Source of the DNA: Candidatus Woesearchaeota archaeon
GTDB taxonomy: Archaea > Nanobdellota > Nanobdellia > SCGC-AAA011-G17 > GW2011-AR20
Direction: 5' to 3'
Length of the DNA stretch: 40,596 bases
Assembly (NCBI GenBank): GCA_018303025.1
Contig: JAGVYZ010000020.1
Coordinates: 1-40,596, forward strand
The position numbers and the translations under genes are program-made. Below, in pieces: positions 1 to 40,596 of this stretch. The first letter of the stretch is position 1. The number at the start of each line of letters is the position of its first letter. The notes below the pieces were generated by a model, which was given only the letters and a program-made list of their open reading frames with translations, made no database searches and had not been told where the DNA came from.

Positions 1-295
1 GAGAGCTAAGACGTTGTTGACCATCCAAAATTATTGCAAAATTTTTAGTTGAGTCTATATCTCCTTCAATGCCATAAAATGGTTGTGCTTTTAATGGTAT
101 ATTCTTAAAATCAACTTTCCAAGATAAAGCAATTCCTACATAATATCCTTGTAGAATTGAACTTATTAAATCCTTTATTTGTGTAGTATTCCATACAAAC
201 GGTCTTTGAAAAGCAGGGATTACTAAATCTTTGTTCTTTATCTGTTTCATTAAATCTCTTATGTTTTCGTTTTGGTTAACGATTGGTTTAGTCAT
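1..295 (-). CDS. DUF262 / GmrSD N-terminal-like protein (partial)
   Basis: This partial gene is absent from the ORF track because it runs off the left edge. Read from the ATG at 295, it gives an open 98-residue N-terminus. The stretch IPAFQRPFVWNTTQIKDLI and the later ILDGQQRLS are the hallmark strands of the DUF262 (ParB-like, GmrS N-terminal) domain, whose DGQQR motif belongs to the nucleotide-binding/hydrolysis site. Family members occur in type IV restriction systems (GmrSD) and other defence contexts. A purine-rich AAGGACTT precedes the start. It is the outermost visible gene of the island and lies on the far side of repeat R1. The C-terminal nuclease (DUF1524) cannot be seen, so full GmrSD identity is inference. 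Confidence 0.85.
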   Translation of the reverse strand, partial: MTKPIVNQNENIRDLMKQIKNKDLVIPAFQRPFVWNTTQIKDLISSILQGYYVGIALSWKVDFKNIPLKAQPFYGIEGDIDSTKNFAIILDGQQRLSS

Positions 296-440
296 TTTAA
301 GTCCTTTTTGCTATTATTTTGAATAGTTTAATGTTTATAGATTTTTCTTTATTCTTAAATTTCATTAAATTTATGAATAAATTAGTCGTATTTTTATTTT
401 ATCTTAAAATGAATTAAAATTTGAAATAGCAGTTTAACAA

Positions 441-504
441 TCTAATTTGAAGATATCAACAGAATAAACTTCTAAAGAAAAAGAAACAAATGTGAGCATT
501 TAAC
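441..504 (+). repeat. Dispersed island repeat, copy R1
   Basis: First of five same-direction copies of a roughly 64-bp element. It shares the core AAACTTCTAAAGAAAAAGAA and the tail ATGTGAGCATTTAAC with R2-R5. It is the most diverged copy: the 3' arm of the central hairpin reads AGAAAC instead of AGAAGTT, which leaves a weak stem. It abuts the stop codon of the convergent nuclease gene and separates it from the DUF262 gene. The 296-440 gap to its left is AT-rich and shows nothing else I can name. Confidence 0.85.
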
Positions 505-1670
505 TATTCTTCCTTTCTCTTGCTTAAAGTTAATCTAAAGTCTTTTTCTTTTGTAATTTTACCATGAACATGTGGATGAAGTTCGTTCTTGAAATATTTT
601 GATTGCAATTTAGGATAGCAAATCATTGAACAAGCATCATAAATGCCTTTTTCTTTTAATAAAGCAATGAACTCTTCCTTTTCTTCTGGCAATATAATCT
701 TTTCAATTTCTTTTACTTTTACTAAATTATTTGAGCCGTAAACAACATCAAAGTTAAATTGTTTAGAAAATTCAATTAATTTAGATTCAAACTCTTCTTT
801 TTTAAGATTAAGTTCAGTTAATTCAGCTTTAATTGAAGAATATTCATCAACTAGTTTCAAGCCAGAATCTTTCTTATATTCTGTTATATCTTTTTTCTCT
901 AAAACTAATTCATGCTTAAAACTAGGGCAATGTTCTTTAAAAGTGCACCAGGAACAAAGAGCAGATTGTTTTCTTGGAAAATTATCTTCTTTTGTTGCTT
1001 TTTCTATTTCTTTAATTAAAGAAACTATTTCTTCTTGCAATTTTTTAATTTGAATGTCATTTCTTTCTGAAGTTACTTCTTTGTTAAAAGTAAGCATGTG
1101 CCATAAAAGAATAACTTTTTTTGCATCTCTAAACTTGTCCTTAACCCAGGAAGAATACATTGCTAATTGCCTGTCTGAATCAGCATCTTCCTGGTCTTTC
1201 ATTGAATTGTTTGTTTTATAATCACAAACATAGTAAACATCTCCTTTACAGCCTAATTTGTCTATTCTTACATGCCAGGAGTTTCCATCAGGCAAAGTCA
1301 TCATTTGTTGAGTTTCTAAAGCAAGAATAGTCATGTCATCATTTTTATATTTGTCATAATAGTCTGAAATGAATTTTTCACCCATTTTTTTGAAATTATC
1401 TGCTGTTAGCTCTTTTCTGGCAACTAAGATGTTTTCTGAATATTCTTTTTGCCATAATTCTTTATAGAATTTAATTAATGTTGATTTAGCAACTCTTTTT
1501 TTATACTTTTTGTCTTCATACATCTTTTCTAAGACTTTATGGACTAAATCACCCATAAATGCTTCAATTGTTGTTGGAGTTTCAACTTTTAAATGATCAA
1601 TATATTGCAATTTATACCTGAAAGGACATTGTTCAAATGTAGAGACTCTTGAATGTGAGTAAGTAGCCAT
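504..1670 (-). CDS. Cas4/RecB-like PD-(D/E)XK nuclease with Fe-S cysteines
   Basis: The 388-residue protein opens with SRVSTFEQCPFRYKLQYI, the usual start of RecB/AddB/Cas4 nucleases, where C15 is the first Fe-S ligand. The nuclease core is visible around WHVRIDKLG and VCDYKTNN (the DYK catalytic strand). A cysteine cluster CSWCTFKEHC follows near residues 240-250, completing a four-cysteine set typical of the [4Fe-4S] exonuclease clasp. The last 110 or so residues form an additional domain (coiled coil, then FDVVYGSNNLVKVKE) that is not part of Cas4. A second gene at 8338-8697 consists almost only of this tail. Role by family: DNA end processing. No cas genes are visible, so a CRISPR role is not supported. 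A TATA-like box lies 24-30 bases upstream of the ATG. Confidence 0.85.
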   Translation of the reverse strand: MATYSHSRVSTFEQCPFRYKLQYIDHLKVETPTTIEAFMGDLVHKVLEKMYEDKKYKKRVAKSTLIKFYKELWQKEYSENILVARKELTADNFKKMGEKFISDYYDKYKNDDMTILALETQQMMTLPDGNSWHVRIDKLGCKGDVYYVCDYKTNNSMKDQEDADSDRQLAMYSSWVKDKFRDAKKVILLWHMLTFNKEVTSERNDIQIKKLQEEIVSLIKEIEKATKEDNFPRKQSALCSWCTFKEHCPSFKHELVLEKKDITEYKKDSGLKLVDEYSSIKAELTELNLKKEEFESKLIEFSKQFNFDVVYGSNNLVKVKEIEKIILPEEKEEFIALLKEKGIYDACSMICYPKLQSKYFKNELHPHVHGKITKEKDFRLTLSKRKEE

Positions 1671-1672
1671 GG

Positions 1673-1703
1673 AAATTCTAAAATGTATAAGGATTTAAAA
1701 CTT
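1673..1703 (-). promoter_or_regulatory. Promoter of the Cas4-like nuclease, duplicated at 8700
   Basis: On the minus strand TTTTAAATCC begins 30 bases before the ATG, where an archaeal TATA box for a leaderless transcript belongs. All 31 bases, at the same 2-base distance from the start codon, are repeated without a mismatch in front of the truncated paralogue at 8697. This shows that the two genes descend from one copy. Confidence 0.75.
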
Positions 1704-1790
1704 GTTAATTTAATATTTATCCCAAAAGAAGAAAATGGGATAAAATTTAATATTGTAAAGTTTTATATATTTCTTCGTACAAAGTTTATT

Positions 1791-1886
1791 GTTACATTTA
1801 AAATCCATTTCGAACGAAGTCCTTTATGGTGCCTGCCTGCTCATGTGGACAGGATCGACTAGTAGGATGGTTTTGTAACATTTAAT
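1791..1886 (+). other. Structured GC-richer leader before the zinc-ribbon gene
   Basis: This roughly 95-base stretch is much richer in GC than its surroundings and can fold. Outer arms GTTACA and TGTAAC pair, followed inward by AAATCCAT against ATGGTTTT. Inside are two smaller hairpins, TTCGAACGAA and CCTGCTCATGTGGACAGG (one mismatch). It ends just upstream of the ATG at 1895. It could be a 5' leader RNA, a small RNA or a DNA recombination scar. It matches no tRNA or riboswitch class that I know. Confidence 0.35.
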
Positions 1887-1894
1887 ATTGAAAA

Positions 1895-2203
1895 ATGAAA
1901 AAAGATGAAGAATTCTGGAAGTTTTTTGATAGAAATTTAATTTACTCAGAAGAAACACAAAGTTTTGTAATGAGACTACATAGTAAATGGAAAAAGAATA
2001 TGCCTAAAGACAAGATAAAAGTTCAGTCTGATGCATTTGATGCTCTAAAAGAAATGCAGGAAGAATTAAAAGATAGAGTGAAATGTCCAGAATGCAATTC
2101 AGAAATGATTAATGTAGTAGATAGCAAAACAAAGGAAATAAGTAAATATTTATGGAAATGTCCAAAAGGATGCTTAGGAAATAAGATACTATCTAGAGGC
2201 TAA
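1895..2203 (+). CDS. Small zinc-ribbon protein, unknown function
   Basis: The 102-residue protein has a charged helical N-terminal half (about residues 1-58) followed by a four-cysteine ribbon, CPECNSEM near residue 63 and CPKGC near residue 90. This arrangement binds zinc and often contacts nucleic acid or protein. I do not recognise a named family. It is the only plus-strand gene between repeats R1 and R2, and R2 begins seven bases after its stop codon, the same gene-then-repeat order seen at R3 and R4. The start ATG is the first in frame. No convincing TATA box sits at -29, but the foldable GC-richer leader lies directly upstream. Confidence 0.7.
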   Translation: MKKDEEFWKFFDRNLIYSEETQSFVMRLHSKWKKNMPKDKIKVQSDAFDALKEMQEELKDRVKCPECNSEMINVVDSKTKEISKYLWKCPKGCLGNKILSRG

Positions 2204-2209
2204 TAAACT

Positions 2210-2273
2210 TCTATCTTGAAGATATAAACAAATTAAACTTCTAAAGAAAAAGAAGTTGATGTGAGCATTTAAC
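2210..2273 (+). repeat. Dispersed island repeat, copy R2
   Basis: Full-length copy. It opens with TCTATCTTGAAGATATAA, carries a central hairpin with arms AACTTCT and AGAAGTT around an A-rich loop, and ends TGATGTGAGCATTTAAC. It starts seven bases after the stop of the plus-strand zinc-ribbon gene and lies downstream of the convergent minus-strand DUF1016/Schlafen operon. Confidence 0.9.
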
Positions 2274-2368
2274 TAAAAATCTTTCTGGCTGTTTTTTATC
2301 TTTTATTTATTGGATATTAACTAGATTTTTGCATTTAAATTAATTTAAACACTCTTCATAAGTTTTGC

Positions 2369-2440
2369 TTATCTTAAAATTATCCAATATCCCCCTTTAT
2401 CAGGTCCTATTCTTTTAATAAACCTAACTCTTATGGTTTA
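2369..2440 (-). pseudogene. C-terminal scrap of a third Schlafen-like gene
   Basis: Read on the minus strand, an open stretch of about 23 codons ends IKRIGPDKGGYWIILR and a stop. This is nearly the same as the last residues of the intact gene at 5123-6511 (KIKRIGPDKGGYWKIIK). The reading frame is closed by a stop just upstream, so only the end of the winged-helix domain survives. It indicates that the operon once carried, or recombined with, a third copy of this family. Confidence 0.7.
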
Positions 2441-2474
2441 GAGAGATTTTTCTCAACATTTCTTTTGTTTATTC

Positions 2475-2546
2475 TTATAAAACCGATAAATCTTCAGCAG
2501 TGATATAAGGGGTTTCTTTATATTTTAGATATTGTTTAAGTTTCAT
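2475..2546 (-). CDS. Truncated 23-residue ORF coupled to DUF1016 gene
   Basis: The ATG overlaps the TGA of the DUF1016 gene (ATGA overlap) and reads MKLKQYLKYKETPYITAEDL before a stop. The overlap mirrors how the mini-genes at 4998 and 3552 are coupled to their upstream Schlafen genes. It is probably the surviving start of a longer gene whose remainder was lost where the Schlafen tail now begins. No family can be named from 23 residues. Confidence 0.4.
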   Translation of the reverse strand: MKLKQYLKYKETPYITAEDLSVL

Positions 2547-3550
2547 TTATTTACCTCAAAACTTAATTGATAAAATTCATCTAATTTTTGTTTTAGAATC
2601 TTTTTATCAATCAATTTAGTTTTGTATTCTACAACAAGAGACGCTGACATATTCCTGCTTAGTGCATATTCAACAACATCTTTATCCTTGCTTTTGCATA
2701 AGATTACACCAACAGAAGGATTTTCGTGCTTCTTTTTTACATCCTTGTCAAGTGCCTCAAGATAAAAATTAAGTTTTCCCAGGTATTCAGGCTTAAAATC
2801 ATCAATTTTTAATTCAAATGCAACTAAGCATCGAAGTTCTCGATGAAAGAACAGCAAGTCAATAAAATAATCATTATTGCCTACTGATAACCTGTACTCC
2901 TGCCCGACAAACGTAAAATCCTTGCCAAACTCCAAAACAAAATGCTTAAAATTATTAACTAATCCATTTTGCAAATCTTTTTCTGAATGATTGGCAGGCA
3001 AATCAAGAAAATCTAAAACATAAGTATCTTTAAATGTAGAAACAACATCTTTTGACAATTGTGATATCTCTGTTGAGACTTTTTTAGAAAGCATAGTTCT
3101 TTCAAAAAAACCACTATCAATTTGTCGTTCTAATTCTCTTGAAGAATATCTTTCTTTAATTGAAAGCAAAATATAAAATTCTTTCTCTTCATTGCTTTTT
3201 GATTTTGATAATATAATAAGATGGTTAGTCCAAGATAATTGTGTCAGCAGTGCCGACACTTTTGCATTATCTGCATAGGTATCATAAAATTGCCTCATTC
3301 TAAATAATCCCCTGCGAGTAAAACCTTTAATTTCAGGATTATTCACAGAAATATAATCTGCTAAATTTTCAATAATTCCCTCGCCCCATTCTGCCTTTTT
3401 AATTTTGGCAGAAACATATTTTCCAACTTCCCAATAAAGAGCAATTAGTTCTTGATTAACAGACAATAATGCTTTTTCTTTCGCTTTATTAATCAATAAG
3501 AGTATATGTGAAAAATCCTTTTCATTAGTTCTCTTTACTGCAACCAACAT
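2543..3550 (-). CDS. DUF1016 (YhcG-type) PD-(D/E)XK nuclease family protein
   Basis: I place the start at 3550 (MLVAVKRTNEKDF), one base after the stop of the preceding mini-gene, rather than at the track's 3586, giving 335 residues. The N-terminal DUF1016 half shows ELIALYWEVGKYVS and FTRRGLFRMRQFYDTY. The C-terminal nuclease half shows NDYFIDLLFFHRELRCLVAFELK, where D and ExK form the PD-(D/E)XK site. Family proteins occur in defence islands and beside restriction systems. A near-palindrome (GTGTC...GACAC, 19 bases at 3241-3259) lies in the codons for KVSALLT, exactly where the DUF1016 fragment at 8976 carries another palindrome. It is the penultimate gene of the minus-strand operon. Confidence 0.9.
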   Translation of the reverse strand: MLVAVKRTNEKDFSHILLLINKAKEKALLSVNQELIALYWEVGKYVSAKIKKAEWGEGIIENLADYISVNNPEIKGFTRRGLFRMRQFYDTYADNAKVSALLTQLSWTNHLIILSKSKSNEEKEFYILLSIKERYSSRELERQIDSGFFERTMLSKKVSTEISQLSKDVVSTFKDTYVLDFLDLPANHSEKDLQNGLVNNFKHFVLEFGKDFTFVGQEYRLSVGNNDYFIDLLFFHRELRCLVAFELKIDDFKPEYLGKLNFYLEALDKDVKKKHENPSVGVILCKSKDKDVVEYALSRNMSASLVVEYKTKLIDKKILKQKLDEFYQLSFEVNK

Positions 3551-3551
3551 T

Positions 3552-3659
3552 CTACAACCTCGCAATCTTCCCAGCATCAGTTTCAACTAAGTCCATGTCT
3601 TTAAGTTCATCAATAGCAGTCATTGAAATGTTGCCAAATAATTGAGTTTTTTGTTTCAT
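3552..3659 (-). CDS. Mini-gene A (35 aa), winged-helix-like, coupled to Schlafen gene 1
   Basis: Too short for the ORF track. The ATG overlaps the Schlafen gene's TGA (ATGA). The product MKQKTQLFGNISMTAIDELK continues KDMDLVETDAGKIARL. The pattern of a short helix, a glycine or acidic turn and (L)TDAGKIA resembles the end of a winged helix. A 42-residue homologue (4998-5126) follows the second Schlafen gene in exactly the same coupled position, and copy A lacks seven residues relative to copy B. Conservation of both sequence and position argues that it is translated. Alternatively it is the tail of a once larger gene duplicated together with the Schlafen unit. Confidence 0.55.
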   Translation of the reverse strand: MKQKTQLFGNISMTAIDELKDMDLVETDAGKIARL

Positions 3660-4981
3660 TTTATTATCTCCCAGTATCCTGTTTTATCAGAGCCAACTCT
3701 CTTAAGAATTGATTCTTTTTTTAGTTTTGTAATATCTCTTTTTATAGTTTTTTCATTCACTTGTATTTCACTTGCAATTTCTGAAATTGTTATTTTATTA
3801 TTCTTTTGTATTATTTCCTTAATTTTTTCTAAACGATTTACAGGGACATTTACAGGGACATTTACAGGGACATTTACAGTGTCTTTTACAATGTTATCCC
3901 TTTTTATTTTTACAAAAAACCAGTCAGAATTAGTATCAAAAATAATTTTATCTTTCATAATTTCTTGTATTTTTAATATTCCTGAGCCTATTCTTTCAAC
4001 AAATCTGAGCCTATGAACTAGGTCAACCAATAATGGATTTCTAGATAAGCTTATTTTTCCTAATTCGCTTTTTTTGAATAATAACCTTGCAGGATTTGAA
4101 ATTTCAAATCTATCAGAATATATTTCAATCAAAACTCTTCCTTCAGAAAAATAATCTCTGTGAGTCATTGCATTGATTATTAATTCACGCAAAACACTTT
4201 CAGGAATTTCTGGTTTTTCTTCTCTTTCAATCTTTTCAATAATGTATTCTGTTCTTAATGTTTTTAGCACAAAAATTACTGCATTATTAAAATTTGAGAT
4301 AAAATCATCATCAAAATCCTGTTTATCCAATATTTTAGATTTTGTCTTGCCTTCATATAAAACACAAGTTATAATAGAGTTCAGGAAAAATCTTGAAGCT
4401 TTATTTGAGAAAAATAATACTCCAGCATTATTTAGTTTATCTTCTGTTATTAATCCTAAATTATGTAAAACATGCTCTTTTGGAAGAGAATTATCTATTC
4501 CTGCTTTTGAGATGAATGATTTGAATTTTTTATTATCAAAATCTCTTTCCATATCAAAATCAGGATTTGCTTTTCTATCAAAGCGAATTAAGTTTTCTTT
4601 TTGAAACAAACTTCTTATTTCTTCTCGTTTTAATTGTTGGGAATTTGTGCCTTGCCTTAGATAAAAATGCCCATTTGCTGTGTAAGGTTTTTCTTTGCCT
4701 TCAGGAATGTAGATTATTGCTAAATCTAAAACCTGCTCAATAATAACATGGAATGCAGGATCCATATTTCTAGCAATATCCTGAATCTGGGATTTGTCAT
4801 GATTTGTTAAATTATAGCCCCTAATTGTTCCATCATCTTTTACGCCCAGAATGATTTTCCCGCCAGAAGCATTTGCAAAAGCACAAATCTCTTTGCCTAA
4901 ATTGGAGCCTATATCTTCTTTAAATTCAATAGTGTATCCTTCACCTGTTTTTACAAGTTCAAGCAATTCTTTGTAATCCAT
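3656..4981 (-). CDS. Schlafen/AlbA_2 domain ATPase-like regulator, copy 1
   Basis: 441 residues. The N-terminal AlbA_2 (Schlafen core) domain is seen in EGYTIEFKEDIGSNLGKEIC and FANASGGKIILGVKDDG. The middle and C-terminal part carries a GHKL-like HATPase_c_4 region, ELIINAMTHRDYFSEGRV and RFVERIGSGILKI. A final winged helix (TISEIASEIQVNEKTIKRDI) follows a tetrapeptide-repeat linker, NVPV repeated three times. This is the COG2865 architecture, often annotated as a transcriptional regulator or RecG-like helicase and common in defence islands. It starts 16 bases after mini-gene B behind an AGGAGAG ribosome-binding site and overlaps mini-gene A by four bases. Biochemical activity is not established by the sequence. 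Confidence 0.88.
   Translation of the reverse strand: MDYKELLELVKTGEGYTIEFKEDIGSNLGKEICAFANASGGKIILGVKDDGTIRGYNLTNHDKSQIQDIARNMDPAFHVIIEQVLDLAIIYIPEGKEKPYTANGHFYLRQGTNSQQLKREEIRSLFQKENLIRFDRKANPDFDMERDFDNKKFKSFISKAGIDNSLPKEHVLHNLGLITEDKLNNAGVLFFSNKASRFFLNSIITCVLYEGKTKSKILDKQDFDDDFISNFNNAVIFVLKTLRTEYIIEKIEREEKPEIPESVLRELIINAMTHRDYFSEGRVLIEIYSDRFEISNPARLLFKKSELGKISLSRNPLLVDLVHRLRFVERIGSGILKIQEIMKDKIIFDTNSDWFFVKIKRDNIVKDTVNVPVNVPVNVPVNRLEKIKEIIQKNNKITISEIASEIQVNEKTIKRDITKLKKESILKRVGSDKTGYWEIIK
3841..3876 (-). repeat. Three tandem 12-bp units in Schlafen copy 1 linker
   Basis: CAGGGACATTTA occurs three times without interruption. On the minus strand it encodes the NVPV tetrapeptide linker before the winged helix. 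Because the unit is 12 bases, slippage would change linker length without breaking the frame. The paralogue has a different 12-bp triplet at the equivalent place. Confidence 0.95.
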
Positions 4982-4997
4982 CTAAACCTCTTCTCTC

Positions 4998-5126
4998 CTA
5001 AAGTCGAGCAATCTTCCCAGCATCAGTAAGATTGTAGCCATTTTCAGTTGTGACTAAGTCCATGTCTTTAAGTTCATCAATAGCAGTCATTGAAATGTTG
5101 CCAAATAATTGAGTTTTTTGTTTCAT
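4998..5126 (-). CDS. Mini-gene B (42 aa), winged-helix-like, coupled to Schlafen gene 2
   Basis: This is the longer homologue of mini-gene A. It has the same first 25 residues, then TTENGYNLTDAGKIARL with the turn that copy A lacks, which makes a plausible wing (LVTTENGYNLT). The ATG overlaps the TGA of the upstream Schlafen gene by the ATGA pattern, and the next Schlafen gene starts 16 bases downstream. The nucleotide identity between the two mini-genes (about 85 bases nearly unchanged) points to recent duplication. The function is unknown. A possible role as a partner or antidote of the Schlafen protein is inference from coupling only. Confidence 0.55.
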   Translation of the reverse strand: MKQKTQLFGNISMTAIDELKDMDLVTTENGYNLTDAGKIARL

Positions 5127-6511
5127 TTTATTATCTTCCAGTATCCTCCTTTATCAGGTCCTATTCTTTTAATTTTACCTGATTCTTTAAGCTTCTCTAT
5201 ATGTTTCTGGATTGCAGAAGGATTTATTTGTAATTTATCTGATAACTCATCTCTGGTTATTCTTGGATTTTGTTTAATTAAGTCTAGTACTCTTTCTTGT
5301 CCTTTGGTTAGTATCTGACCACTTATCTGACCACTTATCTGACCACTTTTCTCCGAAGTTTCTTCCCTATAAAACCTTTGCTCATAGCTTTCTTTCTGCA
5401 AGTCAGGTCTTTCAAAAATTATAGTAAACCAGTTTTCATCAGTTTCTATTTTTGGCTCTTTTAGCTTGTATTCTTTCATGGCATTTCTTATTCTTAAAAT
5501 GCCTGTGCCTGCTTTTTCAACTAAATGCATTCTTTGAAGCAAACCAAAAAGCAGTTTATTTCTAGAAATGCTCTTTTTTCCTAAATCAGAAATCTTTATT
5601 CCAGAAACAAGACCTCCTGGATTTACAATCTCAATTCTGTCTTTAAAAACATAAATTTGTATTTCTGCATTTGAAAAATAGTCTCTATGCACAATTGCAT
5701 TAAGAACAGCTTCCTTTAAAGCTTCTTCAGGTATTTCAAGCTTCTCAACCCTCGGACCAGCTGTTTTAATTATATACTCTGTATTTAATTTTGATTTAAG
5801 ATAATTAATTGCATTTTCATAATTTGAATTTAAATCACTATTAAATTCTTTTTTATCAAGAATATTAACCTTATCTTTTCCTAAAAATAAAACACATGTA
5901 ATCTGGGCATTTAAGAAAAATTTAGTTATTTTATTGCAAAATAGCAAAACTCCTGCATTTTTTAATTTGTCTTTTTCTAAAAGCTCAAGATTTCTAAGAA
6001 TCTCTTCTTTGCTTAGAATTTGGCTGATATTTGATTTCTTTAAAAATAGGTTGAATGCTTCTTTATTGAAATCAGCTTCAAAATTAAATTTCTGATTTGA
6101 TTTTTCATCAAATAAGATTAATCCTTCTTTCTGAAAAAATGTTCTTATTTCTTCCCTTGTTAACTGCTGTGAATTTGTACCCTGCCTCATGAAAAATTTT
6201 CCATTAGCAGAATAGGGCTTGTTAGTTCCTTCCTGAACATCAATAATTAAAATATTTTCAATTTCATCAAGAGTAACCCCTAATTTTGGGTCAAGATTTC
6301 TGCAAAGGTCATAAATTTGTGATTTTAGCCTATTTGTAATTTCAATTCCCTTAATCTGTTTTTTGTCAGTTATTCCCAAAATAATCTTTCCGCCATTTGC
6401 ATTTGCAAAAGCGCAGATTTCTTTTGCTAACTCTGAAGAAAAAGTTTCTTTAAATTCCAGATTATATCCTTCACCTTCTGAAATTAGAAATTTTAGTTCT
6501 TTTTTATTCAT
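5123..6511 (-). CDS. Schlafen/AlbA_2 domain ATPase-like regulator, copy 2
   Basis: 462 residues, a clear paralogue of the downstream gene at 3656-4981. The AlbA_2 core is EGYNLEFKETFSSELAKEIC and FANANGGKIILGITD. The GHKL-like region has AVLNAIVHRDYFSNAEIQ and HLVEKAGTGILRI. The linker SGQI repeated three times precedes the winged helix (ITRDELSDKLQINPSAIQKH) and the end RIGPDKGGYWKIIK. The start overlaps the end of the 78-residue zinc protein by eight bases, so the genes are co-transcribed. The two copies have diverged strongly outside the core, which indicates an old duplication, unlike their attached mini-genes. Confidence 0.88.
   Translation of the reverse strand: MNKKELKFLISEGEGYNLEFKETFSSELAKEICAFANANGGKIILGITDKKQIKGIEITNRLKSQIYDLCRNLDPKLGVTLDEIENILIIDVQEGTNKPYSANGKFFMRQGTNSQQLTREEIRTFFQKEGLILFDEKSNQKFNFEADFNKEAFNLFLKKSNISQILSKEEILRNLELLEKDKLKNAGVLLFCNKITKFFLNAQITCVLFLGKDKVNILDKKEFNSDLNSNYENAINYLKSKLNTEYIIKTAGPRVEKLEIPEEALKEAVLNAIVHRDYFSNAEIQIYVFKDRIEIVNPGGLVSGIKISDLGKKSISRNKLLFGLLQRMHLVEKAGTGILRIRNAMKEYKLKEPKIETDENWFTIIFERPDLQKESYEQRFYREETSEKSGQISGQISGQILTKGQERVLDLIKQNPRITRDELSDKLQINPSAIQKHIEKLKESGKIKRIGPDKGGYWKIIK
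5313..5348 (-). repeat. Three tandem 12-bp units in Schlafen copy 2 linker
   Basis: ATCTGACCACTT is present three times in a row. It encodes the SGQI repeats on the minus strand, at the same domain junction as the NVPV repeats of the paralogue but with an unrelated base sequence. Confidence 0.95.
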
Positions 6512-6740
6512 TTTTCCTGCCCTTTAAATCAAAATCTAAAACGCCTTTTTCTTTTTGAAACTTTATTATTTTATCATAATATTTGGGATAATTTACTTTT
6601 ATCCTTTCAAGCTTCATTTTGATATATTCATTTTTGCATTTATCTGAGCAAAATAATAAGACTTTTTCATCTTTAAATTGGGGAGCTAACCAAATGCCTG
6701 AATCAAATTTCTTTCTGCACGTTTTGCAAGTTTCATTCAT
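6504..6740 (-). CDS. 78-residue zinc-finger protein
   Basis: Two cysteine pairs, CKTCRKKF near the start and FCSDKCKNEY near residue 30, form a compact zinc-binding unit of the TRASH/MYM-like kind, followed by a basic helical tail. It overlaps the genes on both sides by eight bases: the end of the HEAT/SEC-C gene upstream and the start of Schlafen copy 2 downstream. It is therefore an integral part of the operon. The likely role is an adaptor or nucleic-acid contact for its neighbours, inferred only from size and context. Confidence 0.7.
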   Translation of the reverse strand: MNETCKTCRKKFDSGIWLAPQFKDEKVLLFCSDKCKNEYIKMKLERIKVNYPKYYDKIIKFQKEKGVLDFDLKGRKNE

Positions 6741-8250
6741 CTTCTTTGTCTAAACAGCATTTTTTATATTTTTTTCCAGAGCCACAGGGGCAAAGCTCAT
6801 TTCTTCCAATTTTTCTTGCCTGTACCTCTAAACCGAGTCTTTTTGCACTTTCAATTAAGAAATTTTGAATAAATTCTTTATTTCGAATTGTAATCATGTT
6901 ATAATCTTGGGAATTAAATAGATTGATTAATTTATTAAAATAATCTATTGCTTTTTTTCCAGCATCATCAATTTCATAATAATCAAATCGATTAAGGTAA
7001 ATTTCAACTAAATTAATATAAGAAGCAATTAATTTTGGATTTAATTCTATAGATTTTTCATATAACTCTATTGCCTCATTATATTTATTAAATTTCTCAG
7101 CAGTATTTGCTGCCCTTAAATAAAGCTCCCCATTTTCTGGTTCTTCCTTAATCCTTTTTAATATATATTCGTAAGCTTTATTATATTGAATTTCTTTGTC
7201 TTCAATCATTATTTTTTTATTAACTGGTAAAACACCTGTGTCCCTGCCATCTAATATTCTCATTTGTTTGCCAAGAATATCCATCTTTCCATTTTTAGTC
7301 AATTCAAGATCATGGCTATGGCAGTGTTTGCACATTATTTCACATTCGAAAGAATAATAGTTCTCTTTGCCTTTATCAATTGACCAAATTAATCCAGTTT
7401 TTATATTCTGCCTCTCTTTACAGTTATTGCATATAAAATTTGCTTCAAAACTATCATCTGCTTCGCTTGACCTCTCTAAAAATTCCTTTCGGTCTTTATC
7501 AGTAATTTTAGATTTACCCAAAAGGTTATTATCTTTCTTAAAATATTCTTTAAGCTTTTCTATCTCTTTTTCAGTCTCTTCTTCATACTTTTCTGGATCT
7601 CTGATAATTTTTATAGTATCTTCAATCTCAATTATTTCCTGCTTTGACAAGTTCTTCATCTTAAATAGTTCTTCTAAAATAGACAATACTTCTTTATTTT
7701 CCTGTTTATCAAAATCTCCTACAAACATATAAATTTCAAACCAATCATCATATTTTTTGTAATCTTTTATATAATCCTTTGTTATTTCAACCATAAAATT
7801 ATACACTCTTTCGTCTTTTATGCCTGTTAAAGCTCCTGTTAAAAAAGTATAATCTTTTTTATCTGCAAAGTTCTTTTTTACGCTTTCAAACAATAAAGGT
7901 ATGGCTGGTTTTCCTATTGCTATAAGAGCATCCATAGCGTCATTGCAATTTTCCCAATAATCTTTATCATTCTTTTCTATAAATGAAATTAAATAAGGAA
8001 TAGATTTCTCACTCTTAATCTCTTTTAAAGCTTCTAATGCAAAAAGACAGCTCCATGTTTCTTTATTTTTTAAAAGTTCATAAAGAAAGTTTAGTGCCTT
8101 TTCACCTTTTTTTATTATTTCATTAATAGGTTTGTTTAATTTTTTTCTAACATCTTCATATTCTAATTTATACCCATTAGGATTATCATATTCTTTTAAC
8201 TCTTCAATAAGCCCGATTATTTCATCTTCTATTTTTTCTTTTGCTTCCAT
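6733..8250 (-). CDS. HEAT-repeat / zinc-ribbon / TPR / SEC-C protein
   Basis: 505 residues with four recognisable parts. HEAT-like helices fill the first 200 or so residues (for example ALEALKEIKSEKSIPYLISF). A four-cysteine ribbon FICNNCKE...IMCKHCH lies in the middle. A TPR stretch follows (EAIELYEKSIELNPKLIASY). The C-terminal SEC-C motif, GRNELCPCGSGKKYKKCCL, is the zinc module found in SecA and in many accessory proteins. It probably serves as a scaffold or nucleic-acid adaptor. It overlaps the 78-residue zinc gene downstream. I see no TATA box of its own, so it is probably read from the promoter at 8700. GGAAGG lies upstream of the start. Confidence 0.8.
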   Translation of the reverse strand: MEAKEKIEDEIIGLIEELKEYDNPNGYKLEYEDVRKKLNKPINEIIKKGEKALNFLYELLKNKETWSCLFALEALKEIKSEKSIPYLISFIEKNDKDYWENCNDAMDALIAIGKPAIPLLFESVKKNFADKKDYTFLTGALTGIKDERVYNFMVEITKDYIKDYKKYDDWFEIYMFVGDFDKQENKEVLSILEELFKMKNLSKQEIIEIEDTIKIIRDPEKYEEETEKEIEKLKEYFKKDNNLLGKSKITDKDRKEFLERSSEADDSFEANFICNNCKERQNIKTGLIWSIDKGKENYYSFECEIMCKHCHSHDLELTKNGKMDILGKQMRILDGRDTGVLPVNKKIMIEDKEIQYNKAYEYILKRIKEEPENGELYLRAANTAEKFNKYNEAIELYEKSIELNPKLIASYINLVEIYLNRFDYYEIDDAGKKAIDYFNKLINLFNSQDYNMITIRNKEFIQNFLIESAKRLGLEVQARKIGRNELCPCGSGKKYKKCCLDKEDE

Positions 8251-8331
8251 TTACGACCTTTCCTTCCCATCATTTGCAGTCTGTCGGAAATTCCGACAAA
8301 CTGAAGTTTCAACTAATTCGCCTGAATCAAA
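8251..8331 (-). pseudogene. RhuM-family fragment
   Basis: Between two stop codons the minus strand reads FDSGELVETSVCRNFRQTAN then DGKERS. This matches the conserved segment of virulence RhuM/KilA-N-related proteins (typically ...ELD..SVC..F..TASDGK.Y). Nothing of the rest of the family remains. The codons for VCRNFRQT form a 27-base palindrome with one mismatch (core TGTCGGAA-A-TTCCGACA). The fragment is wedged between the nuclease-tail gene and the HEAT/SEC-C gene and looks like a deletion scar. Confidence 0.6.
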
Positions 8332-8337
8332 TTATCT

Positions 8338-8697
8338 TTAAATGTCTTTCAAAGAAAGCCTAAATGCTTTTTCTTTTTTAGTTAGCTCTATAATTTCTTT
8401 ATCTAATTCTCCTTTAATGATTGCTGGACCTATTTTTAAATAATTAACAGAAGAAAACTTATCATAAAACCCTTTCTTTTTAATTAGCTCAACAAAAAAA
8501 GTTTTATCTTCAGGATAGATAACTTTAGTATATTCTTTAATTGAACATTTTTTATTTGTTCCAAATAAAATATCAGCGTTTTTTTGTCTGGCTAATTCAA
8601 TAATTTCTCCCTTTAATTCTGCTTCTTTTGCTTCTACTTCCTTTTTTAAGTTTTGTAGTTTTTCAAATTCATCAACTAAATTGTTATCATTGCTCAT
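8338..8697 (-). pseudogene. Orphan C-terminal domain of a Cas4-like nuclease paralogue
   Basis: The 119 residues align along their length with the last 120 or so residues of the nuclease at 504-1670: ADILFGTNKKCSIKEY against FDVVYGSNNLVKVKE, VIYPEDKTFFVELIKKKGFY against IILPEEKEEFIALLKEKGIY, and the final FRLSL against FRLTL. The start codon and 31 bases of promoter are identical to the intact gene's, while the whole nuclease domain is missing. It therefore looks like an internal in-frame deletion that keeps an expressible tail protein. It may be a decayed gene or a free-standing regulatory/decoy domain. It is probably the first gene of the long minus-strand operon. Confidence 0.75.
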
Positions 8698-8699
8698 TT

Positions 8700-8730
8700 A
8701 AATTCTAAAATGTATAAGGATTTAAAACTT
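8700..8730 (-). promoter_or_regulatory. Promoter copy driving the orphan tail and downstream operon
   Basis: Thirty-one bases identical to 1673-1703, with TTTTAAATCC 30 bases before the ATG at 8697. It is the only good TATA-like element upstream of the 8.7 to 2.4 kb minus-strand gene string. Confidence 0.7.
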
Positions 8731-8777
8731 CCTAGAAGATAGAAACTTCTTTAAAGCATTAATTATTCTTTAGTTGT

Positions 8778-8933
8778 ATGGCTGTTCCAACCAGAAGGGA
8801 TATGATGTATAGCAATATGATGGCGAGAAGCAAGGCTAGGGCTAAAGAAGTTAAAGAAGAAGACAAGCCTAAAGATGAACAAGATGTTAAGTCTTTGATT
8901 GAGTTGTGGAAGAAGAATAAAGAGAAAAAATGA
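8778..8933 (+). CDS. Small charged protein, 51 aa, unknown
   Basis: Absent from the ORF track. The ATG at 8778 opens MAVPTRRDMMYSNMMARSKA, followed by a lysine/glutamate-rich helix ending IELWKKNKEKK. TTTAAAG at 8750-8756 begins 28 bases before the ATG, fitting a leaderless promoter. Codon use is less AT-biased than in the neighbours. The 77-residue ORF listed on the opposite strand is its antisense shadow. No family is recognised. A small antitoxin or DNA-binding role is possible but unsupported. Confidence 0.5.
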   Translation: MAVPTRRDMMYSNMMARSKARAKEVKEEDKPKDEQDVKSLIELWKKNKEKK

Positions 8934-8934
8934 A

Positions 8935-8969
8935 ACAGTATTCTAAAAATGTTATAAATTAACAGTTTA
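8935..8969 (+). repeat. 35-bp promoter-like repeat, copy a
   Basis: Begins ACAGTATTCTAAAA and includes TTATAAAT 24 bases before the DUF1016-fragment ATG. Thirty of 35 bases recur at 9206-9240 beyond R3. Confidence 0.75.
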
Positions 8970-8975
8970 GAATTA

Positions 8976-9143
8976 ATGAGTGAGTTTAACAAAGGATTTG
9001 ATGTAACAAATCTTAGAAGAATGAGGAGATTTTACCAAATGTATATAAAATGGGAGACAGTGTCTCCCAAATTAACATGGTCACATTATTCTGAGTTAAT
9101 TAAAATAGAAGATGAAACAAAGAGAAAATATTTTGAAAAATAA
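8976..9143 (+). pseudogene. DUF1016 N-terminal fragment (55 aa)
   Basis: The product starts MSEFNKGFDVTNLRRMRRFY and continues through ETVSPKLTWSHYSELIKIED, unmistakably the central part of the DUF1016 N-terminal domain. The real N-terminus and the whole nuclease half are missing. It lies on the opposite strand from the intact DUF1016 gene, so it comes from a different copy. A perfect 19-base palindrome (TGGGAGACA-G-TGTCTCCCA, 9051-9069) encodes WETVSP. R3 overlaps the end of its stop codon. It may still be translated, since a TATA-like box sits 24 bases upstream. Confidence 0.8.
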
Positions 9144-9197
9144 AGATATAAGCAAATTAAACTTCTAAAGAAAAAGAAGTTGATGTGAGCATTTAAC
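9143..9197 (+). repeat. Dispersed island repeat, copy R3
   Basis: Carries the AAGATATAAGCAAATTAAAC, hairpin and TGATGTGAGCATTTAAC parts but lacks the first eight or nine bases, which were replaced by the end of the DUF1016 fragment. It starts at that fragment's stop codon. Confidence 0.9.
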
Positions 9198-9205
9198 AAA
9201 ATAAA

Positions 9206-9240
9206 ACAGTATTCTAAAACTGCTATAAGGTAATAGTTTA
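9206..9240 (+). repeat. 35-bp promoter-like repeat, copy b
   Basis: Second copy of the element at 8935-8969. The ORF that follows directly (ATG TTG TTT CAG AAA TAG) ends after five codons, so this promoter now serves no complete gene. The stretch from 9241 to 9289 shows nothing else. Confidence 0.7.
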
Positions 9241-9314
9241 TGTTGTTTCAGAAATAGTCAAAAAGTGCCTGTTTTTGAAACGAGACTCTTTAATGTGAAT
9301 ATTGCCTTATTCTT

Positions 9315-9339
9315 AAAAGTGTCATAAAGTGACACTTTT
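9315..9339 (+). promoter_or_regulatory. Perfect inverted repeat upstream of abiEi promoter
   Basis: Ten-base arms AAAAGTGTCA and TGACACTTTT flank a five-base spacer. The TATA-like TTTATATA lies at 9356-9363, 29 bases before the AbiEi ATG, so the inverted repeat ends about 16 bases upstream of it. AbiEi-type antitoxins are known to autoregulate through inverted repeats, so this is a good operator candidate. Confidence 0.6.
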
Positions 9340-9384
9340 CTAAATAGGAGAAAGATTTATATATCGGCATTATTTATACTATTT

Positions 9385-9975
9385 ATGACAATAAAAAATA
9401 CCATATTTGAAGCACTGCTGAATCGGGGGAAGATATTATCTAAAGAAGAAATAGTAGGGCTTTCAAAGGAATATAAAGAAAAATTTAAAATTAAAACTCC
9501 TAAAGATTTGTTAAAATATTTAGCAAGGCATAAATATATCCGAAGAATTTTTGAGGGATTTTATTACATTAACTCTTTTGATGAGAGAACAAGAAACTTC
9601 TTTGAATTAGAAGATAAAGAAATTTTGTTTAGAGTTTTAAATAAACTAAAAATTAAATGGTATGTCGGACTAGAATCTGCAATATATCTGCAAGGCAAAA
9701 CATGGCAAACTCCAAATAGAATATCTATAGTAAATACAAAATTCAGCGGGTTAAAAAAAATATTTGGGCTTAATGTAAAGTTCTTTAAAACAAAGGAAAT
9801 CTTCTTTTTTGGATTGAAAAAAATAAAGACTGATAAGGGCACAGAATATTTTTATTCAGATCCTGCAAAAACCTATATAGACAGAGTCTACTTTAATGAA
9901 GTAAAACATTTAACAAGAGTAAAGAATACTAAAGAATATTTAAAGAGGTATCCAAAATGGGTTGGCAAGAAATAA
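9385..9975 (+). CDS. AbiEi-like antitoxin
   Basis: 196 residues. The N-terminal part (LSKEEIVGLSKEY...LLKYLARHKYIRRIFEGFYY) is the winged helix of the AbiEi_4 antitoxin family. The C-terminal domain contains KWYVGLESAIYLQG, another family signature. It overlaps the nucleotidyltransferase gene by 19 bases, the standard antitoxin-toxin order. In the family it represses its own promoter and neutralises AbiEii. A TATA-like box at -29 supports the chosen ATG and a leaderless message. The module lies exactly between repeats R3 and R4. Confidence 0.85.
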   Translation: MTIKNTIFEALLNRGKILSKEEIVGLSKEYKEKFKIKTPKDLLKYLARHKYIRRIFEGFYYINSFDERTRNFFELEDKEILFRVLNKLKIKWYVGLESAIYLQGKTWQTPNRISIVNTKFSGLKKIFGLNVKFFKTKEIFFFGLKKIKTDKGTEYFYSDPAKTYIDRVYFNEVKHLTRVKNTKEYLKRYPKWVGKK

Positions 9976-10850
9976 ACATCAATAAATATGTTTCAGAAGT
10001 AAAGAGCAATCTTAATATTAATGTTTCTGATGAAATTATAAAGAAAGACCTTATTCTAACATTGGTATTAGCAGAACTTGAAAAAAAGAGTCTGGGCAAA
10101 GAGCTTATTTTTAAAGGAGGAACTTTGCTTTCAAGAAACTATTTGAATTATCATCGATTTTCTGAAGATCTGGATTTTGTTTTCAAAGATTCAACTTCTA
10201 TAAGCGAATTAACAAGACATGCGAGAGAAAGAAAAGTCAAAACTTTTCTTGATTCTTTTGTTCCAAAACTAAAAGAAGTTGCAGATGCTCTTGGATTTGA
10301 TTTTAGCACAGATAGAAGCAATAAGAAATATTGCAGGATGCTTTCTGGAAGAGTAGTTTACACATTTAAGATTTATTATTCTGAAACTAATTTCATAAAG
10401 GTAGAGATTAACTTTATTGAAAAAATACTGGATAAAACTCCTGAAGTTTCGGTTATTGCTATAACAAACCTTTTTGATTCTAAAAAATTAATGAGTGATC
10501 TTGGCTTAAATTATGCAAACTTTAAAGTAGAAAGTTATTCATTAAAAGAAATTACTTTAGAGAAATACAGAGCAGTTCTAACAAGAAAAAATCTTCAAAA
10601 CAGGGATTTATTTGATTTATTCTTGATTAAAGACTCATTAAACGCAGATACAAAGCTAATTGTTGACAAAATAAAGAATTCTGCCCTTATCAAAAAAGAC
10701 TTAGTTAGTTTAATAAAAGATAAGTTCTTTGAAAGCGAGGAGAAAATAGAATCATTGGCAGTAGCTAAATATAATCCAAAAGAATTTGAAGAGTTTAAGC
10801 AAAAAATCAAACCAAAACTTATTGAAATTTGCGAATTGTTTCTTAAATAA
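9957..10850 (+). CDS. AbiEii/AbiGii-type nucleotidyltransferase toxin
   Basis: 297 residues. FKGGTLLSRNYLNYHRFSED followed by LDFVF is the nucleotidyltransferase active site of the AbiEii family: GG(T)xLS, then D-L-D, with the lysine before the glycines. YSLKEITLEKYRAVLTRKNL and NRDLFDLF are the later conserved motifs, so all key residues look intact. By family it transfers nucleotides to an RNA target (tRNA in some homologues) and aborts phage infection. It is translationally coupled to the antitoxin. R4 begins two bases after the stop codon. Confidence 0.88.
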   Translation: MGWQEININKYVSEVKSNLNINVSDEIIKKDLILTLVLAELEKKSLGKELIFKGGTLLSRNYLNYHRFSEDLDFVFKDSTSISELTRHARERKVKTFLDSFVPKLKEVADALGFDFSTDRSNKKYCRMLSGRVVYTFKIYYSETNFIKVEINFIEKILDKTPEVSVIAITNLFDSKKLMSDLGLNYANFKVESYSLKEITLEKYRAVLTRKNLQNRDLFDLFLIKDSLNADTKLIVDKIKNSALIKKDLVSLIKDKFFESEEKIESLAVAKYNPKEFEEFKQKIKPKLIEICELFLK

Positions 10851-10852
10851 CT

Positions 10853-10914
10853 TCTATCTTGAAGATATAAGCAAATTAAACTTTTAAAGATAAAAGCAGA
10901 TGTGAGCATTTAAC
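10853..10914 (+). repeat. Dispersed island repeat, copy R4
   Basis: Two bases shorter than R2. The hairpin arms have changed together: CTTTTA pairs with TAAAAG where the other copies have CTTCT with AGAAG. The flanks TCTATCTTGAAGATATAAGC and GATGTGAGCATTTAAC are unchanged. The copy starts within a few bases of the AbiEii stop codon. Confidence 0.9.
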
Positions 10915-10920
10915 TAAAGT

Positions 10921-10957
10921 TTACCCTTTATTTATAAAATAATATTTTAAAGGGTAA
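10921..10957. repeat. 37-bp inverted-repeat element, copy a (fic 3' side)
   Basis: Outer arms TTACCCTTTA and TAAAGGGTAA are perfectly complementary around a 17-base AT-rich centre. Thirty-four of 37 bases are identical to 12011-12047 on the other side of the fic gene. Confidence 0.9.
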
Positions 10958-11016
10958 GTTACAAAAAGATATTCCAATAGTTCTTGCTCATTTCATTTGC
11001 ATTAAATACTAGCAAT

Positions 11017-11064
11017 CTTCTATATTTTTCTTTGCTTGCTTCTATATTTTTCTTTGCTTGCTTC
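11017..11064 (-). repeat. 22-bp tandem duplication truncating fic
   Basis: The unit CTTCTATATTTTTCTTTGCT plus TG occurs twice without mismatch, followed by four further bases of the unit. Since 22 is not a multiple of three, the second copy shifts the Fic frame and ends it at 11020. With one unit removed, the frame would continue RRLLVFNANEMSKNYWNIFL to a stop near 10960. Confidence 0.9.
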
Positions 11065-11979
11065 CAAAAGCTCTGATTTGTCTGCTTCTTTTAATGCATC
11101 TAAGTACAAATCCCTTTTTTTCTTGCTTATAATCAAGGGAGGGTAATTATTTCTTATTAAAATATAATTTAAGAGCATCCTGCCTGTTCTTCCATTTCCA
11201 TCCATGAAAGGATGTATTTTTTCGAATTTATGATGAAATATTGATGCTAAAACAAACGGATGAAGCTTATTCTTATTTTGTTCATAGAACTTTAACAATA
11301 AGTCCATATCTGTTTTGACATAGGGAAAAGGAGTTGCTTTAAAATTTGCTAGTTTAACTCTTACATCTGAGGTTCTATAACTTATTCTTGGATCTATGTT
11401 TTTTAACAAATTTTCATGTACATTTATTATAAAATCATGAGTTAAATCTTCTTTTTTGTTTAATAAATCAAAAAATACCTTTTCTGTGTTTTGTAAGTCA
11501 TAAATTTCCCTTAATGTTTTGTTTTTTGGTGTAAACCCTTCTTCTAACAGACTTCTTGCTTCTTCTAATTTTATTGTGTTGCCTTCTATTGAAGTTGTAT
11601 TAAAAGCAAATTCAACAATAAAATTTTTTAAAATCTCATTTTTTGTTAGATTATCCTGTTTTTCAAAGATTGCATTAAAATGAATCTTGCAGGCTTCAAT
11701 CTCGTTTAAATTGTCTTCTAAAAAATCGTCTTTTTTTAATTTTAAATCTTCTACTTTTTTTAAATAATAATTTGATTCAATAACATTATGTATCTTCTTA
11801 TAGGCTTTTTTTATTTTTTCCTTGTATTTTGGAAGATTATTTATTGAATTTTTTACTTCTTCTATTGAACTGCCTAAATAAGCGACATCTTTAACAATTA
11901 TCTTATTTCCTTTTACTTCTGAAGCTCTTAGATAGTAATAGGTTTTAGTTCCTATTGTTTTCTTGTAGATATATACCAT
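11020..11979 (-). CDS. Fic family protein (AMPylase-type), C-terminus shifted by duplication
   Basis: 319 residues. The catalytic motif HPFMDGNGRTGRMLL is complete. Upstream, TTSIEGN matches the (S/T)xxxE(G/N) inhibitory helix, here N-terminal to the Fic core, so the protein is a class II self-inhibited type. The first 70 or so residues (KTYYYLRASEVKGNKIIVKD) form a beta-rich N-terminal extension seen in archaeal Fic proteins. The expected reaction is transfer of AMP from ATP to a target protein. The last six residues (SKQRKI) are frame-shifted by the 22-bp duplication, while the active site is unaffected. TTTATAAA at 12001-12008 lies 22-29 bases before the ATG, and 37-bp inverted repeats bracket the gene. 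Confidence 0.92.
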   Translation of the reverse strand: MVYIYKKTIGTKTYYYLRASEVKGNKIIVKDVAYLGSSIEEVKNSINNLPKYKEKIKKAYKKIHNVIESNYYLKKVEDLKLKKDDFLEDNLNEIEACKIHFNAIFEKQDNLTKNEILKNFIVEFAFNTTSIEGNTIKLEEARSLLEEGFTPKNKTLREIYDLQNTEKVFFDLLNKKEDLTHDFIINVHENLLKNIDPRISYRTSDVRVKLANFKATPFPYVKTDMDLLLKFYEQNKNKLHPFVLASIFHHKFEKIHPFMDGNGRTGRMLLNYILIRNNYPPLIISKKKRDLYLDALKEADKSELLEASKEKYRSKQRKI

Positions 11980-12010
11980 TAAATTGCTAAGAAAGCGCTA
12001 TTTATAAATC

Positions 12011-12047
12011 TTACCCTTTATTTCCAAAATTATATTTTAAAGGGTAA
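12011..12047. promoter_or_regulatory. 37-bp inverted-repeat element, copy b, next to fic TATA box
   Basis: Near-identical to 10921-10957. It stops two bases from the fic TATA-like box on its upstream side, the position of an activator or of an operator extending over the B-recognition element. It could equally be a terminal repeat of a fic cassette. Confidence 0.75.
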
Positions 12048-12135
12048 ATATGTTCTATAAAATATATATTAAAAGGTAGGGGTAAAGGACAAACACCTTT
12101 AGAAAGTTTATAAATAAAAGATGCTTAGATTATAG

Positions 12136-12963
12136 ATGGACCAAAAAGTTAAGGTTTTAGGAACTAAAGTATCTGTACTTTTTGATAAAGATTACATTTC
12201 ATTAACAGATATTGCAAAATATAAAGATCAGGATCATCCTGCCGATGTAATAAAAAATTGGATTAGATCTAAAGATAGTATTGACTTTTTAGGCTTATGG
12301 GAAAAAATAAACAACCCAAAATTTAAACTGGTCGAATTCGACCAGTTTAGAACTCAAGCAGGAAGCAATGCTTTCGTATTATCTCCTCAGAAATGGATAG
12401 AAAAAACAAATGCTATAGGAATAATATCTGAATCTGGTAGATACGGTGGAACATATGCACATAAAGATATTGCTTTTGAATTTGCATCATGGGTTTCTGT
12501 TGAGTTCAAACTGTATTTAATAAAAGAATTTCAAAGATTAAAAGAAGAAGAAAGTGAAAGAAAATCACTAGATTGGGATATAAAAAGAAATCTTGTAAAA
12601 ATAAATTATAGGATTCATACTGATGCAATTAAAAAACATCTTGTTCCTGGAAGAATCTCAAGAACAGAAGAAAACTTAATTTATGCTACAGAAGCAGATA
12701 TTTTGAATTTAGCTCTTTTTGGAATGACTGCAAAAGAATGGAGGGAGAAAAATTCTTCTCTTGAAGGAAACATGAGAGATTATGCTGATGTTTCTCAGCT
12801 CGTCTGTCTTTCTAATCTTGAAAATTTGAATGCATTATTTATTAAAGAGAAATTAAACAAATCAAAAAGACTTGAAAAATTAAACTTAATAGCAATAGAG
12901 CAAATGCTCATTTTAACTAAAATTGATAATATTAAACGGTTAGGGACAAAAAATGATACTTAG
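12136..12963 (+). CDS. KilA-N domain protein
   Basis: 275 residues. The KilA-N DNA-binding domain fills about residues 1-130: DYISLTDIAKYKDQDHPADV, KNWIRSKDSIDFLGLWE, AGSNAFVLSPQKWIEKTNAI, then GGTYAHKDIAFEFASWVS. The rest is helical, without a catalytic domain I recognise. KilA-N proteins are typical of large DNA phages and mobile elements. A 26-base perfect palindrome lies in the codons for KLVEFDQF. TTTATAAA starts 28 bases before the ATG. The gene overlaps the next one by 11 bases, so the two form a unit between R4 and R5. A two-gene toxin-antitoxin arrangement is possible but unproven. Confidence 0.88.
   Translation: MDQKVKVLGTKVSVLFDKDYISLTDIAKYKDQDHPADVIKNWIRSKDSIDFLGLWEKINNPKFKLVEFDQFRTQAGSNAFVLSPQKWIEKTNAIGIISESGRYGGTYAHKDIAFEFASWVSVEFKLYLIKEFQRLKEEESERKSLDWDIKRNLVKINYRIHTDAIKKHLVPGRISRTEENLIYATEADILNLALFGMTAKEWREKNSSLEGNMRDYADVSQLVCLSNLENLNALFIKEKLNKSKRLEKLNLIAIEQMLILTKIDNIKRLGTKNDT
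12324..12349. repeat. 26-bp perfect palindrome inside the KilA-N gene
   Basis: Half-site TAAACTGGTCGAA is followed directly by its exact complement. It is locally GC-richer than the gene and encodes KLVEFDQF just before the conserved AGSNAF motif. Such a site could bind a dimeric protein or extrude as a cruciform. Confidence 0.95.
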
Positions 12964-13258
12964 TCCATTAAAAGATAAAATTTTGACTTATGAACAAGAT
13001 GATATAGAAGCAAGTATTAAATGGAAACTAGAATTAGGTAATGAAATATTCAAAAAATCAGATGTTAAAAGAGCTGTGTTTTGGCTTAAAGCTGAAATAA
13101 AAAATAATTCTAATAATCTTTCTTTGAAAAAAATTAATTCCATTATAGATGAATCTTTTACTGATGTAACAAAAAGAAGAAAAGCTCATCCTTTTTATGA
13201 AAATGATAAACCTGTTATTGATCCTGCTGAATTTTTTAAAATATTAAGTGAAAAATAG
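12953..13258 (+). CDS. Unknown 101-residue partner of the KilA-N gene
   Basis: The gene starts inside the end of the KilA-N gene (11-base overlap). The product is acidic to neutral and helical (DIEASIKWKLELGNEIFKKS, VKRAVFWLKAEIKN), ending with HPFYENDKPVIDPAEFF. I do not recognise a family. Its coupling, its size and the repeat R5 shortly after the stop suggest the second half of a two-gene module, perhaps an antitoxin or accessory subunit. That is inference from layout only. Confidence 0.6.
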   Translation: MILSPLKDKILTYEQDDIEASIKWKLELGNEIFKKSDVKRAVFWLKAEIKNNSNNLSLKKINSIIDESFTDVTKRRKAHPFYENDKPVIDPAEFFKILSEK

Positions 13259-13282
13259 AATAACTTTGAAGCAATAATTTAA

Positions 13283-13346
13283 TCTATCTTGAAGATATAA
13301 GCAAATTAAACTTCTAAATAAAAAGAAGTTGATGTGAGCATTTAAA
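13283..13346 (+). repeat. Dispersed island repeat, copy R5
   Basis: Full-length, very close to R2 (ACTTCT and AGAAGT arms, GATGTGAGCATTTAA), with the last base changed. It begins 24 bases after the last island gene. No further copy was seen in the 27 kb that follow, which makes it the right-hand boundary of the array. Confidence 0.9.
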
Positions 13347-13416
13347 TAAGCAGAGTCTCTTAAGGAAAGAAAACAAGAATGTTAGCAAAAGAAAACATTT
13401 AGAAAATAAAGAAAAT

Positions 13417-13677
13417 TTAAAGTAAACAAGCTTGCAAAACACCTTGAAAATAACCAACTGTTTTTGGATTGGCTTCTGTCAATCTTGTATCTGTTTTTAG
13501 GCTTTGAACAAAACCTAAACCCATGTTCATTCTGTCTTGATAATCTGGAATTTCTATGCCATATCTGCTTAGGTCTCTTCTTACGTTTTCATAAAGTTGT
13601 AGTTTTCCATCTCCTAAGTTAGCATCCGCAATTATTTCTGGAAATGCTTTGCTTAAATCAGTTCTATCTGTTCTCAT
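13417..13677 (-). CDS. Unknown 86-residue protein
   Basis: MRTDRTDLSKAFPEIIADAN begins a soluble protein ending NPKTVGYFQGVLQACLL. No family is recognised. TTAAATAAA lies about 29 bases upstream of the ATG, supporting real expression. Codon use resembles the core genes (DUF-type lineage proteins further right) rather than the island. It is the first gene beyond the R5 boundary and is divergent from the membrane protein at 13758. The stretch 13347-13416 holds nothing I can name. Confidence 0.55.
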   Translation of the reverse strand: MRTDRTDLSKAFPEIIADANLGDGKLQLYENVRRDLSRYGIEIPDYQDRMNMGLGFVQSLKTDTRLTEANPKTVGYFQGVLQACLL

Positions 13678-13757
13678 TAAAGTAAGATAAAAGAAATTTA
13701 TTTAAGGTTAACTTTTAATCAAAAAAACTTAAATACTACTTCTTTCTTATATATTAC

Positions 13758-14291
13758 ATGGAACATATATGGAAGTCTTTTAAGGAGATTTTAATTGAGC
13801 CTTATAATTTTTTTTCAAAGAAATTGTATTTGAAAAGAGCAATTGAATATGTTCTTGTTTTGTATTTGATTACTTTTATTTTTTCTACTTTGTTTAAACT
13901 TATAACATCTACTATACCTTTAAATCAGGCTTTAATGACTGTATTGTCTTTCTTTTTAGGATTGATAATTGTTGTTTTATTAATCTTAATTTCTGCTTTA
14001 ATATTTCATTTATTTTTATTGTTATTTAGGGTTGAGAAAAATGATTATTGGGCTGTAGCTAGCATATTTGCTTATTGCTTAACGCCTTTAATTATTGCTA
14101 ACTTATTTTTCTTTTTGCAGTATTTTTATTATTTAATTGCTTTCTTTATTGTCTGGAATGTAATATTATTAATGACAGGAATAAGCCATTATTACAATAT
14201 TTCTAAAATAAAGAGCTTTTTTGTTGTAATTTTCTCTTATTTGGTTATTTTATTAATAACTGGATTCATTGCTGGATTAGTTGTTAAATAG
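13758..14291 (+). CDS. Yip1-like polytopic membrane protein
   Basis: 177 residues with five hydrophobic segments at about 28-50, 58-92, 104-122, 124-146 and 154-176. The N-terminus reads MEHIWKSFKEILIEPYNFFS and the conserved-looking FAYCLTPLIIANLF is like the Yip1 domain family of small archaeal and bacterial membrane proteins. The substrate and role are unknown; the family is linked to membrane organisation. CTTAAATA at 13728 is a TATA-like box 30 bases before the ATG. It stands alone, without evident operon partners. Confidence 0.65.
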   Translation: MEHIWKSFKEILIEPYNFFSKKLYLKRAIEYVLVLYLITFIFSTLFKLITSTIPLNQALMTVLSFFLGLIIVVLLILISALIFHLFLLLFRVEKNDYWAVASIFAYCLTPLIIANLFFFLQYFYYLIAFFIVWNVILLMTGISHYYNISKIKSFFVVIFSYLVILLITGFIAGLVVK

Positions 14292-14355
14292 GTATTTTTT
14301 AATATAATATTTATTTTAAATATATATTTATAAGTAAGTTTAAATTTATATAAAT

Positions 14356-15054
14356 ATGAGTGATTTAACTGCAGAAAGAACTAGAATACCTTTTGATTAT
14401 CATGGTTTTTCTTTTGATTTACTTTATCCTGAAATTGGACCTTCTTATAATGCTCTTGGTTTAAAATTAGGAATTAATGAAAATGGATTTGTCATGGCTT
14501 CTGCAGCTGAAGCTGTTTCTGCTTTGGTTGCTTTACTTTCTATTCCATTAACAGACTATTATAGAGATAAAACAATTCATATGCTAAGAACTACTGGTTT
14601 ATGGCTGGATACTGCTTGTCGTTTTGTTCCTGAAAAAGGAATGTATATTGAAGATCATCCTGAAATTGAAAAGGTAACTGCTGAAAATAATTCTGGACGT
14701 ATAATTGAAAGGTTTAAAGATGTAAAAGCAGAGGATTTGTCAAAAAGATTTAATGAAGGTGAGATTGGATTTGTTCCTTTAACTAATTTAGAAGATGAAG
14801 TTACACCAATTAGAGTTTGTGGATTTGCAAGATATCCTTTAGTTCAAACTCTTTTTCATGAAGAAGCTGAAAGACTAGGTGATATTGCATCTGGACTTAA
14901 TGGTTCTGCTTATGTTTCTGTTTTAAGACCTGCTAATCCTGTTACAAAATTTCCAGTTATTAATATTAGAAAAGATGGGGGATTGCAAGTTAGGTTATTT
15001 CCTTATTCTGGAACAGTTGATGGTTCTGCTTTTGCTATTTCAAGAAGAGAATAA
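14356..15054 (+). CDS. Unknown 232-residue protein
   Basis: MSDLTAERTRIPFDYHGFSF starts a soluble protein with mixed alpha/beta character and no obvious signal or membrane segment. I recognise no family. A hydrophobic helix (AAEAVSALVALLSIPL) and a late glycine-rich strand region (RKDGGLQVRLFPYSGTVDGS) are visible. TTTATAAG at 14327-14334 lies 29 bases upstream of the ATG. It shares its style (short strands, many PIT/NxR segments, own TATA box) with other lineage-specific genes of this window, such as those at 23760 and 28072. Confidence 0.7.
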   Translation: MSDLTAERTRIPFDYHGFSFDLLYPEIGPSYNALGLKLGINENGFVMASAAEAVSALVALLSIPLTDYYRDKTIHMLRTTGLWLDTACRFVPEKGMYIEDHPEIEKVTAENNSGRIIERFKDVKAEDLSKRFNEGEIGFVPLTNLEDEVTPIRVCGFARYPLVQTLFHEEAERLGDIASGLNGSAYVSVLRPANPVTKFPVINIRKDGGLQVRLFPYSGTVDGSAFAISRRE

Positions 15055-15070
15055 ATTTTTTATGGAAAAG

Positions 15071-15078
15071 TTTATAAA
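15071..15078 (+). promoter_or_regulatory. TATA-like box deciding the antitoxin start
   Basis: TTTATAAA lies 32 bases before the ATG at 15103 but only 14 before the TTG used by the track, so the ATG is preferred. Confidence 0.6.
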
Positions 15079-15102
15079 CTATAGTTGGCTATAGGTAGCT
15101 AT

Positions 15103-15372
15103 ATGATAACCACTATACAAGTTGAAGGCAAAGTAAAAGACAAACTAGATGAATTAAAAGTTCACCCTAGAGAAAGTTATAATGATTTAATTATAAGATT
15201 ATTAGAGAATAATTCTTTAAAAGATACAAGCAAAGAAAGCTTAATTGAAACAATAGAAACTCTTTCTGATCCTGAAACAATGAGAGATATTGCTGATGCA
15301 TTAGAAAATTATGAAAAAGGAGAATTTGTTGAATTTGAAAAATTAAAAAAAGAGCTTGGTTTGAATGTATAA
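15103..15372 (+). CDS. RelB-like / ribbon-helix-helix antitoxin
   Basis: Starting at the ATG (MITTIQVEGKVKDKLDELKV), the product has 89 residues. A short N-terminal strand followed by HPRESYNDLIIRLLENN is a ribbon-helix-helix DNA-binding unit, then an acidic helical tail (LSDPETMRDIADALENYEKG) suited to wrap a toxin. It overlaps the RelE-like gene by eight bases. By family it represses the promoter and blocks the toxin. The track's upstream TTG start is not supported by the TATA position. Confidence 0.8.
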   Translation: MITTIQVEGKVKDKLDELKVHPRESYNDLIIRLLENNSLKDTSKESLIETIETLSDPETMRDIADALENYEKGEFVEFEKLKKELGLNV

Positions 15373-15616
15373 TATTCGTTTTGAAAAAAGAGCAGCTGAT
15401 TTCTTTAGGAAATTAGAAAAACCTATTCAAGAGAGAATTGGCAAAAAGATTGAAAATCTAAAAACAAATCCTAAATTAGGAGTTCCATTAACTGGAGATT
15501 TAGTTGGATTATGGAAATTAAGAATTGGTGATTATAGGGTTATATACCAAATAAAAGAAAATGAGCTAATTATTTATGTTTTAAAAATTGGCCATAGAAG
15601 AAACGTATATTCATAA
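15365..15616 (+). CDS. RelE/ParE-superfamily toxin
   Basis: 83 residues with the full family outline: MYNIRFEKRAADFFRKLEKP, then a helix, GVPLTGDLVGLWKLRIGDYR, the strand VIYQIKENELIIYVLKIGHR and the end RRNVYS. The conserved arginines (KLRIGDYRVIY and GHRRNVY) that RelE uses for mRNA cleavage in the ribosome A site are present. The fold is complete at the usual 80-90 residues, so activity is plausible. It is coupled to the antitoxin by an eight-base overlap. Confidence 0.88.
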   Translation: MYNIRFEKRAADFFRKLEKPIQERIGKKIENLKTNPKLGVPLTGDLVGLWKLRIGDYRVIYQIKENELIIYVLKIGHRRNVYS

Positions 15617-15624
15617 TAACAATA

Positions 15625-15632
15625 TTTAAATA
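15625..15632 (+). promoter_or_regulatory. TATA-like box of thrS
   Basis: TTTAAATA lies 29 bases before the ATG at 15654, which predicts a leaderless message starting at that codon. The overlapping upstream ATG (15642, seven codons) would lie before the transcript start. Confidence 0.65.
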
Positions 15633-15653
15633 ATCTATATTTATGGAAAACCT

Positions 15654-17375
15654 ATGGTTGACATAGAGATTTTAAGACACTCAGCAGCACATGTATTGGC
15701 AATGGCTGTTAAAGAATTGTATCCTGGTGCTAAATTAGGAATAGGGCCTGCTACTGAAGAAGGATTCTATTATGATTTTGATAATTTAGAAATAAAAGAA
15801 GAAGAATTAGTTCAAATTGAGAAAAAATGTATTGAAATTATTAGAAAGAATTTAAAATTTGAGAAAAGTGAATTAGATAAGAAAAAAGCTAAAGAAATTT
15901 TGAAAAATGAACCTTACAAATTAGAGTTATTACAGGATATTGAGAAGCCTTCTTTCTATAAAACAGGTGATTTTATTGATTTATGCTCTGGTCCTCATGT
16001 TGAGAATACAAAAGAGATTAAGGCATTTAAATTATTAAGATTAGCTGGTGCTTATTGGAAAGGCGATTCTAAAAATAAGATGTTAACAAGAATTTATGGA
16101 ACTGCTTTTGGTTCTGAAAAAGAATTAAAAGAATTTTTGAGATTAAGGGAAGAAGCTGAAAAAAGAAATCACGTAAAAATAGGAAAGGAAATGGGAATTT
16201 TTATGATTTCTGATTTAGTTGGAAAAGGATTGCCTATTTGGCTGCCAAGGGGTAATGCAATTAAAGAAGAAGTTGAGAAACTAGCGAAAGAAAAAGAAAA
16301 AGAAGATGGTTATGTCAGAGTTAGCACTCCTTTATTGGGCAAAAAAGAATTATACTTGAAATCAGGGCATTTGCCTTATTATGAAGAAAGCATGTATCCT
16401 GCTATGGTCATGGATGATGGAACTTATTATTTGAAAGCAATGAATTGTCCTCACCATCATTTAATATTCAAGCATGAATTAAGAAGCTATAGAGAGATGC
16501 CATTAAGGATAGCTGAGTATGGGATATGCCATAGAAATGAATTATCAGGAACATTAACTGGATTAATCAGGGTTAGGGCTATGAACATGAATGATGCTCA
16601 TATTTATTGCACTAAAGAACAGATTGAAGAAGAATTTGAAAATGTAATTAAATTAATACAAGATTACTATAAAATATTTAATTTACAAAATTATTGGTTT
16701 AGATTGTCTAAATGGGATCCTAATCATAAGGACAAATACATTGACCAGCCTAAAAACTGGGAATATACAGAGAATATATTAAGAAATGTTTTGAAAAGAT
16801 TAAAAGTTAAATTTGTTGAAGCTGAAAATGAGGCTGCTTTTTATGGACCTAAAGTTGATATCCAGTTTAAGTCTGTAACTGGAAGAGAAGAATCAATGAG
16901 CACCATTCAATTAGATTTCTTAGCTAAAGAAAGATTTGAATTAAGCTATCAGGATAAGGATGGAAAAGAAAACAAAGAAGTATTTGTTATTCATAGAGCT
17001 CCTTTGTCCACTCATGAAAGATTCATGGCATTCTTAATTGAGCATTTTGCAGGAAAATTTCCATTATGGTTAAGTCCTGTACAAGTAAAGGTTGTTAATA
17101 TTACTGAAAGAAATTTGGATTATTCTAAGAAAATCTTTGAAAGATTAAAGAAAGAAGATATTAGAGTAGAACTAGATGAAAGAAGTGAAAGTTTAAGTAA
17201 AAAAGTAAGAGATGCTCAAATTGAAAAAGTTAATTTTGTAATTACAATAGGTGATAAAGAAGAAGAGAAAAAAACCTTAGCAATAAGAGACAGAGAGGGT
17301 AAAACTGAGTTTAATGTAAACTTAGAAGACTTTATTAAAAAAATAAAGGAACAGATAAATGCTAGAACAATATAA
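15654..17375 (+). CDS. thrS: Threonyl-tRNA synthetase, bacterial type lacking the TGS domain
   Basis: 573 residues. The editing-type N2 domain opens the protein directly (HSAAH at 9-13, CSGPH at 111-115); the usual bacterial N-terminal TGS domain of about 60 residues is absent. The class II catalytic core shows ELYLKSGHLPYYEESMYPAM, KAMNCPHHHLIFKHELRSYR, IAEYGICHRNELSGTLTGLI, RVRAMNMNDAHIYC and APLSTHERFMAFLIEHFAGK. These include the cysteine and histidines that bind the catalytic zinc. The anticodon-binding domain ends the protein. It charges tRNA-Thr with threonine. Most archaea use a different N-terminal editing domain, so the gene is of bacterial type and was probably acquired. It overlaps the next gene by 17 bases. 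Confidence 0.97.
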   Translation: MVDIEILRHSAAHVLAMAVKELYPGAKLGIGPATEEGFYYDFDNLEIKEEELVQIEKKCIEIIRKNLKFEKSELDKKKAKEILKNEPYKLELLQDIEKPSFYKTGDFIDLCSGPHVENTKEIKAFKLLRLAGAYWKGDSKNKMLTRIYGTAFGSEKELKEFLRLREEAEKRNHVKIGKEMGIFMISDLVGKGLPIWLPRGNAIKEEVEKLAKEKEKEDGYVRVSTPLLGKKELYLKSGHLPYYEESMYPAMVMDDGTYYLKAMNCPHHHLIFKHELRSYREMPLRIAEYGICHRNELSGTLTGLIRVRAMNMNDAHIYCTKEQIEEEFENVIKLIQDYYKIFNLQNYWFRLSKWDPNHKDKYIDQPKNWEYTENILRNVLKRLKVKFVEAENEAAFYGPKVDIQFKSVTGREESMSTIQLDFLAKERFELSYQDKDGKENKEVFVIHRAPLSTHERFMAFLIEHFAGKFPLWLSPVQVKVVNITERNLDYSKKIFERLKKEDIRVELDERSESLSKKVRDAQIEKVNFVITIGDKEEEKKTLAIRDREGKTEFNVNLEDFIKKIKEQINARTI

Positions 17376-17835
17376 ACGACTTTTAGATTCTAAAGAGTTT
17401 AAAGATTGGAGAAAGAAAAATTATGATTCTTATTTATGCAGCTGCTTTAATGCAAAAGATGGAATAAATGATGCTTTTTGGAATTTTGATTTTTACAATA
17501 AGAATGACAGGATAACTACATTTGGTGTTGCTGAAGAGATAATTGTTAATGAAAATCAGGAAATATTCAAGCATGATAAAGACAAGGTAGATAAGATTAG
17601 CTTAGATGATGTTAAAGTAGATTTAGATCATGCTTTAGAGATAATTGAAAGACCTGAAGGTGAGAGTTTTGTAAAAACTATTTCTATATTGCAATTTAAA
17701 GATATTTTACTTTGGAACATTACTATGATTAGTGCTTCTTTTAATATTTTAAATGTGAAAATTGATGCTGTTTCTGGAGAAGAGACTTATAGAAATTTAG
17801 GCAGTGTTATGGATTTTAGAAAGATTGTGAAGTAG
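17359..17835 (+). CDS. Unknown 158-residue protein overlapping thrS
   Basis: It starts within the end of thrS (MLEQYKRLLDSKEFKDWRKK), which implies co-transcription. It is soluble, with an early DSYLCSCFN and an alternating strand-rich middle (KNDRITTFGVAEEIIVNENQ). No named family comes to mind. The composition suggests a small beta-sheet protein similar to other lineage-restricted DPANN proteins. Its constant position behind a tRNA synthetase could be checked across genomes. Confidence 0.65.
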   Translation: MLEQYKRLLDSKEFKDWRKKNYDSYLCSCFNAKDGINDAFWNFDFYNKNDRITTFGVAEEIIVNENQEIFKHDKDKVDKISLDDVKVDLDHALEIIERPEGESFVKTISILQFKDILLWNITMISASFNILNVKIDAVSGEETYRNLGSVMDFRKIVK

Positions 17836-17869
17836 TAAGGTTTAAATTATTTTCTTTTTATTATTATTT

Positions 17870-19339
17870 ATGAGTACAACGACAATTGAAGCAAAACCTT
17901 TAACTGATAAATGGGATGGTGTTGAGGATCCTTTAAGATTTTATCAAAAAGTTTATGGTTCTGCAACACCTTGGACAGAAATAGACAATCTTGATTTAGA
18001 TCCTGATTTAATTAAAACATTAAAAGATAGAAGACTTCTTAGTTATTTGCTAAGAGAAAGAAAAGCTAAAGAAAAAGAACCTGAAAGGAAATTTGTTGAT
18101 GTTACATCTAGTTATATTAGGGGAAGAGTAGCTACTGAAGCTGAAAAAAAACAAGTAATTGAAACAAAATCAAGAAAACCAATTAAAAGAGATGGATTTA
18201 CTCAAGAAGAATTAAATTCATTGCCTTGGTATTTTGATTTATTATCTGAAGAAGGATTTCCTAGAATTGCTAGAAGTTATTTGAAATCAATAGGGGTGTT
18301 AATAGAACAAAACTATGATAATGCTTTAGCTAGAGATCCTGTTGGCAAAGCTTTAAGACAAATTGATGGGGAAATTGATTTAGAAAAAAAAGTAAGAACC
18401 AAAAGAATTGTTACAAGACATACTAGATTTGTAAACCCTAAACCAATAACACCTTTAGCTGTTTATTTGAAAAAATATAATGGACTTACATTTGATAAAG
18501 TAGAAGAAAAAGATCCTACTCTTGCTGTTGAATTAAAAAAATGGGGATATGTTGGACTATACATCCCTTCATCTAAAAAAGTTGTGAAAGATTCAAATCT
18601 TATTTATGACCCTGAAACAAAAAAATTTGTTAGAAAAGGACCTGAATTAGTAGATGTTACTGGGCATTTTATTATTATAGATAGAAATTCTCCTAAAAAT
18701 ATAAGAATAACCCATAGTTATGAAGGAACTGATTTAGATACTTTTTCAGAAAGTTTTAGAAGCAAAATTGCAAAAATACCTGCTTTTTATAAAAGCATAA
18801 GTGCTTTTCATCAATATATAGATGATATATTTCCATGCACTCAAGATGGATTAAAAGATGATTATCCACGTATGTATGAAGCACTTAAAAAAACAGGATG
18901 TTTGGGATTAGTACCTTCTTCTTTATTTGAAGTTTCTAGAATGTTTAGACTTCTTGAACAATTAGATTTAGTAACTCATAAAACAAAAAGAAGATTAGAT
19001 AACTTATTTACTTTAGAAGATTCTGTTGATGAACCTGAAGATACTGTTGAAGATAAACATGAAGAAACTATAGTTCCTAAAATCGATTATGAACCTGCTC
19101 CTGAACCCATTGTAGAAATCGAAAAATCTAAATCTCCAAAAAGGACTTATACTCATAATCCTTATAGAAATTGTGATGAACAAATGTTAAGAATGATTCT
19201 TGGAAATGTTTATCATAATAGGTCAATTGGACAAATACAAAGAGATGACCAACAGTTATATGCTGTTTTGATTAATCCTAACAATAGAGAAATAAAAAAT
19301 GAAGTTCCAAGATTAAGAGAATCTAAAAAACTAACCTAA
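17870..19339 (+). CDS. Large unknown protein with four helical repeats
   Basis: 489 residues, no membrane segment. Four related stretches of about 40 residues can be aligned by eye: DPLRFYQKVYGSATPWTEID...LIKTLKDRRLL, TPLAVYLKKYNGLTFDKVEE...LAVELKKWGYVGL, SAFHQYIDDIFPCTQDGLKD...MYEALKKTGCLGL and DEQMLRMILGNVYHNRSIGQ...LYAVLINP. The pattern YxxxY-G-x4-(D/E)-D-LxxxLxxxG resembles small helix-turn-helix repeats seen in archaeal DNA-associated proteins. A charged, proline-rich linker (DEPEDTVEDKHEETIVPKID) precedes the fourth. TTTAAATT lies 29 bases before the ATG. A DNA-binding or scaffold role is inference. Confidence 0.7.
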   Translation: MSTTTIEAKPLTDKWDGVEDPLRFYQKVYGSATPWTEIDNLDLDPDLIKTLKDRRLLSYLLRERKAKEKEPERKFVDVTSSYIRGRVATEAEKKQVIETKSRKPIKRDGFTQEELNSLPWYFDLLSEEGFPRIARSYLKSIGVLIEQNYDNALARDPVGKALRQIDGEIDLEKKVRTKRIVTRHTRFVNPKPITPLAVYLKKYNGLTFDKVEEKDPTLAVELKKWGYVGLYIPSSKKVVKDSNLIYDPETKKFVRKGPELVDVTGHFIIIDRNSPKNIRITHSYEGTDLDTFSESFRSKIAKIPAFYKSISAFHQYIDDIFPCTQDGLKDDYPRMYEALKKTGCLGLVPSSLFEVSRMFRLLEQLDLVTHKTKRRLDNLFTLEDSVDEPEDTVEDKHEETIVPKIDYEPAPEPIVEIEKSKSPKRTYTHNPYRNCDEQMLRMILGNVYHNRSIGQIQRDDQQLYAVLINPNNREIKNEVPRLRESKKLT

Positions 19340-20030
19340 TTATATAAAAAACCTCGTCATCTGTGTCAAATGTTTCATAATTTTTGAAATTATATTTTAA
19401 GATTCTTTTGAACCAGCGCCTTCCTTTCTTTTTTATTATTTGATTATTTGATAGAACTTTCTTTGCAAAACTTACTACTATAAAATCTGCTTTTATTTTG
19501 TTTAAGATTTCTAGAGAAATATTCTTTTTTATTGCTTCTAGTGATTCCAAAACTTTTAATAGAAAACAAACATGGACTTTTGGAAGTTTTTCATAATTAT
19601 CATTGATTAGGTCAAATAATTCTGCTTTGCTCTTTAAATTGTTTTTTTTGAAATATTCACTTATTTTTTTTATGTTTTCACTGCTTATATCATAAGCGTA
19701 ATAGTTGTTTAATTTTAAATCTAAAGGTGTTAAACCACAACCTAAGTCTAATATTGATTTTGGAGAACCTGTTATTTCAAATATTTTTTCATAGACTTCT
19801 TTTTTTCTTGGTTCATAATATTCTTTAAATGAGCCATATGATTTTCTTAGTTTTTTTCTTATTTCCTTGAACATTACTTTATAGTTTTTTGTTTTTTCAA
19901 AGTTTTTTACATCTGAATTTATGTTATTTTCTTTTAGATAAGATTCTACTAAAGATAGAACTAAGGAGTCTTTAATATCTTTAAGCTCTTTTTTCTTTTT
20001 TATATTTGAACAGATTTCTAATAAGTTCAT
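19323..20030 (-). CDS. FmrO/ArmA-like 16S rRNA methyltransferase family protein
   Basis: 235 residues. An all-helical N-terminal domain (EIRKKLRKSYGSFKEYYEPR) is followed by a Rossmann methyltransferase with SAM motif ILDLGCGLTPLDLKL, the acidic strand YYAYDIS and the later VCFLLKVLESLEAIKKNISL and DFIVVSFAKKVL. The order and wording match the FmrO family, which includes the aminoglycoside-resistance enzymes that make m7G1405 in 16S rRNA. The predicted substrate is therefore ribosomal RNA, although the native archaeal target is unknown. The start lies within the membrane-protein gene upstream (50-base overlap), and the 3' end overlaps the convergent gene. Confidence 0.75.
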   Translation of the reverse strand: MNLLEICSNIKKKKELKDIKDSLVLSLVESYLKENNINSDVKNFEKTKNYKVMFKEIRKKLRKSYGSFKEYYEPRKKEVYEKIFEITGSPKSILDLGCGLTPLDLKLNNYYAYDISSENIKKISEYFKKNNLKSKAELFDLINDNYEKLPKVHVCFLLKVLESLEAIKKNISLEILNKIKADFIVVSFAKKVLSNNQIIKKKGRRWFKRILKYNFKNYETFDTDDEVFYIIRLVF

Positions 20031-20451
20031 AGATTAATCCTCCTATTGCAAAAGATATTGGAATTTGATAAAATAAAAATATGTAAAATGGAAGTAGGAA
20101 GTAGAGAAATGTTAATATTGTTTTTTTATAACTTTCTTCTTTTAGTGAATAATCATATAAAGAATAAATGAAAACTAGGAAAATATTGATTAGACTTGAA
20201 AAAGTCAAGATGGATAAGAAAAAATAAGAGTTTTTTACTATGTCTGCAAAGATAAAACCTGCTAAAATCCAGAGTAATGAATGGTTTGCTTTTAAATTTA
20301 TTAAAATCAATGAAAGCAAAAGGATTAATTTGCCTAAAAAGATGTATTTTTCCCCCTGCTTTATTTCTTTGTTTATTATTTTCTTAAAATATGTTCCTAT
20401 TAATATGCCCAGAGAAGATAGTATGGATAACAACATAAACCTTAATTTCAT
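19981..20451 (-). CDS. Small polytopic membrane protein
   Basis: 156 residues with about five hydrophobic segments (roughly 5-22, 38-55, 58-72, 75-98 and 110-145) and a basic C-terminal tail KYKKEKRA. It is topologically similar to integral membrane proteins such as DUF92/CDP-archaeol-type relatives, but no motif proves a family. Its last 50 bases overlap the methyltransferase gene, so the two are one operon. The function is unknown. Confidence 0.6.
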   Translation of the reverse strand: MKLRFMLLSILSSLGILIGTYFKKIINKEIKQGEKYIFLGKLILLLSLILINLKANHSLLWILAGFIFADIVKNSYFFLSILTFSSLINIFLVFIYSLYDYSLKEESYKKTILTFLYFLLPFYIFLFYQIPISFAIGGLIYELIRNLFKYKKEKRA

Positions 20452-20507
20452 CTTGAGTTTAAAAAATTATTCAAAAATTATTTCTTAGGTTTCTTTTTAC
20501 CATCCTA

Positions 20508-20553
20508 AAAGACAAAAGTCTTTGGGACCCCGAAAACTTAAAGTTTTCTTCGG
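20508..20553 (+). other. Two adjacent hairpins in a divergent intergenic region
   Basis: AAAGAC-AAAA-GTCTTT is followed by GGGACC and a second foldable segment CCGAAAAC...CGG. They lie between the divergent genes at 20451 and 20654, upstream of the promoter at 20625. The element could be a short structured RNA or a terminator. No class is recognised. Confidence 0.35.
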
Positions 20554-20624
20554 AAAGAAAGAAGCATTAAATCCTGAAAGAAAGAAAAACTATTTCTTAA
20601 TGTGAATATTGGAATATAAGAATG

Positions 20625-20632
20625 TTTAAAAG
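20625..20632 (+). promoter_or_regulatory. TATA-like box deciding start of the 86-aa membrane protein
   Basis: TTTAAAAG is 29 bases before the ATG at 20654 and only 14 before the track's TTG at 20639. TTAATGTGAATATTG, also found at 9290-9304, lies 14 bases further upstream. Confidence 0.6.
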
Positions 20633-20653
20633 CACTTTTTGGATAGTAAATGC

Positions 20654-20914
20654 ATGGCTGACATGAAGTATTTCGAAGAAAATGGAAAAATGTTCAAGAT
20701 TGACTCTGATGGAGAAAAATATAGGATATCATTCTCAGAAGAATTGCAGTTAAAGAACTTAAAATCAAGCCAGGAAAACAAGAAATGGGCTATATATAAT
20801 TTCTATGTCAAGATGGGAATTTTAGCTGTTATGCTAATGTTATTCTTAATGCTGGTGTTTGTACTTTATGAATTAGACAGAATTGATTTCTTTACTGGAA
20901 TATTATACAGATAA
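20654..20914 (+). CDS. Small single-pass membrane protein
   Basis: From the ATG at 20654 (MADMKYFEENGKMFKIDSDG) the protein has 86 residues: a charged soluble N-terminal domain of about 45 residues, then one long hydrophobic helix (GILAVMLMLFLMLVFVLYEL) and a short tail. No family is recognised. It may anchor a cytoplasmic domain at the membrane. The TTG start in the track would add five residues, but the TATA position argues against it. Confidence 0.65.
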   Translation: MADMKYFEENGKMFKIDSDGEKYRISFSEELQLKNLKSSQENKKWAIYNFYVKMGILAVMLMLFLMLVFVLYELDRIDFFTGILYR

Positions 20915-20955
20915 AATTATAAACAAACTTTTTTATTGTTAATTAGGAGATTAAA

Positions 20956-21522
20956 ATGGATTTACCTCATGGAGATGATAGGACAAAGAAGTTTGTATCT
21001 TGCGTTGGATTAATAACAAGCAATGGGCCTTATGGAGATAATATCATGGCCTGCGAGTGGATTCACCAGGTTTCTTATAGTCCTGGGATTATGATGATTT
21101 CAGTAAAAACATCCAGAGCTAGTTATGAAAATATCAAACAATCTAAAGAATTTGGTATTAGCATTGCTTCTACTGAGCAAAATACTCTTTCTAGCTTATC
21201 TGGTGGAAGTTCTGCTAAGGTAATTGATAAAATTAATGCATTAAAAGAATTAGGATATAAATTTTACAAAGCCAAGAAAATTAATGTTTTAATGGTTGAA
21301 GATTCTGCATTAAATATTGAATGCAAATTAATGAAAGAAGTTGTTCTTGGAGATTATGTTTTATTTCTTGGAGAGATTATTGAGACTAAATTAGGCGAAA
21401 AAGAACCTTTAGCTTATCATGGTGGAAAATACTGGAAATTAGAAAATACAATTCCTAAACCAGAACCTGAAAAACTAGCTAACTTAAGCAAGGTTTTAGA
21501 GAAGTATAGAAAGAAAAAGTAG
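20956..21522 (+). CDS. Flavin reductase-like FMN-binding protein
   Basis: 188 residues of the split-barrel flavin reductase family: the strand VSCVGLITSNGPYGDNIMAC, then SPGIMMISVKTSRASYENIK and FGISIASTEQNTLSSLSGGS. These are the segments that form the FMN pocket and dimer face. ALNIECKLMKEVVLGDYVLF and GEIIETKLG follow. Members reduce or bind FMN with NAD(P)H, although some are only flavin carriers. AGGAG eight bases before the ATG makes this one of the few genes here with a ribosome-binding site and a short leader. It lies directly upstream of metK. Confidence 0.85.
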   Translation: MDLPHGDDRTKKFVSCVGLITSNGPYGDNIMACEWIHQVSYSPGIMMISVKTSRASYENIKQSKEFGISIASTEQNTLSSLSGGSSAKVIDKINALKELGYKFYKAKKINVLMVEDSALNIECKLMKEVVLGDYVLFLGEIIETKLGEKEPLAYHGGKYWKLENTIPKPEPEKLANLSKVLEKYRKKK

Positions 21523-21584
21523 CAATGAAATTACAATATCTTTAAAAGATTTTTTCTATCTTGTTTTTATTGGAGGAGATAGAG

Positions 21585-22739
21585 ATGAAAAATTATTTTA
21601 TGACTTCAGAGAGTGTTACAGAAGGGCATCCTGATAAAATTTGCGATCAAATAAGTGATGCTATTCTAGACAATTTAATTGTGCAGGATCCTTATTCGAG
21701 GGTTGCTGTTGAAACTATGGTTACAACAGGAAGTGTTCATGTTGCAGGCGAGGTAACAACAAGAGGATTTGCGGATGTTCAACAGATTGCAAGAAGAGTT
21801 TTAAAAGAAATTGGATATACTAATCCTGAATTTGGAATGGACTGTGAGGATGCTGGTGTGTGGGTTTCTATTCATGGACAAAGTGTTGATATTGCACAAG
21901 GTGTAAATTCTGATAAAAATAAAGAGCAAGGTGCAGGTGACCAGGGAATGATGTATGGATTTGCATGCAATGAAACAGAAGAATTAATGCCAATGCCTAT
22001 TATTTTTGCTCACAAATTAACTAAGAGATTAGCTGAGGTTAGAAAAAGTGGAATTATACCTTCATTGGGTCCTGATGGAAAATCCCAAGTTACTATTGAG
22101 TATAAGGATAATAAACCCTATAGAATTGAAGCTGTTGTTATTGCTCAACAACATAAAGAAGATATTGAAGAAGATGAATTAAGGCAGAGCATTTTTGAGA
22201 ATGTAATAAAACCTGTTTGCGGAAAAATGCTGGATAATAATACCAAAGTTCATATTAATGCAACAGGAAGATTTGTTATTGGCGGACCAGAAGGAGATAC
22301 AGGTGTAACTGGAAGAAAAATAATTGTAGACACTTATGGCGGTGTAGGAAGACATGGTGGTGGAGCTTTTTCTGGAAAAGATCCTAGCAAAGTTGATAGA
22401 AGCGGAGCATATATGGCAAGATATGTTGCTAAAAATATAGTTGCTGCTGGCTTAGCTGACAAATGTGAAGTGCAAATAAGTTATGCTATTGGAGTTGCTA
22501 AACCAACATCTGTCCATGTTGATTGCTTTGGAACAAATAAAATTCCTGAAGAAAGAATTATGGAATTAATTTTAGAGAATTTTGACATGAGACCAAGAGC
22601 AATTATTGAACACTTAAATCTTAGAAGACCAATTTACAGGAAAACAGCTGCTTATGGACATTTTGGAAGAAAAGACGAGGATTTTACCTGGGAAAAAACA
22701 GACAAGGCTGAGATTTTAAGAGAAGAAGCAAAAGTTTAA
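21585..22739 (+). CDS. metK: S-adenosylmethionine synthetase, bacterial type
   Basis: From the ATG after GGAGGAG (21571) the protein has 384 residues ([20 protein letters not shown]). The track start eight codons earlier is a [58 protein letters not shown] and AAYGHFGR are the complete bacterial MetK signatures, including the ATP and phosphate-binding loops. It makes SAM from methionine and ATP for methyltransferases such as the one at 19323. Most archaea carry a different, highly diverged MAT family, so a bacterial MetK points to ancient transfer. The TATA box of the next gene overlaps its stop codon. Confidence 0.97.
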
Positions 22740-22742
22740 ATT
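22735..22742 (+). promoter_or_regulatory. TATA-like box overlapping the metK stop codon
   Basis: TTTAAATT begins 30 bases before the ATG at 22765 and includes the metK TAA, showing how tightly the genes are packed. Confidence 0.55.
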
Positions 22743-22764
22743 AAACTTTTATTTTTTCTTTTAT

Positions 22765-23721
22765 ATGAAAAGAAAATACATTTTACTTTTTGCTTTGATT
22801 TTAATTATTGCTGCTTTCTTTTTTAATCTTGATAAAGAGGATATTACTGGAAGCACTGTAATTGATATTCCTAGTGAGAATGAAAGCATTTCTGTTTATT
22901 TTTGTCCATCTGAAAATTGTTTTCTACCTTTTTTAGATGCTGTTAAAAATTCTGAAAAAGTAGATTGTGCTTTTTTTGACATTAATGATATTGAATTAAT
23001 TGATGTTTTAAAAGAGAAAAATGCTCGTTTATTTGTTGATAATTATGAAGATGTTGTTAATTTATCTTTTGTAAGAGTTGATAATAAAGATGCTTACATG
23101 CATAATAAGTTTTGTATATTAGATGATAAAATTATAACTGGAAGCTTAAATCCCACTATTACTGACATTAACAAGAATAATAACAATTATTTAATTATTA
23201 AGTCTAAATATTTACTAGAAAATTATGCAAATGAATTCAATGAAATCTGGAATTATGAAAATATTTCCAAAAATGTAAATTATCCTGCTGTTTATTTAAA
23301 TGGAAATAAAATAGAGAATTATTTTTGCCCCGAAGACAATTGCGAGGATAGAATATATGATATTTTGGAAAATGCTAGTGAAAGCATTTATTTCATAACT
23401 TATTCTTTTACTTCAGACAGATTAGGAGAGTTAATCTTGAGTAAAAATATAACTAAACAAGGTGTGTTTGACAATAGCCAGGCTGGAAGCAGGTATTCTG
23501 AATATTGGAAACTGCAAAATTATTCTATAAGAGACAATAACAAGGGATTAATGCATCACAAGGTGTTTATTATTGACAAGAAAATTGTTGTGACTGGAAG
23601 CTATAATCCTACTATGAACGGAAATGAGAACAATGACGAGAATATATTAATTATTCATGATGAGAAAATAGCTTCTTTATACTTAAATGAGTTTTGGAAG
23701 ATTTATAATTATCAAAGCTAA
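22765..23721 (+). CDS. Exported phospholipase D-superfamily protein
   Basis: 318 residues. The N-terminal KRKYILLFALILIIAAFFF is a signal anchor. Two PLD domains follow, each beginning with YFCP(S/E) and each carrying an HxKxxxxD motif: MHNKFCILDDKIITGS near 112 and MHHKVFIIDKKIVVTGSYNP near 267. Each motif is followed by the usual (G)S-x-N. The pair of HKD motifs forms one active site, so phosphodiester hydrolysis outside the cell is plausible: nuclease (PLD6/Nuc-like) or phospholipase. CPSENC and CPEDNC cysteine pairs may form disulfides. The first motif has weaker surroundings than the second. Confidence 0.85.
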   Translation: MKRKYILLFALILIIAAFFFNLDKEDITGSTVIDIPSENESISVYFCPSENCFLPFLDAVKNSEKVDCAFFDINDIELIDVLKEKNARLFVDNYEDVVNLSFVRVDNKDAYMHNKFCILDDKIITGSLNPTITDINKNNNNYLIIKSKYLLENYANEFNEIWNYENISKNVNYPAVYLNGNKIENYFCPEDNCEDRIYDILENASESIYFITYSFTSDRLGELILSKNITKQGVFDNSQAGSRYSEYWKLQNYSIRDNNKGLMHHKVFIIDKKIVVTGSYNPTMNGNENNDENILIIHDEKIASLYLNEFWKIYNYQS

Positions 23722-23730
23722 AAGACAAGC

Positions 23731-23738
23731 TTTAAAAA
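23731..23738 (+). promoter_or_regulatory. TATA-like box of the gene at 23760
   Basis: TTTAAAAA lies 29 bases before the ATG, consistent with a leaderless message. Confidence 0.55.
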
Positions 23739-23759
23739 TTTTTTTATAAATCAATATTT

Positions 23760-24476
23760 ATGGCAACTGTCTTAGAATTAGCTATAAGGGAAGGTTCTGG
23801 AATAGAAATATTAGGAGAACCACAAGAAAGACTGGCATTAATGTCTGGAGATTTACAGACTATTCCTGCTTCTAAAGGATTTTCACTAAAACATTATAGG
23901 CTAAGTCCTGTATTTAGAAATAATCTAGGTATGCTGGGTTATATGAGCTTGGGCATAATGAGATATGGATTAGATGCTTATTTGAAAAAATGGGGGCATG
24001 ATGAAACATATTTTGATGGTGTAGATGTTTTAAAAGTTCTTACTGAAAATCCTGATGCTTTTATGGAATGGAGTCTTTTGGCTGGAGTAATTGATATTCC
24101 TGAAACAATTATTGAAAGCTTAAAATGTGAAAAAGAAAGGGCTATGGGTTCCAGAAAAAGAAGGGTTGGAACTGATAGAGATTTTATAAATGCTTTTGGA
24201 TTAAGTCAATTTACAGATGAACTTAATATTCCTGGTTTTAATTCTGATGAATTTGGTTTAAATGGCGTTTATAGAACAGCTTATCATCCTGATTCACATA
24301 ATCCTAATTTATTTGATATGGATGTTTTAAAAGGAGAAATAAAGCATGATACAGAAGTTTTGGTTGGTTATTTAGCAAAAATGCAGGACTGGGTAAGATA
24401 TGCACAAAGTGAGGATTGGAGGAAAAAACCAATTCAATATTCAGAAGTTAGCCTTGCATTAGGTCCAAGAGTTTAA
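23760..24476 (+). CDS. Unknown 238-residue protein
   Basis: MATVLELAIREGSGIEILGE starts a soluble, mostly helical protein with a long helical mid-part (GYMSLGIMRYGLDAYLKKWG) and KRRVGTDRDFINAFGLSQFT. I recognise no domain. It has its own TATA box and no operon partner. Like the genes at 14356, 24547, 25128, 28072 and 33573, it belongs to the large set of lineage-specific proteins in this genome. Confidence 0.65.
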   Translation: MATVLELAIREGSGIEILGEPQERLALMSGDLQTIPASKGFSLKHYRLSPVFRNNLGMLGYMSLGIMRYGLDAYLKKWGHDETYFDGVDVLKVLTENPDAFMEWSLLAGVIDIPETIIESLKCEKERAMGSRKRRVGTDRDFINAFGLSQFTDELNIPGFNSDEFGLNGVYRTAYHPDSHNPNLFDMDVLKGEIKHDTEVLVGYLAKMQDWVRYAQSEDWRKKPIQYSEVSLALGPRV

Positions 24477-24546
24477 ATCTACAATTTTAGATTATACAAT
24501 AATTAAATATAGAAATGCTTTTAGATGGTATTTTTTAATCTTAAGA

Positions 24547-25131
24547 ATGATTTTACTTCGACCAACTAATACTGAAATTGTTTATCAAAGACTAAGAAGT
24601 TCTAGAAGAGAAACAGAATATGATTGTGATATAGAAGAATTAATGCCTGGGGATATTGAAGGTATAACTTGTGATACTCCTACGATACCTTTACCTGCAC
24701 CTTTGGAAAAATGTTATGTTCTATTAGAATCTGATGGATTTGCATATTCTGGCGAAATAGGAATTTCAGCCGGAGATAAAACTTGCATTGATGAATTAAG
24801 AGGTTTTAATCGTGTTAATTTAATAAAATATTTTGAAGATCTTAGGAGTTCTACTCCTGTAGATTTAGGTGATAAAATTATTGCAATGGACAGTGGAGTT
24901 TATTTTTATGATGTTAATCCAAATCAAGCTTCTTTTATGTTATGTTATGATATTGAAGATAATGTTGCTTTATTGACTTTTGGGAAGAGCGGAACAAGGA
25001 GAAGAGAGCTTTCTACTCCTGGTGATTTTAAAAAATCTTTAGATGACTTTTGCAGAACAGTTAATTTAGTAATAAATTGTTTTTATGCTAATCCCTATGA
25101 GCATAAACTAGAATTGCCTGTTTATTTTTAA
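24547..25131 (+). CDS. Unknown 194-residue protein
   Basis: MILLRPTNTEIVYQRLRSSR begins a soluble protein with strand-rich middle parts (CYVLLESDGFAYSGEIGISA). No family is recognised. The upstream TATA-like sequence is weak. It converges on the minus-strand gene at 25128 with a four-base overlap of stop regions. The 70 bases before it contain no other signal. Confidence 0.6.
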   Translation: MILLRPTNTEIVYQRLRSSRRETEYDCDIEELMPGDIEGITCDTPTIPLPAPLEKCYVLLESDGFAYSGEIGISAGDKTCIDELRGFNRVNLIKYFEDLRSSTPVDLGDKIIAMDSGVYFYDVNPNQASFMLCYDIEDNVALLTFGKSGTRRRELSTPGDFKKSLDDFCRTVNLVINCFYANPYEHKLELPVYF

Positions 25132-25592
25132 TTAAAATCTATTCTTAATTGGTGATTTGGTTCTTCTACTATTGGATATTTAGGTTCAACTTTGGCAAAT
25201 AAGTCTCTATTCAATCTTTTTCTGTAAACATTTTCTACTTCTGCCCTATGTTCTGCTGGTATAATTACTCTTGGATAAAATTCTGATTCTGCTGTATGTG
25301 CTTCAACTACTAAACCTGACATAGTGTCAGACACTCTTAATCTTACATAATTTGTCAATGATTTTTTAAAATAATCAGACAATCTTCCGTTTAATGTTCT
25401 ATCTGGTCTACTATAAACTCTTCCTGAATTGTGCCTAAATCCTCTTTCACATTCATTTTTTTCTGCAAGTTTCCAAGCATCCCAGAAAAAAGTTTTTGCA
25501 TGAGAATATTCATCTCTTTTAAGAGTTAATACACCTACATGACCTGGTGTAATTTGGTTTACTGGTTTTTGTTTAGGGGCTAAATTTCTCAT
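25128..25592 (-). CDS. Unknown 154-residue protein
   Basis: I prefer the ATG at 25592 (MRNLAPKQKPVNQITPGHVG) over the track's 25601, because CTTATAAA on the plus strand (TTTATAAG on minus) lies 29 bases upstream of it and only 20 from the longer start. The protein is soluble and basic, with no recognised domain. KTFFWDAWKLAEKNECERGF and TNYVRLRVSDTMSGLVVEAH suggest an alpha/beta fold. Confidence 0.6.
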   Translation of the reverse strand: MRNLAPKQKPVNQITPGHVGVLTLKRDEYSHAKTFFWDAWKLAEKNECERGFRHNSGRVYSRPDRTLNGRLSDYFKKSLTNYVRLRVSDTMSGLVVEAHTAESEFYPRVIIPAEHRAEVENVYRKRLNRDLFAKVEPKYPIVEEPNHQLRIDFN

Positions 25593-25637
25593 AAAATCCA
25601 TAGGTTTTTTTTCCTTATAAATCTTTTGTTTTTGTTA

Positions 25638-26735
25638 CTACTCTTTGGTTACCCAATTACTTAAGAATTCTTTCCTGAATTTTTTGAAATTATTTTCTTT
25701 AATGTTTAATCTTATTTCTTTCATTAGGTTTGTAATATAATGAATATTATGATAAGTTGCTAGTTTGTATCCTACTCCTTCCTTGAATTTTAATTGATAT
25801 TGGATATATGCTCTGCTATAATTCTTGCAAACATAACAAGAACAGTTTTCATCTATTGGAGATTCATCTTTAAAAAATTCTTTTCTTAGAATATGGAGCT
25901 TGCCTTTTGATGTAAATAAATTGCCATGGCGTGCATTTTGTGTTGGGAAAACTGAATCAAAAATATCTATTCCTTCATTTACTGAATTTACAATATCTGG
26001 AGGAGAGCCTACACCCATTAAGTATCTTACTTTATCTTTTCTTAGATATTTTGCATGCAGTTTAATTGAATCAAACATTTTCTTTTTGCTTTCTCCTATG
26101 CATAAACCACCTAATGCCAATCCATCTACCTCTTTTTTATTAAAAAATTCTATGCTTTTTTTCCTTAAAGCAGGAAAAACAGAACCCTGGGTTATTCCAA
26201 ATAATAACTGTTTTTTATCTTTATGTGCTTTAATGCATCTATCTGCCCAAGCATGAGTTAGTTTAACTGCATCTTTTACACTTTCATAATCTTGACCATA
26301 TTCAGGCAAGTTATCTAAACACATTACTACATCTGCTCCTATTTTTTCCTGGACTTCCATTGATTTTTCTGGAGTGAAATTAAATTTTTTCCCATCAAAC
26401 GGACTTTTGAAATTTATTCCTTGTTCATTGTAATCAATTAAAAAAGCTGGCCTTAACATTTGGAAGCCACCAGAATCAGTGAAAATTACATTATGAAACT
26501 TCATGAAATTATGCAATCCTTTAAATTTTTCAATTACTTCTAAACCTGGTCTTAAATATAAAACCAATGAATTTGAGATTATTGCTGGTGTTCCTATTGT
26601 TTCTAATTCTATACTTGATAAATGCTTTACAGATGCTTTTGTAGCTACTGGCATAAAGAAAGGTGTTTCAATTTCACCATGCCTTGTTTTGAATTTGCAG
26701 TTTCTTGCATTTTTTTCTTTAGATAAGATTTCCAT
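25638..26735 (-). CDS. tgt: tRNA-guanine transglycosylase, bacterial-like single-domain form
   Basis: 365 residues. The TIM-barrel motifs are intact: TPFFMPVATKASVKHLSSIE, FTDSGGFQML, the catalytic aspartates in VVMCLDN and GIDIFDSVFPTQNARHGNLF, and the GLALGGLCIGE loop. Zinc ligands are CSCYVC and a later histidine (TYHNIHY). Length and wording match bacterial queuine-type Tgt rather than the longer archaeal TgtA with its PUA domain. It exchanges a guanine in tRNA for a modified base. Whether the substrate is preQ1/queuine at position 34 or preQ0 at position 15 cannot be settled here. CTTAAAAA lies 29 bases upstream of the ATG. Confidence 0.93.
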   Translation of the reverse strand: MEILSKEKNARNCKFKTRHGEIETPFFMPVATKASVKHLSSIELETIGTPAIISNSLVLYLRPGLEVIEKFKGLHNFMKFHNVIFTDSGGFQMLRPAFLIDYNEQGINFKSPFDGKKFNFTPEKSMEVQEKIGADVVMCLDNLPEYGQDYESVKDAVKLTHAWADRCIKAHKDKKQLLFGITQGSVFPALRKKSIEFFNKKEVDGLALGGLCIGESKKKMFDSIKLHAKYLRKDKVRYLMGVGSPPDIVNSVNEGIDIFDSVFPTQNARHGNLFTSKGKLHILRKEFFKDESPIDENCSCYVCKNYSRAYIQYQLKFKEGVGYKLATYHNIHYITNLMKEIRLNIKENNFKKFRKEFLSNWVTKE

Positions 26736-26844
26736 GTAAAATATTATTTCTAATTATTTTTAAGACTAATTGTTTATGCATGAAAAGAAATTTAGATATT
26801 ATTTCATTTTCTGGTGGTGCTGAAAGAAATTTTAAAAAATAGAT

Positions 26845-27378
26845 TTAAGAAAAATCTTTAGTAGAGTCTATTATTTCTTTTACTTTATTTACAAATTTTA
26901 TTGCACTTGTTCTTAGAAATTCTGCTTCGTTTAAATCAAAAGTTTTTTGCGTTGAATAACTTGCTTTATTCCTCTTACCCTTTGCTTCAATATAGTAAAG
27001 AACCTCTTCTTTCTTTATTGTTATTTTTTCCAATGTTTCAATCTCTTCTTTATTCAATTCTTTTTTATAAAATTCTTTAATAAGGATAAGAAGTGTTGCT
27101 AAATGATCTTTTGTTGAATATCCTTTCAAAGCACAAAGTGCTAAAGAAGCATGGTAAATAGAATAATAAGTGCTTACGATAGCCCAATCATTAAACTCTT
27201 TTAATTCTAAAGTTGATTTTGCAAATTTTAAGTTATGGTCTGTTTTTTCGATATGACCTTTTACAAGCTCTTGAATTTCTGTTTCTTTTTTTACTTTCTT
27301 TGATTTAAGATATTTTTGAAAATCTTTGATTCTTCTTTTTTCATCTTCAAGCCAAATATCCCATATTTCTTTAGCCAT
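26845..27378 (-). CDS. HEPN-domain protein (partner of MNT)
   Basis: 177 residues of helices: NHLFAKS-like LKFAKSTLELKEFNDWAIVS followed by TYYSIYHASLALCALKG is the HEPN hallmark. KGKRNKASYS aligns with the Rx4-6H RNase motif but has tyrosine where the histidine usually stands, a variant common in archaeal members. It overlaps the nucleotidyltransferase gene by eight bases, so the two form a type VII (HEPN/MNT) toxin-antitoxin pair or a related regulatory duo. The Y variant leaves RNase activity open. Confidence 0.85.
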   Translation of the reverse strand: MAKEIWDIWLEDEKRRIKDFQKYLKSKKVKKETEIQELVKGHIEKTDHNLKFAKSTLELKEFNDWAIVSTYYSIYHASLALCALKGYSTKDHLATLLILIKEFYKKELNKEEIETLEKITIKKEEVLYYIEAKGKRNKASYSTQKTFDLNEAEFLRTSAIKFVNKVKEIIDSTKDFS

Positions 27379-27976
27379 TTAACACCTCTTTGTAAAATTT
27401 ATCAAACCCTGTTATTGCAAATCCTGTTTTTATAGCATGAGTTATAACTTTATCCTCTTCTTTAAGTATTTGCTCTTTAAAATAGTCAAAGTCAACAATA
27501 AATGTTTGTATTTTAGTTCCTGTTATAGCTTCTATATCTTCTTTTAGTTTTGTGTCTTTTTTTTCTTTATTGTTATAAATGAGTAGAATATCTATATCGC
27601 TTTCTTTTGAAAACGTCCCCTTTGCAGTTGAGCCAAAGACTACGGCAATTAAAGGTTTAACTTTAAGATTATCTAAGAATTCATTAATTGCCCTTTTTCT
27701 TTCTGAAGGCAGATTATTAAATCTTTTATAATCAAAATAAGAAAAAATAAAGTATATAATTTTATTATTTGGATTGATTTTATAAAAGGTATTTCCTATT
27801 TTTTTAGTAGAAACTATTAAATTTTCTAGATTCTTCAAATGTTTAAGAGTTGTATTTGGTGTTAAATTAGTTTCCCTTAATATTTCACTAAAATATAATT
27901 CTTTATTTCTGTTTCTATAAAAACATTCTAGTATTTTTTCCTTTCCTTTCCCAAACAAACTATCTTTATTGTTCAT
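27371..27976 (-). CDS. Winged-helix plus MNT nucleotidyltransferase antitoxin
   Basis: An N-terminal winged helix (ELYFSEILRETNLTPNTTLK) is fused to an MNT domain with AVVFGSTAKGTFSKESDIDI, the GSx10DxD active site that in type VII systems AMPylates the HEPN toxin. I use the second ATG (27976; MNNKDSLFGKGK). ACATAAAATGAACAA is duplicated 21 bases apart at the two candidate starts, and the CTTATAAG box is too close to the first. The fused winged helix suggests that the protein also regulates its own promoter. Confidence 0.85.
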   Translation of the reverse strand: MNNKDSLFGKGKEKILECFYRNRNKELYFSEILRETNLTPNTTLKHLKNLENLIVSTKKIGNTFYKINPNNKIIYFIFSYFDYKRFNNLPSERKRAINEFLDNLKVKPLIAVVFGSTAKGTFSKESDIDILLIYNNKEKKDTKLKEDIEAITGTKIQTFIVDFDYFKEQILKEEDKVITHAIKTGFAITGFDKFYKEVLNG

Positions 27977-28071
27977 TTTATGTATAATCTTGTTCATTTT
28001 ATGTACTTATAAGCTTTTGGATTAGGTATGAAAAGAAATTAAGCATTAATCAGATTAGAAGAAATTTATAG

Positions 28072-28986
28072 TTAATGTTGATTTAATCTTCCTAATATTT
28101 GTATTAGGCTATTTCTAACTTTTCTTTTTATTTTTGGATCGAGTTCCCAATAATGTACATCCCAAGTTCTTCTATCTTCGTCATCTGAATTAACATATCC
28201 TGTTCCTAAAATTTCAGGAATTCCTGTTGGTTTTCCTCTTAGAACTATTGGAAAATCTAATTTGTCTTCAAGAATTGGAGCTGGATAAATTGTAAAGTGA
28301 TTTTTTGTCGGATTAAACTCAAAATATGGAACTATTTCCTGATTATTTATTTTAATTGCAGCTTTTTGAACTCTTCTTCCATGTGACCATTGTCTAATAA
28401 GATTTTCATAGAATTTGTCTGGATTTATTGGACATACTAAAATTGGCAATGGTTCTTCTGGTAAATCAAATCTTGCTGTTTGATAACAAACAGGTCGATC
28501 TCCAAAAATAAAAGGATACCAAAATAAGAAATCACTTTGTTGTTCTATTACAACTCCTCTTATATGAGGGTTATGATAAATTGAGAGTGGTGATGATGAA
28601 ATTGATTTTTTAGAATTGCGTGCAAATTCTAACTCATCCCAACCATTTTGTTTACCATTAATATTATATGATTCATAATGAGACATTGGTTTTACTGAAA
28701 CAAAACAAGGAACAGTTAATCCAAACATATTTACATCTTTGATAATTATTGGAACATTATCTTTTGGCCATACTTTTAATTCTGCAACTTTTTTTTCTTC
28801 TACTTTAGCATGATTATAAGGCGAGGGAATTAGAGTATATGGAAAAGAAACAGTTTGCAAAGTTGAATCAAATTCTTCTTGAGAATAAACTCTTCTTCCT
28901 TCGAAACCTAATTGCCACCAGAGAACATCTCTTTTATCTATAATACCCTTATTTTTTAATTCATTAAGCAAATTCTTATCAATCAT
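28072..28986 (-). CDS. Unknown 304-residue protein, second gene of a three-gene string
   Basis: MIDKNLLNELKNKGIIDKRD begins a soluble protein with repeated aromatic-rich strands (WWQLGFEGRRVYSQEEF, SDFLFWYPFIFGDRP). No known domain is recognised. The ATG follows the stop of the 165-residue gene by one base, and a third gene (29442-29759) lies upstream, so the three are co-transcribed from the TATA box before 29759. The shared operon suggests a common task that the sequence does not reveal. Confidence 0.65.
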   Translation of the reverse strand: MIDKNLLNELKNKGIIDKRDVLWWQLGFEGRRVYSQEEFDSTLQTVSFPYTLIPSPYNHAKVEEKKVAELKVWPKDNVPIIIKDVNMFGLTVPCFVSVKPMSHYESYNINGKQNGWDELEFARNSKKSISSSPLSIYHNPHIRGVVIEQQSDFLFWYPFIFGDRPVCYQTARFDLPEEPLPILVCPINPDKFYENLIRQWSHGRRVQKAAIKINNQEIVPYFEFNPTKNHFTIYPAPILEDKLDFPIVLRGKPTGIPEILGTGYVNSDDEDRRTWDVHYWELDPKIKRKVRNSLIQILGRLNQH

Positions 28987-28987
28987 T

Positions 28988-29485
28988 TTAAATATAATCT
29001 AAAGGATTTATTCCATATTGTTTCTCCAAATGGGTTCTTGCTCCTTTTAATCTTTGAATCAAACTAGGAACTTCTCTTAATTCTGGAACTATGTAAATTT
29101 TTGTGTCGGGAATACGACCTCTCATATCTGGATTTATCCAAAATGCAGTAATTCCTAGTTTGTCTGCTAAAGAAGCTTCTTCTCGCGATCTAGTAATTAA
29201 AACATCTTCTTGATGTAATTTTTTTAATATGCTTTCTACTGTAAAATCAACTACCAAGCATTCTTTGTTTAATGGGCTATCTGCATACCATGGTTTTGTT
29301 TGTTTTTCTGTATTGTGAAGAAAAATTTTTGTTTTGCGCATTCCTTTTTTGGAAGCAATGATAACATTGCCGTAGGCTGGCAAGGTGCTTAGAGTAAGAA
29401 CACTTCCTGGAATTCTTTTACCTCTATCTAAAATTATACCTTCAGATTGCACTAACACATTCACTTTCTTCTCCCCCTGAATCAT
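28988..29485 (-). CDS. Unknown protein, possibly degenerate HAD-like
   Basis: 165 residues. VNVLVQSEGIILDRGKRIPG, then IIASKKGMRKTKIFLHN and VLITRSREEASLADKLGITA follow the strand order of HAD phosphatases (motif I, hydrophobic strand, motif IV region). The motif I aspartates are replaced (QSEG), so catalysis is unlikely if the resemblance is real. The start overlaps the upstream gene by 44 bases; an in-frame GTG at 29464 is an alternative. The next gene follows after one base. Confidence 0.5.
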   Translation of the reverse strand: MIQGEKKVNVLVQSEGIILDRGKRIPGSVLTLSTLPAYGNVIIASKKGMRKTKIFLHNTEKQTKPWYADSPLNKECLVVDFTVESILKKLHQEDVLITRSREEASLADKLGITAFWINPDMRGRIPDTKIYIVPELREVPSLIQRLKGARTHLEKQYGINPLDYI

Positions 29486-29759
29486 TTATTATTTTATTTT
29501 CTATTGCTTCTATGTTTTCTGGTTTTCCTTCTAATTTTATTTTAATCTTTGTTTGTTCCTGGGATTTTTTTTCGTAAGTAACTTCTACTTCATAATCATT
29601 TAAGTACCATACATGGGTTATTGGTTTTGCTCCTTGTTTTTTCTCTACTGAAACATTTAAAGAATGAGGAACATTTGAAATATATCTTGAAAAATTTTCA
29701 TGACTCCAAAAGCCTTCTCCTATATCATGATAAATAACCTTAATGATTATATTTTTCAT
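29442..29759 (-). CDS. Unknown 105-residue protein, first gene of the string
   Basis: MKNIIIKVIYHDIGEGFWSH starts a small beta-rich protein (VEVTYEKKSQEQTKIKIKLE) of unknown family. TTTATAAA lies 29 bases upstream of the ATG, marking the promoter of the three-gene unit running left to 28072. It is divergent from the zinc-ribbon gene at 29877, sharing a 117-base intergenic space. Confidence 0.6.
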   Translation of the reverse strand: MKNIIIKVIYHDIGEGFWSHENFSRYISNVPHSLNVSVEKKQGAKPITHVWYLNDYEVEVTYEKKSQEQTKIKIKLEGKPENIEAIENKIINDSGGEESECVSAI

Positions 29760-29876
29760 GTTTTATGTAGAATTTTCTTATTTATAAATTTATGTTTTGG
29801 AACCACTCTAAAATGGTAAAGTTTAAATATAAGAAGCGTGCTAAAATAATAAGCAAAAAGAGTGAAGGGGTAAAAA

Positions 29877-30005
29877 ATGCAGGCTATATGCAAAGAATGT
29901 GGAGCAATATATACAATTGAAGGAAACTTGCCAGAAGAATTTTCTTGTTTCTGCAAGTCAGAGGAATTTAAAATTATAAATGAAGGGATTGAGCTAACTG
30001 CGTAA
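29877..30005 (+). CDS. 42-residue zinc-ribbon protein
   Basis: Too short for the ORF track, which lists a false antisense ORF here. The ATG follows GAAGGGG by five bases and reads MQAICKECGAIYTIEGNLPE then EFSCFCKSEEFKI. CxxC plus CxC is a minimal zinc ribbon, as in small archaeal rubredoxin-like or RPB9-like peptides. TTTAAATA at 29822-29829 gives a promoter with a leader of about 27 bases, unlike most genes here. The hairpin 30004-30018 sits at its stop codon. Confidence 0.7.
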   Translation: MQAICKECGAIYTIEGNLPEEFSCFCKSEEFKIINEGIELTA

Positions 30006-30018
30006 GGACTGCGTCCTT
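30004..30018 (+). terminator. Hairpin terminator after the 42-residue gene
   Basis: AAGGAC-TGC-GTCCTT is a perfect six-base stem overlapping the stop codon. A T-rich run (TTCTTTCTTTTT) follows about 17 bases later. Confidence 0.5.
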
Positions 30019-30104
30019 CACGAACCTGCAAAAATTCTTTCTTTTTATTTAACTTTAAAGTAAATACATTAATTTTATAAAAGAATTAATCAATTAATTT
30101 CTTA

Positions 30105-31127
30105 ATGCCACAACCACCATTCATACAGTTAACAGGTATTTCAAAAATTTTTAACAAAAATATCGTATTGGAAGATTTAAATTTGAGTGTTGGTTATGGT
30201 GAAATTCTAGGAATAATTGGAAAATCTGGTTCTGGAAAAACAACATTGTTAAATATTATTATTGGATTTCTAAAACCAGACAAGGGAAGTGTTATTTTTC
30301 AATCAAGAAATATTCACAAGGATGAAATTAATGTTGATACTCAATTTGGTTTTGCCTCTCAAGAGTTTTCTTTTTATGATAAATTAACTGTTGATGAAAA
30401 CTTAAGGTATTTTGGAAGTCTGTACAAAATAAAGGATAAAACATTAGACCAGAGGATACCTGAATTATTAAAATTTGTTGACTTGGAAGACAAGAGAAAT
30501 TTACTTGCAAGCAATTTGTCAACTGGAATGAAAAAAAGATTAGATATTGCCTGTTCATTAATTCATGATCCTAAAATATTAATTTTAGATGAACCCACAA
30601 GTGACTTGGATACTTTCTTGAGAAGAGATATTATTGCTTTATTAAAAAAAATCAATAAAGAAAAAGAGGTAACTATTGTTCTGACTTCTCATTTATTAGA
30701 TGAATTAGATATTTGCAACAGGATAGCTATTTTAAACAATAAACAAATTGTTGCTACTGGCAGTTCTGATGAATTAAAAGAAAAATGCTCAAATAATATG
30801 GAAATCATATTAGAAATTGCTTCTGGTAATTATGGTTATCTGCAAAAAATGTATAAATCTGATGACAGGGTTTCAAAATCATTAGTTAAAGATGGAAAAT
30901 TTATTTTATATACAAGCAAATCTGAAACAATATTAAGAGAATTATTATCTGAAATTAATTCTCATGGTGATAAATTATTAGATGTTGATGTTAACAAACC
31001 CAGCTTGAATGAAGTGTTTGAATATTTTGTAAATGCAAGCAATGAAAAAGCAATTGTTACTAAAAAAGAGGATAAAATAAAAAAGAAAAATGATAAGGAT
31101 ACTGGAGATAATAAAGAAGAATCTTAA
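30105..31127 (+). CDS. ABC-2 type transporter ATP-binding subunit
   Basis: 340 residues. Walker A is GKSGSGKTTLLN, the Q-loop region FGFASQEFSFYDKLTVDENL, the signature LSTGMKKRLDIA, Walker B ILILDEPTSDLD and the switch histidine LTSHLLDEL. A C-terminal extension of about 120 residues ends in a lysine-rich tail. It powers export through the permease encoded next (38-base overlap); the substrate is unknown (drug, lipid or polymer). TTTATAAA around 30074 lies about 30 bases before the ATG. Confidence 0.95.
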   Translation: MPQPPFIQLTGISKIFNKNIVLEDLNLSVGYGEILGIIGKSGSGKTTLLNIIIGFLKPDKGSVIFQSRNIHKDEINVDTQFGFASQEFSFYDKLTVDENLRYFGSLYKIKDKTLDQRIPELLKFVDLEDKRNLLASNLSTGMKKRLDIACSLIHDPKILILDEPTSDLDTFLRRDIIALLKKINKEKEVTIVLTSHLLDELDICNRIAILNNKQIVATGSSDELKEKCSNNMEIILEIASGNYGYLQKMYKSDDRVSKSLVKDGKFILYTSKSETILRELLSEINSHGDKLLDVDVNKPSLNEVFEYFVNASNEKAIVTKKEDKIKKKNDKDTGDNKEES

Positions 31128-32562
31128 ATTATTGGTAAGAAGCAAGACATCTGCTTTAATTGTCTTAGTTGGACCTTTATTATTAATGTTGTTAATGGGG
31201 TTAGCTTTTAATTCATCATCTGCTTTAGATATTAAAGTAGGAACTTATTCTGAATCTTATTCTGAATTATCAACTGGAATTAAAACACAATTACAAGATG
31301 ATTCTTTTAAAGTTGTTGAGATGAGCTCTGAACAAAATTGTTTAGATGCTGTAAAAAGAGGAGATGTTCATATTTGTGTTGTATTTCCAAAAGATTTATC
31401 TGTACAATCTACTGAAAATGTAATTTTTCATGTTGATAAAACAAGAATGAATCTGGTTTATCTTGTTATTAATAGTATCTCAAATAAATTATCTGTAAAG
31501 TCATCTGAATTAAGCACTGCTTTAACAACTACTTTGGTTAATGCTGTAAATAATATCAATAGTGATGTTACTGGAAATTCAGAGAGTATTTCTCAATTAG
31601 GTGTCAACTTAAATCAGGCGGTAACTGAAGTAAATAATGCACAAGGTGCTTTGGCTAATATACAAATGCCTAATCTAACTGAAATTATGGAAGGAAATAT
31701 GAGTGATGATGTTTTGGGTGACCTTAAAAGTGCACAGACTAAAATAGACAATTTCTTTGCTATGAAAGGAAACATTGACACTGCTATAAATTCTGCTAAA
31801 GAGAATTTAAATACTGCTTCTACCAATAACCAAAAAGTGCAGGATGTTGTAAAAAAAATAAATGATAATATCAATTCTATACAAATTAAAGAAGTTTCTA
31901 AAATCGTCACTCCTATTAAAACTGAAATAAAACCTATTGCTGCTGAAAAAACATATTTGGATTCTTCTCTTCCTTCTGTTTTAATGCTTGTTCTATTATT
32001 TGCAGGTGTATTTTTAGCTTCAACAATTATTATTTCTGAGAAGACCTCCAGAGCTTATTTCAGGAATTTTATAACTCCCACTAATTATGCAATATTTTTG
32101 ATTGGAAATTATTTATCTAATCTCCTTGTTTTAATATTGCAAACATTAGTAATCTTTGCTGTAATGTTTTCTGTTACTAAATTCCTGCCTTCATCTGGTG
32201 CTATTTTAAATTTGTTTATTATTATTTTATTAGTAAGCTCTGTATTTATATTACTTGGAATGTTAATTGGCTACTTGTTTAAAAATGAGGAGACAGCTAC
32301 TATTGGAAGCATTACAATAAGCTTTGTTTTGATATTTTTTTCAAACATAATTTTACCTACTGAAACATTACCTGCTACTATAAGAAGCATTGTCAACTTT
32401 AATCCTGTCATGCTTGGAGAAACTGCTTTGAGAAGAACATTATTATTTGAAGAAAGCTTAAGTTCAATTAGTCTGCATATTTATGTTTTATTAGGGTATG
32501 TTGTACTTTTATTTGTTTTAGTTTATCTAGCTAGAGAGTTGACTAAAAGAAGAGTTAACTAA
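31090..32562 (+). CDS. ABC-2 type permease with large extracellular domain
   Basis: 490 residues. One N-terminal membrane helix (SALIVLVGPLLLMLLMGLAF) is followed by about 250 extracellular residues rich in S, T and N with coiled-coil character (ALANIQMPN...KIDNFFAMKGNIDTAIN). Five more helices cover about residues 295-485 (LMLVLLFAGVFLASTIIISE, then LPSSGAILNLFIIILLVSSV). This is the YhgE/ABC2_membrane_3 layout. It overlaps the ATPase gene and forms the exporter with it. The start MIRILEIIKKNLKLLVRSKT is typical of ABC-2 permeases. Confidence 0.9.
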   Translation: MIRILEIIKKNLKLLVRSKTSALIVLVGPLLLMLLMGLAFNSSSALDIKVGTYSESYSELSTGIKTQLQDDSFKVVEMSSEQNCLDAVKRGDVHICVVFPKDLSVQSTENVIFHVDKTRMNLVYLVINSISNKLSVKSSELSTALTTTLVNAVNNINSDVTGNSESISQLGVNLNQAVTEVNNAQGALANIQMPNLTEIMEGNMSDDVLGDLKSAQTKIDNFFAMKGNIDTAINSAKENLNTASTNNQKVQDVVKKINDNINSIQIKEVSKIVTPIKTEIKPIAAEKTYLDSSLPSVLMLVLLFAGVFLASTIIISEKTSRAYFRNFITPTNYAIFLIGNYLSNLLVLILQTLVIFAVMFSVTKFLPSSGAILNLFIIILLVSSVFILLGMLIGYLFKNEETATIGSITISFVLIFFSNIILPTETLPATIRSIVNFNPVMLGETALRRTLLFEESLSSISLHIYVLLGYVVLLFVLVYLARELTKRRVN

Positions 32563-32569
32563 AGATAGA

Positions 32570-32577
32570 TTTATAAA
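32570..32577 (+). promoter_or_regulatory. TATA-like box deciding the LemA start
   Basis: TTTATAAA lies 29 bases before the ATG at 32599, the second in-frame ATG, and only 11-14 before the TTG and ATG at 32581/32584. Confidence 0.6.
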
Positions 32578-32598
32578 TCTTTGATGATTTCTTATTAC

Positions 32599-33150
32599 AT
32601 GATAGGCTGGATAATACTTGGGATTGTAGTCGTAATTATTGTTATATTTATTTATTACTATAATAGATTTATCAGCTTAGTTAATCAGATAGAGAATGCT
32701 TTATCTCAAATTGATGTTCAATTAAAAAAGAGAGCTGATTTAGTACCTAATTTAATTGAAGCTGTAAAAGGCTATATGAAGCATGAAAAAAGCATTATAA
32801 AAGAAGTTACTGATGCAAGAAAAGCTTTGGTTGGTGCTAAAGATTTGAATGGAAAATTAAAAGCAGGCGATAATTTACAAAATGCATTAAAATCAATATT
32901 TGCTATTGCTGAAAATTATCCTAACTTAAAAGCTAATGAGAATTTCTTGCAATTGCAAAATGAATTAAGTTCTATTGAAGACAAGGTTGCTTATTCAAGG
33001 CAATATTACAATGACGGAATAATGAGTTATAATTTGATTAATACAACTATTCCTGGTGTATGGTTTGCTTCTCTTTATGGTTTTAAGAAGAAAGATTACT
33101 TGCAAATAAAAGAAGTAGAGAGAGAAGTTGTAAAGGTTAAGTTTGAGTAA
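32599..33150 (+). CDS. lemA: LemA family membrane protein
   Basis: From the supported ATG (MIGWIILGIVVVIIVIFIYY) the protein has 183 residues. One N-terminal helix is followed by the long antiparallel helical hairpin of LemA: NRFISLVNQIENALSQIDVQ, LKKRADLVPNLIEAVKGYM, then FLQLQNELSSIEDKVAYSRQ and YNDGIMSYN. All are diagnostic. LemA often accompanies HtpX-like proteases, and an htpX gene lies 1.8 kb downstream in the same direction, although VapB and two unknown genes on the other strand intervene. Its last 14 bases overlap the truncated VapC reading frame. Confidence 0.93.
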   Translation: MIGWIILGIVVVIIVIFIYYYNRFISLVNQIENALSQIDVQLKKRADLVPNLIEAVKGYMKHEKSIIKEVTDARKALVGAKDLNGKLKAGDNLQNALKSIFAIAENYPNLKANENFLQLQNELSSIEDKVAYSRQYYNDGIMSYNLINTTIPGVWFASLYGFKKKDYLQIKEVEREVVKVKFE

Positions 33151-33280
33151 TTTTAACTAACTCCTCTGTAGAATAAATGATTATTTTTGATTGTTTTTTT
33201 AATTCTTTTTTAAAATCTTCTGTTTTTCCTGATTTTATTAGTATAGAAAATAGAATATTAGCGTCTATAACTAAATCCAT
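33137..33280 (-). pseudogene. vapC: Truncated VapC (PIN domain) toxin
   Basis: Not in the ORF track. One base after the antitoxin stop, an ATG reads MDLVIDANILFSILIKSGKT and ends after 47 residues. VIDANIL with its aspartate and IYSTEEL are the first strand and an early helix of PIN domains, but the other two acidic residues of the metal site and about 80 residues are missing. The frame stops inside the 3' end of lemA, so a deletion joining lemA to the toxin gene probably removed the rest. It is unlikely to be an active RNase. Confidence 0.75.
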
Positions 33281-33281
33281 T

Positions 33282-33503
33282 TTAAGAAAGTCTTCTTTTT
33301 ACAAGATTCTTATTAAGCTCTCTTCCAAGCCTTAATGCGTCTTCTTCTGTAAATGTGCTCTTTGCCTTGAATTTTTTTATAAATTCTAAAGCTGTTATCT
33401 TTTCATCAAATGCTTCTCTCGCTACTGCACTCCAGTTTATTTCTGCAAAAGAATCCATTTTTTCCTTTAATTCAATTGGTATTGATAGTGTTACGTTTAC
33501 CAT
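33282..33503 (-). CDS. vapB: VapB-like ribbon-helix-helix antitoxin
   Basis: 73 residues: VNVTLSIPIELKEKMDSFAE and INWSAVAREAFDEKI are the strand and helices of an archaeal VapB-type RHH protein, followed by a toxin-binding tail (FKAKSTFTEEDALRLGRELN). It directly precedes the truncated VapC frame. With the toxin broken it is either an orphan antitoxin able to counter related VapC proteins or decaying. TTTAAATA lies about 47 bases upstream, so this gene has a leader of about 20 bases. Confidence 0.8.
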   Translation of the reverse strand: MVNVTLSIPIELKEKMDSFAEINWSAVAREAFDEKITALEFIKKFKAKSTFTEEDALRLGRELNKNLVKRRLS

Positions 33504-33572
33504 TTTTCTTATTTTGTGTGTATATGTGAAAATACGTGAGAATATTTAAATGTTTCGCTTTGTGGTTTTTTA

Positions 33573-34421
33573 CTAAGATAAACTAAAATCTTTTAAAAAT
33601 CTCCAAAACTGAGGCCAGCTTTTATTTACACATTCTGGATATTCTATTTTTATAGAATTTCTTTTTAACATTGCTACTGCCTGGATAACCCTATGGTCTC
33701 TTGAAGTTATTTCTTTTTGATGAAGTGCTAATTCCATTTCATTTATTCTATCACTTTCATGACCTCTTAGACTAGGCCATCTTTTTTCAGCTTCTTTATT
33801 TATTAATCCAAATGCTCTTGCAAAACAATAATCTTCTGCTTGTTCTGGAGTAAATTCTATTTTTCCTGTTTTTATATAATTTAAATAAGCTAATGCTTGG
33901 GCTAATATTGTCTCATCATATCTTGGCTCCCATAATTTGCCTTGTTTTCTTGCTTTTGTCCAGTGTTCTATTGCTTCATAAGTTGTTTGTAATTTATATG
34001 GTGGATTTATGATTCTTTGAGAATTTCCTAATAAAACAGATGCACTAGCCCATTGAGAAGTTCCATTATCTAATTCTAATAATTGCTCTAATGACCAATT
34101 TGTTATTTCTGGATTATTACAGATTTTTCTATCTTTAAGTGTGCCTTGAAGAATAAATCTTTTATCTAACCCTAATTTCCATGAAGCAAACCTCAAAAAT
34201 CTGTATAATGTTCCTGATTCTCCTACATCAATTGGGGTATTTTCCTTCCATTGAATAGAGGCATGATAAAGTGATTTTAAATCATCACTTAATTTTTCAT
34301 AATGTTGCTGTAAAAAATTTATGCAATCAGAATAATTATTAATTAAATCTAAGACACCAATTCTTATCATCCATGATTTATCTAAAGGAATATAATCTTT
34401 TTTTATTAAATCATTTTTCAT
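33573..34421 (-). CDS. Unknown 282-residue protein, faint EPSP-synthase-like motif
   Basis: MKNDLIKKDYIPLDKSWMIR begins a soluble protein. IDVGESGTLYRFLRFASWKL followed by FILQGTLKDR recalls the ...SGTTxRFL... and xGxxxLxxR segments of EPSP-synthase-family folds, and GTSQWASASVLLG recalls their SSQxxSALL segment. The rest does not match and the expected length (over 400) is not reached. If real, this is a partial or specialised single-domain relative; otherwise the gene is simply unknown. TTTTAAAG lies 29 bases before the ATG inside an inverted repeat. Confidence 0.5.
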   Translation of the reverse strand: MKNDLIKKDYIPLDKSWMIRIGVLDLINNYSDCINFLQQHYEKLSDDLKSLYHASIQWKENTPIDVGESGTLYRFLRFASWKLGLDKRFILQGTLKDRKICNNPEITNWSLEQLLELDNGTSQWASASVLLGNSQRIINPPYKLQTTYEAIEHWTKARKQGKLWEPRYDETILAQALAYLNYIKTGKIEFTPEQAEDYCFARAFGLINKEAEKRWPSLRGHESDRINEMELALHQKEITSRDHRVIQAVAMLKRNSIKIEYPECVNKSWPQFWRFLKDFSLS

Positions 34422-34431
34422 AACTTTGAGA

Positions 34432-34456
34432 AGTACAATAAACTTTAAAATGTACT
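34432..34456. promoter_or_regulatory. Inverted repeat around a TATA-like box
   Basis: AGTACA and TGTACT, 13 bases apart, flank the TTTTAAAG box of the gene at 34421. Bound protein would block TBP access, so this is a repressor-site candidate. Confidence 0.4.
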
Positions 34457-34498
34457 GATTATCTAAAAGTTTAACATTTATTAAATTTGCAAAAGTTT

Positions 34499-34834
34499 TT
34501 ATTTTTTCCTAAGTTCTTCTCTTAAATGATAAGCAAGTTGAACTCCTAATATCCTAAATTCTTCAGAAGATAAAGGTGTTCTAATTTTAACTAAATCAAA
34601 AGTATCTGTAATATCTGGCTTTGATATTGTTGTTATTCTGTCTCCTTTTTTGAATTCCTTTGCTATTGTTCCAATTAGTCTATGTAAATTATCATCTGTA
34701 AATGGATGGCCTTCAAAATAAACACCTTCTACAGGAGGTATGACTTCACATTCATATTTTATATCTTGAGTAAAACTATCACTGCCTAAATTTGGAACTA
34801 TTGTTTCCACTCTTGAAAATAAGTATTCTTGCAT
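34499..34834 (-). CDS. Unknown 111-residue protein
   Basis: MQEYLFSRVETIVPNLGSDS starts a soluble protein with EVIPPVEGVYFEGHPFTDDN and a C-terminal helix AYHLREELRKK. No family is recognised. TTATAAAT begins about 28 bases before the ATG. It is divergent from htpX, with the two TATA boxes about 20 bases apart, so the two promoters share one short control region. Confidence 0.6.
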   Translation of the reverse strand: MQEYLFSRVETIVPNLGSDSFTQDIKYECEVIPPVEGVYFEGHPFTDDNLHRLIGTIAKEFKKGDRITTISKPDITDTFDLVKIRTPLSSEEFRILGVQLAYHLREELRKK

Positions 34835-34881
34835 TTAAGTATTAAAACCTAAAAATTTATAAGTGTATTCAAAACAAAACC

Positions 34882-34889
34882 TATAAAAA
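34882..34889 (+). promoter_or_regulatory. TATA-like box deciding the htpX start
   Basis: TATAAAAA is exactly 29 bases before the ATG at 34911. The track's start at 34896 would lie upstream of the predicted transcript start. Confidence 0.7.
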
Positions 34890-34910
34890 GGAATATTGAG
34901 TTTTAATAAC

Positions 34911-35786
34911 ATGGAAAGATTAAATTTTCATGATGAGATTAAGAAGAACAAGATTTATTCTGGATTGCTTATACTAATAGTATTTGCTGTTTTATTTGCA
35001 TTAGCTTATGTTATAATGAGAATATTTTCTCCTGGTAGTTTCTTTTTTATTATGATTGTTGCTATTGTTATATCATTGCTTTATATTGTGATTGGATATT
35101 ATAATTCAGCTAAGATTGCTGTTGCTTCTGTTAATGCGAAAGAAGCTTCTACGAGTGAATATAGGCAGTATCATGACTTAGTTGAAGGATTATGTTTGGC
35201 TTCTGGATTGCCTAAACCTAAATTGTATATTATGCAAAATGAACAGATAAATGCATTTGCTTCTGGAAGAGATCCTAAGAATGCGGTTATTTGCGTTACA
35301 ACTGGATGTTTAAATAAATTAAACAAACAAGAGCTAGAAGGTGTTTTATCTCATGAGCTTTCTCATATTGCTAATTATGACATAAGATTCATGACATTAA
35401 CTGCTGTATTAGTCGGAATGATTGCTATTATTTCTGAAATATTTTTGAGAAGCTTATGGTTTAGAGGCAATGACAGAGATAACAAAGGTGGAGCTATTCT
35501 TATTGTTATTGGAATAGTATTAGCTATCTTAGCTCCTTTAATAACGCAATTAGTGCAGTTTGCTATTTCAAGAAAAAGAGAATTAGTAGCTGACTCAAAT
35601 GCTGTCAAGTTTACAAGAAGTCCTACTGGATTGATAAATGCACTAACTAAGATTAAAGATAATAAAGACATGAAAGTAAGTGGGGCTGTTGCTCCTTTGT
35701 TTTTAGCTAAGCCTTCTAATGTTGCTAATTTATTTGAAACTCATCCGCCTTTAACTGAAAGAATTGAAAGATTGAAAAAAATGTAA
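34911..35786 (+). CDS. htpX: HtpX-family M48 membrane metalloprotease
   Basis: 291 residues from the ATG at 34911 (MERLNFHDEIKKNKIYSGLL), the standard archaeal HtpX opening. The protein has two N-terminal helices. The zinc motif HELSHIANYD (HExxH) is complete, with the third ligand expected in KRELVADSNAVKF. Two further helices flank it (VLVGMIAIISEIFL and GAILIVIGIVLAILAPLITQ). FETHPPLTERIERL closes the protein, as in the family. It degrades misfolded membrane proteins. It converges with purD, with two bases between the coding ends. Confidence 0.95.
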   Translation: MERLNFHDEIKKNKIYSGLLILIVFAVLFALAYVIMRIFSPGSFFFIMIVAIVISLLYIVIGYYNSAKIAVASVNAKEASTSEYRQYHDLVEGLCLASGLPKPKLYIMQNEQINAFASGRDPKNAVICVTTGCLNKLNKQELEGVLSHELSHIANYDIRFMTLTAVLVGMIAIISEIFLRSLWFRGNDRDNKGGAILIVIGIVLAILAPLITQLVQFAISRKRELVADSNAVKFTRSPTGLINALTKIKDNKDMKVSGAVAPLFLAKPSNVANLFETHPPLTERIERLKKM

Positions 35787-35788
35787 TT

Positions 35789-37108
35789 TTATTTTAAAAT
35801 TCTTTCAACATCTCTCCAGCCAATATCTGTTCTATAATGCAGGTTATTTCCTTCTATTGAAATATATGCAATAGCTGAATAAGCACGCTGCCTTGCTTCT
35901 AAAATATCTTTTCCTTCTGCAACAACACTAAATAATCTTCCTCCATTAGCATAAGTTTTTCCATCTATAATATCAATTCCTGCTCCAAATATATTTATTC
36001 CTTCTAATTGCATTGCTTGTTCAAGTCCATAAATTCTTTTTCCTCTGGCTTGTGAATAATCTTGAGGATAACCGCGAGATGCACCTACTATACAAACCCT
36101 TGTTTTATTATCTTGAGAAATCTTTACTTGATTAAGCCTTTTTTCTAAACAAGCCTGTATAAGGTCTAGGTAATCTGTTTTTAAAGATGGAAGAACAACC
36201 TGGCATTCTGGGTCTCCCCATCTTGCATTGTATTCTATATTCATTAATTTTCCATTAACAACAATTCCGCCTAAATAAAGAATTCCTGTAAAAGGAACTC
36301 CTTCTGAAGCCATACCTAAAATTACTTTTGAAATCATTTGTTTTTCTATTTCATCTTTTAAAGGATTGGTTATTAATGCAGGCGAAATAGCACCCATTCC
36401 GCCTGTTTGCTCTCCTTCATCAAAATTATTAACTGTTTTATTATCCTGAGCTGATTTAAATATTCTATAAGACAATCCATCACTTATTGCATAATATGAA
36501 AATTCTTCTCCTACTAATCCTTCTTCAATTAAAAATCTTCTTCCAGCTCTATCTGGGAATGTTTTCATTAATCTAATATTTTGAATAGCTTGTTCTAATG
36601 TTGTTGATTTAAGTGCACCTTTACCTGCACACAAACCGATTGCTTTTATGTAGAATATTCCTGGATTTTCTTGATAAAGTCTTGTTACATATTCTATTGC
36701 TGAAGCTTCATTATCAAAATATCTAAATTTAGGATGTGGAATTTCTTGTCTTTGCATAAACTGACGAGCCCAATTTTTATCACTTTCAATTCTTGCTGCT
36801 AATTTTGTTGGGCCAAATACCTGAAAACCATTTTGCTGCAATAAATCTACTGTGCCTGATGCAAGTGCATCATCCTGGGCAACATCAATTAAATCAGGCT
36901 TATATTCTTCTGCAATTCTAAGAATAGATATTGGATCTTTTAATGAACTCCTTTTGTCTACAATAACATTCTTTTTCCTCCAGTTTAGAAAGTCATTTCC
37001 AGGAGTAACTATCACTCTTTCTACTTGAGGACTATTTCTATATGCATGAGAGATTACATCTTCTCTTGCTCCATTGCCAACAATCATAACAGAAAGCCCT
37101 CTTACCAT
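35789..37108 (-). CDS. purD: Phosphoribosylamine-glycine ligase
   Basis: 439 residues of ATP-grasp GARS. The N-domain carries VMIVGNGAREDVISHAYRNS (the GxGxRE loop) and VTPGND. DLIDVAQDDALASGTVDLLQ follows, then the grasp domain with FIEE-like FLIEEGLVGEEFSYYAISDG, FDEGEQTGGMGAISPA and LMNIEYNARWGDPECQVVLP. The active-site residues appear intact. It joins glycine to phosphoribosylamine in purine synthesis. No other purine gene is in view, and many DPANN genomes lack most of that pathway, so its setting is notable. CTTTATTAA about 29 bases upstream fits a leaderless start at 37108. Confidence 0.95.
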   Translation of the reverse strand: MVRGLSVMIVGNGAREDVISHAYRNSPQVERVIVTPGNDFLNWRKKNVIVDKRSSLKDPISILRIAEEYKPDLIDVAQDDALASGTVDLLQQNGFQVFGPTKLAARIESDKNWARQFMQRQEIPHPKFRYFDNEASAIEYVTRLYQENPGIFYIKAIGLCAGKGALKSTTLEQAIQNIRLMKTFPDRAGRRFLIEEGLVGEEFSYYAISDGLSYRIFKSAQDNKTVNNFDEGEQTGGMGAISPALITNPLKDEIEKQMISKVILGMASEGVPFTGILYLGGIVVNGKLMNIEYNARWGDPECQVVLPSLKTDYLDLIQACLEKRLNQVKISQDNKTRVCIVGASRGYPQDYSQARGKRIYGLEQAMQLEGINIFGAGIDIIDGKTYANGGRLFSVVAEGKDILEARQRAYSAIAYISIEGNNLHYRTDIGWRDVERILK

Positions 37109-37180
37109 TTTTTTATGATTCTAAAGGAATTAATAAAGAGTTCTATATTTTAATATATAATTGAAAAAAATGTAGATATC

Positions 37181-37188
37181 TTTAAATA
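37181..37188 (+). promoter_or_regulatory. TATA-like box of the oxidoreductase-hydrogenase operon
   Basis: TTTAAATA lies 29 bases before the ATG at 37210. No other promoter-like element is seen between the four genes that follow, whose junctions are overlapped or adjacent. Confidence 0.7.
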
Positions 37189-37209
37189 TATCTTCTATGT
37201 TTTCATTAC

Positions 37210-38694
37210 ATGCTAACCAATGTATTAATTGGAGGAAAAGCTGGACAGGGTCCTAATGTTTTAGCGAACATTATTTCTGAGATTTTAGTTAAAACAGGAT
37301 ACTATGTTTTTCTTTCAAGAGAATATGAATCAGTAATAAGAGGTGGACATAATTATAATATATTAACTTTCTCTGATACTAAAGTTTATAGCAATGAGAA
37401 TAAGATTGATATTTTAATTTGCCTGGATGATAATACTGAATTAGTTCATAAAAGCAAAATAAGAAAAGAGACACTTGTTTTGAGAAATAAAGACAATAAA
37501 GAGAATATTTATTTTGCCGGGAAATTATTAAAGATATTGGGTTTTGATTTTAAATTTTTGGAAATTGAAATTAAAAAATTAAGGAATTTCGATGCTAATT
37601 TGAAAAATGCAAAAGAAGGTTATGAAAGCGAAAATTCTAAATTTAACTTAAAAACTTCTAAGAATAAAACTAATTATTTCATGAATGGCGCTCAGGGTGT
37701 AAAAGAAGGTGCTTTGAAGGGTGGAATGGATGTTTATTTTGCTTATCCAATGACACCAGCTACTTCTCTTTTATCTGAACTAGCTGAGAAACAAGTTGAG
37801 AATAATATTTTAACATTAGAATTGGAAAATGAGATTGCTGTTTTTAATGCTGCTATTGGAAGTGCTATTACTGGTGCTAAATCAATGGTTGGAACTTCTG
37901 GCGGCGGATTTGATTTAATGACAGAAGCTTTAAGTTTAGCTGGTATTGGAGAAATTCCTGTTGTTGCTTATTTAGCTCAAAGACCAGGACCTGCTACTGG
38001 TGTTGCTACTAAAACAGCTCAGGGTGACTTGAATATTGCTTTATATTCTGGGCATGGTGAATTTTCAAGAGTTGTTGTTGCTCCTGGCGACCCAATAGAA
38101 AGTGCTGAATTAACTTCTGCTTTGTTTTATTTATCCCAGAAATTTAAAATTCCCTGTTTGATATTATCTGACAAGCAATTAGCTGAAAGCTTTTACACAT
38201 TAAACGGGAAAGCTAATATTGTGAAATCTGAAAAATTAACTTCTTTGAAAAGATACAATAGCTATGAACATCTTGATTCTGGGGAAGCTACTGAAGATAC
38301 TGCAATTGTTGAAAAAAATGTTGAAAGAAGATTAATGAAGGCTAATGAAATAAAAAGAGAAGTTGAGAAATTAGAAACTTGCAAGGTTTATGGAAAAGGA
38401 AAAACTTTAATTGTTGGATGGGGTTCTACTAAAGGCGCTATTTTTGATGCTATACAAGGATTAGATGCAAGATTTTTACAAGTACTTTATTTAGAACCAT
38501 TTTCTGATAAAATAGTTGCTGAATTAAAAAAAGCTGATAATATAATTGTTGTTGAAAATAATGCAACTGCCCAGTTGGCTAATTTGATTACTGCTAAGAC
38601 TGGAATTTTTATTAAAAATAAAATTTTGAAATACAATGGACTGCCTTTTTACTCTGATGAGCTAAAAGAAGAGATAAAGAAGAGGATGAAATGA
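37210..38694 (+). CDS. 2-oxoacid:ferredoxin oxidoreductase, fused gamma-alpha subunit
   Basis: 494 residues. The gamma domain (about 1-150) opens LTNVLIGGKAGQGPNVLANI and has the YESVIRGGHNYNILTFSD loop. The alpha domain starts near MNGAQGVKEGALKGGMDVYF with AYPMTPATSLLSELAE, the region near the thiamine site, then GTSGGGFDLMTEALSLAGIG and YLAQRPGPATGVATKTAQGD. It is shorter than the usual 560-600 residues because the gamma part is compact. With the beta subunit it oxidises a 2-oxoacid to an acyl-CoA and reduces ferredoxin. Wording fits the KorAB/OFOR group rather than four-subunit POR; the substrate is not fixed. It overlaps the regulator gene by four bases. Confidence 0.93.
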   Translation: MLTNVLIGGKAGQGPNVLANIISEILVKTGYYVFLSREYESVIRGGHNYNILTFSDTKVYSNENKIDILICLDDNTELVHKSKIRKETLVLRNKDNKENIYFAGKLLKILGFDFKFLEIEIKKLRNFDANLKNAKEGYESENSKFNLKTSKNKTNYFMNGAQGVKEGALKGGMDVYFAYPMTPATSLLSELAEKQVENNILTLELENEIAVFNAAIGSAITGAKSMVGTSGGGFDLMTEALSLAGIGEIPVVAYLAQRPGPATGVATKTAQGDLNIALYSGHGEFSRVVVAPGDPIESAELTSALFYLSQKFKIPCLILSDKQLAESFYTLNGKANIVKSEKLTSLKRYNSYEHLDSGEATEDTAIVEKNVERRLMKANEIKREVEKLETCKVYGKGKTLIVGWGSTKGAIFDAIQGLDARFLQVLYLEPFSDKIVAELKKADNIIVVENNATAQLANLITAKTGIFIKNKILKYNGLPFYSDELKEEIKKRMK

Positions 38695-38945
38695 TAACTA
38701 AGGAAGACTTTGAGATATTACATTGGGTAGAATTTATGAATTATAATGATCCAAAAAAATTGTCACAACAAATGGGTCTATCAGAAAAAGAAGCTGAAAT
38801 AAAAATGAAAGAGCTTGAAAAAAATGAGTTAATCATAAGAGAATGCCGCTTTGGAAAACTTTATGGTTATAAATTAACAGAAAAAGGGCTAAAAATTTGG
38901 AATGCTAAAAGATATTTAAACTGGAAATTGGGATTAGGATATTAA
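38691..38945 (+). CDS. Winged-helix regulator inserted between OFOR subunits
   Basis: 84 residues: EILHWVEFMNYNDPKKLSQQ, then MGLSEKEAEIKMKELEKNEL and FGKLYGYKLTEKGLKIW give a compact winged helix with recognition helix and wing. It has no metal or ligand domain. It is coupled by ATGA to the alpha gene and followed after one base by the beta gene, so it is made together with the enzyme. This placement suggests feedback control of the operon, or a small accessory subunit of the complex. Direct DNA binding is inference from the fold. Confidence 0.75.
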   Translation: MITKEDFEILHWVEFMNYNDPKKLSQQMGLSEKEAEIKMKELEKNELIIRECRFGKLYGYKLTEKGLKIWNAKRYLNWKLGLGY

Positions 38946-38946
38946 A

Positions 38947-39783
38947 ATGGAAAATTTAAATACAATGATTAAACCAACATGGTGTCCTGGATGCTTTAAT
39001 TTTCAAATACTTACTGGGGTAAAAAATGTAGTCTTTAATGAACTCAATTCTGGGAAAAAGAGGGATGAATTTGCAATTGTTTCTGGAATTGGATGTCATG
39101 CAAAGATATTTGATTATCTGAATATAAACGGAATCAATACTTTGCATGGCAGAGTTCTGCCTACTTGCTTTGGAATAAAAATAGGGAATCCTAATCTGAA
39201 AGTCATTGGATTTTCTGGTGATGGTGATGCATATGCAGAAGGAATGGAACATTTAGTTCATATGGCAAGGTATAATGTTGACATGAAATATATTATTCAT
39301 GACAATCAGGTATTTGCTTTAACTACTGGACAATCTACACCTACAACTGAAATTGGATTTAAAGATAAGACTAATCCTTTAGGCGCTAAACTGAATCCAT
39401 TAAATCCAATTAAATTAATGTTATCTTTAAATGTTGGATTTGTAGCTAGGGTATTTGCTGATGTGAAATCTGTTGAAGATGTATTAAAAGAAGCTTTGAA
39501 ATATAAAGGATTTGCATTTATTGAAGTAATACAGCCTTGTCTGATATTTCACCAGGATACTGGTTTTAAAGAAAGGATATATTCTTTGCAGGAAGCTAAG
39601 CATGATAAGACTAATATTACTGAAGCTTTGAAAAAAGCTGAAGAATTTGATTATAATGATTCTAAAAGCAAGATTCCAACTGGAATATTCTACCAGAAAG
39701 AAAGAGAGATTTTTGAAGACAAGTTTGAACAATTAAAGAAATTAAAAGATAAGAAAATGTCCTGGAAGGATATTAAAAGATGA
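38947..39783 (+). CDS. 2-oxoacid:ferredoxin oxidoreductase, beta subunit
   Basis: 278 residues. WCPGC near residue 12, IGCH near 50 and VIQPCLIF near 198 supply the four cysteines of the [4Fe-4S] cluster found in KorB-type subunits. The thiamine diphosphate motif is GDGDAYAEGMEHLVHMARYN, ending in NQVFALTTGQSTPTT. TCFGIKIGNPNLKVIGFSGD precedes it, as in the family. It binds thiamine diphosphate and passes electrons to ferredoxin. The gene runs directly into the hydrogenase-like gene: the stop at 39781-39783 is followed at once by that ATG. Confidence 0.95.
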   Translation: MENLNTMIKPTWCPGCFNFQILTGVKNVVFNELNSGKKRDEFAIVSGIGCHAKIFDYLNINGINTLHGRVLPTCFGIKIGNPNLKVIGFSGDGDAYAEGMEHLVHMARYNVDMKYIIHDNQVFALTTGQSTPTTEIGFKDKTNPLGAKLNPLNPIKLMLSLNVGFVARVFADVKSVEDVLKEALKYKGFAFIEVIQPCLIFHQDTGFKERIYSLQEAKHDKTNITEALKKAEEFDYNDSKSKIPTGIFYQKEREIFEDKFEQLKKLKDKKMSWKDIKR

Positions 39784-40596
39784 ATGACAAGAATTTAGAC
39801 TTAAATTCTTTAAAAAATGAAAAATTAATTGCTCTTCTTGCTCCTTCTTTTGCTGTAATGTTTGATTATCCTGAAATAATATTAAAGTTGCGTAAACTTG
39901 GATTTGATAAAGTTGTTGAATTAACTTTTGGCGCTAAACTTGTTAATCATGAATATCATAAGATTCTGAAAAATTCTAAAAAATTATTAATTTCTACTGT
40001 TTGCCCTGGTGTTGTTGAGACTATTAAAAATAAATATCCTAAATTTATTAAAAACTTGATTTCTGTTGATAGTCCAATGGTTGCTACTGCTAAAATATGC
40101 AAAAGAGTTTATCCTAATCATAAAACCTGCTTTATTTCACCTTGCACTTTTAAGAAAATAGAAGCAAGAAATTCTGATTATGTTGATTATGTTATTGATT
40201 ATATGGAACTTGCTAAATTAGTTTCTAATATTTCTGTTAAAGGAAAGGATAATTTTGACATGTTTTACAATGAATATACTAAAGTTTATCCATTATCAGG
40301 AGGGCTATCTAAAACAGCTCATTTGAAAGGAATAATTAAACCTGGGGAAGAGATATGCATTGATGGAATTGTAAACATAATTAAATTTTTAGAAAATCCT
40401 GATCCTAAAGTAAGATTTATGGATGTTACTTTTTGCGTTGGAGGTTGTATTGGCGGACCTTTTGTAAACTCTAATCTGGATATTGAAGGAAGAAAGAAAA
40501 GAATTTTAGATTATACAAAAAAATCTTCTGCTCTTGATATTCCTAAAGAAAGTAAAGGCATTTTAGAAGTTGCAAAAGGAATAAAATTTAAGACGA
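39784..40596 (+). CDS. Minimal [FeFe]-hydrogenase-like H-cluster protein (3' end outside window)
   Basis: Absent from the ORF track because it runs off the end; 271 codons are open. There is no N-terminal ferredoxin domain: the protein starts directly in the H-domain (LIALLAPSFAVMFDYPEIIL; GFDKVVELTFGAKLV). The three H-cluster motifs are L1 ISTVCPGVV (C75), L2 SPCTFKKIEA (C122, with K125 and E128 in the usual places) and L3 FMDVTFCVGGCIGGP (C219, C223). All four cluster-binding cysteines are therefore present. The usual TSCCPxW reads TVCP here, so the proton-relay cysteine is valine, and the methionine before the L3 cysteine is threonine. It directly abuts the OFOR beta gene. It could be an H2 enzyme with altered proton transfer or an H2/redox sensor. 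Confidence 0.88.

Follow-up and report, generated by a model that had tools for sequence, protein, structure and literature searches.

A minimal [FeFe]-hydrogenase-type protein in an oxoacid oxidoreductase operon, and a membrane protein that co-occurs with hydrogenases in DPANN archaea and Patescibacteria

The locus and its hydrogenase-type gene

The window, that is the whole stretch of 40,596 nucleotides analyzed here, closes with a 2-oxoacid:ferredoxin oxidoreductase (OFOR) operon and a hydrogenase-type gene on the forward strand. A fused gamma-alpha OFOR subunit of 494 amino acids is encoded at 37210..38694 (+) and was recognized by PF01558 and PF01855 as well as, below the cut-off, by TIGR03710 (426.7 bits). 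The OFOR beta subunit, 278 amino acids long with matches to PF02775 and PFO_beta_C, follows at 38947..39783 (+); its GDG TPP motif and four cysteines (Cys13, Cys16, Cys50 and Cys198) are invariant in 11 operon homologs. Between the two subunits lies an ORF of 84 amino acids (38691..38945 (+)) that is winged-helix-like, with a weak Rio2_N match below the cut-off. None of the other operons showed a recognizable counterpart of this ORF; acetyltransferase-like genes occupy its place in some of them.

The hydrogenase-type ORF occupies 39780..40596 (+). It starts with the ATG at 39780, rather than at 39784 as given in the earlier note, overlaps the OFOR beta stop by 4 nt and runs to the last base of the contig (G000:C39), where the gene is cut. 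The 272 amino acids encoded up to this point matched PF02906 with residues 15-227, covering model positions 2-245 of 245 (E = 1.6e-38), indicating a complete H-domain. A complete ortholog of the same family in genome G003 comprises 282 amino acids and ends in ..KGINFRRNY, compared with ..KGIKFKT at the contig end of the window, so the window protein is short of just a few C-terminal residues. The concern that the missing tail might take part of the H-domain with it was thus dispelled. AlphaFold2 modeling with 20 relatives yielded a pLDDT of 88 and a pTM of 0.88, and Foldseek matched the model to T. maritima HydA, T. kivui HydA, CbA5H and CpI, with E values as low as 4e-17 and a TM (query) of 0.71-0.79. 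The predicted fold is in agreement with active hydrogenases.

We also considered the Nar1/IOP1-like proteins, a placement with which would have spoken against a hydrogenase. No Fe_hyd_SSU domain was detected, PF02906 being the sole domain found, and the complete ortholog ends directly after the H-domain (the tree described below contains no Nar1). Instead, group B and A profiles scored best. The top NCBIfam score came from the group B model TIGR04105 at 121 bits, far from its cut-off of 450; the group B references, however, keep Cys299, Met497 and Fe-S domains, and one of them (L148) has HydE/HydG genes alongside, unlike the window. Judged by its sequence, the window protein is a minimal [FeFe]-hydrogenase-type H-domain, as had been proposed, with a putative [2Fe]-containing H-cluster and putative H2 turnover.

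Distribution and active site of the minimal clade

Scanning 371 genomes of the window's phylum with PF02906 returned matches in 54. These fall into two main classes, HydA-like proteins of mostly about 560-620 amino acids scoring about 300 bits and minimal proteins of about 270-310 amino acids scoring 110-145 bits (19 genomes), plus one form of 352 amino acids with an N-terminal ferredoxin domain. An alignment-based scan of named genomes recovered 80 loci, while a single-protein query of the same contigs recovered none. The archaeal hosts are Pacearchaeota, Woesearchaeota, Nanoarchaeota, Aenigmatarchaeota and Diapherotrites/Forterrea; the loci also, unexpectedly, included Patescibacteria, namely Dojkabacteria/WS6, Peregrinibacteria, Roizmanbacteria, Levybacteria, SR1 and Gracilibacteria. 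In an IQ-TREE phylogeny built with a small set of references, drawn from groups A and B, HydS-type (R. albus) and DRTGG-linked sequences (the latter assigned here as group D-like) and none from groups E-G, the 74 minimal rows formed one clade (support 99/100). The window lies inside a 37-row DPANN clade (100/99), and HydS-type sequences are the sister of the minimal clade with weak support (91/44). On this phylogeny, the ~280-aa hydrogenases of DPANN archaea and Patescibacteria are a single well-supported clade apart from the sampled groups A-D.

Several members deviate from the common form. Two relatives of 352-353 amino acids, L052 (G062) and L136 (G419), carry an N-terminal ferredoxin-like domain with two CxxCxxC-type motifs and branch inside the clade. 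Under table 11, the minimal hydrogenase frames in L118, L125 and L130 (SR1, Gracilibacteria and uncultured) appear disrupted, which probably reflects the reading of TGA as glycine in such bacteria; the tree was built without these rows. Full-length group-A-like HydA was found in G319 and G359 (family f60) and in G041 (L002), whose groups are otherwise minimal-type or hydrogenase-free, which suggests replacement or transfer between hydrogenase types.

We take the window's clade to be, probably, that of the published DPANN 'ultraminimal' hydrogenases. As described, these share with the window protein the restriction to an H-domain, a length below 300 amino acids, the occurrence in DPANN genomes and the retained H-cluster cysteines; the window protein measures 272 amino acids and has relatives in Pacearchaeota, Woesearchaeota and Nanoarchaeota. 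In work of Greening et al. from 2024, a DPANN ultraminimal enzyme reportedly binds the H-cluster and makes H2.

All residues named in the earlier note (C75, C122, C219, C223, K125, E128, Val74 and Thr217) were found in the sequence as claimed. Val74, at the position of CpI Cys299, and Cys75 (CpI Cys300) are encoded at 39999..40004 (+); the stretch from Cys122 to Glu128 with Lys125 (CpI Cys355, Lys358 and Glu361) at 40143..40163 (+); and that from Asp215 (CpI Glu495) over Thr217 (CpI Met497) to the ligands Cys219 and Cys223 at 40422..40448 (+). In the clade alignment, the H-cluster ligands C75, C122 and C219 are present in 74/74 rows and C223 in all 73 rows with a letter there. Residues of the [2Fe] pocket, the equivalents of CpI Lys358, Glu361, Pro231, Ser323 and Pro324, are likewise invariant (74/74). 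The CpI Cys299 column, in turn, holds P32, V24, T10, A5 and N3 and not a single Cys among the 74 rows; loss of the relay cysteine is therefore a property of the family. A valine-specific adaptation at position 74 was rejected, as the column is free. The group A signature Cys299, Met353 and Met497 (CpI numbering) is replaced by Val74, Ser120 and Thr217 in the window, with S/G/A/T across the clade at the second position and L/N/T at the third, and CpI Gln325 corresponds to Met100 (M/V/L across the clade).

This set of variants had been regarded as special, potentially marking a distinct subtype together with the operon. A clade distinct from the sampled groups A-D was borne out. The variants, in contrast, are not particular to this gene, as all 74 rows go without the cysteine, and Ala/Ser at such sites is already known from TmHydS and TamHydS. 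In TmHydS, which is active and binds the H-cluster, Cys299 is replaced by Ala and Met497 by Ser (PMC10055695). In TamHydS, Ala, Ser and Leu stand in for Cys299, Met353 and Met497 or their counterparts (PMC11803613). Both bind the H-cluster and turn over in spite of the missing relay cysteine (PMC10055695, PMC11803613). The characterized proteins of groups C and D resemble the window protein in this position, in Ser/Gly and Leu/Ser at the methionine positions and in the implied alternative proton path (PMC10055695, PMC10407848, PMC11803613). They differ in having their own N-terminal Fe-S clusters and C-terminal extensions, whereas the window protein is an H-domain only, and they belong to a separate clade.

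With the canonical cysteine absent, the hydrogenase would need another proton route, in line with the idea of a catalyst using a different path. The published alternative of group D is also missing from the clade: the TamHydS relay positions Glu252 and Glu289 are Leu176 and Asp215 in the window, the former being Leu/Val/Met across the clade. Asp occupies the CpI Glu495 position in 74/74 clade rows, compared with Glu in all references, and Tyr (Tyr170 in the window) the CpI Phe417 position in 72 rows. We regard the invariant Asp215 and the near-invariant Tyr170 as the leading candidates for components of the alternative route.

The OFOR operon, absent maturases and a co-occurring membrane protein

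The operon context, another element of the earlier note, held up across the clade. OFOR gamma-alpha and beta genes lie upstream of the hydrogenase, in equal order and direction and within a few kb, in 16 of the 37 rows of the window's clade (the window and 15 named members), about 10 of these with direct adjacency; over half of the 37 rows have no adjacent OFOR. An AMP-forming acetyl-CoA synthetase is located near the operon in five members, and the Patescibacteria L103, L109 and L115 carry genes for an ADP-forming acetate-CoA ligase and OFOR 1-5 kb from the minimal hydrogenase. At the genome level, OFOR-beta was detected in 18/19 minimal-bearing versus 96/352 other genomes of the phylum at a threshold of 1e-40; these operons themselves supplied the sequences of the profile, which biases the count. 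Group B hydrogenases in Bacteroides re-oxidize ferredoxin from pyruvate:ferredoxin oxidoreductase (PMC12578642). The simplest reading of the gene content is a comparable fermentation module that would convert a 2-oxoacid to acyl-CoA, CO2 and H2, with ATP gained from acyl-CoA.

Since the operon is real and recurrent, such an H2-evolving module is likelier than the sensor that had been offered as an alternative. An H2 sensor or regulator akin to the group C/D HydS proteins could draw on active-site substitutions that parallel those of TmHydS/TamHydS and on the weakly supported sister position of HydS-type sequences. But neither the window protein nor the complete G003 ortholog contains a PAS, kinase, phosphatase or other C-terminal domain, the neighboring genes are metabolic, with an OFOR operon in place of signaling genes, and Leu takes the place of the group D relay Glu252 in the window protein. 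We therefore consider a sensory role very unlikely.

[FeFe]-hydrogenase is considered to depend strictly on HydE, HydF and HydG. The earlier note had proposed to look for their genes elsewhere in the genome, and this search came back negative: HydG was not found in the window's own genome, a MAG of 87.5% completeness, and HydF and HydE stayed below the cut-off. HydG was also not found in any of 20 surveyed minimal-type genomes, the window's own and the ferredoxin-fused G062 included, nor in 32 of 33 further minimal-bearing genomes, among them the complete Ca. Forterrea chromosome, adding up to 52/53 genomes without HydG. HydF and HydE exceeded the cut-off in none of those 20 minimal-type genomes. 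The positive controls G087 and G126 contain HydE/F/G side by side; they were also the only 2 of 18 tested canonical-HydA genomes with a full-length HydF-like match. G419 is the only surveyed genome that combines HydG with a member of the minimal clade. A single absence is weak evidence at 87.5% completeness; the pattern across 53 genomes is not. This negative result led on to the question of cofactor acquisition and to a membrane partner.

Many minimal hydrogenases without an adjacent OFOR are adjoined by a polytopic protein of ~180 amino acids, whose predicted helices or helix ends hold invariant K, N and Q residues. No Pfam or NCBIfam family covers it, and neither a PDB sequence search nor a plasmid search gave a match of note; no description turned up in the literature searched, the main 2024 ultraminimal-hydrogenase paper lying outside that search. 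Among the 371 genomes of the phylum, 29 from 22 families carry the protein, and all 29 encode a hydrogenase (background 54/371; Fisher p 1.4e-28, kinship ignored). A Patescibacteria draw gave the same picture, with 24 occurrences in 333 genomes, 24/24 alongside a hydrogenase (background 36/333; Fisher p 5e-28, kinship ignored). The membrane protein adjoins minimal genes at 26 loci (a few being the same locus fetched twice) and lies directly beside canonical HydABC operons at L174-L177, L180 and L183. In its own tree, labels of both hydrogenase types are intermixed, and the copy of the window's genome groups with copies from HydABC genomes at modest support (89/88). As the partner accompanies the hydrogenase whatever its electron partner, it most likely serves the H-cluster.

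The copy in the window's own genome is located at G000:C54:14905-15423 (L173:8900-9427) (-), unlinked to the hydrogenase and beside a small membrane protein gene. Mis-binning of this contig is unlikely, as its tetranucleotide usage correlates with that of the window at 0.991. On the same locus, L173:11638-13953 (-) encodes a 772-aa carboxylate-amine-ligase/PurD-like protein with an apparent intein-like insert (starting ..CYSSDTEVLTDKGW..). AlphaFold2 predicted the membrane protein as mostly helical with six long helices (pLDDT 91), and the top Foldseek matches were the ECF S components ThiT and RibU (probability 0.89-0.99; TM 0.45-0.66 for most). Length, helical content and helix number are like those of S components, a resemblance that is tentative at E values of 0.35-2.5 and with neither a family nor a meaningful PDB sequence match. 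We propose that it helps cells acquire the H-cluster cofactor or a precursor. Counting against uptake, G087 and G419 possess both HydG and the membrane protein, and in families f60/f8 neither was found. At many f60/f8 minimal loci, an EamA transporter is the convergent 3' neighbor, never sharing a locus with the ~180-aa protein. Its gap to the hydrogenase ranges from -16 to +19 nt (L034, L035, L038, L043, L044, L062, L063, L065-L067, L076, L079, L083 and L086), and it also occurs where OFOR is not adjacent.

Missing maturases could also mean that [2Fe] is never inserted, which counts against an H2-evolving enzyme. The protein might then act with its [4Fe-4S] cluster only, for instance by accepting electrons from OFOR or by standing in for a ferredoxin, in a reduced role like that of Nar1. 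The absence of HydG from 52/53 genomes and the loss of the relay cysteine, both methionines and Gln325 would fit such a role. Hard to explain without a [2Fe] site, however, are the invariant equivalents of Lys358, Glu361, Pro231, Ser323 and Pro324, and the strict tie of the membrane protein to both hydrogenase types as well as the ultraminimal DPANN enzyme said to bind the H-cluster and produce H2 argue in the same direction, leaving a [4Fe-4S]-only function improbable. We judge it similarly unlikely that the hydrogenase evolves H2 after maturation inside the cell by unrecognized HydE/F/G substitutes, with the membrane protein having another role such as anchoring or ion or small-molecule exchange. 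In favor of this explanation, HydF is likewise missing from most of the phylum's canonical-HydA genomes, and the f60/f8 genomes have neither HydG nor the membrane protein, but no candidate enzymes recur beside the hydrogenase, where the recurrent neighbors are OFOR, acyl-CoA synthetases and membrane proteins.

Proposed mechanism and meaning

The best explanation as a whole, to which we assign moderate confidence, is that an H-domain-only hydrogenase works with OFOR, uses a proton route other than Cys299 and obtains its cofactor from neighboring cells. We infer H2 evolution, the paths of electrons and protons, and cofactor uptake as follows. OFOR would oxidize a 2-oxoacid to acyl-CoA and CO2, and low-potential electrons would pass from the [4Fe-4S] cluster of its beta subunit, directly or via a small ferredoxin, to the [4Fe-4S]H cluster of the hydrogenase, which would reduce protons to H2. 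The protons would reach the site without the Cys299 relay, with Asp215 and Tyr170 as candidate parts of their route. Having no [2Fe] subcluster built by HydE/F/G, the cell would take up the cofactor or a precursor from its neighbors, probably through the S-component-like membrane protein and, in related clades, possibly through the EamA transporter. Synthetic [2Fe]adt in the medium gives rise to active hydrogenase inside living cells without HydEFG (PMC6984386), so such uptake is chemically possible. More tentatively, tiny symbiont-type archaea and bacteria might use an organometallic cluster like a vitamin: instead of making the H-cluster cofactor, they would salvage it, or a late [2Fe] precursor, from neighbors via a dedicated importer resembling S components. 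If true, salvage would account for the [FeFe]-hydrogenases that occur without HydEFG, and hydrogenase production in other hosts could benefit from a [2Fe] importer.

The window protein probably adds a member to the minimal DPANN hydrogenases. The present analysis yielded the extension of the clade to Patescibacteria, the OFOR module, the absence of HydG from nearly all minimal-bearing genomes and the strict membrane partner. The OFOR operon represents a very small natural 2-oxoacid-to-H2 module, its H2 step being putative. Hydrogenases without HydE/F/G in two domains of life, tied to one undescribed membrane family, turn the H-cluster source in DPANN and Patescibacteria into a testable question. 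If the cofactor is imported, organometallic cofactors would be shared goods of microbial communities, and H2 production by these symbionts would depend on their partners.
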